From Oscillospiraceae bacterium (lineage in GTDB: Bacteria; Bacillota; Clostridia; Oscillospirales; Oscillospiraceae): a stretch of DNA of 61,077 nt. The notes under the pieces are model-generated. The model was not told the origin of the DNA, did no database searches, and worked only from the letters and a program-made list of their open reading frames with translations. Location of the stretch: positions 1-61,077 of the forward strand of contig CACYXE010000011.1 of the NCBI GenBank assembly GCA_902778275.1. The letters are read 5' to 3'. Below are positions 1 to 61,077 of the stretch, one piece after another (position 1 is the first letter of the stretch; every line of letters starts with the position of its first letter). The position numbers and the translations under genes were made by a program.

Positions 1-10
1 TGCAATGAAT

Positions 11-89
11 ATATGGCAAAACAGCAGGGCTGTTTTGCTGCGCCGCAAAGCGGCGCGGCGAAAAGCGTTTTGGCTTTTCGCCATCATAT
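11..89. repeat. Cluster of three perfect hairpins
   Basis: Three inverted repeats follow one another almost without spacers. Arms 16-25/29-38 are 10 bp with a 3-nt loop. Arms 40-46/50-56 are 7 bp with an AAA loop. Arms 57-66/73-82 are 10 bp with a 6-nt loop. ATAT at 11-14 and 86-89 could close an outer stem, giving a cloverleaf-like shape. It lies 3' of the minus-strand flavin oxidoreductase gene and may act as its terminator, but there is no clean T-tract. It could equally be a REP- or MITE-like palindromic element. Confidence 0.6.
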
Positions 90-119
90 AGTCATTATGT
101 GTAGTGTTTGGATGCTTGC

Positions 120-1094
120 TCAGGCTTTTTCTGCCCAGTGGGCGTCCAGCAGCAGAGCGCGGCCCACGCCGATCAGGTCGGCCTTGCCCTCTGCCAGCAG
201 GCGCTCCGCGTCGGCGAGCTTCGCCACGCCGCCGGTGAGGATCACGGGGATGCTTACGGCCCTGCGGACTTTTTCGGTCATAGAGCCGAAGTAGCCGGGC
301 TCTTTGCAGTCCGGGCGGATGTAGCCGCACATGCCGCCGGAGATATCCAACAGATCGGCCCCGGCCCGTTCGATGAGCCGGGCCGCCTCCACGGCGTCCT
401 CTTCGGTGGAGCCGCCGGGCATATAGTCCGCGCCGCCCAGCCGGACCGCCATGGGGCAGTCGGCGCCGATCACGGCCCGCACCTTCTCCATGGTCTCCAG
501 CAGAAAGCGGACCCGGTTTTCCATACAGGCCGCGCCATACTCGTCGTCGCGCAGGTTGCTCAGGGGCGAATAGAACTGATTGAGCAGGTAGGCGTGGGCA
601 CAGTGGATCTCCACACCGTCGTAACCGGCCTCCAAAGCGCGGAGGGCTGCCCGGGCGTAGGCGTCTTCCAGCTCATGGATCTCGGGAACGGTCAGGGGCC
701 GGGGCATGCGGGGGGAGGGCTTGCGCAGGTTGACCACGGCACTGGCAGAGACGATCTCCCCATCGTCAAAGGGCACGGCGGAGCTGCCGCCGTGGTTGAG
801 CTGAACAAAGACCCGGCTCCCCGCGGCGTGGATCGCGTCGGTGAGCCGTCTGTGCTCCGGGATCATCCCATCGTCTGCGATGGAAAGCTGCTCCTTGGCT
901 GCGCGGCCCGCCTCGGTGATGCAGCTGTGCTCGGTGAAGATCAGTCCGGGTTTGGAATACAGCGCGCGTTCATGGTAGTAGTTGACCAGATCGTCGGTGA
1001 CGTGGCCCAGGTCGGTGCGGCCTGTCTGCATGGGCGGCATGACCAGGCGGCTCTTCAGCGTCAGCCGGTTGATGGTGATGGGATCGTAGAGCAT
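120..1094 (-). CDS. NADH:flavin oxidoreductase, old yellow enzyme family
   Basis: The 324-residue protein is a single FMN-binding TIM barrel of the old yellow enzyme family, which reduces activated C=C bonds of enones or similar substrates with NAD(P)H in the cytoplasm. Visible landmarks are the N-terminal MPPMQ segment (19-23), the QLNHGG strand (98-103), the active-site HCAH motif (164-167) that normally contacts substrate and flavin, and the phosphate-binding LTGGV (286-290) and GVGRALL (309-315) loops. It lacks the C-terminal Fe-S and FAD domains of the long 2,4-dienoyl-CoA reductase type. The start has a good AAGGAGG site about 7 nt upstream and a promoter at 1131-1159. The exact substrate cannot be told from sequence. 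Confidence 0.9.
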   Translation of the reverse strand: MLYDPITINRLTLKSRLVMPPMQTGRTDLGHVTDDLVNYYHERALYSKPGLIFTEHSCITEAGRAAKEQLSIADDGMIPEHRRLTDAIHAAGSRVFVQLNHGGSSAVPFDDGEIVSASAVVNLRKPSPRMPRPLTVPEIHELEDAYARAALRALEAGYDGVEIHCAHAYLLNQFYSPLSNLRDDEYGAACMENRVRFLLETMEKVRAVIGADCPMAVRLGGADYMPGGSTEEDAVEAARLIERAGADLLDISGGMCGYIRPDCKEPGYFGSMTEKVRRAVSIPVILTGGVAKLADAERLLAEGKADLIGVGRALLLDAHWAEKA

Positions 1095-1130
1095 GACGGG
1101 GCCTCCTTACTTCGGTGAGTTCAGTATATC

Positions 1131-1159
1131 AGTATAAATGATCGCAAAGGAAATGCCAA
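1131..1159 (-). promoter_or_regulatory. Sigma-A-type promoter of the flavin oxidoreductase
   Basis: On the minus strand, -35 TTGGCA (1154-1159) and -10 TATACT (1131-1136) are separated by 17 bp, about 40 bp upstream of the start codon. Confidence 0.65.
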
Positions 1160-1208
1160 GTCTTTCCAAAGGGGGTGGCAGATCCGACATCTGCACTGGA
1201 GCTTTGAT

Positions 1209-1829
1209 TTATGGCCGATCACCCCGCTTCAGGAATTCGATGAAATGGTAGAGCAGATCCGCGGTCATTCCCCAGATGACGGCCTCCTCCCGGCGGTAGA
1301 AGTAGAAACGGCGCTGGGGCCGGAAGAAGGGATAGTCCCTGCCGCCGGGGATCAACTCGTAGGGGAAATCCGCCTCCAGCTGGAATTCCATCTCCGCCCG
1401 GTAGATCTCCGGCGGGTTTGCCAGCAGCCAGTCCAGCGGCACAGTGAAGACCCGCTCCACCTCCGAGAGGGAAAAGCTGTCCTCATAGTCCCGCAGCAGC
1501 CCTACAAAAGAGTCGATGATCAGGCGTCCCCGGTCTGTCATCCGGTGCATGGGGGCCAGGATCTCCACCTGTCCGGGGCGCAGCAGCAATTCCTCGCAGG
1601 TCTCCCTGCGGGCGGTTTCCCCGGCGTCTTCGCCCGGCTCCACATGTCCGCCTGGGAAGCTGACCTCACCGCCCTGGGCGATGTCGGCGCTGCGCACCTC
1701 AAACAGCACGTGCAGCTGTCCTGCCTTTTCCACCAGCGGGATCATGACGGCGGTGAATATGGGCCGCTCCGGCAAGATCAGTTCCGGCTTATGATCGTTT
1801 ACTTTGGCGCGCAAGGTGTTCAGATCCAT
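1209..1829 (-). CDS. Nudix hydrolase, CoA pyrophosphatase-like
   Basis: This 206-residue Nudix protein probably hydrolyses the pyrophosphate bond of CoA or a related dinucleotide. It has the sequence preceding the Nudix box that typifies CoA-type members (EVRSADIAQGG, then SFPGG) and the box itself, GGHVEPGE followed by RETCEE. The usual glycine after REXXEEX is replaced by leucine. I chose the ATG at 1829 because AGAGGGA lies about 7 nt upstream; an upstream in-frame start at 1871 has no such site. It is monocistronic and divergent from the aldo/keto reductase. Family assignment is firm; the CoA substrate is inferred from the pre-box signature. Confidence 0.85.
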   Translation of the reverse strand: MDLNTLRAKVNDHKPELILPERPIFTAVMIPLVEKAGQLHVLFEVRSADIAQGGEVSFPGGHVEPGEDAGETARRETCEELLLRPGQVEILAPMHRMTDRGRLIIDSFVGLLRDYEDSFSLSEVERVFTVPLDWLLANPPEIYRAEMEFQLEADFPYELIPGGRDYPFFRPQRRFYFYRREEAVIWGMTADLLYHFIEFLKRGDRP

Positions 1830-1885
1830 TTCAATTCCCTCTGACTGTATAGATTCAGCATGTATCCGCAATGCTGCCCGCTGCC

Positions 1886-1915
1886 ATTATAGCATAAAGA
1901 TCATCCGGCAGGAAA
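1886..1915 (-). promoter_or_regulatory. Likely extended -10 promoter of the Nudix gene
   Basis: On the minus strand the sequence TGC-TATAAT (hexamer at 1886-1891) forms an extended -10. The -35 at 1910-1915 (TTTCCT, 18 bp away) is weak. Confidence 0.45.
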
Positions 1916-1953
1916 GTACCTTTGTTCTTTCTGCGATTGATGTGGAGAATGAC

Positions 1954-1982
1954 TTGCCAGATGAACGCTTTGCACATATAAT
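1954..1982 (+). promoter_or_regulatory. Promoter of the ferredoxin-type aldo/keto reductase
   Basis: -35 TTGCCA (1954-1959), 17-bp spacer, -10 TATAAT (1977-1982), 29 nt before the start codon. Confidence 0.7.
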
Positions 1983-2011
1983 AAAACCATACACAAAAAG
2001 GGGGCGTTGAG

Positions 2012-3211
2012 ATGATCTACAACGATTTTCAAGATATGAAACTCTCGGCTCTGGGCTTCGGCGCCATGCGCCTGCCTGTGCTGCCGGACGGCTCCGGGGC
2101 CATTGATCAGGAAGAGCTGGACCGGATGGTGGACGCGGCCATGGATGCGGGGGTGAATTACTTCGACACGGCCTATCCGTACCACGGCGGTCTGTCTGAG
2201 ATCGCCTTGGGCAAGTCCCTGTCCCGCTATCCGCGGGAGAGCTGGAACCTGGCGGACAAGTTCCCCGGGCACCAGAACGTCCACGGCGTCAAGCCATTGA
2301 TCCCGGAGGAGGTCTTCGAGGAGCAGCTGCGCCGCTGCGGCGTGGATTATTTCGATTTTTACCTGATGCACAACGTCAACGAAAACTCCATGCGCTACTA
2401 CTGTGACCCGGACAACCATTTCCTGGAGTATTTCCTGGAGCAGAAGGCGAAGGGACGCATCCGGCACCTGGGTTTTTCCTGCCACGCGGGCCCGGACGGG
2501 CTGGAGCGTTTTCTGGAGATGCATGGAGAGCACATGGAATTCTGTCAGATCCAGCTGAACTTTGTGGACTGGACCCTGCAGGACGCCAAGCGCAAGTGTG
2601 AGATCCTGAAGGCGGCGGGTCTTCCCGTGTGGGTGATGGAGCCGGTGCGCGGCGGCCGCCTGGCAAAGTTCGGCGAGGAGATCGAGGGGAAGATGCGCGC
2701 CTTCCGCCCGGAGGAGAGCACGCCCGCATGGGCCTTCCGCTGGCTCCGGACTGTGCCGAAACCCACGATGATCCTCAGCGGCATGTCCAACCTGAGCCAG
2801 ATGCAGGACAACCTGAAGACCTTCGCCGAGGAAAAGCCGCTCAACGAAGACGAACTGCAGCTGCTCAGCGATGTGGCCGCCGGGATCGCCAAGCTGATCC
2901 CCTGTACCGGCTGCCGCTACTGCTGCGCCGGTTGTCCTATGGAACTGAACATCCCGAACCTGCTGAGCATGGCCAATGATATGGCGGTGGACAAGAGCTT
3001 CAACACCGTGGCGCGGTATTCGGCATTGGAGGATGGAAAGCGCGCCGATTCCTGCATCGGCTGCGGCCAGTGCATGGAGGCATGTCCCCAGAAGATCAAC
3101 GTGCCGGAGGAGATGCAGAAGCTGGCGGAGCTGATGAGTGCGCAGAAGTCCTGGGAAGAGATCTGCAAGGAGCGCGAGGCCGCCGCGGAAGCGCTGAAAA
3201 AGGGTAAGTGA
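2012..3211 (+). CDS. Aldo/keto reductase with two C-terminal [4Fe-4S] motifs
   Basis: The 399-residue protein has an aldo/keto reductase barrel (about 1-290) with the catalytic tetrad in place: Asp52, Tyr55 or Tyr57, Lys83 and His120. A bacterial ferredoxin-like tail follows. Both cluster motifs have the classic CxxCxxCxxxCP spacing, at Cys298/301/304/308 and Cys348/351/354/358. Such enzymes are widespread in anaerobic Clostridia and are thought to exchange electrons with ferredoxin or a similar partner, but their physiological substrates are mostly unknown. The start has a GGGGGCG site 6 nt upstream. The gene is followed by its own terminator, so it is probably transcribed alone. Confidence 0.9.
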   Translation: MIYNDFQDMKLSALGFGAMRLPVLPDGSGAIDQEELDRMVDAAMDAGVNYFDTAYPYHGGLSEIALGKSLSRYPRESWNLADKFPGHQNVHGVKPLIPEEVFEEQLRRCGVDYFDFYLMHNVNENSMRYYCDPDNHFLEYFLEQKAKGRIRHLGFSCHAGPDGLERFLEMHGEHMEFCQIQLNFVDWTLQDAKRKCEILKAAGLPVWVMEPVRGGRLAKFGEEIEGKMRAFRPEESTPAWAFRWLRTVPKPTMILSGMSNLSQMQDNLKTFAEEKPLNEDELQLLSDVAAGIAKLIPCTGCRYCCAGCPMELNIPNLLSMANDMAVDKSFNTVARYSALEDGKRADSCIGCGQCMEACPQKINVPEEMQKLAELMSAQKSWEEICKEREAAAEALKKGK

Positions 3212-3232
3212 GGAATTTCCTTATATTACAGG

Positions 3233-3264
3233 AAAAGGACGGTAGCGATCTGCCGTCTTTTTCC
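3233..3264 (+). terminator. Rho-independent terminator
   Basis: A stem AAAAGGACGG/CCGTC(T)TTTT with a 10-nt loop runs into T5, 22 nt after the reductase stop codon. Confidence 0.65.
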
Positions 3265-3461
3265 ATCAGCTTTTTCATTGACGTTTTGTGGTAAAACCTT
3301 TATTAGAGATGAAGAATCTTCCGGGATAGAAAGAAAAATTATTGCTAAAAAAAGTGGCTGAATTGCCTGGCAATACCCAAAAAGCCAAGCTCAATGGAAT
3401 ATCGTGTCAGTGATATGGTACGAAACCATCACAAGCAAAGCAGATCAAAGGAGACGAGAAG

Positions 3462-4436
3462 ATGAAGATTACAAAGATTGCAGGTATCGAATGTTCCCGC
3501 ATCATTCTCGGTACTGGGAAATTTGGCGGGGCCGTCGATGGAAAAACCGCATTTGAATTGATGGACGCGTACATCAGCGCTGGGGGGAATGTGATCGATA
3601 CTGCGGAGGTATATGGAGATTGGTTTCCCGGTGCGGAGAAAAGCCCATCGGAAAAATGTGTCGGCAGATATCTCAAGCAGAGGGGTAAATCCGGCCTGGT
3701 GATCTTCACCAAAGGAGCCCACTACAGGGCCAAGGATCCTGCAAGAGTATCGCGTGTGCGGCCGGAATGTATCCGTGAGGATATCGGAAAAAGCCTGGAT
3801 AATCTTTTCATCGACTGCATCGATTTCTACTGGCTGCATCGGGACGACCCCGCCTATCCGGTTGAACCGATCATGGACGCATTGTTCGATGCCCAGGATC
3901 AAGGCGTGATTTCACGCATCGGCGCATCGAACTGGAGTCTTGAACGCATCGAGGAGGCGAACCGGTATGCGGCTGCATGCGGCAGAACGGGCTTTGAAGC
4001 GACGCAGACAGGCTATGCTTATATGAAAAACTATGTACAGATGGGCATGAACAAAGATCCTGATACAACCATGCTGTATTTTGATGAGAGAAGGGATACC
4101 GCTTACTGCACCGAGCATCAGTTCCCCGTGGTCGCATACAGCAGTCAGGCAAACGGCTACATCACCAAATACCTTTCCGGAAAGGGACTTCCGGAGAAGG
4201 TGGCCCGTTCCTATGATTACCCCATGAACCGCATGAGGGCGAAGCGCGCCGGTAAGGTCGCCTTGGAACTGGAGTGCTCACCCGAGGCAGTTGGACTTGC
4301 CTATCTGTTTACAAGACCGTTCCCGGTTTGCGCAATTATCGGTCCGCGCAACCTGGAACAACTCCGCTCCACGCTTGAAGCGGCGGATCTTGAACTGTCA
4401 GATGAGCAGAAGACTTTCCTGGAGCGGGATGAGTGA
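3462..4436 (+). CDS. Aldo/keto reductase
   Basis: This 324-residue NAD(P)H-dependent oxidoreductase of the aldo/keto reductase superfamily acts in the cytoplasm on a carbonyl substrate I cannot identify. The catalytic tetrad is visible as Asp46, Tyr51, Lys84 and His126, and the C-terminal cofactor-binding segment (PFPVCAIIGPRN) is present. It has no Fe-S tail, unlike its neighbour upstream, so it is not a recent duplicate of it. AAAGGAG lies about 8 nt before the ATG. The 250 bp upstream hold the previous gene's terminator and no strong promoter that I can see. Base composition is a little more AT-rich than in the flanking genes, which could indicate later acquisition. Confidence 0.88.
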   Translation: MKITKIAGIECSRIILGTGKFGGAVDGKTAFELMDAYISAGGNVIDTAEVYGDWFPGAEKSPSEKCVGRYLKQRGKSGLVIFTKGAHYRAKDPARVSRVRPECIREDIGKSLDNLFIDCIDFYWLHRDDPAYPVEPIMDALFDAQDQGVISRIGASNWSLERIEEANRYAAACGRTGFEATQTGYAYMKNYVQMGMNKDPDTTMLYFDERRDTAYCTEHQFPVVAYSSQANGYITKYLSGKGLPEKVARSYDYPMNRMRAKRAGKVALELECSPEAVGLAYLFTRPFPVCAIIGPRNLEQLRSTLEAADLELSDEQKTFLERDE

Positions 4437-4457
4437 AGTGAACACGCTGCAAGTGAT

Positions 4458-4508
4458 GCGCCAGCAAAAAACCCTGTATCCATTGAGAATACAGGGTTTT
4501 TCTGGCGC
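4458..4508 (+). terminator. Strong hairpin terminator
   Basis: Arms AAAAACCCTGTAT (4466 on) and ATACAGGGTTTTT (to 4501) form a near-perfect stem after the aldo/keto reductase. An outer stem GCGCCAG (4458-4464)/CTGGCGC (4502-4508) extends it. The outer right arm is part of the duplicated tRNA 3' end. Confidence 0.8.
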
Positions 4509-4524
4509 AGAAGGAGGGATTTGA
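4499..4524 (-). repeat. Direct repeat of the tRNA-Ser 3' end
   Basis: These 26 bases are identical to 4650-4675, which cover the encoded CCA, acceptor 3' strand and T-arm 3' side of the adjacent tRNA-Ser. The copies are 151 bp apart and in the same orientation. It is either a partial duplication of the tRNA or the scar of an element that used the tRNA end as attachment site. Confidence 0.8.
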
Positions 4525-4579
4525 CCTGCGCTGCGGCGCAGGCCGGGTCGCGGGGAAAACGTGCCGCCGGCACGTTTTC
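4525..4579. repeat. Two adjacent perfect hairpins
   Basis: CCTGCGC/GCGCAGG (4525-4531/4536-4542, loop TGCG) and an 11-bp stem GAAAACGTGCC/GGCACGTTTTC (4555-4565/4569-4579, loop GCC). They resemble in design, though not in exact sequence, the cluster at 11-89. They lie between the tRNA-Ser and its 3'-end copy. Confidence 0.6.
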
Positions 4580-4614
4580 TCATACCGCTCCCGTTCAAAT
4601 CCCCCTCGGGAATC

Positions 4615-4648
4615 AAAAAAAGCAGCCCACCCTCACGGGTGAGCTGCT
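4615..4648 (-). terminator. Terminator of tRNA-Ser
   Basis: On the minus strand AGCAGC/GCTGCT (4643-4648/4621-4626) and an inner CACCC/GGGTG stem form a hairpin that is followed by a run of seven T. Confidence 0.75.
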
Positions 4649-4653
4649 CTTTC

Positions 4654-4745
4654 TGGCGCAGAAGGAGGGATTTGAACCCTCGCGCGCTTTATACACGCCT
4701 ACTCCCTTAGCAGGGGAGCCCCTTCGGCCTCTTGGGTACTTCTGC
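4654..4745 (-). tRNA. tRNA-Ser (anticodon GCT)
   Basis: A complete class II tRNA with acceptor GCAGAAG (4739-4745) pairing with CTTCTGC (4658-4664), discriminator G at 4657 and genome-encoded CCA at 4654-4656. The anticodon arm is CTCCC-CTGCTAA-GGGAG, giving anticodon GCT, which reads AGC and AGU serine codons. A long variable arm and the TTCAAAT T-loop are visible. It has its own promoter and terminator and lies just downstream of mnmE on the same strand. Confidence 0.95.
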
Positions 4746-4758
4746 AAGCCGCTAAAGT

Positions 4759-4787
4759 ATATTAGCACAGCGGCTTGTACTTGTCAA
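4759..4787 (-). promoter_or_regulatory. Promoter of tRNA-Ser
   Basis: On the minus strand, consensus -35 TTGACA (4782-4787), 17-bp spacer and -10 TAATAT (4759-4764), 13 bp before the tRNA 5' end. An inverted repeat AAGCCGCT/AGCGGCTT (4746-4753/4769-4776) overlaps the -10. Confidence 0.75.
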
Positions 4788-4797
4788 GGAAAAATGC

Positions 4798-6156
4798 CTA
4801 TTTCCCTACACAAAAGCGCTGAAAGATCCGGTTTGTCACATCTTCGCGTACCGTGCGGCCGCTCAACTCACCCAAAGCAGACATGGCGCCCTCCGTCTCC
4901 GTCAGCACAATGTCCGGGGTCATCCCCTGACGCATGGCGTCCAGTGCAGCCTCCATGGAGACGACGGCCCGGTGAATGGCGTCCGCCTGCCGGGTGTTGG
5001 TCAGGATCTCCCCGGCAGGGACCGGCGGCAGTGGGAAGAGGACGGAGATGGCCTGCTCCAGATCTGCAAGTCCTTCTCCGGTTACGGAGCTTACACGCAC
5101 GAGGGGGAGTCTGGTCTCCGGCAGCGGACCGGCTTCATTCAGGTCCCGCTTGGTGAGGACCACCACACCGTGCTCGGCGGCCTCGGCCGCGGCGATGACC
5201 TCCCTGTCCTCGGCAGTAAAGGGGGCGTTGCCGTCCACCACGGCGATCACCAGCGCCGCTTGAGAGAGAGCGGCCCGGCTTCGTTGGACGCCCAACTGCT
5301 CCACACGGTCCTCCGTCTCCCGGATGCCGGCTGTGTCCGTCAGGCGCAGCAGCAGGCTGCCCAGACGCAGCCGCTCCTCGATGGTGTCCCGGGTGGTGCC
5401 GGGAACTTCGGTGACGATGGCCCGGTCATAGCCCAGCAGAGCGTTGAGGAGGGAACTCTTGCCCGCGTTGGGCCGCCCGGCCAGCACGGCGGGGATACCG
5501 CTGTTCATGAACTTGCCGCGATCAAAGGTGGCCAGGAGCGCATGCAATTGTGCCAGCGCACCGGTCAGCGTGTCTTCATAGTTGCGCAGTTCAAAGTCCT
5601 CGATATCCTCATCGGGGTAATCCAGCACCGCGTGATAGTGTGAACTGATATCCGCCAGATCGGAATAGATCCCCTCGACCTTGCTGCCGATGGCGCCGGA
5701 CAGCTGTCCCGCGGCGTTGCGGGCAGACTCCACGGTCTCGGCGTCGATCAGATCCACCACGGCCTCTGCGGAGCTCAGCTCCATGCGGCCGTTGAGGAAG
5801 GCCCGTTTGGTGAACTCACCGGGGCCCGCCTGCCGGGCGCCCAGCTGAAACAGCTCCTCCAACGCGGCCCGGAGCATGACGGGGGAGCCGTGGCACTGCA
5901 GCTCCGCCGTATCCTCGCCGGTATAGCTGCGTGGGCCGCGGCTGATGGTGCACAGGCACAGATCCAGCAGATCCCCACTGGCGGTGTAAAGCCCGCCATA
6001 GACCAGCTTGCGGTCCGGATAATCGGACATGTGGCCGCCGGCGCTGGGACGAAACAGAGCGTCCATCAGCGGCAGGGACCGGGGACCGGACAGACGAATG
6101 ATCCCGATAGCGGCCACCTGTGCGCCGGTGGCAATAGCGGCAATGGTATCAGACAT
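4798..6156 (-). CDS. mnmE: tRNA uridine-5-carboxymethylaminomethyl GTPase MnmE
   Basis: MnmE acts with MnmG to install the 5-carboxymethylaminomethyl group on the wobble uridine of several tRNAs. The 452-residue protein has the N-terminal tetrahydrofolate-binding domain (1-120), a helical domain, and an inserted G domain with P-loop GRPNAGKS (227-234), DTAG (274-277) and TKRD (335-338). It ends in CVGK, a variant of the catalytic C(I/V)GK tail whose cysteine is conserved. I placed the start at 6156 because AAGGAG lies 7-8 nt upstream; longer in-frame starts lack this. The usual partner mnmG is not in the window. The gene lies downstream of rex, separated by the rex terminator. Confidence 0.95.
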   Translation of the reverse strand: MSDTIAAIATGAQVAAIGIIRLSGPRSLPLMDALFRPSAGGHMSDYPDRKLVYGGLYTASGDLLDLCLCTISRGPRSYTGEDTAELQCHGSPVMLRAALEELFQLGARQAGPGEFTKRAFLNGRMELSSAEAVVDLIDAETVESARNAAGQLSGAIGSKVEGIYSDLADISSHYHAVLDYPDEDIEDFELRNYEDTLTGALAQLHALLATFDRGKFMNSGIPAVLAGRPNAGKSSLLNALLGYDRAIVTEVPGTTRDTIEERLRLGSLLLRLTDTAGIRETEDRVEQLGVQRSRAALSQAALVIAVVDGNAPFTAEDREVIAAAEAAEHGVVVLTKRDLNEAGPLPETRLPLVRVSSVTGEGLADLEQAISVLFPLPPVPAGEILTNTRQADAIHRAVVSMEAALDAMRQGMTPDIVLTETEGAMSALGELSGRTVREDVTNRIFQRFCVGK

Positions 6157-6183
6157 GGTCATTCTCCTTCCGTACAGACAGCG

Positions 6184-6211
6184 AAAAAAGCTTCCCGAGG
6201 GGAAGCTTTTT
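6184..6211 (-). terminator. Terminator of rex
   Basis: On the minus strand an AAAAAGCTTCCC/GGGAAGCTTTTT stem with a 4-nt loop ends in a T run, in the gap between rex and mnmE. Confidence 0.8.
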
Positions 6212-6235
6212 CTCATGAAAAATCAGCGCGAACGC

Positions 6236-6910
6236 TCAGCTTTGCTTTTCCGCCTTGGCGGCTTTGGCAGCCCGCTCGTCATGACGCTCGGAAACGAAGT
6301 AGCTCAGGGACAGCAGACTGTCGGAGAAATGCACGTTCTCCACAATGGTGCTGCTGTTGGGCTCGGTCAGTTCCACATTGGTGAAATTCCAGATGGCTTC
6401 GATACCGTTCTCGGTCAGGGTATTGGTGACGGAAACAGCCACCTCCTTGGGAACGGTCAGAACGGCCACGTCCACAGGGTTGTTCCGAATATAGTCCACA
6501 AGCTCATCCATGGAGAAGATGGGGACGCCGCCGAAGGTGGTGCCGATCAGAGTGGGGTTAATGTCAAAAGCGGCGGCCAGCTGGAAGCCCCAGTCAGAGA
6601 AGCAGAAATTGTCCATCAAAGCGTGGCCGATGTTGCCGACGCCGATCAAAATGGCGTGATAACCCCGGTCCATCCCCAGTATGGTCGCGATCTGAGACCG
6701 GAGGACCGGCACATTGTAACCATAGCCCTGCTGGCCGAATTCACCAAAGCAACTGAAATCCTGGCGGATTTGGGAGGGGGTGAGCCCCAGCTGCTGGCCC
6801 AACTCAAAGGAGGAGATCCGGCTGACGCCGTTTTCGCTCAACTCATCCAGCTTGCGGAGATAGCGGGGAAGGCGGCGAATTACATTATTGGAAACTTTGA
6901 CACGCTTCAC
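6236..6910 (-). CDS. rex: Redox-sensing transcriptional repressor Rex
   Basis: Rex senses the NADH/NAD+ ratio and represses fermentation and anaerobic respiration genes when NADH is low. The protein has an N-terminal winged helix (about 1-75, with TPSQIRQDFSCFGEFG) and a Rossmann domain with GVGNIG at 90-95. Length, about 224 residues, fits the family. I prefer the GTG at 6910, which has AAGGAG 9 nt upstream; the ATG at 6928 overlaps that site and has no ribosome-binding site of its own. The promoter at 6966-6994 is close to consensus. Likely targets here would be fermentation genes, but no clear Rex box (TTGTTAA-N4-TTAACAA) was seen in the window. Confidence 0.93.
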   Translation of the reverse strand: MKRVKVSNNVIRRLPRYLRKLDELSENGVSRISSFELGQQLGLTPSQIRQDFSCFGEFGQQGYGYNVPVLRSQIATILGMDRGYHAILIGVGNIGHALMDNFCFSDWGFQLAAAFDINPTLIGTTFGGVPIFSMDELVDYIRNNPVDVAVLTVPKEVAVSVTNTLTENGIEAIWNFTNVELTEPNSSTIVENVHFSDSLLSLSYFVSERHDERAAKAAKAEKQS

Positions 6911-6914
6911 GTTC

Positions 6915-7145
6915 TTACGCTCCTTCATCTATGTCATAGAGATAGAATCCAAAAACCATGATATAATTATAACACAATTCGATATCCGGTTCAAGACAAA
7001 AATCAAACGATTTCTTTATGCGCAGCTCCTCGCCAAAGTCCACTTTCAGTTGATAGGCGGGTTTGCGGGCCTTTTCAAATATTTTGGCGTCCACAATGGT
7101 GCCTGCGCGGATGTCCAGTTTCATGAAATCGTCAGATACAGCCAT
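6915..7145 (-). pseudogene. 5' fragment of a csaA-like tRNA-binding-domain gene
   Basis: From the ATG at 7145 (AAAGGAG 8 nt upstream) the first 46 residues look like the start of CsaA, a small EMAP-II-like tRNA-binding/chaperone protein of about 110 residues: DDFMKLDIRAGTIVDA, then ARKPAYQLKVDFGEELRIKKS. Similarity stops near 7008. The rest of the frame, to 6915, is AT-rich, contains the rex promoter and encodes nothing CsaA-like. The gene has lost its C-terminal half, apparently by a deletion that fused it to the rex leader. It may still be translated because its ribosome-binding site is intact. Recognition of CsaA is from memory of the family sequence. Confidence 0.75.
6966..6994 (-). promoter_or_regulatory. 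rex: Promoter of rex
   Basis: On the minus strand, -35 TTGAAC (6989-6994), 17-bp spacer, -10 TATAAT (6966-6971). It lies inside the reading frame of the csaA relic, supporting the view that the relic is non-functional. Confidence 0.8.
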
Positions 7146-7158
7146 GCGGCACGCTCCT

Positions 7159-8049
7159 TTATGATGGCTTGGCTTTCTCTTTTTCAGGCAGCTCACAGAT
7201 CAGCGCAGCCCCAAGGATCAGCACGGCGCCCAATGCGCCCAAGAGGCCCAGCGGCTCATGCAGGATCAGCGCCGACAGCAGCACCGCCACCACCGGATCG
7301 ATGTAACTGAGGATGGCCAGGGTCTGGGATTTCAGGTGTTCCACCGCGCCGAAATACAGGTAATAGGCTACGCCTGTGTGGACGACGCCCACAGTTACCA
7401 GCAGCAGCAGCGTGCGCGGTGAGAGGACCAGGCCGGTGAAAGCGCCGGTCAAAGCATCGTAGGGCAGCAGCACGATGGCGGAAATGATCAGCTGCATAAT
7501 GGTGCGCTCATAGGCGGAAAGGCCATTGAGCTTCTTGTTGCTGATGACGATCAGCGCGTAGAGCACCGCGGCGCAAAGAGCCAGAAACACGCCGCGCAGC
7601 TCTCCTGCGGCCGGGAGACCGCCCTTGGCCACGCCGGAGACAAAGACCATGCCCAGCAGTGCGGCCAGCACGCAAAGCAGCTTCCGCAGGGACATGCGCT
7701 CCTTGAACACAAAGGGGGACAGCGCCACCAGAATGATGGGGGCCATGTAATAGCACAGCGTCGCCGTGGCGACAGTGGTGTAGCGGTAGGACTCAAACAG
7801 CAGGATCCAGTTGAAACCCAGCATGGCGCCGGTGGCGCACAGGCGCGGGAGCACCGCACGGATCGCCGCCCAGGAAAGCCACGTCCGCCTGAGCAGCAGC
7901 ACCAGCACCAGAAAGAGGGAACCGATCACACCGCGGGCCAGGGCAATGACGGAGGAGGGCAGGGGAATGTAGCGCACAAACAGGCCGATCGTGCCGTAAA
8001 TGAACATGGAAAGGACCACGTTCAGCCGTGCAGTTTTTTCCCTATCCAT
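7159..8049 (-). CDS. EamA/DMT-family transporter
   Basis: The 296-residue integral membrane protein has about ten predicted transmembrane helices in two homologous five-helix halves, the pattern of the drug/metabolite transporter superfamily. The N-terminal half contains the typical RYIPLPSSVIALARG segment and the second half ends in a basic cytoplasmic tail (PEKEKAKPS). Such proteins export or import metabolites or amino acids; the substrate cannot be inferred. AGGAGG lies 7 nt upstream of the ATG. It ends 13 bp before the csaA fragment, so the two probably shared a transcript. Confidence 0.88.
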   Translation of the reverse strand: MDREKTARLNVVLSMFIYGTIGLFVRYIPLPSSVIALARGVIGSLFLVLVLLLRRTWLSWAAIRAVLPRLCATGAMLGFNWILLFESYRYTTVATATLCYYMAPIILVALSPFVFKERMSLRKLLCVLAALLGMVFVSGVAKGGLPAAGELRGVFLALCAAVLYALIVISNKKLNGLSAYERTIMQLIISAIVLLPYDALTGAFTGLVLSPRTLLLLVTVGVVHTGVAYYLYFGAVEHLKSQTLAILSYIDPVVAVLLSALILHEPLGLLGALGAVLILGAALICELPEKEKAKPS

Positions 8050-8115
8050 CGCGCCGCCTCCTGTTTAAAAAATCCAGCCTTGACTATAGCACAAAAGAAG
8101 AATCTTGAAAAGCCC

Positions 8116-8144
8116 TTTTGCTTTATGAGCGGCTGTGGTACAAT
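8116..8144 (+). promoter_or_regulatory. Possible extended -10 promoter of the rlmI-like gene
   Basis: TG-G-TACAAT (-10 at 8139-8144) with a weak -35 TTTTGC (8116-8121) at 17 bp, 20 bp before the start codon. Confidence 0.45.
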
Positions 8145-8164
8145 GACATAAAGGAGTTGAGCGC

Positions 8165-9394
8165 ATGAAAGCAGACCGTCCCTATCCCCGCTTTATCATC
8201 AGCAAGAAGGGCACCCAGTGGGTGGAGCAGGGGCATCCCTGGATCTATGAGGCAGAGGTTCTGGCCGAGGAGGGCGCCTGCGACAACGGCGGACTGGCCG
8301 ACGCGGTCAGTGAGAAGGGCAAGTATCTGGGCACCGGCTTTGTCAGCCGCCAGAGCAAGATCCGCCTGCGCCTGATCTCCCGCAACGCCAACGACCGCTT
8401 TGATGAAGCCTTTTGGCGGCGGCGGCTCCAGTACGCCTGGGACTATCGGAAGACCGTTATGGGGGATGACGTGAGCTGCTGCCGCATCATTTTCGGCGAG
8501 GCCGATGGATTCCCGGGACTGACAGTGGATCGTTTTTCCGATATTTTGGTCACACAGACCCTTTCGGTGGGGATCGAAAGCATTAAAAACTATATTTTTA
8601 CTGCATTGGTGGAGATTCTGCGGAAAGACGGACAAGCGATCGCCGGGCTCTATGAGCGCAACGACGCGGCCATCCGGAACCTGGAAGGCCTGGAGCAGAA
8701 CAAGGGCTGGTTCCCGCTGCCGGGAGAGCCGCTTCCGGAGTGTACTGTAACAGAGATCGTGGAGAACGGCATCCGCTATGCGGTGGATGTGGAGAACGGA
8801 CAGAAAACGGGCTTCTTCCTGGATCAGAAATACAACCGCCTGGCGGTTGCGCGGCTCGCCAAGGGACGCCGGGTGCTGGACTGCTTCACCCACACCGGGT
8901 CCTTTGCTCTGAACGCAGCGCGCGGCGGCGCGGAGCATGTGACCGCCGTGGACGTATCCGCTTCCGCCATCGAGATGGCCCGGGAGAACGCCCGACGCAA
9001 CGGCCTGGAGGACAGGATGGATTTTCTGGTGGCGGATGTGTTCGATCTGCTGCCGGCCTTGAAGGAGAAGGGCGGCGCACCTTATGATTTTATCATCCTG
9101 GATCCGCCCGCTTTTACCAAATCCCGCAAGACCGTGGGCAGCGCGGAACGGGGGTATAAGGAGATCAACCTCCGGGCGCTGCAGCTGCTGCCCAGGGGCG
9201 CTTATCTTGCCACCGCCTCCTGCAGCCATTTCATGCGCAGCGATCTGTTCGTGAAGATGCTCCGCAGCGCCGCGGCGGACGCAGGTGTGGAACTGCGTCA
9301 GATCGAGGCACGGCAGCAGGCCCCGGATCACCCGATCCTGTGGAACGTCCCGGAGACGGACTACCTGAAGTTTTATCTCTTCCAGGTGGTTTGA
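8165..9394 (+). CDS. rlmI: 23S rRNA (cytosine-C5)-methyltransferase, RlmI family
   Basis: The 409-residue protein matches the RlmI/YccW family, which uses S-adenosylmethionine to methylate C5 of a cytosine in 23S rRNA (C1962 in E. coli). It has an N-terminal PUA-like RNA-binding domain (1-75), the TGFFLDQ segment (215-221), SAM motif I around CFTHTGSFALN (240-250), the DPPAF motif (313-317) and the ASCSHF loop with catalytic Cys353. AAAGGAG lies 8 nt before the ATG at 8165. It is convergent with the coiled-coil protein gene downstream, and a shared hairpin terminates both. The exact modified base in this organism is inferred from the family. Confidence 0.87.
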   Translation: MKADRPYPRFIISKKGTQWVEQGHPWIYEAEVLAEEGACDNGGLADAVSEKGKYLGTGFVSRQSKIRLRLISRNANDRFDEAFWRRRLQYAWDYRKTVMGDDVSCCRIIFGEADGFPGLTVDRFSDILVTQTLSVGIESIKNYIFTALVEILRKDGQAIAGLYERNDAAIRNLEGLEQNKGWFPLPGEPLPECTVTEIVENGIRYAVDVENGQKTGFFLDQKYNRLAVARLAKGRRVLDCFTHTGSFALNAARGGAEHVTAVDVSASAIEMARENARRNGLEDRMDFLVADVFDLLPALKEKGGAPYDFIILDPPAFTKSRKTVGSAERGYKEINLRALQLLPRGAYLATASCSHFMRSDLFVKMLRSAAADAGVELRQIEARQQAPDHPILWNVPETDYLKFYLFQVV

Positions 9395-9397
9395 TTA

Positions 9398-9422
9398 GTT
9401 TACATAATTTTATTTACATAAT
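9398..9422. repeat. Tandem GTTTACATAAT / ATTTACATAAT words
   Basis: Two copies of the word TTTACATAAT stand 15 bp apart directly after the rlmI-like stop codon. The first, 9398-9407, is an exact copy of the recurrent word TTATGTAAAC (read on the minus strand) found nine other times in the window. The second differs at one base. Confidence 0.7.
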
Positions 9423-9460
9423 CACAAGAGCCCGGAGCAAACGCTCCGGGCTCTTGTGAT
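9421..9460. terminator. Bidirectional terminator between convergent genes
   Basis: A perfect 18-bp inverted repeat (ATCACAAGAGCCCGGAGC and its complement, loop AAAC) sits between the rlmI-like gene and the minus-strand coiled-coil gene. Confidence 0.8.
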
Positions 9461-9476
9461 GTCGCCTGACAGGTCC

Positions 9477-9956
9477 TTACTTGTTGTCTGCGCCATCCTT
9501 CTCGGTGGCGGAGACGATATCCTCGAAATCGCCGATCTCCACGTCGATGTCAGGGTCCGTGCCGCTGTCCGCGGCGGTGAATTCCGCCTTCATGGCGCTG
9601 ATCTCCGCCTCCTTGGCGGCGATGCTCTCGGCCAGTTCTCTGGCCTGGGAGAACAGGCCCGTGTAAAAGCCGGCGGGTGCGTCCTTGGCCTGCTCATAGT
9701 ATAGCTTGCCGATCTCGGTGTAGACCCGGTTCAGTTCCTGGCTTTCTCCGTTGATCTCCAGGGTGAGCTTGGCGATGCGGCCGTAGGATTTGGCCCGTTC
9801 GGTGCCCTGGGCGTAAATGTCACGCACGCTGTTGTTCTCGGCGGTGTCCTTGACCTTGCCTACAAACTGGGTGACGGTATCGCTCTGAGCAAACTCCTTG
9901 GCCTTGCCTACCAGATTGCTGATGGTTCCGGTGATGATGTCCTTGTAATCAGCCAT
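9477..9956 (-). CDS. Hypothetical coiled-coil protein
   Basis: I do not recognise a named family. The 159-residue protein is almost entirely helical by composition, with Ala-, Glu- and Lys-rich stretches (about 5-60 and 105-130) likely to form a coiled coil, and an acidic C-terminal tail. There is no signal peptide, membrane segment or cysteine motif. A central segment, LTLEINGESQELNRVYTEIG, recalls short conserved proteins of Clostridia that are often linked to a zinc ribbon, but no ribbon is present. AAGGAGG lies 8 nt before the ATG at 9956. It follows lgt by 13 bp and probably ends the M16 peptidase-lgt transcript. Confidence 0.75.
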   Translation of the reverse strand: MADYKDIITGTISNLVGKAKEFAQSDTVTQFVGKVKDTAENNSVRDIYAQGTERAKSYGRIAKLTLEINGESQELNRVYTEIGKLYYEQAKDAPAGFYTGLFSQARELAESIAAKEAEISAMKAEFTAADSGTDPDIDVEIGDFEDIVSATEKDGADNK

Positions 9957-9969
9957 GATGCATACCTCC

Positions 9970-10872
9970 TTATGTGGTTTCAATGTTGTTTGTGGATTCC
10001 TCCGCCGCTGTGCGAACCCGATTGACGTACAGGGCTTCCGGGGGATGGGGGCGACGGCTTTGAATGATGAGGATCACGAGTGTGATCGCAACAAGCACGA
10101 TGGAAAGTGCCTGGGATACCCGTATGCTGCTGCCAAAGAGATAAAGACTGTCGGTACGAAGGCCCTCGATCCAACTTCGGCCCAGGCCGTACCAGAAGAA
10201 GTACAGCAGAATGCACTGCCCGTCGTATTTCCGGCGGCCCCGCTTGAGCAGGATCAAAAGCGCGATAAAGCCGATCAGGTTCCACAGACTTTCATACAGA
10301 AAGGTGGGGTGGACAAAGATCGTACTGCCGTCCGGGGCGGTGAGGCCCATGCGGCAGAAGATCTCCGTTTCGGCGCCGAAGGCCTCCCGGTTGAGAAAGT
10401 TGCCCCAGCGGCCGATGATCTGCCCGGGCAGGACTCCATAGACCGCCAGGTCCAGCATGGCCGGAATGGGGATCTTTTTCCGACGGCAGATGATGCAGAT
10501 GGAGATCACGCCGAAGATGATGCCGCCGTAGATGGCGAGTCCGCCCTCCCACACGGCGAAGATCTTGCCCGGCTGCTGCAGGTACTCCTCCAGCCGGAAG
10601 AGCACGTAATAGAGCCGCGCACCCAGGATGGCCATGGGGATCAGCAGGATCATCATGTCATAAAAGTCATCCGCCTTGATCCCAAAGTGCTTGCTGATGT
10701 GGGAGCAGAACAGCAGGGCGAAGATGAAGCCGAAGGCGATCAGTACGCCGTAGAAATAGATGGGCCTTCCAAAGATCGTAAAATAAGACGGCGGATCCAG
10801 CGAAAAGTTCCCAAGGCCCGGAAAACTGATGCTGGAATCCCGCTGGATGGTTTGGATCAGAATGGGGAACAT
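9970..10872 (-). CDS. lgt: Prolipoprotein diacylglyceryl transferase
   Basis: Lgt transfers diacylglycerol from phosphatidylglycerol to the lipobox cysteine of prelipoproteins at the outer face of the cytoplasmic membrane. The roughly 300-residue protein has about seven transmembrane helices and the family signature GRWGNFLNRE with its essential Arg and Asn. The window encodes at least three lipoproteins that would be substrates. The start at 10872 has AAGG 7 nt upstream; an ATG two codons earlier (10878) overlaps the upstream stop codon as ATGA and could be used by coupling. It is translationally linked to the M16 peptidase gene upstream. Confidence 0.94.
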   Translation of the reverse strand: MFPILIQTIQRDSSISFPGLGNFSLDPPSYFTIFGRPIYFYGVLIAFGFIFALLFCSHISKHFGIKADDFYDMMILLIPMAILGARLYYVLFRLEEYLQQPGKIFAVWEGGLAIYGGIIFGVISICIICRRKKIPIPAMLDLAVYGVLPGQIIGRWGNFLNREAFGAETEIFCRMGLTAPDGSTIFVHPTFLYESLWNLIGFIALLILLKRGRRKYDGQCILLYFFWYGLGRSWIEGLRTDSLYLFGSSIRVSQALSIVLVAITLVILIIQSRRPHPPEALYVNRVRTAAEESTNNIETT

Positions 10873-10874
10873 GG

Positions 10875-12152
10875 TCATACCTTCTTCGGTTCGATGATAC
10901 TCAGAGCCAGGCGCTCGGGCGCAAGGGCCTGCCGCACGAAATCTTCGCATTCGCCCTTGCGGATGCTCTGCAGCAGAAGCGGTGCGTCCAGGGAGCAGAA
11001 GCCGTCAAACAGACCCTCCGCCATGGAGACGCACACATTGTCAAAGTCCTCCAGGCCCCGAAGCCGGGCGCCGTAGGAGGCGCGTTTGGCCCGCTCGAAG
11101 CGCTCGGCGTCAAAGCCCTCCGTACCGACGCGGGCGATCTCAGCGCTCAATTCCTTCAGCACGGTCTCCGGCTGGGCGCTCTCGCCGCCGACGATCACCG
11201 TTCCGGTACCGGCGATGAAGTCCACCTCGTAGTCGTAATCCCGGTTCAGGATGTCCTCGGCGTAAAGCCGGGTGTAGAGGGGGGAGGAGGAACCGGTGAG
11301 CAGGCGCAGGGCCAGCTGCGCCGTCAGCCGCTGACGCAGGGCGGCCTCCCCCGCGGTCGCGGGGCGGAGCTTTGCCCCGATGAGAAACTGGGGGGCGGAC
11401 ACGGGCATGGCCGCTTTTTCGTAAGTGCTGACCGGCAGGAGATCTTCCTCCTCGCCGAAGTCGGCGCTCGGGATCCCGGCGCGCTCCCGGGGCAGCTCCT
11501 CCTGGGCGATGGCCAGGATCCGCTCCGGATCCACGTCGCCTTCCACGCAAAGGCACATGTTGCTGGGGGCGTAAAAAACCTTGTGACAGGCGTACAGCGT
11601 CTCGTGGGTGATCTGGGCGATGCTCTCCACCGTGCCGGCCACCCGGTCCCGGATGGGGTGGTGGGCATAAAGCTGCCGCAGAAGATTGTAGTAGAGGGCG
11701 GTGCCCGGATTATCCTCGCCCATGCGGATCTCCTGCGCGATGATGCCCTGCTCCTTCTGCACGGTCTCCGCCGTGAAATAGGGTGTGGAGACAAAGTGCA
11801 GCAGCATCCGCAGATTCTCTTCAAAGCTGTGGGTGCTCTGGAAATAGTAGCAGGTCATGCCGCTGGAGGTGAAGGCGTTGGGGTCCGCCCCGTTGGCCGT
11901 CAGCAGGTTCAGGGCGTTGTCCCCGTTGGGGAGGTCGAACATCTTGTGCTCCAGATAATGGGCCACCCCCGCCGGGGTGTCCAGAGTCTGCCCGTCAATG
12001 GTGAAGCGGCGGTGAGCGCCGCCGTAATTGGTGGCAAAGGCGGCGTAACTGGTGCGAAAGCCGGGCTTGGGGAGCACCCGCAGGCGCAGCCCGTTGGGGA
12101 GGGTCTGGGCATACAGGGTCTCACCCAGCTGGGGGTATTCATGCTTCTCCAT
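10875..12152 (-). CDS. M16 family zinc metallopeptidase, YfmH-like
   Basis: This 425-residue insulinase-family peptidase has the inverted zinc motif HxxEH as HYLEH (65-69), followed by the usual downstream region GADPNAFTSSGMTCYYF, so it should be catalytically active. It partners the non-catalytic M16 protein encoded just upstream, with which it overlaps by 14 bp. In Bacillus the equivalent pair YfmF/YfmH has been linked to peptide processing and membrane stress. GAGGAGG lies 6 nt before the ATG at 12152. Together with lgt the locus may concern membrane or secreted peptide maturation (inference). Confidence 0.88.
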   Translation of the reverse strand: MEKHEYPQLGETLYAQTLPNGLRLRVLPKPGFRTSYAAFATNYGGAHRRFTIDGQTLDTPAGVAHYLEHKMFDLPNGDNALNLLTANGADPNAFTSSGMTCYYFQSTHSFEENLRMLLHFVSTPYFTAETVQKEQGIIAQEIRMGEDNPGTALYYNLLRQLYAHHPIRDRVAGTVESIAQITHETLYACHKVFYAPSNMCLCVEGDVDPERILAIAQEELPRERAGIPSADFGEEEDLLPVSTYEKAAMPVSAPQFLIGAKLRPATAGEAALRQRLTAQLALRLLTGSSSPLYTRLYAEDILNRDYDYEVDFIAGTGTVIVGGESAQPETVLKELSAEIARVGTEGFDAERFERAKRASYGARLRGLEDFDNVCVSMAEGLFDGFCSLDAPLLLQSIRKGECEDFVRQALAPERLALSIIEPKKV

Positions 12153-13455
12153 CGGTATCCTCCTCGTCTTCCGCATCGGCCTCTTCGCCCCGCAGGAAGT
12201 AAATCAAGTCGCATTCCACACTGTTGGCGATGCGCACCACGTCCTCTTTCGTGACGTTCTCTGCCAGCTCCGCCAGCTCCAGGGGGCTGCAGTCGCTGCC
12301 GTCCAGGATCTGGGACAGATAAAAGCCCTCCAGATCCCCCTGACTGTCCAGCACCGAGCGCAGATCCGAGGCTACGCCGGAGCGGGCTGCGTGCAGTTCC
12401 TCATCACTGATTTCCCCTCGCCGGATCGCTTCCAGCTGGGCAAAGATCTCCTCCTGGGCGGCTTCCCGTTTGTCAAACTCAATGCCGGAGGCCACCAGCA
12501 GCAGGCCCTTGTGGGTGTCCATTACAGAGCTGGCGTAGTAGCACAGCTGCAGCTTTTCCCGCACGTTCATAAAGAGCTTGGAGTTGGTGCCGCTGCCGAA
12601 CACGCAGTTGAACACGTACAGCGACGGCAGATCAGGATCCTCCATGCACTCACCCAGGCGGAAACCGATCACCAGCTTGCCCTGGGTCACGTCCAGGGCC
12701 TCTTCCACAAAGCGGGGCTGCTCCTCCAGGGCGTTCATACGCACGTCGGTGCCGATCTCATAGTCGATCTCGGCCCGAGGCATGGTCATCAGCGCGTCCC
12801 GCATGGCGGAGACCACTTCCTTTTCCCCGGCCCGACCGCAGTAGAAGATCTCTACCGGGCAGGTCTGCAGCAGATTCCGGTATTGCTTGGTCAGCTTCTG
12901 ATAGCGGATGGCCTCGCATTCCGCCTCACTGCCGAAGCGGCCCGCGGCGTAGTCCTCGCAGCAGCACATCTCCTCCATGCAGCGCAGCACGGAATAGCCG
13001 CGCTTCTCGTTGATGCGGCTGCGGATCACTTCCAGCATTTTTTCCCGCTCGCTGTCCACATACTGGGGCAGCAGCAGTCCGCCGCGGGTGGCGGGGGAGA
13101 GCAGGAACTGCCCCATCAGGGCGGCGGCGTCGGTCAGTACATTCTGGCCGCCGGGGAGGAAATCCCCCTCTGGGAGACTGGCGTAAAAGCCCAGGCACTG
13201 GATCTCGCCGATGCGGCGGACCACCGGTTCGATGGCCGTGCCGTACAGCTCGTCCAGGCGGGCGGAGATGGCCTCCATGTCGGGCAGACGGGTCGTGCCG
13301 CGGCGCAGCACGTAGGGGATCAGCGCGTTCATAGCGGCTGTTTCCCGTTTCAGCTGGGTCAGCAGGGTGAGACTCAGGCAGGCGGTTTTGAATTTGTCCG
13401 AGCGCAGATGATTCAGCCATACACCCGGCATGATCTCTGTCCGTGTCAGTTCCAT
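12139..13455 (-). CDS. M16 family peptidase-like protein without zinc motif, YfmF-like
   Basis: The 438-residue protein has M16 architecture (paired alpha/beta domains) but no HxxEH at the expected N-terminal position, where it reads ALIPYVLRRGTTRLP. It therefore should be the non-catalytic partner of the adjacent HxxEH-containing peptidase, as in YfmF/YfmH or mitochondrial processing peptidase. Its C-terminus is strongly acidic (EEADAEDEEDTDGEA). GGAGG lies 8 nt before the ATG. It is the first gene of the transcript that continues to the second M16 gene, lgt and the coiled-coil gene. Confidence 0.85.
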   Translation of the reverse strand: MELTRTEIMPGVWLNHLRSDKFKTACLSLTLLTQLKRETAAMNALIPYVLRRGTTRLPDMEAISARLDELYGTAIEPVVRRIGEIQCLGFYASLPEGDFLPGGQNVLTDAAALMGQFLLSPATRGGLLLPQYVDSEREKMLEVIRSRINEKRGYSVLRCMEEMCCCEDYAAGRFGSEAECEAIRYQKLTKQYRNLLQTCPVEIFYCGRAGEKEVVSAMRDALMTMPRAEIDYEIGTDVRMNALEEQPRFVEEALDVTQGKLVIGFRLGECMEDPDLPSLYVFNCVFGSGTNSKLFMNVREKLQLCYYASSVMDTHKGLLLVASGIEFDKREAAQEEIFAQLEAIRRGEISDEELHAARSGVASDLRSVLDSQGDLEGFYLSQILDGSDCSPLELAELAENVTKEDVVRIANSVECDLIYFLRGEEADAEDEEDTDGEA

Positions 13456-13540
13456 GGAGCACCTCCGTTATCTTTTTCATATCAATATACCACAAATCTC
13501 TGAAAAATGATAGACGGGAGATACCGGGCAGCGCATTTTT

Positions 13541-16500
13541 TTACAAAGATTTCATATTGTGTTCCGGCGGTATCGGGCCGCCGTCATAGGGAGACCCGTC
13601 TACCGTGATGGCTGTCCCATCCACTGCGATCGCATGCTCCGTACCTTGCGGATCGGTCCAACGGGCATTGTAGTGCTCCAGCCTTGGATGGATATACAGA
13701 CGCCCGTTCCGCAGCTCCAGGCCCAACAACTCCCGGGTGACGGCCCGGAAATACCAGCCGGCGGAGCCGGTATACCAGGTCCAGCCCGCCATGCCCTCGC
13801 AGCCCGGTGCGGTATAGACGTCTGCCGCCAACACGAAGGGCTCCGCCTCATAGCGGGCAGGATCGTGGTTCTCCGGCAGCAGCATTCGCAGCAGCCGCAG
13901 CCCCTCCGCCCTTCGGCCCCGGCGCAGACAGGCCATGGCCAGCCAAATGGCGCCGTGGGTGTACTGTCCGCCGTTTTCCCGAAAGCCCTCGCCGTAACCG
14001 GCGATATACCCGGGGTAGGGCTCATCCTGCCCGAAGGGCGGACCAAAGAGGCGGATGAGGCCATGCTCTCCATCCACCAGACGTTCCAGCGCGGCATCCA
14101 GCGCGGCATCGGCATGGGCGGCCTCTTCGCCGCAGAAGACGGCCCAGGCCTGGGGCAGGAGATCGATCCGTTCTTCCCCGCCCAGAGGGCTGCCGTCCGA
14201 CCGGTAAGCCCTTCGGTACCAACGGCCGTTCCACGCACGCTCAGCCGCCTGAGCGGCCCGGTCGGCGCAGTCGCGGTAGCGCTGCGTATTCGGTTTACAT
14301 AATTTTTCAAGCAGAGAGGCGAAGCGCCCGGCGCAGTAGGTCAGGAACCAGGCCAGCCACACGCTCTCGCCGCCTGCCGCGTCCAGCCCGTCGTTCCAGT
14401 CCCCGCTGCCCATATAAGGCAGATCATGGGGACCGAAACCCCGATCCATGCAGCGGTCCAGCGCCGCCTTTGCGTGGTAGAGGACGGAGGCGCTGGCCTC
14501 AGAGATCTCCGGACGCTCATAGCGGTCCCACTCGTCGTCTGCCAGCGGCATGGAGTTTACATAACTTATTTCTTCTTCACAGAGCGCCAGGTCTCCTGTG
14601 GCGTCCACATATTCACACAGCGCCCAGGGCAGCCACAGCAGATCGTCGCTGCAGCGGCTGCGAATACCCCGGTCTCCCTCCGGGTGGGGATGCCACCAGT
14701 GCATCACATCGCCCTCCACGTACTGGTGGCGGCAGCAGTCCAGGATCTGCCGCCGGGCAAAACCTGGATCCAGGAGGAGCAGATTCACCGCGTCCTGCAG
14801 CTGGTCGCGAAAGCCTATGGCGCCGCCGCTCTGGTAGAGGCTGCTGCGGCCCCACAGGCGGCAGGCGACGGCCTGATAGGCGGCCCAGCCGTTGAGATAG
14901 TGGTCCATGGCCCCATCGCCGCTGCTGATCTGCAGCCGGCATAGCAGGCTTGCCCAGTACCGCCTGGTTTCCGCAAAGGCCTCCATGGCCCGGTCAAGTT
15001 TACATAATTCTTTCAGCTCGCTCTCTGAGCAGCTGCCGCATACCAGAATGGAGGTTTCCCGGGCCGTCAACTGCAGGTCCATGGCCGGGGGCGTGAAGGC
15101 CGTCCGGCAGGTAGAAGGGCAGTTGGCGGCGGCAAGCAGTGTGGTCCCCGGCAGATAGGCCTCCGGATTCTCCGCCCGGAACAGGCCGCCGGAGAAGGAG
15201 ACGCGCAGGGAGGCCGCGTCGGCAGCGCCCAGCAGGGGCCGCAGGCACCAGTGGAGAGGCAGCCCCGCGGCACCCTCCACCACCAGGATGCGAACATTGG
15301 TATTCATGGGGATGAAAACACGGGTACGGATCTGGCGGCCGGCGATCTCCTTTTCCCAGCAGGCATAGCCGGGTCCATAATGGACACGGCAGGGAAAGCC
15401 GTCGTTGGCGGCAAAAAGACTGACGTTTTGGCCGTCCGCCTCCAGCCACAGCAGCTCCGCGCCCTGAGTGCTGCGGGCGTCTGTGTCCGGTGGGATCAAG
15501 CGCATTTCCCGGGCGTTTTCCAGCCACAGGCCGCTCATGCCGCAGTCGCTTACGATGGCGCCCAGAGAACCGTTGCTCAGCATCTGCTGCCAGGCGCGGG
15601 AGGGTAGCGATAAGTTTACATAATATTCAAACTCCGATCCGTGCCAGCGGTATTCCGGCGCTGTGCCTTTGCCCCGCGGCTGGCCGAGAATTGGGAGCCG
15701 AAGCGGTCTGCTGACCCGGGGGAGTTCCCCGATACAAAGCGCGGCAAGACCCTTTACGGTTTCACCGGCCGAGGGGGGTACAAAGTGTACGCCTGCGCTG
15801 CTGCCCAGCAGAGCGTCCAGTCCCAACACGGCCAGGGCGTCGCCGATCTGCCGGTGGAAGGGCTGGCGGTATTCACCCAGCTCGTCGGTCAGATAGACCA
15901 GATCCGCCTCCAGCCCGCAGCTTTTCAGCAGGCAGAAACGGCGCAGCAGGGGCAGAGCCTCCGCGGCCTTGGCCTCGCAGCAGATCAGCGGATGGTCACC
16001 CGAGATCCCATAGGGCCAGAGCTCACGGCGGGGCGGAGCGCCATACAGAGGGCGCAGCAGAGATGGCAGCATGGCCATAGCCTCACCGATCTCCGAAGGC
16101 GGCAGATCCAGATGGGTCGCCACAGCGCTGACAAGGCTGCCTCGCTGGGGAGATGCCAGAATGCGCCGGGCGTCGTCCAGTGCGGTTTTGGCATCCCAGC
16201 CCACACAGAGGGAAAAGCGGGCGGTTTCCGTCTGTCCTGCGGCCAGGCTGAGTTTTACCCGCGCGGATATCCGGGGATCGGGCAGTCCGGTCTCACCGCC
16301 GGGCGCGGTCTCAAAAACCACATCCCGGTCGCAGGCCAGGCACAGCCACAGCTCCTTGTGCTCGCCCCTTCGCAGCCGACGGAGTAGCAGGGCATTCTTC
16401 TCCCGCTTGGCGGCGATACCCAGGCGCCAATAGGCCGGATGGTTTACATAATCATTATAATCCGACAAGATGGGGGACAGGTCCAGACGGAGGGAAAAGG

Positions 16501-19500
16501 TCCCGGCCTTTGCCGGAATGAGGCGAATCGAGCGCAGCTCACCCAGTGCGCCGGCCGCGGCACAGACAGACAGAGAGCATTTGGTCCCGTCCGCATCTGC
16601 TTCCCAGGTGCAGGCGTCTTCTGACAGTTCCCAGCCCTGCGGCTGCGGGACCGGAGCCAGGGGAAAGGATTTTTCACCGGTCTCCAGGCTCAGCCGCAGG
16701 CCCTCATCCTGTTCCAAATCACGGGGGGAGCCATAGACGCTCAGCTGTCCGCAGCGGGCAAAGCAGTCGCCGCGATTAGTTGACATAATATTGTATGCGC
16801 CATTGGACAGCAGACAGGCGCGTTCCGTCTGATCCTGGGGGCCGCCGCGCAGCTGCCAGCGGTCCCCAAATCGCCGCTCCGGCTTTTCCGGAACGGGCCG
16901 CAGATCCCGGCGGATCACCGCGCCGGAGTCCGGCAGCCGTTCCTGCAGCAGCAGCGCGTAGGCGGCCATGTCGCTGCGGGAGAAAAAGCGCCGCTGTATG
17001 CTCCCGCCGCAGACGGCGTTGGCCGCCGCCAGGATGCTCATGCCCACATGGTGCGCCATGTAGCATTGGACTTTTTCTCCCTCGTCCCGGCGGCAGCGGG
17101 AGGGGCTGAAATCCAGAGCTTCCATGTAGCCGAAGCGGCCCACGGCGCCGAAACGCTCCAGACGGCGCAGGTTGCGCACCGCGCCGTGGGCATCCACGGC
17201 CAGCGCCAGAAAGCTGCTGTAGGGGGAGACCACCATGTCTGCGTCCTGCCCCCGCTTCAGACTCAGGGCGCTGCAGCCGTTGGCCTTGTAGCGGTAGCTG
17301 AGCATGGGGTCCAGCGCGAAGAAGGCGCTCTCGGAGATGCCCCAGGGCTTGCCGGCAAAGACCCTGCGTTTTTGCACATACAGGCAAAAGCGGCTGCTCT
17401 CATAGAGCAGGCTGCCCCGGCACAGGGGGAGAAACAAGGCCGGCATCAAATACTCGAACATGGTGCCGGTCCAGCTGGCGAGCCCCCGGTAGCCGTCCTT
17501 CTGCAGCTGGGCACGGCTGAGCCGACGCCAATGCTTTTCCGGAACGTCGCCTTTGGCGATGGCCAGATAACTGGTGAGCATGGCCTCGCTGGCCATCAGG
17601 TCGTACCAGCCGCCGGCGCCGTGTTCCGCCTCGGTGTCGTAACAGATATAGAACAAAGCCCGGTCCGGATCATACAGAGGACTGAAATCCATGGGCGCCA
17701 TCAGCGCCTCTGTCCGCCGGGCAAGCTCAGTCTCATTCAGTTCCTCCAGCGCCTGCTGGACAGTGAGCAGCGAAGCATAGAGGTTTCCGCTGTCTACGGT
17801 GGATATGAAGGCCGGGGAGAGGGGCAGGAGGCTCCGGGTATCATACCAATTGTAAAAATGGCCCCGGTGCCGGGGCATGCGCTCCAGACTGTCCAGCATA
17901 CGGGCGACCGCCGTCAGCGCGTCCCGGGCGGGCAGCAGCTCCAGATCCACTGCGGCCATAAAGGAACAGAGGGCCATGCCGATATTGGTGGGCGAGGTCC
18001 GGTGGGCCAGCCCCACCGGCGGCTGCTCCTGAAAATTGTCCGGGGGCAGGTAGTTGTCCTCCGAGGTGCAGAAACTCAGATAATAGCGCAGGCTCTCTCC
18101 TGCGGCGGCGCACAGAAAGCTGCGTTCCGCGGCGCTCAGCGGCGTATCCCTGTGGGCAGGCAGCGCCAGAGCCGCGGCGGTCAGGGGCGCGAGCAGCCAC
18201 AGCAGTCCCGCCGAGCGGCCGATGATGACCGGGGAGAAGAGCAAAAGCAACAGTCCCAGCAGCATGCTCTGCCACATGGCCTTCAGGTGGGCCGACAGGC
18301 CGCTGCCGCTCTGTTCGCTCTGTGCGGCGGTCTGCCATTGGAGCAGATGCCTGTGGGAGACCAGCATCCTCCACAGCGCCAGTACGATGGCAGAGAGGCA
18401 GATCCAGGCTTCGTAGGGCAGCAGCCACAGGCGGATGAAGGTCTGCACGATGGCACCGCCCACACCGGTGAGCAGCCGGGTATAGCGGCGCAGCCGGATA
18501 CTCTGCCGCTGCCGCAGACCGCCCTCGGCCAGACTGATCAGCAGCCTGCTCAGCAGGGCCAGCAGCGCCGCCCCGGCGGACACCGCCAGACCGCTGCCCG
18601 GCAGGAAAAAACCAGCCATAATGGCAAGCAGGGTCATGGGCGAAAGCAGACTGCGGCGGAGATTGTCGAACAGCCGCCAGCGGTCAATGGGAGAGAAATC
18701 CCGGCAGAACACCCAGGGCAGGTTCTGCCAATCTCCCCGGACCCAGCGGTGCATGCGCCGGTAATAGGCCAGGGGCTTTGCGGGAAAAGTGTCGGAAAAG
18801 GACACGTCACCAAGAAATCCGCCGTGCAGGCAGGCCCCCTCCAGCGCGTCGTGGGACAGGACCCTGCCTGCGGGGATGTGGGCCTCAGAGCACTGGAGCA
18901 GGGCGCGGACGTCCAGGATACCCTTTCCCGCGAAGCCGGAGGAACCGAAGGCGTCCATGTACAGCTCGCTGCACAGTCCCCCGTAGGGGTCGCTGCCTCC
19001 GGCCCCTGCGAAGATCAGGGCGAAATCCGTAGAGTTGGCGCTGGCAAGCTCCGTGTCCATACGGGGCTGCAGCACGGCGCAGCCCCTGGTGACCACCCGC
19101 TTTTTCGGGTCGATGTGAGGCTTGGCCAGCGGGTGGAGCATGGCTCCGATCAGTTCCCCGGCTGCGCCGGGATAGAGCCGGGTGTCGCTGTCCAGGGTGA
19201 GGATATAGCGCGTTCCCGCAAGCTGTGTGCGGTTTCCGGTGAAATGCAGCGCCGAGGATCGGCCGCAGAGCAGCCGGGCCAGCTCCAGAAGGGCGCCCCG
19301 CTTGCGGTCCTGCCCGGACCAGAGCTCCCCGTCAAAGCTGCGCTCCCGGGTAAACAGATAAAAGCCGCCGCCGTATTTTCGGTTCAGGTCCTCGACAGCC
19401 CGGCAGGCGGCGGACAGGATCGGCGCATCCTCCTCCGTGTGGGCGCTGCCCGCCGCGGGCAGGTCTGCCAGCAGGCCGAAGGACAGGTTTTTCCCCTCCC

Positions 19501-20617
19501 GGCGGCTGGCAAGGCGCAGCTGCTCCAGGCGAGAGGCCTGCGCGGAGGCGGTCTCGGGATCGGTCAGCAGGGCGGAGACCACGCAGAGGGTCCGCCCCTC
19601 GGCGGGCACACCCTTTTCCATATCCATCCGCGGCAGCCGCCTGGGCGGCACCAGATGCAGCAGCAGAAAGTCCAGCAGAGCCTTCACTAGCTCCGACACC
19701 GGCAGCAAAAGCAGAAAAGCCGCCGCGGCGCTGTGATAGACGAAAGCGGGCAGCAGCGAGAAAAACAGACTGAGCAGCAGATTGGCCGCAATATAGAGCG
19801 CGGCACCGCGATGCTTCTTTTCTTCAAACAGGTAAAAGCCCACATGCCGGGCTTCGACCTTGGCGGTCTTGATCAGACGCCGGGCATAGCTGTGCTCCTC
19901 CATGCCCAGCCGTGCGGCCAGGCGCTCCACCTGCCGCAGATAGGCCTGCTGAGTCTCCCGGTCCATGCGGGGATAGTCTCCGCTGGGATCGGCGGAAAGA
20001 ATGGCTCCGGTCACATCCACGCCGCGCAGAAGCTTCTCCGTATCCAGCACGGAGAACAGCCGCAGGGTACCGAACAGGGCCTCCAGGGCGGCGGCGTGGG
20101 TCTCGGTCTCGGCGGCAAAGGGCAGCTTGCGGCAGACAGACGCGATCTCGGCGATGACGGCGGCCCGAAGGGCGGCGGGAAACAGATCCAGTTCGGAGCG
20201 GCGCAGCACGGTCACAGACTGAAAGCCGTCCAGAAAACGCTTGCAGCGCTCCTCCGTGACCCGGCCCTGGCCGGACTCCACCAGGGACCTGCAGAGACAG
20301 AGGATCAGCAGCCCCTCGTCGCAAAGCCGCAGCCGCTTCGCCTGAGACAGAGCCGAGCAGGTGGCGGCGTACTCCCGCTGCACCATATAGTAGTTGTCCA
20401 GCAGCCACTCACAGGCGGCGGGGGGCTTGGGCAGAGATCCGTAGCGCCGCCGCACCGCCTCATGGGTCCGGCGGATGTCCCCCAGATGGCGGCGCAGGAG
20501 CTTTGCGCCGCTGTGCCCGCTGGCGATTTGCGTGGGGCGCAGCAGCCTGGCGGTGGAGGCGGCATAGTCATAAAGCCCTTCGTCGGAAATAAAAAGACCG
20601 GTATTGATCATGTCCAT
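13541..20617 (-). CDS. Cyclic beta-1,2-glucan synthase-like glycosyltransferase/phosphorylase
   Basis: A very large membrane protein of 2358 residues related to NdvB/Cgs, which makes beta-1,2-glucans from UDP-glucose and cyclises them. Order of parts: helical N-terminal region (1-270); membrane helices (about 275-330); GT84 transferase region with the LTLDSDTRLYPG donor-site motif near 476; further membrane helices (about 660-850); glycoamylase-like domain (about 900-1200); and a GH94 phosphorylase module (about 1230-2358) with the catalytic GSGDWNDG motif near 2072. The start has GGGAGA about 6 nt upstream; a TTG start at 20668 is less likely. It probably acts alone. The gene contains six copies of the TTATGTMAAC word described in the findings. 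Confidence 0.88.
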   Translation of the reverse strand: MDMINTGLFISDEGLYDYAASTARLLRPTQIASGHSGAKLLRRHLGDIRRTHEAVRRRYGSLPKPPAACEWLLDNYYMVQREYAATCSALSQAKRLRLCDEGLLILCLCRSLVESGQGRVTEERCKRFLDGFQSVTVLRRSELDLFPAALRAAVIAEIASVCRKLPFAAETETHAAALEALFGTLRLFSVLDTEKLLRGVDVTGAILSADPSGDYPRMDRETQQAYLRQVERLAARLGMEEHSYARRLIKTAKVEARHVGFYLFEEKKHRGAALYIAANLLLSLFFSLLPAFVYHSAAAAFLLLLPVSELVKALLDFLLLHLVPPRRLPRMDMEKGVPAEGRTLCVVSALLTDPETASAQASRLEQLRLASRREGKNLSFGLLADLPAAGSAHTEEDAPILSAACRAVEDLNRKYGGGFYLFTRERSFDGELWSGQDRKRGALLELARLLCGRSSALHFTGNRTQLAGTRYILTLDSDTRLYPGAAGELIGAMLHPLAKPHIDPKKRVVTRGCAVLQPRMDTELASANSTDFALIFAGAGGSDPYGGLCSELYMDAFGSSGFAGKGILDVRALLQCSEAHIPAGRVLSHDALEGACLHGGFLGDVSFSDTFPAKPLAYYRRMHRWVRGDWQNLPWVFCRDFSPIDRWRLFDNLRRSLLSPMTLLAIMAGFFLPGSGLAVSAGAALLALLSRLLISLAEGGLRQRQSIRLRRYTRLLTGVGGAIVQTFIRLWLLPYEAWICLSAIVLALWRMLVSHRHLLQWQTAAQSEQSGSGLSAHLKAMWQSMLLGLLLLLFSPVIIGRSAGLLWLLAPLTAAALALPAHRDTPLSAAERSFLCAAAGESLRYYLSFCTSEDNYLPPDNFQEQPPVGLAHRTSPTNIGMALCSFMAAVDLELLPARDALTAVARMLDSLERMPRHRGHFYNWYDTRSLLPLSPAFISTVDSGNLYASLLTVQQALEELNETELARRTEALMAPMDFSPLYDPDRALFYICYDTEAEHGAGGWYDLMASEAMLTSYLAIAKGDVPEKHWRRLSRAQLQKDGYRGLASWTGTMFEYLMPALFLPLCRGSLLYESSRFCLYVQKRRVFAGKPWGISESAFFALDPMLSYRYKANGCSALSLKRGQDADMVVSPYSSFLALAVDAHGAVRNLRRLERFGAVGRFGYMEALDFSPSRCRRDEGEKVQCYMAHHVGMSILAAANAVCGGSIQRRFFSRSDMAAYALLLQERLPDSGAVIRRDLRPVPEKPERRFGDRWQLRGGPQDQTERACLLSNGAYNIMSTNRGDCFARCGQLSVYGSPRDLEQDEGLRLSLETGEKSFPLAPVPQPQGWELSEDACTWEADADGTKCSLSVCAAAGALGELRSIRLIPAKAGTFSLRLDLSPILSDYNDYVNHPAYWRLGIAAKREKNALLLRRLRRGEHKELWLCLACDRDVVFETAPGGETGLPDPRISARVKLSLAAGQTETARFSLCVGWDAKTALDDARRILASPQRGSLVSAVATHLDLPPSEIGEAMAMLPSLLRPLYGAPPRRELWPYGISGDHPLICCEAKAAEALPLLRRFCLLKSCGLEADLVYLTDELGEYRQPFHRQIGDALAVLGLDALLGSSAGVHFVPPSAGETVKGLAALCIGELPRVSRPLRLPILGQPRGKGTAPEYRWHGSEFEYYVNLSLPSRAWQQMLSNGSLGAIVSDCGMSGLWLENAREMRLIPPDTDARSTQGAELLWLEADGQNVSLFAANDGFPCRVHYGPGYACWEKEIAGRQIRTRVFIPMNTNVRILVVEGAAGLPLHWCLRPLLGAADAASLRVSFSGGLFRAENPEAYLPGTTLLAAANCPSTCRTAFTPPAMDLQLTARETSILVCGSCSESELKELCKLDRAMEAFAETRRYWASLLCRLQISSGDGAMDHYLNGWAAYQAVACRLWGRSSLYQSGGAIGFRDQLQDAVNLLLLDPGFARRQILDCCRHQYVEGDVMHWWHPHPEGDRGIRSRCSDDLLWLPWALCEYVDATGDLALCEEEISYVNSMPLADDEWDRYERPEISEASASVLYHAKAALDRCMDRGFGPHDLPYMGSGDWNDGLDAAGGESVWLAWFLTYCAGRFASLLEKLCKPNTQRYRDCADRAAQAAERAWNGRWYRRAYRSDGSPLGGEERIDLLPQAWAVFCGEEAAHADAALDAALERLVDGEHGLIRLFGPPFGQDEPYPGYIAGYGEGFRENGGQYTHGAIWLAMACLRRGRRAEGLRLLRMLLPENHDPARYEAEPFVLAADVYTAPGCEGMAGWTWYTGSAGWYFRAVTRELLGLELRNGRLYIHPRLEHYNARWTDPQGTEHAIAVDGTAITVDGSPYDGGPIPPEHNMKSL
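14293..16788 (-). repeat. Six copies of TTATGTMAAC inside the glucan synthase gene
   Basis: Copies, all on the coding strand: 14293-14302, 14555-14564, 14998-15007, 15614-15623, 16442-16451 (all TTATGTAAAC) and 16779-16788 (TTATGTCAAC). Codon phase differs: Leu-Cys-Lys at the first and third, Tyr-Val-Asn at the second, fourth and fifth, Ile-Met-Ser-Thr at the sixth. None occurs in the remaining 3.8 kb of the gene upstream. Confidence 0.8.
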
Positions 20618-20706
20618 TGGTATTCTCCCGATTCTTTGTATAGTCACCAGAGATTTTTCCCAGCGCAAGAAATTCTATGCAAATGAGGTCTGACAAGAAA
20701 AAATGC

Positions 20707-20735
20707 TTGACAGCGGGCTGGGAATCGTGTATAGT
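20707..20735 (+). promoter_or_regulatory. Promoter of ylxM-ffh
   Basis: Consensus -35 TTGACA (20707-20712), 17-bp spacer and -10 TATAGT (20730-20735), 36 bp before the ylxM start. Confidence 0.8.
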
Positions 20736-20771
20736 GCGTTAAGGCAAAAAGCTTGACAGGAGGCAATTCAC

Positions 20772-21128
20772 GTGAAAGACAGCAGATTGATGCAGAGTAT
20801 GATGCTGGATTTCTACGGGGAACTGCTCACCGAGAAGCAGCGCCAGTGCTTCGATCTGCATTACAATGAGGATCTGAGCCTTTCGGAGATCGCCGAGCAG
20901 AGCGGGATCTCCCGCCAGGGCGTGTGGGACAACATCCGCCGCGCCGAGGCGGCCATGAAGGACATGGAGGAGAAGACCGGGCTGATCCGGCGCTCTGTGG
21001 AGACCAGGGAGGCGCTGGAAAAGCTGCAAAAGCCCATCCGGGCACTGCGGGAGCTCAGCGCGGGACAGGTAAGGGAACTGGCCGACGAGGCCGCCCGGCA
21101 GCTGAGCGAGCTGCTGGAACGGCTGTGA
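20772..21128 (+). CDS. ylxM: UPF0122 family HTH protein YlxM
   Basis: A 118-residue helix-turn-helix protein of the YlxM/UPF0122 family, almost always encoded beside ffh and thought to modulate the signal recognition particle pathway. The sigma-70 region 4-like helix-turn-helix is LSLSEIAEQSGISRQGVWDN (about 36-55), preceded by LTEKQRQCFDLHY. The C-terminal half is Glu-, Ala- and Lys-rich and probably helical. The start codon is GTG at 20772, with AGGAGG 8 nt upstream. It is cotranscribed with ffh, 10 bp downstream, from the promoter at 20707. Confidence 0.92.
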   Translation: MKDSRLMQSMMLDFYGELLTEKQRQCFDLHYNEDLSLSEIAEQSGISRQGVWDNIRRAEAAMKDMEEKTGLIRRSVETREALEKLQKPIRALRELSAGQVRELADEAARQLSELLERL

Positions 21129-21138
21129 GGGACGAAAG

Positions 21139-22509
<1,371 letters not shown>

Positions 22510-22578
22510 TCGATTTGTTTACATCACGCAGGGCGTGTTTGTAATAAAAGAGAGATTTCATTTGGAGGTGAATATACA

Positions 22579-22815
22579 ATGGTCAAAATCAGACTTCGCA
22601 GAATGGGTGCCAAGAAGGCTCCTTACTACCGCATCGTCGTTGCGGATTCCCGTAGCCCCCGTGACGGTCGTTTCATCGAGGAAGTAGGCATCTATGATCC
22701 CATGGCTGACAGCGAGAAGCTGAAGGTCAACATGGAGCGTGTGCAGTACTGGATCGCCAACGGCGCACAGCCCACCGATACCGTCCGCGGCCTTCTGAAA
22801 AAGGTCGAGGCCTGA
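22579..22815 (+). CDS. rpsP: 30S ribosomal protein S16
   Basis: A complete 78-residue S16 with the family hallmarks [10 protein letters not shown] at the N-terminus, [16 protein letters not shown], and EEVGIYDP. S16 binds 16S rRNA early in 30S assembly. GGAGG lies 9 nt before the ATG. It is followed closely by khpA, the standard order. The 70 bp between ffh and rpsP contain no obvious terminator, so readthrough from ffh is possible. Confidence 0.97.
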
Positions 22816-22833
22816 TAAGGAGTTTCTACCGGC

Positions 22834-23064
22834 ATGAAAGAACTATTGACCTACATCGTACAGAGTCTTGTGGACAATCCCGATCAAGTCTCTGTGACCG
22901 AGCGCAAAGCCGACGGCGAGATCATTTTTGAGGTCCGAGTCGCCGACGGCGATATGGGCAAGGTCATCGGCCGGCAGGGCAGGATCGTAAAGCAGATCCG
23001 TATACTCATGCGGGCCGTTGCCCAGAGAAAGGGCAAGAAGGTTTCGGTTGAGATTCTTGACTGA
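22834..23064 (+). CDS. khpA: KH-domain RNA-binding protein KhpA
   Basis: A 76-residue single KH-domain protein (YlqC/KhpA family) with the GKVIGRQGRIVKQIR loop (about 47-61), the GxxG-type RNA-binding signature. In Firmicutes KhpA pairs with KhpB (Jag) to bind RNA and influence cell division and elongation; khpB is not in this window. AAGGAG lies 10 nt before the ATG. It is cotranscribed with rpsP, 18 bp away, and the strong terminator after it separates the pair from the lipoprotein genes. Confidence 0.93.
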   Translation: MKELLTYIVQSLVDNPDQVSVTERKADGEIIFEVRVADGDMGKVIGRQGRIVKQIRILMRAVAQRKGKKVSVEILD

Positions 23065-23070
23065 TCCTGA

Positions 23071-23108
23071 ACGCAAAAGGCAGGGGAGAGATCCTCTGCC
23101 TTTTGCGC
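23071..23108 (+). terminator. Terminator after rpsP-khpA
   Basis: Arms GCAAAAGGCA and TGCCTTTTGC enclose a partly paired GGGGA/TCCTC region and a short loop. Confidence 0.75.
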
Positions 23109-23144
23109 TGCTTGCGGGAATGAAACAGAAATCCTAATGGTGAA

Positions 23145-23173
23145 TTGAAATACAAGCATATCCGTGTTATAAT
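23145..23173 (+). promoter_or_regulatory. Promoter of the first paralogous lipoprotein
   Basis: -35 TTGAAA (23145-23150), 17-bp spacer, -10 TATAAT (23168-23173), 31 bp before the start codon. Confidence 0.75.
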
Positions 23174-23204
23174 ACATAAACCGGTCTGCGAGAGGGGGCA
23201 CGCC

Positions 23205-24113
23205 ATGAAACAATGGAAAAAGCTGCTGGCGCTGCTGCTGGCGGCCGCCATGCTGACGGGGCTGAGCGGCTGCGGCGTGTTCGACACCAAGATGGCCAAG
23301 GCCCTCCAAAAGATGAGCAAGCTCCGGAATCTCCACTATGAGATCAGCGCGGATCTGAGCCTGGATATCCGACAGGCGGAACCGGACGAGAGCGGGCAGG
23401 AAGCGGGCGCGGAGCCTGCGCCCGGCATCACGGTGGACGGCAGCTTCCGGGGAAGCGGAGAGCTGTTCGTGGATCCGCTGCTGGTGAAGATGGACACGCA
23501 AGTCCGCGTGCCGGGCTTTGAGAGCAGCAAGCGCTTGTATCTGGAGAAAAAGGACAGCGTGTTCTTCGTATACAGCCTGGCAAACGGCGGCAGCATCTGG
23601 GAAAAGCAGGGCTTCGCCCTGGAGGAGAAGACCCGTGTCAACGCCCTGCGTTTTCTGATCACCGGCCTTGACAGCTTTGAGATCACAGACGATCCCGCCC
23701 TCCGACAGGAGGGGGCCACCTGTTTTCGCGGTATGCTCCCGGGGGAATTCCTGCAGGAGCTGCTGGAGATGTTTGAGGTGGAGAGCACATTGAGGGATGG
23801 CTTGGGCCTGCGCCTGGCGGAGGGCCTGTTCGTGGAGATCCGCGACGTGCCTGCCTATCTCTGGGTGGATGACAGCTCCGGCATGATCAGCCGGGTCGAC
23901 GTGGATCTGACCGAGACGGGCGCCAACATGGCGCGCCGGCAGTTGGAGGAGCTGCGCGAGGCGTCTGCCTTCGACAGCCTGGGGCTGAAAACGGAGCTTA
24001 CGGAGCTTCGCCTGAGCGTGCAGCTGTCCCGCTTTGACGAGGCGGAGAGCTTCACGATCCCGGATGAGGCGCAATCCCCCTGGGGTGAGACTGTGATGCC
24101 CTGGGAAAAATAA
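23205..24113 (+). CDS. Lipoprotein of unknown function, paralogue 1
   Basis: A 302-residue predicted lipoprotein with a signal peptide (KKLLALLLAAAMLTGL) and lipobox LSGC at about 20-23. The mature part begins GVFDTKMAKALQKMSKL and is alpha/beta with an acidic linker. Fold and function are unknown to me. Its topology and order of conserved segments parallel the next gene (DTKM..A.QKMSK; SGMISR), showing a tandem duplication followed by strong divergence. AGAGGGGG lies about 6 nt before the ATG at 23205. It has its own promoter and lies, unusually, between khpA and rimM. Confidence 0.8.
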   Translation: MKQWKKLLALLLAAAMLTGLSGCGVFDTKMAKALQKMSKLRNLHYEISADLSLDIRQAEPDESGQEAGAEPAPGITVDGSFRGSGELFVDPLLVKMDTQVRVPGFESSKRLYLEKKDSVFFVYSLANGGSIWEKQGFALEEKTRVNALRFLITGLDSFEITDDPALRQEGATCFRGMLPGEFLQELLEMFEVESTLRDGLGLRLAEGLFVEIRDVPAYLWVDDSSGMISRVDVDLTETGANMARRQLEELREASAFDSLGLKTELTELRLSVQLSRFDEAESFTIPDEAQSPWGETVMPWEK

Positions 24114-24222
24114 GCCCAAAGCCGCCGACGGGAACTTTTCAAAATTAGTTGTCGTCACATGAAACGAAGCGAACAACAGGCGAAATGTGTTTTGGCAGTC
24201 TGAAAAAAGAAAGGAGATTTCG

Positions 24223-25116
24223 ATGAAGCAGTTGAAGAAGATTCTGGTCATTGTTTTGGCCTTGGCTATGGTTCTGAGCCTCAGCGCCTGCGGCGCCTTT
24301 GAGACCAAAATGGTCAAGGCTGCGCAGAAGATGAGCAAGGCAGAGAGCTTCCGCATGGATATGGACATGGATATGGACATGAGCCTCTCTCTCATGGGCG
24401 AATCCCTTGGGATCGACGCTAATGTGGAGGCCAAAATGGACATACTCACAGAGCCGGTGAAGATGGGCGGCAATATGACCATTGACATGATGGACGAGGA
24501 GATTGAATTCCTCTTCTATTTAGAGCAGACTGACGACGGCTACACCCTGTACCTGTCCCCGGACGACGGAGAGAGCTGGGTTCGCCGGGATGTGGAAGGC
24601 GTAGAGGCTCCCGAGGTCAGCAAGACGGAGCAGTTGGGTATGCTTGCCAAGCTGGCCGAGACCTTTGAGGAGCAGGGGACTGAGGAGATCCGCGGTTCCG
24701 CCGCGACGGTATACAAAGGCATAATCCCCGGCGCGGACATCAGCGCGGTGATCGCAGAATCCGGCGCACTGGAGCAGTTGGCAGAGCTGCAGGACAGTGC
24801 CGAGATCGATCTGTCCGGCCTGGACTTTTCCAATCTGAGTGACATCCCTGCCACGATCGCCATAGACAACAAGTCCGGCATGATCTCTCGTTACACCATG
24901 GACATGACCGACATCATGCAGGATTTCATGGGATCCATCATGGACGTGGTCCTGGCACAGGTGGCCAAGGAGTCCGGCATGGAGGGCGTGGATCTGGCGG
25001 CCCTGGGCCTGACCGTGGAGATCAACAAGGTGGAAGCTACAGTGGATCTGTTCGACTATGACGCGGTCAAGACCGTGGAGATCCCCCAGGCGGCCCTGGA
25101 AGCGAAAGCGGCCTGA
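24223..25116 (+). CDS. Lipoprotein of unknown function, paralogue 2
   Basis: A 297-residue predicted lipoprotein with signal peptide (KKILVIVLALAMVLSL) and lipobox LSAC at about 20-23, followed by GAFETKMVKAAQKMSKA. It is paralogous to the gene upstream. A short tandem Met-Asp repeat (four MD units) sits near residue 45, encoded by near-identical ATGGA(T/C) codons, a possible slippage site. The body contains a DDGYTLYLSPDDGESWVRRD strand region and the shared SGMISR segment. AAAGGAGA lies about 6 nt before the ATG at 24223. A strong terminator follows, so the pair forms a separate unit inserted between khpA and rimM. Confidence 0.8.
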   Translation: MKQLKKILVIVLALAMVLSLSACGAFETKMVKAAQKMSKAESFRMDMDMDMDMSLSLMGESLGIDANVEAKMDILTEPVKMGGNMTIDMMDEEIEFLFYLEQTDDGYTLYLSPDDGESWVRRDVEGVEAPEVSKTEQLGMLAKLAETFEEQGTEEIRGSAATVYKGIIPGADISAVIAESGALEQLAELQDSAEIDLSGLDFSNLSDIPATIAIDNKSGMISRYTMDMTDIMQDFMGSIMDVVLAQVAKESGMEGVDLAALGLTVEINKVEATVDLFDYDAVKTVEIPQAALEAKAA

Positions 25117-25132
25117 GAAAACAACATAACGG

Positions 25133-25172
25133 TCCCCGGCGGTTGCAATGAAAACCGCCGGGGATTCTTTTG
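25133..25172 (+). terminator. Terminator after the lipoprotein pair
   Basis: A perfect 12-bp stem TCCCCGGCGGTT/AACCGCCGGGGA (25133-25144/25153-25164) followed by TTCTTTTG. Confidence 0.85.
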
Positions 25173-25201
25173 TTGGCAAACGGCGTCCTTTGTGTTAAAA
25201 T
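25173..25201 (+). promoter_or_regulatory. Promoter of rimM-trmD-rsmA
   Basis: -35 TTGGCA (25173-25178), 17-bp spacer, -10 TAAAAT (25196-25201), immediately after the lipoprotein terminator and 40 bp before rimM. Confidence 0.65.
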
Positions 25202-25241
25202 CTATCCGTTATGGCCAATAATCACAGGGAGAAGATCGCCT

Positions 25242-25730
25242 ATGGAAAAGCAAGCATTTATTGAAGCCGGACGGATCACCAATACCCACGGCGTGGCCGG
25301 TGAGGTAAAGATCGAGGTCTGGCTGGACAGTCCGGAGTTCATGAAGCGCTTTAAACGCATCTATATCGACGGCAGGCCCTGTGTGCTGCGCTCGGCCCGG
25401 GTACACAAGCAGTTTCTGCTATGCTCCCTGGAGGGTGTGGGCGATGTGAACGCTGCCATGGCGCTGAAGGGGAAGACTGTGTTCATCGCTAGGGAGGATG
25501 CAAAGCTCCCCGCCGGGACCTATTTCCTCCAGGATCTGATCGGCGCCCGGGTGGTGGACGAGCAGGAGAGAGAGATCGGGATCCTCACCGAGGTGATGGA
25601 GCGCCCCGCCTCCAACATCTATGTGGTCAAGGGGGAGACGGAGCATCTGATCCCGGCAGTGCCGGAATTTATTATGTCAACCGATATAGAGGCGGGGCGC
25701 ATCACCGTCCGGCTGATCGAGGGGATGTGA
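25242..25730 (+). CDS. rimM: Ribosome maturation factor RimM
   Basis: RimM binds S19 and assists 30S head maturation. The 162-residue protein has the N-terminal domain starting IEAGRITNTHGVAGEVKIEV and the C-terminal PRC-barrel domain (about 95-160, ending AVPEFI...AGRITVRLIEGM). The ATG at 25242 has GGGAGA about 10 nt upstream; a longer in-frame frame from 25170 would overlap the promoter and is unlikely. The penultimate strand is encoded with a copy of the TTATGTMAAC word (25672-25681, Ile-Met-Ser-Thr). trmD starts 4 bp after its stop. Confidence 0.93.
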   Translation: MEKQAFIEAGRITNTHGVAGEVKIEVWLDSPEFMKRFKRIYIDGRPCVLRSARVHKQFLLCSLEGVGDVNAAMALKGKTVFIAREDAKLPAGTYFLQDLIGARVVDEQEREIGILTEVMERPASNIYVVKGETEHLIPAVPEFIMSTDIEAGRITVRLIEGM

Positions 25731-25734
25731 GATC

Positions 25735-27027
25735 ATGCGGATCGATATCATGACGCTGTTCCCCGATACGGTAAACGCGGTCCTCCATGAGAGTATCATC
25801 GGAAGAGCCGCAAAAAAAGGCATTGTGGAGATCAATTGCGTACAGATCCGGGACTTCACCGAGAACCGCCAGAATCAGGTGGACGATTACCCCTACGGCG
25901 GCGGCTGGGGCTGCGTGATGATGGCGCAGCCTCTGAAATCCTGTCTTGTAAATATTATGTCAACCGCAAGCGGCTTGCGCAGCCGGGTGATCTACCTCTC
26001 CCCGCAGGGGCAGCCCTACACCCAGGAGACGGCCAAGCGCCTGCAGCGGGACTACGACCATCTGGTGCTGGTCTGCGGCCATTATGAGGGCGTGGACGAG
26101 CGCTTTATCGAGGAATGCGTGGACGAGGAGATCTCGCTGGGAGACTTCGTGCTCACCGGCGGGGAGATCGCCGCCATGGCGGTGGCGGACTCGGTGTGCC
26201 GCCTGGTGCCCGGGGTGCTGTCCGACGAGCAGTGCTACATCGGGGAGAGCCATTGGGACGGCCTGCTGGAGTATCCCCAATATACCCGGCCGGAGGTCTG
26301 GGAAGGGCGGCAGGTGCCGGAAGTTCTGCTCCAGGGGGACCACGCCAAGGTCAGCCGCTGGCGGCGCAAACAGCAGCTGCAGCGGACCCGGGACAAGCGC
26401 CCCGACCTGTTTGAAAAGCTGGCGCTTACGGATCCGGAGGATCAAAAGCTGTTGGCGGAACTGCAGAGGGAGGCCGGCCGGAGAAAGCTGGACGGCGAGC
26501 TGACTTATCGGGCAGCCACGGAAGAGGATCTGGCTGAGATCCTGCGCATGGTGGACGAGTCCAGGGTCTGGCTCAAACGGCACCGCATCGACCAGTGGCA
26601 GGGGGAATATCCCTCGGCGGAGACCTTCCGGGCAGATATAGCCCTGGGAGAGTGTTTCCTGGTCTGCCATGGCGAGGAGGCCGCGGGCTTCTTCACCCTG
26701 TCCACCGCGGAGGAGGAGAGCTACGCGGGCATCACCGACGGCAAGTGGACCGAGGGGATCGCCTGCTGCGTGCTGCACCGGGCGGCGGTGGCCGAGGCCT
26801 ATCGGGGCAGCGGCCTGTCCACCCAGCTGCTGCGCTTCGTGGAGCAGCAGTGCCGCGCCTTTGGCCTGCGCTGCATCCGCACCGATACCCATAAGAACAA
26901 CAAGGTAATGCAGAATCTCCTGCGGGACAACGGCTACCGCTACCGTGGAAATCTGGTGATTGCGGCGGCTGCCGACCACGCCACGGCCCGGCGGGCCTAC
27001 GAGAAGATATTGAAGGACAAAAAATGA
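25735..27027 (+). CDS. trmD: tRNA (guanine-N1)-methyltransferase TrmD fused to a GNAT acetyltransferase
   Basis: The first 250 or so of 430 residues form a complete TrmD, the SPOUT enzyme that makes m1G37 in tRNA: MRIDIMTLFP start, YGGGWGCVM, GHYEGVDERF near 115 and SLGDFVLTGGE. From about 252 a full GNAT domain follows (YRAATEEDLAEI start, acetyl-CoA-binding EAYRGSGLSTQLL near 355, and FVEQQ...GLRCIRTDTHKNN). There is no frameshift, so this is one fused protein. The acetylation target is unknown. A TTATGTCAAC word (25955-25964) lies in a variable loop of TrmD. It overlaps rsmA by 4 bp. rplS, the usual next gene, is absent. Confidence 0.93.
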   Translation: MRIDIMTLFPDTVNAVLHESIIGRAAKKGIVEINCVQIRDFTENRQNQVDDYPYGGGWGCVMMAQPLKSCLVNIMSTASGLRSRVIYLSPQGQPYTQETAKRLQRDYDHLVLVCGHYEGVDERFIEECVDEEISLGDFVLTGGEIAAMAVADSVCRLVPGVLSDEQCYIGESHWDGLLEYPQYTRPEVWEGRQVPEVLLQGDHAKVSRWRRKQQLQRTRDKRPDLFEKLALTDPEDQKLLAELQREAGRRKLDGELTYRAATEEDLAEILRMVDESRVWLKRHRIDQWQGEYPSAETFRADIALGECFLVCHGEEAAGFFTLSTAEEESYAGITDGKWTEGIACCVLHRAAVAEAYRGSGLSTQLLRFVEQQCRAFGLRCIRTDTHKNNKVMQNLLRDNGYRYRGNLVIAAAADHATARRAYEKILKDKK

Positions 27028-27893
27028 AGCTGACGGACATCAATCAGATCAAGGCCCTGCTGGCCCGGCACGGCTTTCGTTTCTCCAAATCCATGGGACA
27101 GAACTTCCTGGTCGCCGACTGGGTGCCGGAAGAGATCGCGGCGGCTGCCAGGATCGACCGGGACACCGGCGTGCTGGAGATCGGCCCCGGAATCGGCTGC
27201 CTGACGGCGAAGCTGTCGGACCGGGCGGGGAAGGTCCTCTCCATCGAGCTGGACAAGGCCCTCAAGCCCATTTTGGCGGAGACCCTGGAGGGGCGGGAGA
27301 ATGTGGAGATCCTGTTCGGCGACGTGCTCAGACAGGACCTGCCGGCCCTGGTGCGGGAGCAGCTTTCGCCCCTGCGCCCGGTGGTCTGCGCCAATCTCCC
27401 CTATAACGTGACGAGCCCGGTGCTGACCGCGCTGATCCGGGCGGATTGCTTTGAGCAGATCACCGTCATGATCCAGAGGGAGGTGGCCCGGCGGATCTGC
27501 GCCGGGGCTGGCAGCGCCGACTATGGGGCCTTCGGCCTCTTCGTGCAGTGGTATACGGAACCGGCGATCCTCTTTGACGTGCCGCCCTCCTGCTTTATTC
27601 CCCAGCCCAAGGTCACCTCTACGGTGATCCGGCTGAAGCGGCGGGAGGCGCCGCCCGTGCAGGTACGGGATGAAGAGCTTCTGTTTCGCGTGATCCGCGC
27701 CGCCTTCAACCAGCGGCGCAAGACTCTGGTCAACGCGCTCTCTTCCGGGATCGGCGGCCTGTCCAAGGAGCGGGCGGAGCGGGCGTTGACAAATTGCGGT
27801 TTTGATACCAAAATCAGGGGAGAAGTGCTGGATATTGTTGGTTTTGCAAAAATCTCTGACGAAATCGGTAATTATCTATCTGTGGATTTGTAA
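27024..27893 (+). CDS. rsmA: 16S rRNA dimethyladenosine transferase RsmA (KsgA)
   Basis: RsmA dimethylates the two adjacent adenines near the 3' end of 16S rRNA, a late checkpoint of 30S assembly. The 289-residue protein has the substrate start FRFSKSMGQNFL, SAM motif EIGPGIGCLT near 52, and catalytic NLPYNVTSP near 124. The C-terminal region includes FNQRRKTLVNAL. Its ATG overlaps the trmD stop codon as ATGA, so translation is coupled to the trmD fusion. It ends the ribosome-maturation operon; no hairpin is evident before the ppdK promoter. Confidence 0.96.
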   Translation: MKLTDINQIKALLARHGFRFSKSMGQNFLVADWVPEEIAAAARIDRDTGVLEIGPGIGCLTAKLSDRAGKVLSIELDKALKPILAETLEGRENVEILFGDVLRQDLPALVREQLSPLRPVVCANLPYNVTSPVLTALIRADCFEQITVMIQREVARRICAGAGSADYGAFGLFVQWYTEPAILFDVPPSCFIPQPKVTSTVIRLKRREAPPVQVRDEELLFRVIRAAFNQRRKTLVNALSSGIGGLSKERAERALTNCGFDTKIRGEVLDIVGFAKISDEIGNYLSVDL

Positions 27894-27903
27894 GGAAAGT
27901 GCA

Positions 27904-27933
27904 TTGATTAATCGACGGGATTTGTGGTAATCT
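27904..27933 (+). promoter_or_regulatory. Possible promoter of ppdK
   Basis: -35 TTGATT (27904-27909), 18-bp spacer, -10 TAATCT (27928-27933), 50 bp before the start codon. Moderate match only. Confidence 0.4.
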
Positions 27934-27983
27934 AATCATTGGCTGAAATAGTATTTTATTTAACTATAGAAAGGATCGAAAAC

Positions 27984-30830
27984 ATGAGCAAAAAGTACGT
28001 TTACCTGTTTTCCGAAGGCAACGCTTCCATGCGTGAACTGCTGGGCGGCAAAGGCGCCAACCTGGCTGAGATGAGCAATATCGGCCTGCCGGTCCCCCAG
28101 GGCTTCACCATCACCACCGAAGCCTGCACCCAGTATTATGCCGACGGCCGTCAGATCAATGACGAGATCATGGCCGAGATCATGAAGAACGTTGAGATCA
28201 TGGAGAAGATCAACGGCAAGAAGTTCGGCGACCTGGAGAATCCTCTGCTGGTCTCCGTCCGTTCCGGCGCCCGCGCTTCCATGCCCGGTATGATGGACAC
28301 CATTCTGAACCTGGGTCTGAACGACGACGTTGTCGCCGCCATGATCAAGGGCAACCCCACCCCCGAGTTTGAGCGCTTCGTGTATGACTCCTATCGCCGC
28401 TTCATCCAGATGTTCTCCGACGTGGTCATGGAAGTGGGCAAGAAGTATTTCGAGCAGCTGATCGACGCCATGAAGGAGCGCAAGGGCGTGACCTTCGACG
28501 TGGAGCTGACCGCCGCCGACCTGAAGGAGCTGGCCGAGCAGTTCAAGGCTGAGTACAAGAACCAGATCGGTGAGGACTTCCCCTCCGATCCCGTTGTCCA
28601 GCTGAAGGAAGCCATCCGCGCCGTGTTCCGTTCCTGGGACAACCCCCGCGCCAACTACTACAGACAGCAGAACGACATCCCCTATTCCTGGGGCACCGCC
28701 GTCAACGTCATGCCCATGGTGTTCGGCAACCTGAACGACAACTCCGGCACGGGCGTCGCCTTCACCCGCGACCCCGCCACCGGCGAGAAGAAGCTGATGG
28801 GCGAGTTCCTGACCAACGCCCAGGGCGAAGACGTGGTCGCCGGCGTGCGTACCCCGATGCCCATCTCCCAGATGGAAGAGAAGTTCCCCGAGGCCTTTGA
28901 GCAGTTCGTGGACGTGTGCAACACCCTGGAAGATCATTACCGCGACATGCAGGACATGGAGTTCACCGTGGAGAACGGCAAGCTCTACATGCTCCAGTGC
29001 CGCAACGGCAAGCGCACCGCGCAGGCCGCTCTGAAGATCGCCTGCGACCTGGTGGACGAGGGCATGATCGACGAGAAGCAGGCCGTTCTGATGATCGAGC
29101 CGCGCAACCTGGACACCCTGCTGCATCCCCAGTTCGACGCGGACAAGCTGAAGGCCGCCATGCCCATCGGCCACGGCCTGGGCGCTTCCCCCGGCGCCGC
29201 CTGCGGCAAGATCGTCTTCTCCGCTGAGGACGCCAAGGCCTGGGCCGCCCGCAAGGAAAAGGTCGTCCTGGTCCGTCTGGAGACCAGCCCCGAGGATATC
29301 GAGGGCATGGCCGCCGCCCAGGGCATCCTGACCGTTCGCGGCGGCATGACCAGCCACGCGGCCGTCGTGGCCCGCGGCATGGGCAAGTGCTGCGTCTCCG
29401 GCTGCGGCGACATCAAGATGGACGAGGTGAACAAGAAGTTCGAGCTGGCGGGCAAGACCTTCCAGGAGGGCGACTTTATCTCCATCGATGGCTCCACCGG
29501 CAACATCTATGACGGCATCATCCCCACGGTCGACGCCACCATCGCCGGCGAGTTCGGCCGCATCATGGGCTGGGCCGACAAGTACCGCCGTCTGAAGGTC
29601 CGCACCAATGCCGACACCCCGCGTGACGCCGCCAAGGCTGTTGAGCTGGGCGCCCAGGGCATCGGCCTGACCCGCACCGAGCATATGTTCTTTGACGCTG
29701 ACCGTATCGCCCCCTTCCGTGAGATGATCTGCGCGGACACTGTGGAAGAGCGTGTTGCCGCTCTGGCCAAGCTGGAGCCCATGCAGCAGGGCGACTTCGA
29801 GGGCATCTACGAGGCCATGCAGGGCATGCCCGTAACCATCCGCTTCCTGGATCCTCCCCTCCATGAGTTCGTTCCCACCGAAGAGGAAGACATCAAGCTG
29901 CTGGCCGACGCCCAGGGCAAGACCGTTGAGGATATCAAGGCCATCATCGCCTCCCTCCACGAGTTCAACCCCATGATGGGTCACCGCGGCTGCCGCCTGT
30001 CCGTCACCTATCCCGAGATCGCCGAGATGCAGACCCGCGCCGTCATCAAGGCCGCGCTGGCCGTGCAGGAGCGTCACCCCGATTGGAACATGGTTCCCGA
30101 GATCATGATCCCGCTGGTGGGCGAGGTCAAGGAGCTGAAGTTCGTCAAGGACGTGGTCGTCAAGGCCGCCGATGAGCTCATCGCCGCCGCCGGTTCCGAC
30201 ATGAAGTATCTGGTCGGCACCATGATCGAGATCCCCAGAGCCGCTCTGACCGCCGACGAGATCGCCAAGGAAGCCGAGTTCTTCTCCTTCGGCACCAACG
30301 ACCTGACCCAGATGACCTTCGGCTTCAGCCGTGACGACGCCGGCAAGTTCCTGGGCTCCTACTATGACAACAAGATCTACGAGAGCGATCCCTTTGCCCG
30401 CGTGGACCAGATCGGCGTCGGCAAGCTGGTCGACATGGCCTGCAAGCTGGGCCGTGCCACCCGTCCCGACCTGCACCTGGGCGTCTGCGGCGAGCATGGC
30501 GGCGATCCCAGCTCTGTGGAGTTCTTCCACAAGGTGGGTCTGGACTATGTGTCCTGCAGCCCGTTCCGTGTTCCCATCGCCCGTCTGGCCGCCGCGCAGG
30601 CCGCCATCAAGGAAGAGAAGAGCGAGGAAGAGGCCGCCAAGGCTGCCCAGGTCGAACTGGAAGCCAAGGTCGCTGCCGCCAAGGCCGCGCTGAAGGACGC
30701 CACCGACAAGCTCACCTCCGCCGCGGCGGATGCCAGCGCCGAGCTGAAGGACATCGCCCAGGCCGGTATCAAGTCTCTGCTGGCCGGCTGGGAAGAGGCC
30801 AAGAAGACCTTCGGTGAGAACAGAAAGTAA
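27984..30830 (+). CDS. ppdK: Pyruvate, phosphate dikinase with C-terminal helical extension
   Basis: PPDK interconverts pyruvate, ATP and phosphate with phosphoenolpyruvate, AMP and PPi; in anaerobes it serves PPi-linked glycolysis or gluconeogenesis. The 948-residue protein has the N-terminal ATP-grasp start KYVYLFSEGNASMRELLGGKGANL, the phosphohistidine motif GGMTSHAAVVARG (His near 457) and the PEP/pyruvate barrel ending LGVCGEHGGDPSS with catalytic Cys near 833. Canonical PPDK ends near 875; here about 75 Ala-, Lys- and Glu-rich residues follow and look like a long phasin-like helix. Codon use is strongly C-ending, suggesting high expression. AAAGGA lies 8 nt before the ATG at 27984. Confidence 0.96.
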   Translation: MSKKYVYLFSEGNASMRELLGGKGANLAEMSNIGLPVPQGFTITTEACTQYYADGRQINDEIMAEIMKNVEIMEKINGKKFGDLENPLLVSVRSGARASMPGMMDTILNLGLNDDVVAAMIKGNPTPEFERFVYDSYRRFIQMFSDVVMEVGKKYFEQLIDAMKERKGVTFDVELTAADLKELAEQFKAEYKNQIGEDFPSDPVVQLKEAIRAVFRSWDNPRANYYRQQNDIPYSWGTAVNVMPMVFGNLNDNSGTGVAFTRDPATGEKKLMGEFLTNAQGEDVVAGVRTPMPISQMEEKFPEAFEQFVDVCNTLEDHYRDMQDMEFTVENGKLYMLQCRNGKRTAQAALKIACDLVDEGMIDEKQAVLMIEPRNLDTLLHPQFDADKLKAAMPIGHGLGASPGAACGKIVFSAEDAKAWAARKEKVVLVRLETSPEDIEGMAAAQGILTVRGGMTSHAAVVARGMGKCCVSGCGDIKMDEVNKKFELAGKTFQEGDFISIDGSTGNIYDGIIPTVDATIAGEFGRIMGWADKYRRLKVRTNADTPRDAAKAVELGAQGIGLTRTEHMFFDADRIAPFREMICADTVEERVAALAKLEPMQQGDFEGIYEAMQGMPVTIRFLDPPLHEFVPTEEEDIKLLADAQGKTVEDIKAIIASLHEFNPMMGHRGCRLSVTYPEIAEMQTRAVIKAALAVQERHPDWNMVPEIMIPLVGEVKELKFVKDVVVKAADELIAAAGSDMKYLVGTMIEIPRAALTADEIAKEAEFFSFGTNDLTQMTFGFSRDDAGKFLGSYYDNKIYESDPFARVDQIGVGKLVDMACKLGRATRPDLHLGVCGEHGGDPSSVEFFHKVGLDYVSCSPFRVPIARLAAAQAAIKEEKSEEEAAKAAQVELEAKVAAAKAALKDATDKLTSAAADASAELKDIAQAGIKSLLAGWEEAKKTFGENRK

Positions 30831-30865
30831 GCCTTCGGCCGAACCGATCCCATAAGACAGATTAA

Positions 30866-30891
30866 GGCACGTCCCGTTTTCGGGACGTGCC
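30866..30891 (+). terminator. Hairpin after ppdK
   Basis: A perfect 11-bp stem GGCACGTCCCG/CGGGACGTGCC with a TTTT loop, 36 bp after ppdK. No T-tract follows; the right arm runs directly into the peroxiredoxin relic. Confidence 0.6.
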
Positions 30892-31161
30892 GTGTTCATC
30901 ATCGACCCCGCCGGTATGATCCGCGCCATCCTGTATTATCCCATGTCCACAGGCCGGAACATGGATGAGCTGCTGCGCATCGTCCAGTCCCTGCAGGTGC
31001 ACGAAGAGCAGAACGTGTCCACCGGCGCCAACTGGCAGCCCGGTGACCCGGCTGTGATGGGGGCGCCCCTGACCCTGGCCGACGCCGAGGCGCGCATGAG
31101 CTCCGGCGATCCGAAGCTGCACCCGCTGGCCTGGTACCTGACGGTCAAGGACCTGGATTGA
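30883..31161 (+). pseudogene. 3' fragment of a peroxiredoxin (AhpC/Prx6-type) gene
   Basis: The frame encodes about 90 residues that match the C-terminal part of a 1-Cys/Prx6-like peroxiredoxin of about 220 residues: [34 protein letters not shown], and [10 protein letters not shown]. The N-terminal half with the catalytic peroxidatic cysteine is missing. No ribosome-binding site precedes the first GTG (30892), and upstream sequence is only the ppdK hairpin. The coding part shows no internal stop, so the truncation may be recent. It was recognised from family knowledge. Confidence 0.8.
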
Positions 31162-31185
31162 TTCGCAAATTGAACACTGCTTCAG

Positions 31186-31222
31186 CCCGCCGCACTCTTT
31201 CAAGTGCGGCGGGTTGCTTTTC
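31186..31222 (+). terminator. Terminator after the peroxiredoxin relic
   Basis: An 11-bp stem CCCGCCGCACT/AGTGCGGCGGG (31186-31196/31203-31213) followed by TTGCTTTTC. Confidence 0.8.
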
Positions 31223-31307
31223 GAATAAGGCTTTTTTCGGTACAATCGGCCGCGTTTGCCCAGTTTTTCGAAAAAACACAGAGGATGGACTTTCAAATTT
31301 ACAAATC

Positions 31308-31328
31308 ACATGATATACTATATCATGT
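31308..31328. promoter_or_regulatory. 21-bp palindrome upstream of the YhgE operon
   Basis: ACATGATATA-C-TATATCATGT is a perfect palindrome with 10-bp arms, 130 bp upstream of the first YhgE gene in an AT-rich stretch. Its size and symmetry fit a dimeric repressor operator. No regulator gene adjoins it. Confidence 0.6.
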
Positions 31329-31457
31329 CTTATTTTGGGTATTTTTCACGGCTTGACCGCTACATTTTGCGTCCAAATCAAAACGAAACAGAAACGGCCG
31401 GGGAACAAATGATTACGTTTCAAACACACAATTCTCGGAAGAAATCTGGAACCATAT

Positions 31458-33533
31458 ATGAAGAATATTTTTAAAATCTTCATATCGGATATCAAGGCAA
31501 TCGTGACGCACTTTTTCGCCATGGTCATTATTGGCGCGGTGCTGATCCTGCCTGCCCTGTATGCTTGGGTCAACATCTATGCCAACTGGGACCCCTATGG
31601 CAATACGGGCAATGTGCCCATCGCCCTGGCCAGCGCGGATTTGGGCTATGTTTTGAACGGGGAGCGCGTGAACAAGGGCAGAGAGATCATAGAAGAGCTG
31701 GCGGAATCCACCAGCATCAAGTGGATCATTACCGATACACCGGAGGAGGCCATCGAAGGTGTCAGACGGGGTGACTATTACGGCGCGCTGGTGATGGGGG
31801 AGAACCTGAGCCGGAACATGTATGACCTGACCACGGCTCTCCAGGATCAGGAGCCCTCCATCGTGTTCTATCAGAACGCCAAGACCAACGCCATCGCCAA
31901 CAAGATCACCACAACGGCCGCTACCACGGCGGAGCACAAGATCCAGGTGAAGTACCTGAGCGTGCTGATCCAGGGAATGCTGGAGAACGTGGAGGATCTG
32001 CTGGGCGATCTGGATTCCGAGGAGGCGCTGGACGATCTGATCCGGGTCTTGACCCGGCTGCGTGGCAACCTGTACGAGTATGCCGGCATGATCCAGAATC
32101 TGCGGGACCGGGAGCGCGATATCCTGGCCGGGCTGGACAGCTCCGGGGAAGCCGTCAGCGGTGTGGACGTGAGCGATACCAAGGCCACGCTGGTCAGTGC
32201 CAAGAGCATCGTCAGCAACATCGAAAAAGAAGTCGTTGACCGGATCAGTGTGGTCGAGAAGCGGATGAAGGCTCTGGAGGATCGGGTCAAGGCGCAGGAT
32301 CCGTCTGCGCTCAGCGACACGATCCTGGAAAGCATGATCGAAGATGTGCAGGCCATAGAAGCGGACCTGGAGGCCCTGCGAAGCACCATCCCCTCCGACA
32401 GTGTCCTGGGGGCGGCGGTATACAACAGTGCCACTACGCTGCTGCAGCGGATGGAGAGCCTGGAGCAGGCCATGAAGGCGCAGCAGGGGAATACCTTGTC
32501 GGACCAGGCCAACAAGGCCTTCCTGGCGTCCGCGGCTGCGATGCTCGGGGACGCGAAGAAGATCCTGACGGACAACTTTACGCCCGCCTTCAAGCAGTTT
32601 TTCGATAATATGATCCGGGATCTGGAAATCCTGATCAAGATCCTGGACGGGGTCAACACCACGGTCAAGGATGTGCAGCCGGTACTGTCTGCGGCCAAGG
32701 GGACCCTGGTCGCGGTCAACAGCACCCTGGCCCAACTGCAGACGGTGCTCACCGGCGCTGCCGGTGCGCTGGATCAGCTGCTGGATAAATTGATCCAGGC
32801 ACGGGACAGCGATCTGCTGGGAGATTTGATCGAACTGCTCCACGGGGATCCCCAGCAGTTTGCGGAGTTCTTCTCCCAGCCGGTGGAGGTGACCACGGAG
32901 ACCATCTATCCCGTGGCCAACTACGGTACTGCCATGACGCCCTTCTACACCACCCTGGCGATTTGGGTGGGCGCCGTCGTCTCCGGCGCGATCATCAAGC
33001 CGGAGCCGGATGTGTCCCGTCTGAAAAAGGTGAAAAAGGGACAGATCTTCTGGGGCCGCTTCCTGATCTTCTTCCTGCTGGGCCAGATCCAGGCGGCCAT
33101 CATCGTGGCGGGCGACATCTATCTGCTGGGCTGCCAGTGCCTGCACCCGGGGCTGTTCTTCCTGTGCGGTGCGGTGGCGTCCCTGGTGTTCAATCTGCTG
33201 ATGTATGCCCTGACGGCTACCTTCGGCGATATCGGCAAGGCCATCGGCGTGGTGATTATGATCGTGCAGATCGCCGGCTCCAGCGGCTCCTATCCCATCG
33301 AGATCCTGCCGGAGATCTTCAGCAAGATCTACACCTTCTTCCCCTTCCCCTATGCCATCAACGCCATGCGCGAGACCCTGTGCGGGCTCTATCGCTGGGA
33401 TCTGTATAAATATCTGGGCGAGCTGCTGCTCTTCGGCGTGCTGGCAGCTCTGATCGGCCTGAAGCTTCGCGGCCACTTCGCCGGGGTCAATGAGTTTGTT
33501 GAGGAAGAGATGCGTGAGACGGGAGTACTGTGA
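31458..33533 (+). CDS. YhgE/Pip family membrane protein (first)
   Basis: A 691-residue membrane protein of the YhgE/Pip (phage infection protein) family, also related to ABC-2-type permeases and ESX/T7-secretion-linked proteins. One N-terminal transmembrane helix (about 15-35) is followed by YANWDPYGNTGNVPIAL, a long extracytoplasmic helical region (about 150-470, many repeated coiled-coil-like segments) and about five C-terminal membrane helices (about 490-680). In lactococci Pip serves as a phage receptor; the native function is unclear. It is the first gene of a three-gene operon: its stop codon overlaps the next ATG (TGATG). The start at 31458 has a weak upstream site. Confidence 0.87.
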   Translation: MKNIFKIFISDIKAIVTHFFAMVIIGAVLILPALYAWVNIYANWDPYGNTGNVPIALASADLGYVLNGERVNKGREIIEELAESTSIKWIITDTPEEAIEGVRRGDYYGALVMGENLSRNMYDLTTALQDQEPSIVFYQNAKTNAIANKITTTAATTAEHKIQVKYLSVLIQGMLENVEDLLGDLDSEEALDDLIRVLTRLRGNLYEYAGMIQNLRDRERDILAGLDSSGEAVSGVDVSDTKATLVSAKSIVSNIEKEVVDRISVVEKRMKALEDRVKAQDPSALSDTILESMIEDVQAIEADLEALRSTIPSDSVLGAAVYNSATTLLQRMESLEQAMKAQQGNTLSDQANKAFLASAAAMLGDAKKILTDNFTPAFKQFFDNMIRDLEILIKILDGVNTTVKDVQPVLSAAKGTLVAVNSTLAQLQTVLTGAAGALDQLLDKLIQARDSDLLGDLIELLHGDPQQFAEFFSQPVEVTTETIYPVANYGTAMTPFYTTLAIWVGAVVSGAIIKPEPDVSRLKKVKKGQIFWGRFLIFFLLGQIQAAIIVAGDIYLLGCQCLHPGLFFLCGAVASLVFNLLMYALTATFGDIGKAIGVVIMIVQIAGSSGSYPIEILPEIFSKIYTFFPFPYAINAMRETLCGLYRWDLYKYLGELLLFGVLAALIGLKLRGHFAGVNEFVEEEMRETGVL

Positions 33534-34294
33534 TGGCTGAAAAAAACAAGAAGTACACGCCCCGTCATCTGCCGCCGGAGCCGCCGCGCGCTGCGCGCGC
33601 CACGGCCAGACCGGGGAAGAAGCCTGCGGCCCGCGGCGGGGCCGGATATGAGTCGGCGCGGCCCGCAAAGGCACACACCGCTGCCGCCGGAAATCCGAAG
33701 CCGACGGAAAAGGCCGCCGCGGAAAAATCGGCGCGGCAGGGCCGTGGGCAGGCCGAAGCCCGAAAGAATGGGTCGGAGAACACGCTGTTCCATCAGTCCC
33801 TGCTGCCCGCGGTGGAGCATGTACACCGTATGGATCAGAGAGGGCTGCGTGTGGGCGTGGTCTGGCTGCTGGTGCTGCCGATACTGCTGCTTGTGATCCG
33901 GCGGCTAACGGACAGCAACAAGGTGGCCTTTCTGATCATCTGGATCATCGGCATGTTCATCATCGCAGCCGCGCTGATCTTTGTGGCCTACGCGGACCAT
34001 GAACTCAAACGCTTTTTGGAGGCCGCCAAGCAATACGTGCCGGAGGCATCAGAAACGGAACTGGACAAATTGCTGCCCGGCCGTGCCGAGGCGGTCCGCG
34101 GCCTGGAGGCGGATTCGCGGCCGGTGGCGCCGGAGGTGCTGCACGGGATGCTGGCCCGATACCGGGACCGATGGGAAGCGGGCACGGCTGCGGATACGGT
34201 CACGCCTGAGGACGCTGCCCGTCTGCGGCGGCTTGAGCAGAGACGGGGGAAGGAGACGGAGAATGCAGAACATAAAGCGGATCATAAAGGGTGA
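33533..34294 (+). CDS. Two-helix membrane protein between the YhgE genes
   Basis: I do not recognise the family. The 253-residue protein has a basic, Ala-, Pro- and Arg-rich disordered N-terminal region (1-85), two closely spaced transmembrane helices (about 105-150: WLLVLPILLLVI, then IIWIIGMFIIAAALIFVAY) and a charged C-terminal cytoplasmic region. The arrangement suggests a membrane adaptor or regulator of the flanking YhgE proteins (inference from operon structure). It starts at the ATG overlapping the YhgE stop and ends 32 bp inside the next YhgE gene, so all three are translationally coupled. Confidence 0.8.
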   Translation: MAEKNKKYTPRHLPPEPPRAARATARPGKKPAARGGAGYESARPAKAHTAAAGNPKPTEKAAAEKSARQGRGQAEARKNGSENTLFHQSLLPAVEHVHRMDQRGLRVGVVWLLVLPILLLVIRRLTDSNKVAFLIIWIIGMFIIAAALIFVAYADHELKRFLEAAKQYVPEASETELDKLLPGRAEAVRGLEADSRPVAPEVLHGMLARYRDRWEAGTAADTVTPEDAARLRRLEQRRGKETENAEHKADHKG

Positions 34295-36419
34295 CGCCCG
34301 CCGCATTTTCAGCAGCGTGGTCGCCATCGTGATCCTGATGGGCCTGTGTCTGGTGCCCTGTCTTTACGCCTGGTTCAATATCTTCTCCAACTGGGATCCT
34401 TACGGCAAAGACGCCACCTCCCGGATCCGGGTCTCTGTGGTCTCCTTGGATAAGGGCGCGGACGTGCTGGGCATCGAAGTGAACCTGGGCGATACGATCA
34501 TCGGGGCGCTGGAGTCCAACGATCAGATCGGCTGGGTCTTTGCCAACAGCAAGGAGGAGGCGCTCTGGCGGGTCTACAGCAGCGATTGCTACGCGGCGCT
34601 GGTCGTTCCGGAAGATTTCAGCCGGGATTTTATCAGCTTTCTGACCTTGCGCTTTGAGCACCCCCAGCTGATCTATTACGAAAACGGCAAGAAAAACGCG
34701 ATCGCGCCCAAGATCACCGGCCAGGCCAAAACTGCCGTGACGAACCAGGTAAACACCACCGTGCTGCAGACCCTGGTGTCCGGGGCGTCCAATGTGGTGC
34801 TGGCCCTGGAGGCCAACGGCCTGGACGCTGAACAGCTGCTGACAGATCTCAGCGACAAGATGCAGGAGTTGAGCCTCCGCCTGGATGAGGCCAACGCGGC
34901 CCTGAACAATGTGGTCAATGTGGCCAACGGCGCGGAGTCGCTGCTGCTGGCCTCCAGCACCCTGGTGGCGGACCTGAGCACCACGGTGGGCTATACGGGC
35001 GAGCTGGCGGACATCCTCGCCGGGGACACCATGAAAGTGGATCTGAGCGTACGGGATACCCTTTCACAGATCAATACGGCACTCCAGAGCACCAGCGCCA
35101 ACATCAGCGGCTTCAACAGTGAGCTGAGCCAGATGCTGACCGATCCGTCCAGCTACAACGATTTTATCAACGGCCAGCGGGACGCGAGGGTGGAGGCGCT
35201 CAACAATATGCGCGGCCGCATCATGGACCTGCAGGGCGCGGTCAACGGCGCGGGCTTGAGCGGCATGGGCAAGCTCATGGGCGATCTGGCGGACAGCTTG
35301 GGAGACCTGAGCGCGCAGCTCAGCGCCATGGAGCCTGTAGACGTGTCCGATTCCCAGCAGTGGGAGGCCGTGCAGGCCAAGCTGCCGGGGATCCTGGAGC
35401 GGATCGCCCGGGTCAGCCAGCTGCTCTCCGGCGTGATCGTTGAGGTGGCCGACACGCTGAGCATCCGCGTGGAAAACGCGGTGGACCGGGTCAACAACGC
35501 TGCCGGCGGTGTGGCCGATATCCTGGCTTTGATCGAAGAAAAAACGGCCAACGCCTCTGTATCCCTGGCCGGGATGGCGGGGAGTGTCGCACAACTGGAG
35601 TCCAAGGTCCTGCAGGCGGAGAGCGGTATCAGCCATATCCGGGCAAAGCTCCTGGAACTGTCGGAGTTTGTGGACGCTCTGGCCAGCAGCGAATTCCTCA
35701 AGGAAGTGCTGGAGCTGCTGCGCAGCGGCCCAGACGTGCTGAGCAGCCGTATTGCCTCACCCATCAAGGTGGCGGACGAGATCCTGTATCCGGTGGACAG
35801 CTACGGCTCCCAGATGGCGCCCTTCTATACCGTGCTGGCCCAGTGGGTGGGCGCACTGTTCTGCGCGGTGCTGCTGAAGACCCGCATCCGGGAGGAGGAC
35901 AAGCCGCCCCGGCTCACCATGCCCCAGCATTTCTTCGGCCGCTATGTATTGTTTTTCTGCGTGTGCGTAGCCCAGGCCCTGATCACCTCTCTGGGCGATC
36001 TGCTGTACGTGAACATCCTGTGTACGCACCCGGTGTTTTTCGTGCTGGCGGCGGTTGTGACCGGGATCTGCTTCTCCATGATCAACTATATGCTGTCCTT
36101 TACCCTGGGGGCGGCGGGTCTCGCGGTTTCCGTGGTGGTCATGGTGCTGCAGGTGGCGGGCTCCGGCGGTACCTACCCGGTGGAGGTGCTGCCCCAGCCC
36201 TTCCGGATCCTTTATCCCTTCATGCCCTATAAGTTTGCCATGAACGCCATGCGCGAGGCACTGTCCGGCTTCTATGGCCTTTACTACTGGCAGAACATCG
36301 GCATGCTTCTGCTGATCACCCTGGGCTGCGTCGCCGCGGCATTTCTCCTGTATTTCCCGGGGAAATGGCTCAACGGCATCCTGGAGGGCGCGAAAGAGAA
36401 GACCGGTATCATGATATAA
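34263..36419 (+). CDS. YhgE/Pip family membrane protein (second)
   Basis: A 718-residue paralogue of the first YhgE protein. It has the same layout: N-terminal membrane helix (about 15-40), the FSNWDPYGKD motif near 46, a long helical extracytoplasmic region rich in alternating hydrophobic residues (about 150-480), and five or six C-terminal membrane helices. Similarity to the first gene is confined mainly to the ends. AAGGAG lies 7 nt before the ATG at 34263. Two YhgE proteins per operon may form a heteromer, resembling heterodimeric ABC-2 permeases, but no ATPase gene is nearby. Confidence 0.87.
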   Translation: MQNIKRIIKGDARRIFSSVVAIVILMGLCLVPCLYAWFNIFSNWDPYGKDATSRIRVSVVSLDKGADVLGIEVNLGDTIIGALESNDQIGWVFANSKEEALWRVYSSDCYAALVVPEDFSRDFISFLTLRFEHPQLIYYENGKKNAIAPKITGQAKTAVTNQVNTTVLQTLVSGASNVVLALEANGLDAEQLLTDLSDKMQELSLRLDEANAALNNVVNVANGAESLLLASSTLVADLSTTVGYTGELADILAGDTMKVDLSVRDTLSQINTALQSTSANISGFNSELSQMLTDPSSYNDFINGQRDARVEALNNMRGRIMDLQGAVNGAGLSGMGKLMGDLADSLGDLSAQLSAMEPVDVSDSQQWEAVQAKLPGILERIARVSQLLSGVIVEVADTLSIRVENAVDRVNNAAGGVADILALIEEKTANASVSLAGMAGSVAQLESKVLQAESGISHIRAKLLELSEFVDALASSEFLKEVLELLRSGPDVLSSRIASPIKVADEILYPVDSYGSQMAPFYTVLAQWVGALFCAVLLKTRIREEDKPPRLTMPQHFFGRYVLFFCVCVAQALITSLGDLLYVNILCTHPVFFVLAAVVTGICFSMINYMLSFTLGAAGLAVSVVVMVLQVAGSGGTYPVEVLPQPFRILYPFMPYKFAMNAMREALSGFYGLYYWQNIGMLLLITLGCVAAAFLLYFPGKWLNGILEGAKEKTGIMI

Positions 36420-36436
36420 ATGCCAATATAAAAGCT

Positions 36437-36466
36437 GGCCCTGTGCGGTTTGAACCGCACAGGGCC
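36437..36466. terminator. Bidirectional hairpin between YhgE operon and gtrA-like gene
   Basis: A perfect 14-bp stem GGCCCTGTGCGGTT/AACCGCACAGGGCC with a TG loop; downstream T-rich only weakly. Confidence 0.7.
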
Positions 36467-36479
36467 TTGCTGTCGTTAA

Positions 36480-36893
36480 TTATTTCTTTGCGGTGTCGAT
36501 GCTTTTGCCGAATACGAAGAAGCGCTGATAGAGAAACTCCGTTACGAAGTTCAGAATCATGTTCAGAGCCGTGACCAGATATCCGTTCCAAAGAAGGGTG
36601 TCCGCCAGGTAACGCTCCAGCAGAGTGGTAAGCGGCGTGAAGACAGCGTAATAGCAGGCCACCTTGAACATGGCGATGGGCACATTGGCGGCGGACTTGA
36701 AGGTGAACTTCCGGTTCAGCGTAAAGTTCCACAGTACAGAAAGCACCAAGGCCAGCAGATAACTCAGCCAGTTGGGCATGTGGAGCAGTTCTTTGAAAAA
36801 GGCAAAGCTGATGATCTGAATCAGACCTGCGCTGATGGAAAACAGCGTGAATTTCACCGCGCGAACAAACTCTTTTTTCTTGTTGGATTCCAT
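36480..36893 (-). CDS. GtrA family membrane protein
   Basis: A 137-residue protein with four transmembrane helices and the GtrA-like segments FTLFSISAGLIQIISF near the N-terminus and VLWNFTLNRKFTFKS in the centre. GtrA-type proteins are thought to move lipid-linked sugars across the membrane during glycosylation of surface polymers. The ATG at 36893 has GGGGGG 7 nt upstream; a longer frame from 37007 would run into the adjacent ABC-F gene and is not credible. It lies 75 bp downstream of the ABC-F gene on the same strand. No sugar transferase adjoins it. Confidence 0.88.
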   Translation of the reverse strand: MESNKKKEFVRAVKFTLFSISAGLIQIISFAFFKELLHMPNWLSYLLALVLSVLWNFTLNRKFTFKSAANVPIAMFKVACYYAVFTPLTTLLERYLADTLLWNGYLVTALNMILNFVTEFLYQRFFVFGKSIDTAKK

Positions 36894-36967
36894 GGGCCGT
36901 CCCCCCTGACGACAGGAGTATACGCCTAAAAACGGAAAAGGACAATAGACAGATTCAAATATTTGAA

Positions 36968-38557
36968 CTAATCCTCCACCAGATCCATATATTCGTCGTA
37001 GGTGCACAGCCGGTCGATGATGCCGTTGTCGGTGATCTCAATGATGCGGTTGGCTACGGTCTGGGTCAGCTGGTGGTCGTGGCAGGAGAAAATGATGTTG
37101 TACTTGAAGGCTTCCAGACCGTTGTTCAGCGCGGCGATGCTCTCCAGATCCAGGTGATTGGTGGGCTGGTCCAGCACCAGGAAGTTGGCGCCGGAGAGCA
37201 TCATCCGGCTGAGCATGCAGCGGACCTTTTCGCCGCCGGAGAGGACCTTGGCGGGCTTGTACACATCGTCCCCGGAGAAGAGCATCCGCCCCAGGAAGGT
37301 GCGCAGGTAGCTCTCCCTCTTGTCCTCGGAGAACTGACGCATCCATTCGATCAGATCCTCGTCAAAGCTGTCGAAATAGGCGTTGTGGTCCTTGGGGAAA
37401 TAGGCGGGCTGGATGGAGGCGCCCCACTTGACGCTGCCGCTGTCCGGCTCCTCCTCGCCCATGAGGATCTTGAAGAGCATGGTCACGGCCAGCTCGTTCT
37501 TGCCCACCACAGCGATCTTGTCTTCTTTCCCGACGATGAAGCTGACCTTGTCCAGCAGCTTGACGCCGTCCACGGTTTTACTGACTTCCGTCACGAAAAG
37601 CCGATCCTTGCCCGGCTCCCGGTCTGCCTTGAAGCCCACCCAGGGGTAGCGGCGGCCGGAGGCGGGCAGTTCTTCCACGGTGATCTTGTCCAGCAGCTTC
37701 CGGCGGGAGGTGGCTTGCCGGGATTTGGATTTATTGGCGGAAAAACGGGCGATAAAGGTCTGCAGCTCCTGGATCTTCTGCTCGGCCTTTTTGTTCTGGT
37801 CCCGCATCAGCTTCTGGATCAGCTGGCTGCTCTCATACCAGAAATCATAGTTGCCCACGTACATTTTGATCTTGCCGTAGTCGATGTCCACGATGTGGGT
37901 GCAGACGTTGTTGAGAAAATAGCGGTCATGGCTGACCACCAGCACCGTACCCTCATAGTCCATGAGGAAATCCTCCAGCCAGACCACACTGGCCAGATCC
38001 AGGTTGTTGGTGGGCTCGTCCAGCAGCAGCACGTCCGGGTGACCGAACAGGGCCTGAGCCAGCAGGACCTTGACCTTCAGCCGGGGGTCGATGTCCCGCA
38101 TCAATTCCCCGTGCAGGGACACGTCCACACCCAGGCCCTGGAGGATACGCCCGGCGTCGCTTTCAGCCTCCCAGCCGCCCAACTCCGAGAATTCCTCCTC
38201 CAACTCAGCGGCGCGGATTCCGTCCTCGTCGGTGAAGTCCTCTTTGTCGTAGATGGCGTCCTTCTCCTTGCCGCAGTCATAGAGCCGCTGGTGGCCCATG
38301 ATCACCGTGTCCAGCACAGTGTAGTCGTCGTACAGGCTCTGGTTTTGCTTGAGCACCGACATGCGGCGCTTGGGGTCCAGCACCACCGAACCGGAGGTAG
38401 GCTCCAGTTCCCCGGAGAGGATCTTGATGAAGGTGGATTTTCCGGCACCGTTGGCGCCGATGATGCCATAGCAGTTGCCGGCGGTAAACTGCAGATCCAC
38501 CCGGCTGAACAGCACCGAGGGGCCAAACTGCATGGAGAGATCATTAACGGTTAACAT
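36968..38557 (-). CDS. ABC-F family ATPase, YbiT/YkpA-like
   Basis: A 529-residue soluble protein with two ABC ATPase domains and no membrane region, of the ABC-F class that acts on ribosomes. The first domain has Walker A GANGAGKS near 35 and Walker B LLLDEPTNNLDL near 180; its signature is degenerate (DIDPRLKVKVLLAQALF), typical of the YkpA/YbiT subgroup. The second has a divergent Walker A (GKNELAVT) and signature LSGGEKVR. It is probably a translation factor rather than an antibiotic-resistance ABC-F, but cannot be separated with certainty. AGGA lies 6 nt before the ATG at 38557. Confidence 0.9.
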   Translation of the reverse strand: MLTVNDLSMQFGPSVLFSRVDLQFTAGNCYGIIGANGAGKSTFIKILSGELEPTSGSVVLDPKRRMSVLKQNQSLYDDYTVLDTVIMGHQRLYDCGKEKDAIYDKEDFTDEDGIRAAELEEEFSELGGWEAESDAGRILQGLGVDVSLHGELMRDIDPRLKVKVLLAQALFGHPDVLLLDEPTNNLDLASVVWLEDFLMDYEGTVLVVSHDRYFLNNVCTHIVDIDYGKIKMYVGNYDFWYESSQLIQKLMRDQNKKAEQKIQELQTFIARFSANKSKSRQATSRRKLLDKITVEELPASGRRYPWVGFKADREPGKDRLFVTEVSKTVDGVKLLDKVSFIVGKEDKIAVVGKNELAVTMLFKILMGEEEPDSGSVKWGASIQPAYFPKDHNAYFDSFDEDLIEWMRQFSEDKRESYLRTFLGRMLFSGDDVYKPAKVLSGGEKVRCMLSRMMLSGANFLVLDQPTNHLDLESIAALNNGLEAFKYNIIFSCHDHQLTQTVANRIIEITDNGIIDRLCTYDEYMDLVED

Positions 38558-38723
38558 AATTCTTCCTCCCGGAGAGATTTGAGACATGGATACACAATCA
38601 TTCTATCATAAGCGGATAAAAGATGGTATAACATTTTCGGAAAATCTTCTCCCCTTTGTGCAACGCCGGGGAGGCACTTGGCGTCTTTTAGGGTGAGCGC
38701 TCATAGAACAAAGGAGGTGCCGC

Positions 38724-39281
38724 ATGGAGGATTCGGCCATCGTGGATCTGTATTGGCAGCGGTCTGACCGGGCCATCAGCGAGACGGAAAAGAAATACGG
38801 AGCCTATTGCCATCGCCTGGCCTACAGCATCTGCGGCAGCGAGCAGGACGCGGAGGAATGTGTCAACGACACCTGGCTGCGCGCCTGGAACGCCATGCCC
38901 ACGGAACGGCCCCGGATCCTGTCCGCCTTTCTGGGCTGCCTGACCCGCAACGCTGCCATCGGCCGCTACCGGGAAAAGCACAGGCGCAAACGGGGCGGCG
39001 GAGAAACGGCTCTGGCTTTGGACGAACTGTCCGAATGCCTGTCAGACGGAACAGACCTGGAGGATGAGATCCAGAAGAAGGAGCTGGCCCGGCTGATCGG
39101 CACATTTGCAGCCGAGCTGAAGGAGACGGAGCGGCTGGTGTTTACCGCCCGGTACTACTATCTGACGCCGGTCAAGCAGATCGCGGCGTGTCTGGGGCTC
39201 AGTGAGAGCAAGGTCAAGAGCATGCTGTTTCGTCTGCGGGGCAGACTGCGCGGGCAGCTGGAAAAGGAGGGCTGGCTTTGA
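38724..39281 (+). CDS. ECF-type RNA polymerase sigma factor
   Basis: A 185-residue sigma factor with region 2 (about 22-85: YGAYCHRLAYSICGSEQDAEECVNDT, then a WNAMP segment) and region 4 (about 125-175: LKETERLVFTARYYY with helix-turn-helix PVKQIAACLGLSESKVKSML). It would direct RNA polymerase to a small regulon, probably in response to a membrane-sensed signal through the downstream partner. AAAGGAGG lies 6 nt before the ATG. Its stop overlaps the partner start by 4 bp. The regulon is unknown; autoregulation from the promoter upstream of 38700 is likely but unproven. Confidence 0.9.
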   Translation: MEDSAIVDLYWQRSDRAISETEKKYGAYCHRLAYSICGSEQDAEECVNDTWLRAWNAMPTERPRILSAFLGCLTRNAAIGRYREKHRRKRGGGETALALDELSECLSDGTDLEDEIQKKELARLIGTFAAELKETERLVFTARYYYLTPVKQIAACLGLSESKVKSMLFRLRGRLRGQLEKEGWL

Positions 39282-40066
39282 CAAATCTGGATCTGCTGGA
39301 AGCCATGAACGGGATCGGCGAGGATACCGTCCTCCATACGCGGCGTCTCCTGGAACATGAGGAGAAGCAAAGCATGAACAAAAGCAAAAGGATCTGGCGG
39401 ACGGTGCTGATCGCGGCAGTGATCGCAAGTCTGCTGAGCGTGACCGCCTACGCGGCGGCGCACTTCACCATGAGAGGACGCAAGCCCGCGGAGAAGAGCT
39501 TCACCGTCCAGTACGGCACCATCAGTCATGAGGTGCCCATGGAGTATGTGTTCGAGTTTGAGGGACCGGCGGAATGCCGGGAGGTACAGTTCAAAACCGA
39601 TTGGGTACCTGCGGAGGACTACTGGGGCTTTGTGGGACCCCAGGAGGACGGCTGGGCCAGTCTGCTGGAGGCCAACGAGATCTACAACGAGACCTATCAG
39701 GTCTATCAGCCCGGCTGTGTGATCGACGTGATGTACGCGCCCCAGTTTGCGGACGGCGGCGCCATGATCCTCTCCGGCTGGGCGCCGGGCCCCATCACAG
39801 AGGAGACCTGGGGCCAGGTACAGGCCTATAAGTTCACGGCCACCGCCACCCACCCCATGAATCTGGAGGGCACGGCCTTTGCCGAGGGCAACTTCGTGAT
39901 CCTCTTCCACCCGGAGGAGGGCTGGATCATCGGCGTGCGGGGATACGACAGCATGGAGAACATCGAACAGATCGCCAGGAACCTTGAGGTGCGCCCCACC
40001 GGCGGCACTGTCCGCAGCTCGGATTTTGAAACGTCCTTTGCCGACTGCGACATCTACATCGGATAA
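39278..40066 (+). CDS. Single-pass membrane protein, probable sigma partner (anti-sigma-like)
   Basis: A 262-residue protein with a short cytoplasmic N-terminus (1-45), one transmembrane helix (about 46-66: TVLIAAVIASLLSVTAYAAA) and an extracytoplasmic domain of about 195 residues. The layout and 4-bp overlap with the sigma gene suggest an anti-sigma or sensor partner of the ECF sigma factor, as in many Clostridial sigma/membrane pairs. The extracytoplasmic domain is not recognised. The start is TTG at 39278 with AGGAGG 6 nt upstream. A hairpin terminator follows. Confidence 0.8.
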   Translation: MTNLDLLEAMNGIGEDTVLHTRRLLEHEEKQSMNKSKRIWRTVLIAAVIASLLSVTAYAAAHFTMRGRKPAEKSFTVQYGTISHEVPMEYVFEFEGPAECREVQFKTDWVPAEDYWGFVGPQEDGWASLLEANEIYNETYQVYQPGCVIDVMYAPQFADGGAMILSGWAPGPITEETWGQVQAYKFTATATHPMNLEGTAFAEGNFVILFHPEEGWIIGVRGYDSMENIEQIARNLEVRPTGGTVRSSDFETSFADCDIYIG

Positions 40067-40098
40067 GAATAAAACAGCCGAGCCAATTTGAGGAAAAG

Positions 40099-40127
40099 AA
40101 GAAGGAGCCGAAATCGGCTCCTTCTTT
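40099..40127. terminator. Bidirectional terminator
   Basis: AAGAAGGAGCCGA/TCGGCTCCTTCTT stem with a 2-nt loop between the sigma-partner gene and the convergent transporter gene. Confidence 0.8.
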
Positions 40128-40171
40128 GCACATTGATTTGTTCGCAGTGGGGGATCGTTTCACCCGTCGGA

Positions 40172-41383
40172 TCAGAACATGAAGCCCACGGCGACGCTGG
40201 CGGCCAGGATGGAGGTGATGGCGGCCACGAAATAACCCAGCACCATGCGGGGTACGATCATCTGTGTGCAGGTCTTGTTCTCCTCCTCGGTCAGATCGGT
40301 GGTGCCGCGGATGACTTCCTCGGCCACGATCTGGCTGCCGGGATAGCCGATGTAGCAGCACATGGAGATACCCATGGCCAGCCAGGGGCTGATCTTCAGT
40401 ACCTTGGCCAGCAGAGCGGAAAAGACCAGCATGCCCACGGCAGCCATCAGGATGATGGCGACGGCGGGGAGGATCTGGCTCATCATGACATCCAGAGTCA
40501 CGCTGGCGAAAGTGGACAGCAGCAGGGAGAACAGAGCAAAGTAGATGATGCCCTGAGAGCGGGCCTTGGCCAGGGGACTGCGCTCCAGCAGACCCAGCTC
40601 GGCGGCGACCACGCCGAAGATCAGATAGCAGAGGGTGGCGTTGATGATGTTCTTGGTGACAGGGGCCAGCCAGGTGCCCACAAAGTAGGCGATAGAGGCA
40701 ACCACGGCCACCTTGAAGAAGACCCAGTAATCGCTTTCCACATAGCGGGAGAAAGCGGAACGCTTGACTTCGGTCTGGGCGGCGGCCGCGGCGGCGGGAG
40801 CCTTGGCGGCCAGCTGCTCACAGTGGGCGGCCAGCTCACCGTTGGCGCGGATGGCCTTGATGTACTGCTTAAGACAGATGGAGGCGATGGGCAGGCCGAT
40901 GAGCATCTGCAGCACCAGCACGATCATGACGAACACCGCCACGTCCGGGGCGTTCATGGCCGCGGCCATCTGCTGGGAAATGGTGGTGGCCAGCAGGGCG
41001 CCGCCAAGGGGGCCGATGGCGCCGACAGCGCGTGCCCGGCCGATGGCGGCCACGCCCACGGTGGCGCAGATCACGGCGATGCCCAGGGTCGCCACGACGA
41101 TGACGAGAGCGGTCTTCCACTCACTTTTCAGCTCCTTGAGTTTCAGGGTGGAGGCCACGTCCACGATGCAGAAGGGGATAACAAAGGTACCCACCATGCC
41201 GGTGAGACCCGCGGTGGCGGTGATATCCGGCGGGACGATGCCGCTGTACATCAGCGCCAGGAATACGATAACGGCTACCAGGACGGAATTGATGTAGCCC
41301 TTGGTCTTGACAGAGACAGCGTTGCCGATGACGAAGAACAGTGCGATCACGGCCATAGCCGTGCTGACTACCCAGAATGACAT
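40172..41383 (-). CDS. Multi-pass membrane protein, probable organic-acid or cation transporter
   Basis: I cannot assign a named family. The 403-residue protein has about ten hydrophobic segments in two halves, separated near residue 185-215 by a charged, Ala-rich cytoplasmic loop. The second half is probably inverted relative to the first. The glycine-rich region SGIVPPDITATAGLTGMVG in the first half recalls transport-site loops. The context, a divergent IclR regulator and a co-directional metallo-hydrolase upstream, suggests uptake of a small carbon compound that the hydrolase processes. GAGGAG lies 7 nt before the ATG. Confidence 0.75.
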   Translation of the reverse strand: MSFWVVSTAMAVIALFFVIGNAVSVKTKGYINSVLVAVIVFLALMYSGIVPPDITATAGLTGMVGTFVIPFCIVDVASTLKLKELKSEWKTALVIVVATLGIAVICATVGVAAIGRARAVGAIGPLGGALLATTISQQMAAAMNAPDVAVFVMIVLVLQMLIGLPIASICLKQYIKAIRANGELAAHCEQLAAKAPAAAAAAQTEVKRSAFSRYVESDYWVFFKVAVVASIAYFVGTWLAPVTKNIINATLCYLIFGVVAAELGLLERSPLAKARSQGIIYFALFSLLLSTFASVTLDVMMSQILPAVAIILMAAVGMLVFSALLAKVLKISPWLAMGISMCCYIGYPGSQIVAEEVIRGTTDLTEEENKTCTQMIVPRMVLGYFVAAITSILAASVAVGFMF

Positions 41384-41410
41384 ATGAATTCTCCTCTCTT
41401 TTCTCCGACT

Positions 41411-42232
41411 TTACCCTTTGGTATAGTCGATGCAGCCGGCAGCGATGTTGTCCTCGGCCAACTGACGGTACAGGCCGGTGAAGCGGACATATCCCTCCTC
41501 GCCGATGACGAAGGGGTTGGCCACCTGATCCAGGCGGTTGCGCATGACAGCCATGCGCTCCACACCGTTGTTGAGGATGGGGTGGTTCATAAAGTCCGCG
41601 TCCACATGGTACTTGCGGCACATTTCAACGAAGTGGCCCAGACTGTCCAGATACTGGTAGTTGGCTTCCAGAGCGGGAGGAGGCGCGGAGCCGCCCCAGA
41701 GCGCCGCCATATGCGGGCGGCCCTGGTCATAGACGGGGACGATGAACGACAGACCGCCGGGGGTGTGGCCCGGAGTGGAGAAGCAGTAGACCTTCGCGTT
41801 GCCCAGCTCCAGCACGTCGCCCTCATCCAGGAAGTGATCCACCTCAAAATCAAAGTACCACTCCGGGTTGTTGGCCTTTTCACAGAACTCCTTCTCGAAC
41901 AGGTAGTCCACCTTGGACATGTAGGGCACGGCGCCATACTTTTCCACGAAGTGACGCCCGCAGCCGGAATGATCCGGGTGCCCGTGACTGATCAGCAGGA
42001 TCTTGATATCCGCCGGGTCATAGCCCAGCTGGCGCATGCCGTCCTCGATCAGGTTTTCAAAGAACTCACCGGGCCACATAGCGTCCAGGAGAATGAGCCC
42101 TTCGTCGCTTTCAATGATGATGCAGTTGGTACCTTCCGTGCCGATGATGGCCATGTTGTCAAAGATCTTGACAGGGGGGACAGCGACTCTGCTGCGGGTA
42201 AGGTGTGCGGTGCCCATGAGATCAAATTTCAT
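41411..42232 (-). CDS. MBL-fold metallo-hydrolase
   Basis: A 273-residue metallo-beta-lactamase-fold hydrolase with the zinc motif HGHPDH (about 89-94), a further GHTPGG metal-ligand motif near 150, and a late HP motif (MNHP). The sequence around LWGGSAPPPALEANYQYLD resembles the class of soluble MBL proteins that includes subclass B3 beta-lactamases, but no antibiotic role can be inferred. It lies upstream of the transporter gene, 27 bp away, so the two are probably cotranscribed and cooperate on one substrate. The ATG at 42232 has AAAGG about 12 nt upstream. Confidence 0.83.
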   Translation of the reverse strand: MKFDLMGTAHLTRSRVAVPPVKIFDNMAIIGTEGTNCIIIESDEGLILLDAMWPGEFFENLIEDGMRQLGYDPADIKILLISHGHPDHSGCGRHFVEKYGAVPYMSKVDYLFEKEFCEKANNPEWYFDFEVDHFLDEGDVLELGNAKVYCFSTPGHTPGGLSFIVPVYDQGRPHMAALWGGSAPPPALEANYQYLDSLGHFVEMCRKYHVDADFMNHPILNNGVERMAVMRNRLDQVANPFVIGEEGYVRFTGLYRQLAEDNIAAGCIDYTKG

Positions 42233-42435
42233 GCTGATTCACGACCTTTCTGTTTTATGGGGATTCTTGCACTTATTTATTTCATATGCTACAATAATAA
42301 AAACAAAAATCCCGGTTATGGTCATTAAAGCCTAAGGCGGGAAGCCTGTCAACGGCCGTAAAGAAATCGCAAAGAATATTGCGCTGAACGAAAAAGCCTT
42401 TGCGGGCAGCGCAAAGACTGAGGGGGCGACAGCTT

Positions 42436-43173
42436 ATGTCCGGCACGGAAAATATCGATGCTGTCAGCAAGACTCTGCGCCTTGTGGAACTGATGGCGGC
42501 TCACAACGGGGAACTGACCGTGACTCAGATCGCCCGGCAGCTGGACTGCTCCATTTCCAGCGCCAATCGCTTTCTGCAGACGCTGGAGCGGGAGGGCTTG
42601 GTGGAGAAAAACCCCCATACCCGGCGCTATGAGCTCACTTGGCTGCTGTATGTGCTGGGGGCCCGACTGGTGGTCAATGATCCCAGCGTGGAGAAGCTGA
42701 TTCCGGTGGCCCATGCGGTCTCCCAACGTTTCGATGTGTCGGTGAACATCAACACCATGCTGGGGAAGGAAGCGCTGCTTCTGTTCCGGGTGCCCCGCTT
42801 TTATAACAAGGACCTGGATTTCCTCAGCGCGGAGACAGCCCCGGCCTACTGCACCAGCAGCGGAAAGGTGATCCTTTCCCAGCTGGACGCCGAACAGCTG
42901 GACGCCTATTTTGATGGGCTGCAGATCCGGTCGTTCCAAAAGCGGCAGCTGACGGAGGAGGATCTGCGCGCCGAGCTGCAGCTTACCCGGCGGCGGGGCT
43001 ACGCGGTATGCCAGGAGGAATATGTGTCCGGCGTGTTCAGCATCAGTTTTCCCTACCGGGACCTGTCCGGACATCTGTATGCCCTGACGCTGATCGCGCC
43101 CATGCGGGAGAAAAAGCGGATCACCCAGCCGGAACTGCTGAAAGAAGTCCGGCAGATGCTTTCGCAGGTATAA
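42436..43173 (+). CDS. IclR family transcriptional regulator
   Basis: A 245-residue IclR-type regulator. The N-terminal winged helix-turn-helix includes LRLVELMAAHNGELTVTQIA and SISSANRFLQTLEREGLVEK (about 9-58). The C-terminal effector-binding domain (about 75-245) binds a small molecule in family members. It is divergently placed with the metallo-hydrolase/transporter pair, 204 bp away, and is therefore the likely regulator of that operon. I prefer the ATG at 42436 with GAGGGGG about 9 nt upstream; an in-frame start at 42400 lacks a site. Confidence 0.9.
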   Translation: MSGTENIDAVSKTLRLVELMAAHNGELTVTQIARQLDCSISSANRFLQTLEREGLVEKNPHTRRYELTWLLYVLGARLVVNDPSVEKLIPVAHAVSQRFDVSVNINTMLGKEALLLFRVPRFYNKDLDFLSAETAPAYCTSSGKVILSQLDAEQLDAYFDGLQIRSFQKRQLTEEDLRAELQLTRRRGYAVCQEEYVSGVFSISFPYRDLSGHLYALTLIAPMREKKRITQPELLKEVRQMLSQV

Positions 43174-43176
43174 AAA

Positions 43177-43216
43177 GCAAGGGGAGCGTACCGTTTGCAC
43201 AGTACGCTCCCCTTGC
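43177..43216. terminator. Bidirectional terminator
   Basis: A perfect 15-bp stem GCAAGGGGAGCGTAC/GTACGCTCCCCTTGC (43177-43191/43202-43216) with a 10-nt loop lies between the IclR gene and the convergent pseudouridine synthase gene. Confidence 0.85.
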
Positions 43217-43228
43217 CGATGTCCGGCT

Positions 43229-44197
43229 TCAAACCGATTCCATATGAAAATATTTCTCCGCGAAGTCCACCTTGTCCACCTTGAACTCCCGGCCCCGCAG
43301 ATAGTTGAGGATCCCTGCGTCGGTGGGGAAGGTGAAGACCAGCCGGTAGGAATACAGGGCCTGGCCCTTTTCCCGATAATCCTTGTTAAAACGTTCGCTG
43401 CCGTATTTGCCGTCCCCCAGCAGGGGCCAGCCGGCGTTGGCCATCTGGGCACGGATCTGGTGGGTGCGGCCGGTGAGCAGATGACACTCCACCAGAGACA
43501 GCGCCCCCCTGGAGCAGAGCAGCCTGTACTCCGTCACGGCGGTCTTGGCGCCGGGCTCCGGTTTGCTTTTCACAAAAACCTGGTTTTTCTGCGCATCCTT
43601 AAAAAGGTAGTTTTCCAGCCGCCCCTCGGGCGGCCTGGGCCTGCCCTGAACGGCGCAGAGATAGTATTTTTCGATCTCCCGGTCCTTGATCTTTTCATTG
43701 AGGATGCGCAGGGCCTCCGCGTTTTTGGCGGCGATGACGATGCCGCCGGTGTTCCGGTCGATGCGGTTGCACAGCGCCGGGGTGAAGGAATTTTCTGCTC
43801 TGGGCCGCCATTCGCCTTTTTGCGCCAGGTAGGCTTGAATATTGGCGATGAGCGTATTATAATCCCATACGCCCGCGCTGTGGCACAGCACGCCGGGCTT
43901 CTTATCCGCCAGCAGGATGTTCTCGTCCTCGTACACGATGTGGAGCTTTGGCGTGCCCACTTTCAGCCAGGCGTTGTCCTCCCGGGGCTTTTCAAAGAAT
44001 TCATCGTTAATGTATAATTGCAGGACGTCCCCCGGCTGCAGGCGGGTGTCCCGCTTGGCACCCTTGCCGTTGAGCTTGATGCGCTTGAGGCGGATGTACT
44101 TCTGAAGCAGCGACTCCGGCAGCAGGGGAACGGCCTTGCCCACAAAGCGATCCAGCCGCTGCCCGGCGTCGTTGGATTTTACGGTGAATTCCTTCAT
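43229..44197 (-). CDS. RluA family rRNA pseudouridine synthase
   Basis: A 322-residue pseudouridine synthase that isomerises uridines in 23S rRNA. It has an N-terminal S4 RNA-binding domain (about 8-75: AGQRLDRFVGKAVPLLP) and the catalytic RluA domain with NRIDRNTGG near 150, in which the second Asp is the conserved nucleophile; the usual HRLD begins with Asn here. A later segment, GRTHQIRAQM, is the family's second signature. The exact uridine targets (RluC- or RluD-like) cannot be inferred. GGAGAGGG lies about 9 nt before the ATG at 44197. Confidence 0.9.
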   Translation of the reverse strand: MKEFTVKSNDAGQRLDRFVGKAVPLLPESLLQKYIRLKRIKLNGKGAKRDTRLQPGDVLQLYINDEFFEKPREDNAWLKVGTPKLHIVYEDENILLADKKPGVLCHSAGVWDYNTLIANIQAYLAQKGEWRPRAENSFTPALCNRIDRNTGGIVIAAKNAEALRILNEKIKDREIEKYYLCAVQGRPRPPEGRLENYLFKDAQKNQVFVKSKPEPGAKTAVTEYRLLCSRGALSLVECHLLTGRTHQIRAQMANAGWPLLGDGKYGSERFNKDYREKGQALYSYRLVFTFPTDAGILNYLRGREFKVDKVDFAEKYFHMESV

Positions 44198-44263
44198 AAA
44201 AAACGGCCCTCTCCGGGAATGAAATTTGTATGATTTTTTTCATTATACATCGGAAATTTCCTG

Positions 44264-44292
44264 TTGACAAGCGGTAGCCGTTCAACTATAAT
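44264..44292 (+). promoter_or_regulatory. Consensus promoter of yceD-rpmF
   Basis: Perfect -35 TTGACA (44264-44269), 17-bp spacer, perfect -10 TATAAT (44287-44292), 45 bp before the yceD start. One of the best promoters in the window, as expected for a ribosomal protein operon. Confidence 0.9.
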
Positions 44293-44337
44293 ATCTAAGC
44301 GACTGTGGCGGGGCAGCCCTGCCTGCGAGGTGCTTTT

Positions 44338-44832
44338 ATGCGGCTTGACCTGAGAGAAATCATTGAGATCCCCGGCGGCTCCGTGCCCTTTTCCTGTGAG
44401 CTGGAGACGGAGGGGCTGGACTTCCCCTCGGTGCTGGCCTACCGGAAAAAGCCCTATGCGGAAGGCCGGGTCTACAACGAGGCGGGCATCCTCCATCTGA
44501 CCGGGACGCTCACCGCGGAGATGACCTGCATCTGCGACCGCTGCGGCACTGATTTCGACAGCGTGAAGGTGACAGATCTGAACGCCACCATCGTCGAGGA
44601 GGAGAGCGAGGATTTTCCCGAGTTCTTCGTGCTCGACGGCAACGAGATCGACCTGGATGAGGTTTTATCCACCTGCTTCATTCTGGATATGGAGACCAAG
44701 TTCCTCTGCAAAGAGGACTGCAAGGGCCTCTGCTCCACATGCGGCAAGAACCTGAACGAGGGCCCCTGCGGGTGCAGGAAACAAAAGGATCCAAGATTTG
44801 CTGTACTTGAGCAGCTTTTGGATAAAGAATAA
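44338..44832 (+). CDS. yceD: YceD/DUF177 family protein
   Basis: A 164-residue protein of the YceD (DUF177) family, which is nearly always encoded beside rpmF and has been implicated in 23S rRNA accumulation. It carries two cysteine clusters: CICDRCG in the centre, and the C-terminal CKEDCKGLCSTCGKNLNEG, likely to bind metal, in the form typical of the family. The acidic middle contains EEESEDFPEFFVLDG. I chose ATG 44338 with GAGGTG about 6 nt upstream; an in-frame upstream ATG has none. It is cotranscribed with rpmF, 38 bp away. Confidence 0.92.
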   Translation: MRLDLREIIEIPGGSVPFSCELETEGLDFPSVLAYRKKPYAEGRVYNEAGILHLTGTLTAEMTCICDRCGTDFDSVKVTDLNATIVEEESEDFPEFFVLDGNEIDLDEVLSTCFILDMETKFLCKEDCKGLCSTCGKNLNEGPCGCRKQKDPRFAVLEQLLDKE

Positions 44833-44870
44833 TAAGCTGCTCAAAACAGCTGTGATCAGGAGGTGTCAAC

Positions 44871-45059
44871 ATGGCAGTCCCGAAAGGAAAAGTATCTAGA
44901 CAGAGACGTGATAAGAGACGTTCTTCCCACTGGAAGCTCGAAGCGCCCGGCATCATCAAGTGCCCCAACTGCGGCGCGTTTTGCATGCCTCACCGTGCTT
45001 GCCCGGCCTGCGGACAGTACAAGGGCCGCGTGGTCATCAATGTCGAAGAGAGCAAGTAA
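44871..45059 (+). CDS. rpmF: 50S ribosomal protein L32
   Basis: A 62-residue L32 beginning MAVPKGKVSRQRRDKRRSSH with the zinc-binding version of the protein: CPNCG and CPACG pairs (about 32-36 and 45-49). L32 lies near the peptide exit region of the large subunit. The four-cysteine form is distinguished from zinc-independent paralogues that are induced on zinc starvation in some species. AGGAGG lies 7 nt before the ATG. The terminator after it closes the operon. Confidence 0.96.
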   Translation: MAVPKGKVSRQRRDKRRSSHWKLEAPGIIKCPNCGAFCMPHRACPACGQYKGRVVINVEESK

Positions 45060-45068
45060 AAAAGCTTG

Positions 45069-45108
45069 AGGAGGAGAGGGAGAAAACCTTTCCTCCTTTT
45101 GCTTTTGA
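45069..45108 (+). terminator. Terminator after rpmF
   Basis: GGAGGA/TCCTCC arms with an inner AGG/CCT pairing, followed by a TTTTGCTTTT tract. Confidence 0.7.
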
Positions 45109-45148
45109 CGGAGCAACAGCTTCTCCGCTCGCAGGATAGGTGTCTATA

Positions 45149-46513
45149 ATGAAGAATGTGATCAAATCCATCGACCGCGACAGCCCCCTGGCAAGGCGGG
45201 CGAGGGTGGGCGACAGTCTCATTTCCATAAACGGTAAGCGGATCGTGGACGTGCTGGACTATAAGTTCTACGCCTACGACGCCAGGCTGCATGTAGTGCT
45301 GCGCCGTCCTGACGGCAGCGAGTACACGGTGGAGGTGCGCAAGGGCGAGGGCGGTGACCTGGGCCTGGATTTTGAGACCTATCTGATGGACAATCCCCGT
45401 TCCTGCGCCAACAACTGCGTGTTCTGCTTCATCGACCAGCTGCCCAAGGGCATGCGCAAGACTATGTATTTCAAGGATGACGACGCCCGGCTGAGCTTTC
45501 TGCTGGGCAACTACATCACCCTGACCAACCTGTCCCGGCGGGAGATCGACCGGATCATTGCCCTGCATGTGAGTCCGGTGAACGTTTCGGTCCACACCAC
45601 CAACCCGGAGCTGCGCTGCCGGATGCTGCGAAATCCCAGGGCGGGAGAGACCATTGAGGTCATGCGGCGCTTTGCCGGGGCGGGCATCGTCATGAACTGT
45701 CAGATCGTCTGCTGCCCGGGTCTCAACGACGGGGCGGAGCTGGACCGCAGCATGCGGGACCTGGCGGAGCTTTACCCCCAGGTGCACAGCGTGTCCATCG
45801 TCCCGGTGGGCCTGACCCGCTTCCGGGAGGGGCTTTATCCGCTGACAGCCTTCACACCCGAGCACGCCGGGGAGACCATCGACCAGGTGACCGCCTACGG
45901 CGACGAATGTGTGGAAAAATACGGCAGCCGCATCTTCTTCTGCGGCGATGAGATGTATCTCAAGGCCGGGCGGGAGATCCCGCCGGATGACTTTTACGAG
46001 GAATACACCCAGCTGGAAAACGGCGTGGGCATGCTGCGCCTGATGGAGACCGAGTACCGCTCGGCGCTGAAGCTGTCCGATCCGCCGGACGGCGTCCCCT
46101 TTTCCATCGCCACCGGCACCTCGGCGGCGCCCTTTTTCCGGAAGCTCCTGAACCTGGGGGGAGAGACCTATCCCGAGCTTGACGGCAGGGTCTACGCCAT
46201 CCAGAACGATTTCTTCGGCCGCAGCATCAATGTGACCGGGCTCATCACCGGCCAGGACCTGATCGCCCAGCTGAAGGGGCGGGATCTGGGGCAGCGCTTG
46301 TTCATCTCCCAGAACATGCTGCGGCGCCGGGAAATGGATTTTCTCGACGACGTGACCCTGGAGCAGGCGAGTGAGGCCCTGGGCGTGCCGATCTATCCCA
46401 TCGAGCAGGACGGCTTCGCCCTGTGGGACGCCATGAGCGGCCTGCTGCCGGAGCTGAAGCTGCCCAGGCGGGACGGCGCGGAGACAGAATATTACCAATA
46501 CAATCAGAATTGA
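45149..46513 (+). CDS. DUF512 radical SAM protein with N-terminal PDZ domain
   Basis: A 454-residue protein of the DUF512 family found beside der in Clostridia. The N-terminus is PDZ-like (SPLARRARVGDSLISINGKR, about 10-30). A radical SAM-type CANNCVFC cluster motif follows near 85-92, then FIDQLPKGMRKTMYFKDDDA. The C-terminal DUF512 domain follows. It presumably binds a [4Fe-4S] cluster and SAM, but the reaction is unknown; the link with der suggests a role in ribosome or RNA modification (inference). AGGTG lies 6 nt before the ATG at 45149; GTG at 45140 is less likely. der starts 17 bp after it. Confidence 0.88.
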   Translation: MKNVIKSIDRDSPLARRARVGDSLISINGKRIVDVLDYKFYAYDARLHVVLRRPDGSEYTVEVRKGEGGDLGLDFETYLMDNPRSCANNCVFCFIDQLPKGMRKTMYFKDDDARLSFLLGNYITLTNLSRREIDRIIALHVSPVNVSVHTTNPELRCRMLRNPRAGETIEVMRRFAGAGIVMNCQIVCCPGLNDGAELDRSMRDLAELYPQVHSVSIVPVGLTRFREGLYPLTAFTPEHAGETIDQVTAYGDECVEKYGSRIFFCGDEMYLKAGREIPPDDFYEEYTQLENGVGMLRLMETEYRSALKLSDPPDGVPFSIATGTSAAPFFRKLLNLGGETYPELDGRVYAIQNDFFGRSINVTGLITGQDLIAQLKGRDLGQRLFISQNMLRRREMDFLDDVTLEQASEALGVPIYPIEQDGFALWDAMSGLLPELKLPRRDGAETEYYQYNQN

Positions 46514-46530
46514 AGCAAAGGGAGGTACAC

Positions 46531-47856
46531 ATGGCAAGACCTCTTGTAGCCATAGTAGGCAGACCCAACGTGGGCAAGTCCATGCTCTTTAACCGGCTGG
46601 TGGGGCAGCGGCTTTCCATCGTGGAAGATACCCCAGGCGTCACCCGGGACCGGCTGTACGCCGAGTGCGAGTGGTGCGGGCGGACCTTTGATATCGTAGA
46701 TACCGGCGGCATCGAGCCCAGCACCGACAGCGAGATCCTGCTCTTCATGCGGGAGCAGGCCCAGATCGCTATCGACGCGGCTACGGTGATCATTCTGGTG
46801 ACGGACATCCGCACCGGCGTTACCGCGGCGGACAAGGATGTGGCCAACATGCTGCTGCGCTCCCGCAAGCCGGTGGTCCTGGCGGTGAACAAGGCCGATT
46901 CCACCGGCATCACCGACCCGGCTGTCTATGAGTTTTATTCTCTGGGGCTGGGCGATCCCATCCCGGTCTCCGCCATCCACGGTCACGGCACCGGCGATCT
47001 GCTGGACGAGTGTATGAAGTATTTTCCCGAGGAAGCGGAGGACGAAGAGGAAGAGGATCTGATCCGGGTGGCCATCATCGGCAAGCCCAATGTGGGCAAG
47101 TCCTCCCTGGTCAACCACATCCTGGGGGAGAAGCGGGTCATCGTCAGCGACGTGGCGGGCACCACCCGGGACGCGGTGGACAGCGTCTATGAAAACCAGT
47201 TCGGCCGCTACATGTTCATTGACACGGCGGGCATCCGCCGCAAGTCCAGGGTGGACGAGCGGGTGGAGAAGTTCTCCGTCATGCGCGCGCAGCTTGCCAT
47301 CGAGCGGGCGGACGTGTGCCTCATCATGATCGACGCCCGGGACGGCGTCACCGAGCAGGACACCAAGATCGCGGGCATGGCCCATGAGGCGGGCAAGGCC
47401 AGCATCGTCATCGTCAACAAGTGGGATCTGGTGGAAAAAGAGACCGGCACCATGGAGAAGATGCGCAAGGACGTGATGCGGGATCTGAGCTTTATGAGCT
47501 ACGCGCCCATCCTGTTCATCTCCGCCCTCACCGGCCAGCGCACCAACCGGATCTTCGAACTCATCAATTTCGTCAACGACCAGAGCAATATGCGCATCAC
47601 CACCGGCATGCTCAACAATGTCCTGGCGGACGCCCAGGCCAGGGTCCAGCCGCCTACGGACAAGGGCCGCCGGCTGAAGATCTATTACATGACCCAGACG
47701 GGCATCAAGCCGCCCACCTTCGTGATCTTCTGCAACTCCCGGGAACTGTTCCACTTCTCCTACCAGCGGTATCTGGAGAACCAGATCCGGGCTGTGTTCG
47801 GCCTGGAGGGCACGCCGATCCGCATCATCATCCGGCAGAAAGGGGATAAAGAATGA
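46531..47856 (+). CDS. der: Ribosome-associated GTPase Der (EngA)
   Basis: Der is the essential tandem GTPase of 50S subunit assembly. The 441-residue protein has two G domains: first P-loop GRPNVGKS (9-16), second GKPNVGKS near 184, each followed by DTGG or DTAG switch motifs and NKAD/NKWD. A KH-like domain follows (about 350-441). GGGAGG lies 6 nt before the ATG at 46531; the longer frame from 46423 overlaps the upstream gene and is not needed. The stop overlaps plsY (ATGA), the usual der-plsY coupling. Confidence 0.97.
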   Translation: MARPLVAIVGRPNVGKSMLFNRLVGQRLSIVEDTPGVTRDRLYAECEWCGRTFDIVDTGGIEPSTDSEILLFMREQAQIAIDAATVIILVTDIRTGVTAADKDVANMLLRSRKPVVLAVNKADSTGITDPAVYEFYSLGLGDPIPVSAIHGHGTGDLLDECMKYFPEEAEDEEEEDLIRVAIIGKPNVGKSSLVNHILGEKRVIVSDVAGTTRDAVDSVYENQFGRYMFIDTAGIRRKSRVDERVEKFSVMRAQLAIERADVCLIMIDARDGVTEQDTKIAGMAHEAGKASIVIVNKWDLVEKETGTMEKMRKDVMRDLSFMSYAPILFISALTGQRTNRIFELINFVNDQSNMRITTGMLNNVLADAQARVQPPTDKGRRLKIYYMTQTGIKPPTFVIFCNSRELFHFSYQRYLENQIRAVFGLEGTPIRIIIRQKGDKE

Positions 47857-48500
47857 TCGCATATTGGATCCTTTTGCTGATCACGGCCTTTTTTGCCTAT
47901 ACCATCGGCAGCATCAGTACCCAGCGCCTGGCTTCCCAACTCGTTTTCCGCCGGAACCTGCGCCGCTTGGGGAGAGGAAACGTTTGGCTTTCCAACTTCC
48001 GGCGGATCTACGGCATCCCGGGCTTTTTGAAATTGCTGGCGGTGGAAGTGGTCAAGGACCTGCTGCCCATCCTGCTGGGCGGCCTGCTGCTGAGCCTGAA
48101 GGGCCATGCCGACGCAGGCCGGGCCTTCGCGGGCTTCTGTCTGATGATGGGCCGGATGTATCCGGTGTTCAACCGCTTCCGGGGCGGCCATGGCAGTGTG
48201 GCCCTGGTGGCGGCGGCCCTGTGTGTGGACCTGTCCGTGGGCATCGCCGCGGCGGTCATCATCGCGGCGGCCAGCTGGTTCAGCCGCTATCTGACCCTGG
48301 GCGCCGTGGCCGGGGCCCTGGTGGTCGTCATCACCGCCATCCTGGTGGTGGAGGAGAGGCTCATCATGGAACTGACAGTTATGATCGCTCTCCTGGTGAT
48401 CTTCAAGCATATCCCCTCTGTCGTGCGCATCTTCAACCAGAAGGAGGAGCGACTCAGCTTCAAAGAGGATATCACTTACAAGCTGGACGACAAGTTCTGA
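47853..48500 (+). CDS. plsY: PlsY-like glycerol-3-phosphate acyltransferase, divergent
   Basis: PlsY moves an acyl group from acyl-phosphate to glycerol 3-phosphate, the first step of phospholipid synthesis in most Firmicutes. The 215-residue protein has about five membrane helices and sits immediately after der, the typical location. Motif 1 (YTIGSIS) is intact, but motif 2, normally GSGNxGxTN, reads GRGNVWLSNFRRIYG and motif 3, normally GHxFPVFLxFKGGKG, reads GRMYPVFNRFRGGHG. It is thus an unusually divergent PlsY, functionally plausible but unproven. It overlaps der by 4 bp. Confidence 0.78.
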   Translation: MIAYWILLLITAFFAYTIGSISTQRLASQLVFRRNLRRLGRGNVWLSNFRRIYGIPGFLKLLAVEVVKDLLPILLGGLLLSLKGHADAGRAFAGFCLMMGRMYPVFNRFRGGHGSVALVAAALCVDLSVGIAAAVIIAAASWFSRYLTLGAVAGALVVVITAILVVEERLIMELTVMIALLVIFKHIPSVVRIFNQKEERLSFKEDITYKLDDKF

Positions 48501-48512
48501 TCATACGGATCA

Positions 48513-48556
48513 AGCAGCGCGGACCGCAGCCATTCGGGCGGTCCGCGCTGCTTTTG
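48513..48556 (+). terminator. Terminator after plsY
   Basis: AGCAGCGCGGACCGC pairs with (G)CGGTCCGCGCTGCT across an 11-nt loop and ends in TTTT. Confidence 0.85.
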
Positions 48557-48568
48557 TTGACGGCGCCC

Positions 48569-48597
48569 TTGCACTTTACCTATCAACATAGTATACT
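48569..48597 (+). promoter_or_regulatory. Promoter of the RraA-like gene
   Basis: -35 TTGCAC (48569-48574), 17-bp spacer, -10 TATACT (48592-48597), 55 bp before the start codon. Confidence 0.65.
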
Positions 48598-48652
48598 GAT
48601 GAAAAGAGCGAAACCAAATACTGGAATACTATACAGACAGGAGGAAATAACC

Positions 48653-49342
48653 ATGGAGAAAACCAGAAGCCCTTATGAGATCGCGAAGGATTTCCAGGCA
48701 TTGATCGATCAGTATGATTCCGTCACCTGTGCGGCCACGGACTGCATGGACAGGCTCAACGGCATGTACGCGGATCTGCGGCCCATCGGCAAGGATCCCC
48801 GGTTGGCGGGCGTGGCTCGGACGGTGAAGACCATCGCGGGCGACCTGTCGGCTGTGGTCATGGCCCTGGAGTTGGCCAAGCCCGGCGACGTCGTGGTCAT
48901 TGACGCCCACGATTCCCGCAACACCGCCTTCTGGGGCGAGAACATCACCCTCTCCGCCATGAACCAGGGCGTGATCGCCGCTGTGATCGACGGCGCCTGC
49001 CGGGATGTGGAGGAGATCCGCAAGATCGGCTTCCCGGTGATGGCCAGGGGCATCTGCCCCAACGTGGGCTGCATGGCGGGTTACGGCCGGGTGGATCTGC
49101 CCATCCAGTGCGCCGGCGCGCCGGTGAATCCCGGGGACATCATCCTCATCGACGGCAACGGGGCCTGTGTCGTCCCCTATGACCGGGCGGAGGAGATCCT
49201 GGCCAAGACCACCAAAATGATGCAGACGGAGACGGACGTCAGCGACAAGCTCCGGGCCGGGGCCACCATCGGCAAGCTCATCAACGTGGAGGCGATCATG
49301 AATTCCACCTTTGCCTATCAGGAGCGGGCTCTGGAGGAGTAA
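48653..49342 (+). CDS. RraA family protein
   Basis: A 229-residue protein of the RraA/HMG-aldolase fold. Such proteins include RNase E inhibitors and class II 4-hydroxy-4-methyl-2-oxoglutarate or oxaloacetate-acting aldolases; in Clostridia, which usually lack RNase E regulation of this type, an aldolase or a dehydratase-like role is more likely. Conserved segments: DAHDSRNTAFWGENITLSAM and a GVIAAVIDGACRDVEEIRKIGFPV stretch that holds the usual DG(A/G)xRD substrate-site motif, here DGACRD. It is monocistronic, with ACAGGAGG 8 nt before the ATG, a promoter and a terminator. Confidence 0.87.
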   Translation: MEKTRSPYEIAKDFQALIDQYDSVTCAATDCMDRLNGMYADLRPIGKDPRLAGVARTVKTIAGDLSAVVMALELAKPGDVVVIDAHDSRNTAFWGENITLSAMNQGVIAAVIDGACRDVEEIRKIGFPVMARGICPNVGCMAGYGRVDLPIQCAGAPVNPGDIILIDGNGACVVPYDRAEEILAKTTKMMQTETDVSDKLRAGATIGKLINVEAIMNSTFAYQERALEE

Positions 49343-49370
49343 GCAGCGAGCGGAACGATCATAAAGAAAG

Positions 49371-49406
49371 GCGCCCGGGTTCAAAATCGAGAACCCGGGC
49401 GCTTTT
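49371..49406. terminator. Bidirectional terminator
   Basis: A perfect 12-bp stem GCGCCCGGGTTC/GAACCCGGGCGC with an 8-nt loop followed by TTTT, between the RraA-like gene and the convergent PNPOx-like gene. Confidence 0.85.
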
Positions 49407-49418
49407 CACAGCTGCTGA

Positions 49419-49811
49419 TCAAAATTTTACAGTCTTCGGCGGCTCGGTGAAGGAGGAAAAGGTGGCGGTGGCGTTGCGCAGATACCAGACCTCCGTGTTG
49501 CCGTCGTCGGGAGAATACATGGCCTGCAGGGAGGGGTAGGCCTCCAGCATGCTGACGCGGGCCTCCCGGCTGTCGTCCTCCACGGCGGTGGCCTCCAGCC
49601 GCAGCCAGCGGCCGCCCAGCATGGCGCAGATCTCCAGCTTGGGGTTGGCGTGCAGCTGGCGGGATACGGCCTTGACCTTGCCGGTCTGGATGTACAGTCG
49701 GTCCCGGTACAGGTGGATCGTGCCGAAGGGCCGGACCCGGGGCTGCCCGTTTTCACATGTAGCCAGGTAATAAGTCCCAGCCTGCTTCAAAAAATCATAG
49801 GTTTCCTGCAT
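49419..49811 (-). CDS. Pyridoxamine 5'-phosphate oxidase-like flavoprotein
   Basis: A 130-residue split-barrel flavin-binding protein of the pyridoxamine 5'-phosphate oxidase-like superfamily. The segments YLATCENGQPRVRPFG (14-29) and LYIQTGKVKAVSRQLHANPK form the FMN- and substrate-binding strands. Family members include heme-binding, F420-binding and nitroreductase-like flavoproteins; this short clostridial type is usually uncharacterised. The ATG at 49811 has AAAGGAG 8 nt upstream; the longer frame from 49829 begins inside that site. It is monocistronic and diverges from mntP, 122 bp away. Confidence 0.85.
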   Translation of the reverse strand: MQETYDFLKQAGTYYLATCENGQPRVRPFGTIHLYRDRLYIQTGKVKAVSRQLHANPKLEICAMLGGRWLRLEATAVEDDSREARVSMLEAYPSLQAMYSPDDGNTEVWYLRNATATFSSFTEPPKTVKF

Positions 49812-49880
49812 GAGGGACGCTCCTTTCACGTTTCTGTCCTGATTCTACCGCGGCAGCCAGGATCTTACAAGGCGCTTTTC

Positions 49881-49909
49881 TTGACTTTTCTGTAAACATG
49901 TTGTACTCT
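49881..49909 (+). promoter_or_regulatory. Promoter of mntP
   Basis: -35 TTGACT (49881-49886), 17-bp spacer, -10 TACTCT (49904-49909), 24 bp before the start. The short leader leaves no room for a yybP-ykoY manganese riboswitch. A small palindrome CTCTCGTGAGAG overlaps the -10 and could bind a regulator. Confidence 0.65.
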
Positions 49910-49933
49910 CGTGAGAGATTGGAGTGGGACGGA

Positions 49934-50497
49934 ATGGGTTTTGTCGAGCTTTTCCTGATTGCCGTGGGCCTGAGCATGGACGCCTTCGCCGTGTCCGTGT
50001 GCAAGGGCCTGAGCGTGGACAAATTGAATGGCAGGCACGTGCTGCTGGTGGGCCTTTACTTCGGCGGCTTTCAGTTTCTGATGCCGCTGCTGGGCTACCT
50101 GCTGGGCTACCGCTTTGAGCATTTCATCACCAGCATCGACCATTGGATCGCCTTCGGGCTGCTGTGCATCATCGGCATCAGTATGATCCAGGAGGCCTTC
50201 AGCGAGGGCGAGAAGCTGGACGACGATTTCAGCGTGAAGAAGATGCTGATGCTGGCGGTGGCCACCAGTATCGACGCGCTGGCGGTGGGGATCACCTTCG
50301 CCTTTCTGTCGGTACGGATCCTGCCTGCGGCGGCGCTGATTGGCGTGACGACCTTCGTGCTGTCGGGGATCGGCATCTATGTGGGACATGTCTTCGGCAT
50401 GAAATACCGCAGCGGAGCCGAATTTGTCGGCGGCGTGATCTTGATTTTGATGGGCCTGAAGATCCTCCTGGAGCATCTGGGGATCCTGGCATTCTAA
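49934..50497 (+). CDS. mntP: Manganese efflux pump MntP
   Basis: A 187-residue membrane protein of the MntP family, which exports Mn2+ and protects against manganese toxicity. About six transmembrane helices are visible. The two inverted halves each carry the conserved acidic transport motif: [10 protein letters not shown] near 12-21 and [10 protein letters not shown] near 109-118. I chose ATG 49934, with GGAG about 11 nt upstream; 49898 would give an N-terminal extension not seen in the family. The VanY-like gene starts 11 bp after it and may share the transcript. Confidence 0.92.
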
Positions 50498-50508
50498 AGG
50501 TTTATTCT

Positions 50509-51345
50509 ATGCAGCTGAAAGAAAAAAATACAACATGGATGATCGTGCTGGCGCTGTTCGCGCTGCTGCTGGGCGTGGGGATCCAGATCGGTCTCGGCCT
50601 GGAGCGGGACGTGCGCACCACGGCCCAGGGGCGCGCCATCGCGGCGGAGCTGGCGGCGGAGGTGCGGCAGGCCGCGGAGGACCGGGAGCAGGCGCTGTAC
50701 CTGGATAAGGCGGCCCTGGCTGCGCTGCCTGCGGAGAAGGCGGCGGCCTATGAGGATCTGCATCTGGAGCTGCTGCTGCTGGTCAATCCCTGGAACCCGG
50801 TGCCCGCGGACTACTCCGTAGAGGTAGTCCCGGTGGGCGAGTGGCAGATCGGTGAGGATCAGTCTATCGCCACGCTCTGCGACGATGCGCTGCTGCGGAT
50901 GATCGCCGACTGTCAGGAGGCCGGATACCGGCCTTACATATGCTCCTCTTACCGGACCCAGGCCATGCAGGAGGCTCTGTTTTACAACAAGCTGGTCCGG
51001 GTCCTGAGCATGGGCTACAGCTGGGACGACGCGCCGGATATCGCGGCCCAGTCGGTGGCACTCCCCGGTACCAGCGAGCATCAGCTGGGACTGGCGGCGG
51101 ATATCATCGACAGCGAGTACACCTATCTGGACGAGGGACAGGAGAGGACCGGGACCCAGCGCTGGCTGATGGAGAATTCCTGGCGCTACGGCTTCATCCT
51201 GCGTTATCCCAACGGGACCACAGACATCACCGGCATCATCTACGAGCCCTGGCATTACCGCTATGTGGGAGAGCGCTTTGCCAAGGACATCTATGAAAAA
51301 GGCGTGACCCTGGAGGAGTACGTCGCGCTCCGGCGCGGCAGATAA
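50509..51345 (+). CDS. D-alanyl-D-alanine carboxypeptidase, VanY/M15 family (first)
   Basis: A 278-residue membrane-anchored M15B peptidase. One N-terminal membrane segment (about 8-30) is followed by a helical linker and the catalytic domain. The zinc signature SxHxxGxAxD reads SEHQLGLAAD (about 185-194) and the second site is EPWHYRYVG (about 246-254). It would trim the terminal D-Ala of peptidoglycan stems outside the membrane. No van resistance genes are nearby, so a general cell-wall role is likely. AAAGG lies about 9 nt before the ATG. The next gene is a similar enzyme. Confidence 0.88.
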   Translation: MQLKEKNTTWMIVLALFALLLGVGIQIGLGLERDVRTTAQGRAIAAELAAEVRQAAEDREQALYLDKAALAALPAEKAAAYEDLHLELLLLVNPWNPVPADYSVEVVPVGEWQIGEDQSIATLCDDALLRMIADCQEAGYRPYICSSYRTQAMQEALFYNKLVRVLSMGYSWDDAPDIAAQSVALPGTSEHQLGLAADIIDSEYTYLDEGQERTGTQRWLMENSWRYGFILRYPNGTTDITGIIYEPWHYRYVGERFAKDIYEKGVTLEEYVALRRGR

Positions 51346-51355
51346 ACGAGACAGG

Positions 51356-51381
51356 CCCGGCGGCGCACAGGTGCCGCCGGG
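51356..51381 (+). terminator. Hairpin after the first VanY-like gene
   Basis: CCCGGCGGC/GCCGCCGGG stem (51356-51364/51373-51381) with an 8-nt loop; no clear T run. Confidence 0.6.
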
Positions 51382-51505
51382 TCTGCGCGTTTCACGGCGC
51401 ATTTCTTAAGATTTATGAATTCTGCGCCCCGCGCCTGTTTTTTCAGGGGAAAGTATGCTAAGATAAAACCATGGATGACAGTCTTGCCAGAACAGGAGAA
51501 ACGAT

Positions 51506-52255
51506 ATGGCACAGACCATGCAAACAGAAAACCGACCCGCGCCGCGGAGAAAAGGCTATGGCAGCGCGCTCAAATACCTGGGGGCGCTGCTGGCCGTGGC
51601 GCTGCTGGTGTTCGTGGGGGCCCGGCTGAAGGGCTGGCAGGAGCAGCGGCTGGAGAGCCGCACCGTCGTGCTGGTCAACCCCTGGAACTACATGGACGAT
51701 ACCGGCTATAAGCCCCACTTGACCAATGTGGGCGGCGGCATGAAGCTGGACAGAAGCTGTGCCGCCAAGCTGAAAAGCATGCTGGCGGACTGCAGGGCGG
51801 CGGGCTATGAGCCCCTTCTGCTGTCGGCCTACAGAGACCGGGAGGAGCAGGAGCAGTTGTTTGCTCAGCAGGTGCAGCGGCTGATCGATGGCGGCGCGGA
51901 TGCGGAGCAGGCGGAGGACCTGGCTGCCGAGACCGTGGCCCGGCCGGGAAGCAGCGAGCATGAGCTGGGTCTGGCGGTGGACATTGTGGACGGGACCCAT
52001 CCCGCCACGGATGACACGCAGGAGCGGACCGGGACCCAGCAGTGGCTGCGGGAAAACGCCTGGCGCTACGGCTTTATCCTCCGGTATCCTGAGGACGCCT
52101 CGGACCTGACCGGCGCGCCCTATGAGCCCTGGCATTACCGCTATGTGGGCGAAGACACCGCCTGGCAGATCTACAGCCTGGGCATCACCCTGGAGGAATA
52201 TTCCTCCCTGTTTTACAACGAAGAAGCCGAGATCGTCTTCGACGAGGCGGAATAA
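51506..52255 (+). CDS. D-alanyl-D-alanine carboxypeptidase, VanY/M15 family (second)
   Basis: A 249-residue M15B peptidase paralogous to the preceding one (shared VNPWN segment, TGTQ.WL.E..WRYGFILRYP block and EPWHYRYVGE). It has a basic N-terminus, one membrane helix (about 24-42) and the zinc motif SEHELGLAVD (about 150-159). The tail is acidic. Both copies keep the catalytic ligands, so both may be active, perhaps under different conditions, because this one has its own leader and a hairpin separates them. ACAGGAG lies about 8 nt before the ATG. Confidence 0.88.
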   Translation: MAQTMQTENRPAPRRKGYGSALKYLGALLAVALLVFVGARLKGWQEQRLESRTVVLVNPWNYMDDTGYKPHLTNVGGGMKLDRSCAAKLKSMLADCRAAGYEPLLLSAYRDREEQEQLFAQQVQRLIDGGADAEQAEDLAAETVARPGSSEHELGLAVDIVDGTHPATDDTQERTGTQQWLRENAWRYGFILRYPEDASDLTGAPYEPWHYRYVGEDTAWQIYSLGITLEEYSSLFYNEEAEIVFDEAE

Positions 52256-52263
52256 AGTCTCAC

Positions 52264-52290
52264 AGAGGGTTCCACACTGTGGAGCCCTCT
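52264..52290 (+). terminator. Hairpin after the second VanY-like gene
   Basis: AGAGGGTTCCAC/GTGGAGCCCTCT (52264-52275/52279-52290), one G-T pair, 3-nt loop; no T run, so possibly an attenuating hairpin before the lipoprotein gene. Confidence 0.55.
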
Positions 52291-52309
52291 ATGGTTTGAG
52301 GAAGCGGCA

Positions 52310-53419
52310 TTGAAAAGAATCATTCAACAGATCAGGCTTTTCCTGTACCTGCTGCTGTTGCCCGGCCTGCTTTGCGGCTGTGCCGCACGGCAGGGAAGGG
52401 AAGAAGCTGCAACAGACAAATTCCAACAACAGGCGCTGGCAGTTGCCGAAAGCTGCAGGGACTTGTGCGCGGAGGATAGCTGTGATATCCCGGCCATCCT
52501 GGCGCGGCTTGATGAAAAGGGGATCCCGGCCGTAGATGTGGCGGGACGGTTCCCCTTTGTAAACGCGGAACAAGTCAAAGCGTTTTTTACGTCGAATTCA
52601 TCAGATGAGGAAACAGCAATCGATTTTGTGCGTATTTGCCAGGATGGCGGCCTGATCGATACCGTTATGATTCGGGTTGATGGGGAAGAGCGGTGCCGGA
52701 TGATCCGTGTCGCCTGGCTGGATGAAAAACCGGCGGTGACCTATGACCTGGAATATCCCTTGACCCGGCTGGAACTGACAGATAAAGGATATCTGATCTT
52801 CACCTGCGACATCCCCGACAACACTGCGGAGAGCGACCACGACGGCTATATCGAGCCTACCACGATGATCCGCATGGAACCGCTGGACGAACCGTGCCGA
52901 GCCTGGACAGAAACGCTTGCGGCGCTTGGATACCGGGGGCACGAGCTGTTTTCCGAGGACTGGACTGCCGGTGATCTCTCCGCAGTCAAGCTGAACGATC
53001 TGTTCCCGGTATTGTATCGGGCTGAGACGGGAAAAACGCTGTCTTATTACGATAACCCCTGGCCGATGGAAGGGCAGCGGGATATCACATTGGTACCGGC
53101 AGACATTTTTGAGGATCTGCTGCTTCGCTATCTGGATGTGACACGAGATGTTGTCCGCTCTGCCGCAGACTATGATGCGGAGCCTGACGTCTATCCCGTT
53201 CCCATCCAGGGCCTGCACGGCCCGGGAGAAAACCCGGTCCCTGAGGTGACGGCGGTCCGGTACAAGGAAGACGGGACGGTAACGCTGACCGTAGATGCGG
53301 TGACAGTGGAGCAGGCCACAGACCGCGCTTTTACACATCTGCTGACCCTGCGCCTTTGCGGGGACGGGCGATACCGCTTTGTCTCCAATGAAATGCTTCA
53401 GCAGACTGGAGACACCTGA
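52310..53419 (+). CDS. Lipoprotein of unknown function
   Basis: A 369-residue predicted lipoprotein: basic start, hydrophobic signal (LFLYLLLLPGLLCGC) and lipobox LCGC with the Cys near 24. The mature protein is alpha/beta and acidic, with TYDLEYPLTRLELTDKGYLIF and ETLAALGYRGHELFSEDW segments that I recognise only as a conserved clostridial type. The start codon is TTG at 52310, with GAGGAA about 7 nt upstream; no ATG occurs near it. Slightly lower GC than the flanking genes. It probably follows the VanY gene on the same message, at the cell surface. Confidence 0.78.
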   Translation: MKRIIQQIRLFLYLLLLPGLLCGCAARQGREEAATDKFQQQALAVAESCRDLCAEDSCDIPAILARLDEKGIPAVDVAGRFPFVNAEQVKAFFTSNSSDEETAIDFVRICQDGGLIDTVMIRVDGEERCRMIRVAWLDEKPAVTYDLEYPLTRLELTDKGYLIFTCDIPDNTAESDHDGYIEPTTMIRMEPLDEPCRAWTETLAALGYRGHELFSEDWTAGDLSAVKLNDLFPVLYRAETGKTLSYYDNPWPMEGQRDITLVPADIFEDLLLRYLDVTRDVVRSAADYDAEPDVYPVPIQGLHGPGENPVPEVTAVRYKEDGTVTLTVDAVTVEQATDRAFTHLLTLRLCGDGRYRFVSNEMLQQTGDT

Positions 53420-53429
53420 CCGATACACC

Positions 53430-53457
53430 CCTAAAAACTAAAATCTGAAAACTGAAA
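53430..53457. repeat. Four 7-bp tandem repeats, consensus CTRAAAN
   Basis: CTAAAAA-CTAAAAT-CTGAAAA-CTGAAAA lie head to tail after the lipoprotein gene. A possible slippage tract; no function is evident. Confidence 0.65.
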
Positions 53458-53463
53458 ACTACA

Positions 53464-53496
53464 GTACGGCAAAGGTCAAAACGACCTTTGCCGTAC
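53464..53496. terminator. Bidirectional terminator
   Basis: A perfect 14-bp stem GTACGGCAAAGGTC/GACCTTTGCCGTAC with a 5-nt loop lies between the convergent lipoprotein and spoIIE-linked genes. Confidence 0.85.
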
Positions 53497-53501
53497 CGCT
53501 T

Positions 53502-53837
53502 TCATATCACCCCCAACAGCTTCAGTGTACCCAGGACGGCGGCCAGGGTGAACAGCAGCAGCGCCCAGGGGACGCGCACCCGCGTGGACGGGAGCGCCTC
53601 ATAGGTATAGTCCCGGGCGGCCTCTCTGGCCTGGCGCAGCAGTTCCGCCTCGCCCACGCCCTCGTTGAGAAAATAATCGTCCCGCAGGATGAACACCGCT
53701 TCCCGGAAGCGGCTGTCCGGGGGCTTGACCACGATCACATTGTGCACACAGCCCTTGAGCGTCCCCCGGCGGGGCGGGCGCTGCCGGGCTTGGACCGCCT
53801 TGCCGTTCCGGTACCGGCGGCGGATCAGGGGGCTCAT
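53502..53837 (-). CDS. Small protein with C-terminal membrane anchor, linked to spoIIE
   Basis: I do not recognise a family. The 111-residue protein has a basic N-terminus (RRRYRNGKAVQARQRPPRRG), a central segment with CVHNVIVVKPPDSRFREAVF, and one C-terminal membrane helix (about 88-108). It resembles a tail-anchored membrane protein. Its ATG overlaps the spoIIE stop by 4 bp, so it is translated with SpoIIE and may act in the same process. No ribosome-binding site of its own is clear, fitting translational coupling. Confidence 0.72.
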   Translation of the reverse strand: MSPLIRRRYRNGKAVQARQRPPRRGTLKGCVHNVIVVKPPDSRFREAVFILRDDYFLNEGVGEAELLRQAREAARDYTYEALPSTRVRVPWALLLFTLAAVLGTLKLLGVI

Positions 53838-56164
53838 AGCCGCTCCTCCACGCGCACCGTGACCACGGTCATGTCGTCGGTGACACCGTAGAGCTGTTCC
53901 GCCTCCTTGAGTACCGCCCGGGCCAGGGCCTTCATGTCCTCATATTCCGTCTCCAGCATGGCCTTCAGCCAGCTGTCATCCGTATCCGCGATGACGCCGT
54001 CGGTCGCGATCACCGCCAGGGAGCCGGGGCGCAGCCGCATGCGCACGATATCCGGCGCGATCCCCTCTCCGGCGGACAAGCCTGCCGCCAGGGTCTCGCC
54101 CTTGATGCGGCGGATGCTCTTGCCGTTTTTTACATAGGAGGGGGCGGCGCCGTATTTGTAAAAGCAGGTCTCCCCACTGAACAGGTCTACACACATCAGG
54201 TCTACCGTGGCAAAGCCCCAGCCGCCCCCGCCCCGCAGCAGCATCACGGAGTTGAGGATTTTCATGGCCACGGCCGGGTCCACCCCGGAGCGAAGGAACT
54301 TTTCCAGGATGGAGATCACCTGGGCGCTGTCCCTGGCGGCCTCGTCGCCGCAGCCCATCCCGTCGGAGAGCAGGACGCAGAGCACGCCCGCGTCGGTTTT
54401 GAAATAGCTGCCCTTGTCGCCGCTGACCGTCTCGCCCCGCTTCTTCAGGGAGGCGATGCCCACGGAGACCGCCAGGGGCTCCGCTTCCAGCAGAGTCAGA
54501 CGGGAGCTGCCCTCCCGCAGCTCCTCCGGCTGGCACAGCCGTACTCCCGCCACGGCGGAGAGCTTTTCCAAATAGTCCGGCTCCTTGGTCAAGGGGGTAA
54601 GGCGGCCGCTCTCGATGACGGCGTGGAGCCTCCCGCCGCCGTCTCGGTAGACAGCCGCCTCCGCGTCGATATCCAGAGAGCGCAGATAGCGGATCAGGCG
54701 GCGCTCCACCATGGGGTCGGCGCCGTTGATGCTGCCCAGCTCGTCGGCAACCGTACCCAGGACCTGGGAGATGTCCGTGTACTGGGCCCAGGCCACGCTC
54801 CGGTTTTCCGACAGGCGGCTGCGCAGCTGCCGCCGGTAGTTGAGACCCCGCAGCTCACCGTTGACCGCCGTCACGAAGGCGGGCAGGCCGATGCACTTTT
54901 CCCGGAAGTAGCCGGGCAGGTCCTCGGCGCTCAGAGTGCCGTTTGCGATCATGGCGTGGGTGGCGTCGTTCATGGCGGAGAGCGTGTCCATGTATTCGGC
55001 GTTCCAGCAGAGGTTCTTGTTCCGGCAGCGAACACAGACCTCGTCCGCCGCCCGGTCAAAGATCCGGGCCACGTTCTCGTCGTTGTAGGGCTCCTCCACA
55101 TTGCGCCGGACGATCTCGAACAACTCGCCGTAGGCCTCGCTGAGATTTTTGACCCGGCGGGCCACGAAGCGCCGAAGGCCGGATTCCCCGCCGCCCCGAT
55201 CCATGCCCTGGAGGATCACGCCGATCCGGTTGAGCCAGGAGGAGGGGAGGACCATGAACAGCACCGAGGCGCAGAAGGTCTCGAACAGGGCGCTGATGTA
55301 GATCTCTGCATTCCAGGCGCAGACCACGGCCAGCGCCCCCGCCAGGATGAAGGATAACACGAACAGCAGCCTGCCGTGCTTGCCGAACACCCCGGAGAGC
55401 AGTCCGGAGAAAGAATAGGCCATGGCGTAGAAGGGCGCGCCCACATGGCTGATGTCCATGGCCAGGCCCAGTACCGTCCCCACGGCGGCGCCGGTGAGCA
55501 TACCGCCCTTCATGGCGGAGGTCATCACCAGCAGCAGCGCCAGAAAGCGCCCGATGGACACGGTGTCGAAGATCACGATCCGGGAAAAGGCCATCAGCGC
55601 GCAGGCGGCCAGGATCATCACCGAGACGCTGTGCCGCAGCTCGGCGGTCTCGGTACTCAGCAGCTCGTCCGTCAGCGCCGCGCGGAAGAAGTAAGTGCCG
55701 CCGAAGGCCAGCACGGTCTCCAGAAACAGGCCGGCCGCCAGGGGCGCGCCGTCCGCAGGCAGGTAGAAGCTGCCCAGAAGCCCGGTCATCAGCATAATGA
55801 GTCCGGCGGCGGTGGGCATGAAATACTCCACCCGGGAAAAGCGCAGCTCATGGAACACAAAGGAGACCGTATAGGCCAGCACCGCCGCGGCGATGTAGCG
55901 GATGCCCCACTCCAACCCGCCGCCAAGCAGGTAGCCCAGGGAGGCGCCCAGCAGAGCTGCGACCCCGGTAAGGCCGGACCCGGCGCTCGCTACCATCGCC
56001 ACGCCGAAGGGCGCCTTGTCCGCGAGGACACGGGCGCTGGACATGATGAACCCCAGCGCAAGAAAAATGCCATAGCGCGCAGCCGTCAGAAATCGTCTGT
56101 CAAATTGCCCGCTCTCCGCCGCGGAACGGATCGCGGCCAGTCTTTTTTGCCCTCCAATTGCCAT
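53834..56164 (-). CDS. spoIIE: Stage II sporulation protein E
   Basis: SpoIIE is the membrane PP2C-type phosphatase that dephosphorylates SpoIIAA in the forespore and thereby activates sigma-F. The 776-residue protein has an N-terminal membrane region with about ten helices (residues 25-290), a central linker, and a C-terminal PP2C domain with LLSDGMGCGDEA (metal and active-site motif near 590) and VIATDGVIADTDD near the end. I chose ATG 56164 because CGGAGG lies 8 nt upstream; a longer frame from 56377 has none. The leader contains a copy of TTATGTAAAC at 56185-56194. Confidence 0.92.
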   Translation of the reverse strand: MAIGGQKRLAAIRSAAESGQFDRRFLTAARYGIFLALGFIMSSARVLADKAPFGVAMVASAGSGLTGVAALLGASLGYLLGGGLEWGIRYIAAAVLAYTVSFVFHELRFSRVEYFMPTAAGLIMLMTGLLGSFYLPADGAPLAAGLFLETVLAFGGTYFFRAALTDELLSTETAELRHSVSVMILAACALMAFSRIVIFDTVSIGRFLALLLVMTSAMKGGMLTGAAVGTVLGLAMDISHVGAPFYAMAYSFSGLLSGVFGKHGRLLFVLSFILAGALAVVCAWNAEIYISALFETFCASVLFMVLPSSWLNRIGVILQGMDRGGGESGLRRFVARRVKNLSEAYGELFEIVRRNVEEPYNDENVARIFDRAADEVCVRCRNKNLCWNAEYMDTLSAMNDATHAMIANGTLSAEDLPGYFREKCIGLPAFVTAVNGELRGLNYRRQLRSRLSENRSVAWAQYTDISQVLGTVADELGSINGADPMVERRLIRYLRSLDIDAEAAVYRDGGGRLHAVIESGRLTPLTKEPDYLEKLSAVAGVRLCQPEELREGSSRLTLLEAEPLAVSVGIASLKKRGETVSGDKGSYFKTDAGVLCVLLSDGMGCGDEAARDSAQVISILEKFLRSGVDPAVAMKILNSVMLLRGGGGWGFATVDLMCVDLFSGETCFYKYGAAPSYVKNGKSIRRIKGETLAAGLSAGEGIAPDIVRMRLRPGSLAVIATDGVIADTDDSWLKAMLETEYEDMKALARAVLKEAEQLYGVTDDMTVVTVRVEERL

Positions 56165-56203
56165 GTGTGCAGCCTCCGAAGATAGTTTACATAAGATAAG
56201 ATT

Positions 56204-56236
56204 ATTATAATTATGTAATTCATAGAAAACTGTCGC
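56204..56236 (-). promoter_or_regulatory. Candidate spoIIE promoter with wide spacing
   Basis: On the minus strand, -10 TATAAT (56204-56209) lies 21 bp from GCGACA (56231-56236). On the other strand the latter reads TGTCGCT, a 5-of-7 match to the Spo0A box TGTCGAA. The wide spacer with an overlapping 0A box is the arrangement of Spo0A-activated sigma-A promoters in Bacillus. Weak evidence. Confidence 0.3.
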
Positions 56237-56464
56237 TTGGCGCTGTAAATTCCATGGTTTTTGCAGGGAGAAAACAGGAAAAAACGGGGGCGTTCCCTGG
56301 CGGCCGCTTTGCCGCACTGCTGTGCAAAACAGGGGGCGGTAGACATAATCTGGTTTTTTGGACGGCCGGGAATCCACTGTCTAAACAAGGGTTTTCCGCA
56401 GGACAAAGAAATTTTAGCATTTTGCACCAAAAAAGACTGGATGTACAATTTTTAAGTGTTTATC

Positions 56465-56493
56465 TTGCATATTTTATCCGCTTATGTTAAAAT
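56465..56493 (+). promoter_or_regulatory. Promoter of the dehydratase operon
   Basis: -35 TTGCAT (56465-56470), 17-bp spacer, -10 TAAAAT (56488-56493), 53 bp before the first gene. Confidence 0.65.
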
Positions 56494-56546
56494 GACAACG
56501 ATAGTTTATCCTGAAATTATTGCGCATTTCTTTAGGGGGGAAGCTC

Positions 56547-57311
56547 ATGGAAAATAAGGCCAAGATCATCACCGTCGCCGGCAAGGGCGGTGTGGGCAAG
56601 ACGTCGATCTGCGCATCCATCGTCAGACTTCTTGTGGAACAGTTTCCGGACAAGAAGATCCTGGCAATCGACGCCGACCCCGCCGTGGGGTTGTCTGTGG
56701 CTCTTGGCGTGGATGTGAAACTGACGCTGGACGATATTCGTACAAGCATCGTCGACAGTGTGGAAAATGGCGAGACCCGGGAGGCCCTGGAGCTTCTCAG
56801 CGAGGCGCGTTTCAAGATTTTTGACGCGCTGGTGGAGATGCCCGGCTTTGCGTTTCTTGCCATTGGCAGACCGGAGGCCTCCGGATGCTACTGCAAGGTC
56901 AATTCCTATCTGAAAGAAGTGATCGGCATTTTGGCCAACAGCTTCGATTACGTGGTGATCGACGGCGAGGCCGGGATCGAGCAGATCCAGCGGCGCGTGA
57001 TGGAAAAGGTCACGCACCTGCTGCTCATCACCGATCAGAGCAAGAAGGGCGGACAGGTGATCGGCACCATCAAGAATGTGGCCGATGAGCTGATCGCCTA
57101 CGATCGGATCGGCGCCATCATCAACCGGGTGACCAATCCGGAGCTTGTGGACCTGATGCAGGTCCCCGGTGTGGAGATCCTCACCGCCATCCCCGCAGAC
57201 AGTACCTTTGCCGCCAACGAGATCCGCGGCAAGAGCGTCCTGGAGCTGCCTGCGGATTCCGCAATGCTCAAAGGAGTGCGCCAGGCACTCCAGAAAATAG
57301 AAATACTTTGA
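56547..57311 (+). CDS. CooC-like P-loop ATPase
   Basis: A 254-residue MinD/CooC-type ATPase. The deviant Walker A motif is GKGGVGKT (residues 12-19), Walker B region ILAIDADPAVG and a later DGEAGIEQ. The Cys-x-Cys pair in GCYCKVNSYL (about 113-122) is the metal-binding, dimer-interface signature of CooC, which inserts nickel into CO dehydrogenase. No CO dehydrogenase is nearby. The gene heads the 2-hydroxyacyl-CoA dehydratase operon, 18 bp before the next gene, so it may serve cofactor loading of an Fe-S dehydratase (inference). GGGGGG lies 6 nt before the ATG at 56547. Confidence 0.85.
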   Translation: MENKAKIITVAGKGGVGKTSICASIVRLLVEQFPDKKILAIDADPAVGLSVALGVDVKLTLDDIRTSIVDSVENGETREALELLSEARFKIFDALVEMPGFAFLAIGRPEASGCYCKVNSYLKEVIGILANSFDYVVIDGEAGIEQIQRRVMEKVTHLLLITDQSKKGGQVIGTIKNVADELIAYDRIGAIINRVTNPELVDLMQVPGVEILTAIPADSTFAANEIRGKSVLELPADSAMLKGVRQALQKIEIL

Positions 57312-57329
57312 AAAGAAGAGGTGTAACAT

Positions 57330-58526
57330 TTGAAAGATCTTAAGCATCTGATCTACTTTGAAAACCTGCTTGAGAACGCCGACAACGAGCTGATCGAAAA
57401 GGAGAAGAAGGCAGGCGGTATTTGCCTCGGCTATACCTGCTTCCACATCCCCGAGGTCCTGCTCAATGTGGACAACTGCTTCTCGACCAGGCTTCGCGCA
57501 CCCAACACCGGCTCCATCGACATCGCCACCTATTACATGTCCAACTACACCTGCGAGTACGCCCGTGCCCTGCTGGAGCGCGCCATTGAAGGCGGCTATC
57601 AGTATCTGGATGCCCTCATCGGTGTGGACGCATGTTCCATGATGAACCGGTCCATGGAGCACTTCGAGATCCTGGAAGTCAACAAGAACCCCCACTTCTT
57701 CGTGACCCACTGCGACATGCCCTTCAAGATCACCGATTACACCATTGACGGCTATGTCAGACAGATGCGGGTCCACGTGCTGGATCGGCTGACCAAAGAA
57801 TTCGGCGCAGATACTTCCGATGCTGCCATCCGCAAGGCTGTGGAAGAGCACAACGAGGTCTGCAAGATCATTTCCGAGATCAGCAAGATGCGCAAGCGCA
57901 AGAATCCCATCGTGACCGGTTATGAATTCCATGTTCTGAACCTGGTGACCTATGTATGTCCCAAGTCTCAGATCCTGCCCTATCTGCGCGAGACCCTGGA
58001 GGAGCTGAAGGCCCGCCGGCCCGACCGCAAGAATCCCTACCGCGCCCGTGTTGCCGTCGTCGGCTCCGAGATCGACGATCCCAGCCTGACCAAGCTCATC
58101 GAGGGCGCCGGCGCTCTGGTGGTGTCCGACCGTTACTGCTTCGGCTCCACGCCCGGCCGCGAGGTCATCGAGCTCAATGACGAGGAAGACGTGCTGACCC
58201 AGATCTGCCGCCACTACATGGAGGTTTCCGAGTGCGCCCGTTACATCTCCGATGAGAAGGTGCTGCAGCGCCGTGAGACTTCCGACCGCCTGGCCAAGGA
58301 GTTCGGCGCCGAGGGCATCATCTATGAGCAGATGAAGTACTGCGACTACTGGGGCTTTGAGCGCGCCCTGGTCAGCCACATCATGCATGATGAGTACGGC
58401 TGGCCCGTCCTCTCCGTCGACCGTCTGTACAACAACGGCAATTCCGGCCAGCTGCGTACCCGTGTGCAGGCCTTCGTGGAATCGCTGGAGATCAAGCGCA
58501 TCCATAAAGAGGAGGGTAATAAGTAA
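57330..58526 (+). CDS. 2-Hydroxyacyl-CoA dehydratase family protein, smaller subunit
   Basis: A 398-residue protein of the 2-hydroxyacyl-CoA dehydratase/benzoyl-CoA reductase subunit family (HgdB-like). Such subunits bind a [4Fe-4S] cluster and, with a partner subunit, eliminate water from 2-hydroxyacyl-CoA by a ketyl radical mechanism used in amino-acid and lactate fermentation. Family features include an N-terminal CLGYTCFHIPEVLL segment with cysteines and a second Rossmann-like half (about 235-395) with SDRYCFGSTPG. The start is TTG at 57330, with GAGGTG about 7 nt upstream. It ends in the start codon of the larger subunit (TAATG). The substrate cannot be fixed from sequence. Confidence 0.87.
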   Translation: MKDLKHLIYFENLLENADNELIEKEKKAGGICLGYTCFHIPEVLLNVDNCFSTRLRAPNTGSIDIATYYMSNYTCEYARALLERAIEGGYQYLDALIGVDACSMMNRSMEHFEILEVNKNPHFFVTHCDMPFKITDYTIDGYVRQMRVHVLDRLTKEFGADTSDAAIRKAVEEHNEVCKIISEISKMRKRKNPIVTGYEFHVLNLVTYVCPKSQILPYLRETLEELKARRPDRKNPYRARVAVVGSEIDDPSLTKLIEGAGALVVSDRYCFGSTPGREVIELNDEEDVLTQICRHYMEVSECARYISDEKVLQRRETSDRLAKEFGAEGIIYEQMKYCDYWGFERALVSHIMHDEYGWPVLSVDRLYNNGNSGQLRTRVQAFVESLEIKRIHKEEGNK

Positions 58527-60316
58527 TGGCAAAGATTCAATATCCCAATTCTAAATTCTGGAAAACCAAAGACAACATCGACTGGAAAAAGCAGGGCGAG
58601 AACCTGAAAGAAGTCGTTGGCATCTTTGGCGAAATGCTGAAGGAGACCGATTGGCAGGCCTTCGGACAGGGCGTCGTGGACGGCTGCAAGGCCGACGTGG
58701 AGCGCGTGAAGGGCGAGTACAAGGACTTCATGGCGCTGAACAACGCCGAGAAGCTGGACCGCGTGATCAACGGTGAGCGCAGCCTGGGCCGTCTGTACCG
58801 CAAGGGCGCCATGGCCACGGTCCGCCGCGAATGGCGCGGCATCAAGGACACCGCCTATGACTTCTGGGAGTGGGCACGCATGTGGGGCATGCTGCTGGGC
58901 ACCTTCTCCAAGGACCTGATCCCCGCCATGAACAGTGCGCTGTGGTATCGCTGGATGATCTCCTATTTCTGCTGCCACGGCTTCATGGACAAGAACATCC
59001 TGGGTCTGCGCGGCTCCAACCTGCGCATGAGCCATGAGGTCACCTATCAGATCTTCCGCTACGTGGCGGAGAACCTGGTGTTCCTCTCCAAGGCCGACCG
59101 CAAGAACGGCAACAGCGACGAGCTCAACAAGATGCTCTTCACCTTCGACGAGATGACCATGGGCCAGATCGCCTGCGGCTTCCCCGACCTGTTGAGCATC
59201 CCGCACCAGCTGCTGCCCATGTTCCTGGTCTCTGAGATCGACCAGCTGGTCTGCATCCCCTACATCGATGCGGTAGAGTCCTACGGCCTGCCCTCCGATA
59301 CCTGCCCGGTGCCGTCTTCCGAGTGCGGCGCGCTGGTCATTGACGCCCTGCCCGACATGGGCTCGCTGTTTATCTCCAGCTCCATGCCCTGCGACGGCTC
59401 CACCATGGCCTCTTCCTACTTCTCCCGCCGCTTCCCCAACATCCCCGTGTTCCATCTCTGCTTCCCCGTCCGTTATCTGGACGACGAGAATACCGTGCAG
59501 ATGGCCGCCGAAGACATTAAGGCCTGCATCAAGGCCATTGAGGACGCCACCGGCGCCAAGTGGAACTGGGAGCACTACTTTGAGTGCATGAAGCGCTTCA
59601 ATCAGGAAACGGATCTGGAGCTGCAGAAGTGGGAGATCAACAAGTCTGCCCGCCCGCAGTTCATCGGACCCAGCTATGAGCTGTTCCGCAAGTGGAACTA
59701 CGAGATGGACGGCGGCAGCGATCCGCGTGTCCTTCCTTCCATGCAGAAGGTCAACAAGCTCCTCATGAAGGCTTATGAGAAGGGCGAGACCGCATGGCCC
59801 GAGCGCAAGATGAAGTACCGCGGCATCGTGTGGTCCTGCCCGGCCCACTACTATGCCAACTTCTCCAACTGGCTGGCTAACTGCTGGGGCATCGACATCC
59901 TGGTGGAGATGGAGTCTCTGAACTTCACCAAGCACCTGGAGACCGAGGACAAGGAAGAAGCCCTGCGCGACCTGGCCCGTCTGTACGAGCGCATGGTCAT
60001 GCGCCGTCACACCAACGGCGGCTACCAGAACGTGGTCGACGAGTGCTGGCGCCAGGTGGAAGCCTGGAACGCTCCTCTGGTCATCATGTACCAGAACGTG
60101 GCCTGCAAGAACATGGCTACGGTCCAAGGCCTGCTGGACGAGCAGGGCCGTCAGCGCGGCTACGACCTGATCTGGGTCGAGCACGACCTGATGGATCCGC
60201 GTACCGTTTCCCGCCGCACCATGCGCGACAAGGTCAACGAGTACATGCGTACCGTCAAGCATGCCGAGCCTGTTGATCCGACCCTGGTCGAGTTCGAAGA
60301 CGAGGTCTGCATGTAA
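58526..60316 (+). CDS. 2-Hydroxyacyl-CoA dehydratase family protein, larger subunit
   Basis: A 596-residue member of the same dehydratase family. It is longer than the classic HgdA (about 480) because of an N-terminal helical extension (about 1-125) before the first cluster-binding domain. Cysteine-containing segments are SYFCCHGFMD near 150 and SSSMPCDGS near 290. The C-terminal half resembles the smaller subunit's fold. Its start overlaps the upstream stop by one base, so the two subunits are translationally coupled and should form the dehydratase heterodimer. Codon use is highly biased, suggesting strong expression. Confidence 0.87.
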   Translation: MAKIQYPNSKFWKTKDNIDWKKQGENLKEVVGIFGEMLKETDWQAFGQGVVDGCKADVERVKGEYKDFMALNNAEKLDRVINGERSLGRLYRKGAMATVRREWRGIKDTAYDFWEWARMWGMLLGTFSKDLIPAMNSALWYRWMISYFCCHGFMDKNILGLRGSNLRMSHEVTYQIFRYVAENLVFLSKADRKNGNSDELNKMLFTFDEMTMGQIACGFPDLLSIPHQLLPMFLVSEIDQLVCIPYIDAVESYGLPSDTCPVPSSECGALVIDALPDMGSLFISSSMPCDGSTMASSYFSRRFPNIPVFHLCFPVRYLDDENTVQMAAEDIKACIKAIEDATGAKWNWEHYFECMKRFNQETDLELQKWEINKSARPQFIGPSYELFRKWNYEMDGGSDPRVLPSMQKVNKLLMKAYEKGETAWPERKMKYRGIVWSCPAHYYANFSNWLANCWGIDILVEMESLNFTKHLETEDKEEALRDLARLYERMVMRRHTNGGYQNVVDECWRQVEAWNAPLVIMYQNVACKNMATVQGLLDEQGRQRGYDLIWVEHDLMDPRTVSRRTMRDKVNEYMRTVKHAEPVDPTLVEFEDEVCM

Positions 60317-60321
60317 GGTCA

Positions 60322-60397
60322 GAAGAAGCCTGCTCCATTCCGCTTCCGCGGTACCCGTAAGGGCCGCGAAAGCTCCATATCTGCAGGCTCCTTCTTC
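60322..60397 (+). ncRNA. Structured intergenic RNA element with GTAA tetraloop
   Basis: An outer stem GAAGAAGCCTGC (60322-60333) with GCAGGC-(TCC)-TTCTTC (60383-60397) encloses a hairpin GCTTCCGCGG (60342-60351)/CCGCGAAAGC (60364-60373) with inner CCC/GGG and a GNRA-type GTAA loop (60357-60360). It starts 5 bp after the dehydratase stop codon. It could stabilise the upstream message, act as part of a terminator, or be a cis-regulator of the activase. No known RNA family is recognised. Confidence 0.5.
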
Positions 60398-60403
60398 CTC
60401 AGC

Positions 60404-60436
60404 AAAATCAAACCCGTTTCACTGGGCTTTGATTTT
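60404..60436 (+). terminator. Terminator before the activase gene
   Basis: AAAATCAAA/TTTGATTTT with an inner CCC/GGG pair and an 8-nt loop (60404-60436). The gene after it probably has its own promoter or depends on readthrough. Confidence 0.65.
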
Positions 60437-60513
60437 GTGATCAAAGAGGATGCCGCTTCACGGTAATTGAAAAAATAGAATTATTATAAAAAATACGAGG
60501 AGAGAATATCATA

Positions 60514-61077
60514 ATGAAGTATTTCGGCGGATGCGACGTAGGTTCCACCTACACGAAAGCAGTCATTCTGGATGAAACCGGCAAGATCGTGGCTGACACC
60601 ACCATCATGAGCAAGATCAATTCCGAGCAGAGCGCCATCGCGGCCATGGCCGAGGTGTGCGCGAAAGCGGGGCTGAAGGACTCCAAGGAACTGAGCTACC
60701 TGATCGGCACGGGCTACGGCCGCAACAAGGTCCCCTTTGCCGACGAGAACATTTCCGAGATCAGCTGCCACGCCATGGGCGTGCACGTGACCAATCCCGA
60801 GGTCAAGGCCATCATCGACATCGGCGGCCAGGACGTAAAAGGCATCAGCGTTGACACGGACGGCACGGTGAAGAACTTTGCCATGAACGACAAGTGCTCT
60901 GCTGGTACCGGGCGTTTCTTCGAGGCGATGGCGCGCAGCTTTGAGCTGAGCCTGCCCGAATTCTCCAAGCTGAGCCTGACGGCGAAGAACGTGATCCCCA
61001 TCACGGCGCAGTGCACGGTGTTTGCGGAGTCCGAGGTCATCACCCTGGTGGGTGAGGGCAAGCCGATGGACGAGATC
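60514..61077 (+). CDS. Acyl-CoA dehydratase activase (HgdC-type), 3' end outside window
   Basis: This ASKHA-fold ATPase binds one [4Fe-4S] cluster between two subunits and, with ATP hydrolysis, injects the electron that starts the dehydratase radical cycle. The 188 visible residues include the phosphate motif GCDVGSTYTKAVI (6-18), DIGGQDVKGI near 110, the cysteine motif NDKCSAGTGRF near 130 and a second cysteine in AQCTVFAESEV near 170, the two conserved cluster ligands of HgdC. GAGGAG lies about 11 nt before the ATG. It completes the operon of dehydratase and CooC-like ATPase. The coding sequence continues past 61077; its remaining length is unknown. Confidence 0.93.
   Translation, partial: MKYFGGCDVGSTYTKAVILDETGKIVADTTIMSKINSEQSAIAAMAEVCAKAGLKDSKELSYLIGTGYGRNKVPFADENISEISCHAMGVHVTNPEVKAIIDIGGQDVKGISVDTDGTVKNFAMNDKCSAGTGRFFEAMARSFELSLPEFSKLSLTAKNVIPITAQCTVFAESEVITLVGEGKPMDEI

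Follow-up and report, generated by a model that had tools for sequence, protein, structure and literature searches.

The ten-letter word TTATGTHAAC is best explained, at a probability of roughly 0.7, as the XerD half-site of dif, used without a XerC arm, in arrays within genes and at promoters or gene starts.

A sharp and enriched word

In the 61,077-base window, i.e., the whole stretch of DNA analysed, TTATGTMAAC occurs ten times exactly (at 9398, 14293, 14555, 14998, 15614, 16442, 16779 and 56185 on the minus strand; at 25672 and 25955 on the plus strand), as the sequence-only reading of this DNA had counted; its estimate of well under one copy by chance also stands, dinucleotide shuffling giving a mean of 0.07 and a highest value of 1 in 100 shuffles. 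The word is sharp: single-base variants at any position except the seventh are each found at most once in the window. Position 7, previously read as M, is instead H (A, C and, less often, T), and ATA in front and Y behind are preferred, making the full form ATA-TTATGTHAAC-Y; the flanking sequence varies from copy to copy. Genes in the source genome and four other genomes were called with a home-made codon-usage script, whose start sites are guesses. Two sites lie outside the genes treated below:

9398..9407, minus strand: word TTATGTAAAC, between the 3' ends of two converging genes; a degenerate copy, TTATGTAAAT, lies immediately upstream
38550..38559, minus strand: TTATGTTAAC, at the start codon of an ABC-F gene; a weaker T variant that may be chance and is counted only under H

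The source genome, assembled in 59 contigs, holds 39 copies versus 8 of the reversed word, an excess where the sequence-only reading had allowed for a count matching background, and 36 genus mates hold 1161 versus 103 (per-genome counts summed by hand). The weak enrichment in G203 (26 versus 8), a complete genome in which the T variant is common, is what favors a chance AT-rich word in coding sequence; that origin is refuted for TTATGTMAAC by the window shuffles, the genus-mate counts and the synonymous shuffles given below, and its probability is vanishingly small. Sharpness would also suit a restriction-modification or orphan methylation target, or the end of a mobile element, but nine fixed positions plus one three-letter position in a non-palindromic word, enriched and conserved at homologous places across the genus and beyond with differing flanks, make this explanation highly improbable. 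The methylation or restriction target proposed earlier is unlikely for a long, asymmetric word that is not avoided but enriched and that most of the genus shares.

Arrays within genes

Six of the copies are hosted by a single gene and two more by the rimM-trmD pair, which places eight within 11.7 kb:

13541..20617 (to 20668 with an upstream TTG start), minus strand: GH94/glucan synthase-like gene, host of six copies (Pfam PF17167, PF06165, PF10091; home-made gene call)
14293..14302, minus strand: word TTATGTAAAC, GH94 query codon ~2122, Leu-Cys-Lys frame; homologous place also occupied in L082 (G018) and L163 (UBA1763)
14555..14564, minus strand: word TTATGTAAAC, GH94 codon ~2034, Tyr-Val-Asn frame; homologous place also occupied in L083 (G012) and L163
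14998..15007, minus strand: word TTATGTAAAC, GH94 codon ~1887, Leu-Cys-Lys frame; homologous place also occupied in L082 and L163
15614..15623, minus strand: word TTATGTAAAC, GH94 codon ~1681, Tyr-Val-Asn frame; homologous place also occupied in L082, L083, L111, L113, L121, L130, L145 and L163
16442..16451, minus strand: word TTATGTAAAC, GH94 codon ~1405, Tyr-Val-Asn frame; homologous place also occupied in L083, L115, L130 and L145, with TTATGTTAAC in L163
16779..16788, minus strand: word TTATGTCAAC, GH94 codon ~1293, Ile-Met-Ser-Thr frame; TTATGTCAAC in L082, TTATGTTAAC in L115, L121, L130, L145 and L163
25242..25730, plus strand: rimM, host gene (Pfam RimM; home-made gene call)
25672..25681, plus strand: word TTATGTCAAC, near the rimM 3' end, upstream of trmD; G065 carries one just after rimM
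25735..27027, plus strand: trmD fused to a GNAT domain, host gene
25955..25964, plus strand: word TTATGTCAAC, trmD codon ~75; same codon in L128 and L163/L306

The GH94 copies, spaced by 262, 443, 616, 828 and 337 bp, all lie on the coding strand and occupy three codon phases, as first described; in the Ile-Met-Ser-Thr frame, A at position 7 would give a stop codon. Homologous places carry words in other genera too, and this reuse of six places in three phases argues that selection acts on the DNA. When synonymous codons were shuffled with protein and codon usage fixed (3000 shuffles, TTATGTHAAC), the mean was 0.20 and the maximum 2, versus six observed. Phases, reuse across genera and shuffles thus uphold the earlier claim that protein conservation cannot explain the copies; conservation at the amino-acid level alone had been considered, and it is found at the DNA level. 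GH94 words are present in only 4 of 30 genus loci; some of the named loci probably come from genomes that are also represented among the genus loci.

Strand bears on a signal in mRNA (binding, processing or pausing), one of the earlier candidates. In 109 loci, every one of the 35 GH94 copies is in the sense orientation, and the other genic copies of the source genome are 17 sense versus 4 antisense. In four other genomes, however, genic copies outside GH94 are 30 sense versus 40 antisense, and the pairs upstream of xerD (see below) are oriented away from it. The mRNA candidate is unsupported by these counts despite the source-genome bias, and is hardly credible.

Identity with one arm of dif

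The sequence-only reading had compared the word with DnaA, Spo0A and LexA boxes, parS and cre; it omitted dif, whose B. subtilis XerD arm is an exact match. In B. subtilis, the right half of dif, the site at which XerCD resolves chromosome dimers, includes the word with both flanks, ATA-TTATGTAAAC-T, without a mismatch (ACTTCCTAGAATATATATTATGTAAACT), and the XerD arm in its B. subtilis form, TTATGTAAACT, is present among the words of the source genome. The dif sites of E. coli (TTATGTTAAAT) and F. alni (TTATGTCAAGT) match at nine of ten letters, with T and C at position 7, which differs between known dif sites just as it does between the words here.

The other half is missing. Two patterns for a 28-bp dif with the word as one arm gave scattered matches in 6 and 7 of 60 relatives and none in G000; across 209 word contexts, the best sequence beside the word agreed with known XerC arms at no more than 8 of 11 positions; and a position-weight scan for dif across the 260 kb surrounding the G203 skew flip peaked at 10.3 of 28.1. 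A full dif site was therefore dropped as an explanation. The words differ from dif in lacking a recognisable XerC arm 6 bp upstream, in number (39 copies, as opposed to a single copy per chromosome near the terminus) and in lying in genes and at promoters. Nor does G203, the one complete relative inspected and itself weakly enriched, show words crowding at the terminus: its skew flips near 1.2 Mb, where one copy (1,196,280) is situated, while ten are found at 518-651 kb.

Enrichment follows XerD

The source genome encodes XerD (335 bits, over the cut-off) and SMC (over the cut-off, with its neighbour genes beside it). Among 217 genomes of the order that are at least 95% complete, and that are phylogenetically non-independent, the median log2(word/control) is 1.26 with XerD (n = 83) and 0.26 without (n = 134; Mann-Whitney p = 1.3e-12). 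XerD was scored as present at 290 bits or more, the next match among the matches listed being 248, and the set agrees with best-E values. Family f1 alone repeats the difference (25 with XerD versus 7 without, p = 4e-4). One of these seven, G259 (18/5), has no XerC-grade match either, which may reflect an assembly gap. The association is imperfect: G201 (7/30), G244 (15/14) and G234 (7/5) have XerD without enrichment, and mild enrichment (560/398) is seen in 30 genomes of family f25 that lack XerD. Among 13 relatives from other families without an XerD-grade match, nine show no more than about twofold enrichment, and the counts of the other four are small (3/1, 7/1, 12/4, 1/0); 12 possess Spo0A, the exception, G040, being 55% complete.

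Within the genus, G011 has lost the words (3 versus 2), and its GH94 words have decayed. Absence of XerD or SMC is ruled out as the cause, both being present. Its Spo0A is ordinary (77% identity); its XerD falls 12.7 points under a line fitted to 17 genus mates (residual sd 2.4), namely those with both XerD and Spo0A loci, G001, G010 and G015 being absent for want of a Spo0A locus. The argument is weakened by G010 and G015, whose XerD is only 55% identical to that of the source genome and whose words are still enriched (28/6 and 24/3). The association of enrichment with XerD presence, the diverged XerD of G011 and the words upstream of xerD point to XerD as the binder.

Copies at sporulation genes and upstream of xerD

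53834..56164, minus strand: spoIIE (TIGR02865 at 371 bits, under its 490.8 cut-off; Pfam SpoIIE_N and SpoIIE over cut-off)
56185..56194, minus strand: word TTATGTAAAC, 20 bp ahead of the spoIIE start; G065 (L305) and G126 (L239) likewise have one immediately upstream of spoIIE
56211..56218, minus strand: partial inverted copy TTACATAA, upstream of the spoIIE word with TATAAT in between; G065 has the identical layout

The spoIIE-upstream word is thus seen in three genera. At spo0A, an exact word overlaps the presumed -10 region in 23 of 24 genus loci (of 30 loci found), with TTG 17 bp before TATTAT; a promoter scan there found no sigma-70 site over its threshold. None of six spo0A loci from other families has the exact word, G043 having two one-mismatch copies. 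The word also lies directly behind the start codon of sigE and, in G068, upstream of spoVAD. Ahead of xerD, G126, G038, G042, G052 and G058 each carry a pair of exact copies separated by 13-20 bp, and G203 and G054 a single exact copy accompanied by degenerate ones. These seven genomes, from six families, were picked because words had been seen there and were inspected along with the source genome, which has no exact copy upstream of xerD, so they are not a systematic count. In three of the eight genomes tested for it, the gene ahead of the word encodes SpoIIM.

Such positions could also belong to an operator of another sporulation or cell-cycle transcription factor, the likeness to the XerD arm being accidental: the spo0A copy occupies a classical repressor position, and the spoIIE, sigE, spoVAD and SpoIIM neighborhoods are all apt. 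That reading requires a chance match to the B. subtilis dif arm at all ten bases and in the flanks, and the regulator would also need to track the presence of XerD and account for the diverged XerD of G011; the XerD-less relatives nearly all keep Spo0A yet are mostly little enriched, and the GH94 and trmD arrays are not operators. We regard it as unlikely, if worth keeping in mind.

A lineage-specific Spo0A box is a narrower version. The 0A consensus is TTTTGTCRAA, with a TGTCGAA core; the word shares 8 of 10 letters with the former and sits in the same spo0A promoters and at spoIIE, but it has TGTHAAC in place of the core. Canonical TTCGAC(A) boxes adjoin the word in the same spo0A promoters, for which reason the variant was rejected; the XerD-less relatives with Spo0A, and G011, which lost the words while keeping an ordinary Spo0A, also speak against it, leaving it very unlikely.

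Possible roles of XerD half-sites

If the words are XerD half-sites, XerD, a tyrosine recombinase that helps to separate chromosomes (RipX in B. subtilis), would bind ATA-TTATGTHAAC-Y and could sit there without recombining, because the XerC partner arm is missing. By analogy with B. subtilis, the GH94 and rimM-trmD arrays, kept by selection on DNA, may be platforms where XerD unloads SMC complexes or brings them to a stop. At the presumed -10 of spo0A, near the presumed spoIIE transcript start, after the sigE start codon and, in other families, upstream of xerD, bound XerD would block RNA polymerase, regulating itself and sporulation entry. This fuller account, in which XerD represses its own operon together with spo0A, spoIIE and sigE while in-gene arrays set the exit of SMC from the chromosome, is tentative and on present evidence rather doubtful. 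A protein-binding or DNA-translocation signal was among the candidates of the sequence-only reading, whose interpretation is partly supported overall.

B. subtilis has several XerD sites. XerD-dependent SMC unloading at its terminus was reportedly described by Karaboja et al. in 2021. The arrays here would be a natural platform for such an unloader, the word being a XerD arm without a XerC arm in a genome encoding both XerD and SMC; unlike the B. subtilis system, the array lies in GH94 and rimM-trmD at conserved codons, and there is no crowding in G203. MatP of E. coli is a protein unrelated to XerD, with a palindromic site, matS. It offers a parallel as a sequence-specific terminus protein acting on an SMC-type complex (excerpts of PMC8669397). 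XerD is the SMC unloader in B. subtilis according to excerpts of four papers (PMC9564211, PMC8242196, PMC12322038, PMC13342612). Counting against the half-site explanation, B. subtilis xer mutants apparently lack the sporulation effect predicted by the dimer model, as far as the excerpt of PMC7515245 goes. A literature search on Spo0A with XerD found no link between XerD and the spo0A promoter stated in the excerpts of PMC7515245 and PMC9564211, and one on XerD binding sites with SMC in Bacillus found no paper.

If the half-site reading is right, XerD half-sites would form a conserved second layer of information in protein-coding genes, in which amino-acid choices follow a DNA word, and would provide an easily searched marker for XerD platforms. 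XerD-SMC biology would then reach beyond B. subtilis to a large, mostly uncultured order. Should XerD also act as a regulator, completion of the chromosome and the decision to form a spore would be linked via one recombinase, and this link between segregation and sporulation would be testable at a single spo0A promoter.

Distribution and sharpness of the word

The word TTATGTMAAC occurs ten times exactly in the window, against 0.07 copies expected and at most one in each of 100 shuffles, bearing out the enrichment that the sequence-only reading had proposed. Six of these copies, spaced 262-828 bp apart as it had described, lie on the coding strand of a single 7.1-kb gene whose product matches the Glyco_hydro_94, GH94 supersandwich and Glycoamylase models (hereafter GH94). 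The remaining copies and one of their host frames are:

9398: word copy between a convergent gene pair
25672: word copy in rimM
25955: word copy in trmD
25735-27027 (+): TrmD, one 430-aa reading frame with a GNAT acetyltransferase domain at the C-terminus
56185: word copy immediately upstream of spoIIE

The word is sharp: 220 kb of word-rich regions from four other genomes hold 91 exact copies of the widened form TTATGTHAAC, while each single-base variant outside position 7 appears at most three times. In these regions position 7 is A or C, more rarely T, and the favored flanks are ATA on the 5′ side and T or C on the 3′ side.

In the genome itself (G000; 2.38 Mb in 59 contigs, completeness 84%) the word appears 39 times, versus 8 for the control, the word read backwards; distinct places may number 38, because the identical word and flanks at two contig ends (C25:36 and C43:20593) probably reflect an assembly overlap. 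The copies are clustered, with Poisson p ~1e-7 for ten in the 61-kb contig and ~4e-11 for the eight that fall within the 11.7-kb GH94-trmD stretch, both intervals having been picked after the data were seen. The 36 genus mates together contain 1161 words and 103 controls, and enrichment is at least fourfold in 32 of them, the exceptions being G001 (23/14), G011 (3/2), G020 (15/10) and G024 (29/10). The closest named records are metagenome bins titled Ruminococcaceae, Oscillospiraceae, Eubacteriales or Clostridia; several of them come from rumen or gut, and one is Candidatus Limivicinus. Across 217 genomes sampled from the order (G000 excluded), each at least 95% complete and counted with TTATGTHAAC, enrichment is highly uneven: examples from family f8 reach 110/8, 71/7 and 83/5, and some members of the genome’s own family reach 74/2, 81/6 and 50/1, with others near parity. 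A carbohydrate locus of genome G065 (L304, 8599-12476) is also word-rich, with eight words inside a glgB-glgA-amylase-like gene cluster.

Selection on DNA

Codon alignment of GH94 orthologs from 19 loci places the six copies at query codons 1293, 1405, 1681, 1887, 2034 and 2122, in all three codon phases. Subsets of these codons, differing from locus to locus, also carry the word in G018, in G012 and in loci of other genera with 42-47% protein identity; at codon 1293 lineages use TTATGTCAAC or TTATGTTAAC, and TTATGTAAAC there would make a stop. Synonymous-codon shuffles (3000) give a mean of 0.20 copies and a maximum of 2, versus six observed; for the G065 gene the mean is 0.52 and the maximum 4, versus nine. 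In two loci with two or three copies (L113 and L111) shuffles match the observed number, and GH94 loci devoid of the word frequently differ in amino acids as well. Phases, shared codons and shuffles together uphold the view that protein conservation does not explain the copies; selection at these sites is on DNA. Since TTATGTMAAC is present in 4/30 genus loci (8/79 named loci), the majority of genus GH94 loci do without it. The trmD copy, near codon 75, recurs in L128 and L163/L306 among 19 trmD loci, two of them from one genome.

An mRNA motif, one of the candidates first listed, would account for strand preference: all 35 GH94 copies found in these genus and named loci are sense, and genic copies outside GH94 in the own genome are 17 sense and 4 antisense. 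This bias is absent from the selected word-rich regions and loci analyzed in G065, G066, G068 and G126, where pooled genic copies outside GH94 are 30 sense and 40 antisense, and an RNA signal is rejected.

Sporulation genes

An exact word lies 142-168 bp ahead of the spo0A ATG in 23 of 24 genus loci, G011 being the odd one out, and in 0/6 loci from other families. Alignment anchored on the word reveals a near-invariant TTG, 17 bp between hexamers, and a near-invariant TATTAT overlapping the word. This layout resembles a sigma-A promoter whose -10 element and start point are covered by the word; a consensus scan called no promoter at spo0A, so the presumed promoter rests on conservation. A separate invariant TTCGAC, a Spo0A-type box, starts 15 bp past the word. 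Most genus spo0A promoters, such as those of L065 and L071, also have canonical TTCGACA boxes, often tandem, some 80 bp ahead of the word.

The spoIIE gene has the word 15-74 bp ahead of its script-called start in G000, G065 and G126, preceded in the first two by TATAAT and an inverted partial copy, TTACATAA. A further word directly follows the sigE start codon in the own genome; the remaining annotated neighbors have no evident shared theme.

A probable XerD arm of dif

We take the right half of Bacillus subtilis dif to be its XerD arm. The G000 genome encodes a XerD scoring 335 bits, over the cut-off; its nearest solved structure is E. coli XerD (1a0p). The B. subtilis site quoted in PMC3025954, ACTTCCTAGAATATATATTATGTAAACT, matches the word and its flanks letter for letter, which thus equal its right half. 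The 3′ ends given there for E. coli (TTATGTTAAAT) and F. alni (TTATGTCAAGT) differ at the tenth letter and, like the word, leave position 7 free; dif sites cited for Myxococcus and Syntrophus also end in TTATGTAAACT or TTATGTAAACC (PMC2731167). Searches recognized no complete dif in the genus or in 260 kb around the skew flip of G203, the one complete relative inspected; the site may have diverged in the order, unless the patterns were too restrictive. This negative result is the main gap in the case for XerD.

XerD-grade matches in the order-wide sample split cleanly by score (at least 290 versus at most 248 bits). Median log2(word/control) is 1.26 in the 83 genomes with such a match and 0.26 in the 134 without (p=1.3e-12), and the own family alone (25 versus 7 genomes) gives p=4e-4, the genomes in both comparisons not being independent. 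Exceptions run both ways (G201, G244, G234; family f25). By GH94 (71%) and Spo0A (77%), G011 is a near relative of the own genome, yet it is almost wordless: its GH94 words are decayed and TTATGTCGAC stands at spo0A. Its XerD, only 71% identical, falls 12.7 points under the line defined by 17 genus mates (residual sd 2.4). This natural loss, the co-occurrence above and the word positions ahead of xerD described below are the three pointers to XerD as the binder. G011 retains both XerD and SMC. Against the argument, G010 (28/6) and G015 (24/3) are still enriched with XerD at 55% identity; they may simply be distant genus members.

G155 (own family, 99% complete) has neither a full-length SMC match nor a XerD-grade match and is not enriched (19 versus 43). 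The SMC open frames of G000, G011, G018, G012, G001, G020, G065 and G066 span ~1,005-1,054 aa and are matched piecewise by the model, which suggests a shortened coiled coil; elsewhere, genomes with a full match have frames of at least ~1,186 aa.

Exact word pairs 13-20 bp apart precede xerD in G126, G038, G042, G052 and G058, whereas G203 and G054 each have a single exact word accompanied by degenerate copies; all point away from xerD except one extra G042 copy. An exact copy is absent from this position in the own genome. Of eight genomes tested, three (G203, G038, G058) have a SpoIIM match in the gene preceding xerD; for the others SpoIIM is guessed from gene order, and the tested frame may be wrong.

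Proposed roles

We infer, with a probability of roughly 0.8, that XerD binds these half-sites. In weakly enriched G203, which opens with a dnaA-like gene identified by eye, 10/26 words lie at 518-651 kb or slightly below and one coincides with the GC-skew maximum, at about 1.2 Mb, so terminus crowding is unsupported in this genome; that lone word (G203:C1:1196280) could mark an atypical dif.

According to PMC9564211, PMC8242196 and PMC12322038, B. subtilis XerD takes SMC complexes off near the terminus. By analogy, XerD bound at arrays such as GH94-trmD would unload SMC complexes, a role to which we give even odds. A remark in PMC7515245 that B. subtilis xer mutants apparently lack the sporulation effect predicted by the chromosome-dimer model lends no support to an operator role in this order, though it is not a test of one. 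Somewhat more tentatively than the unloading role, we propose that copies over promoters would work as operators.
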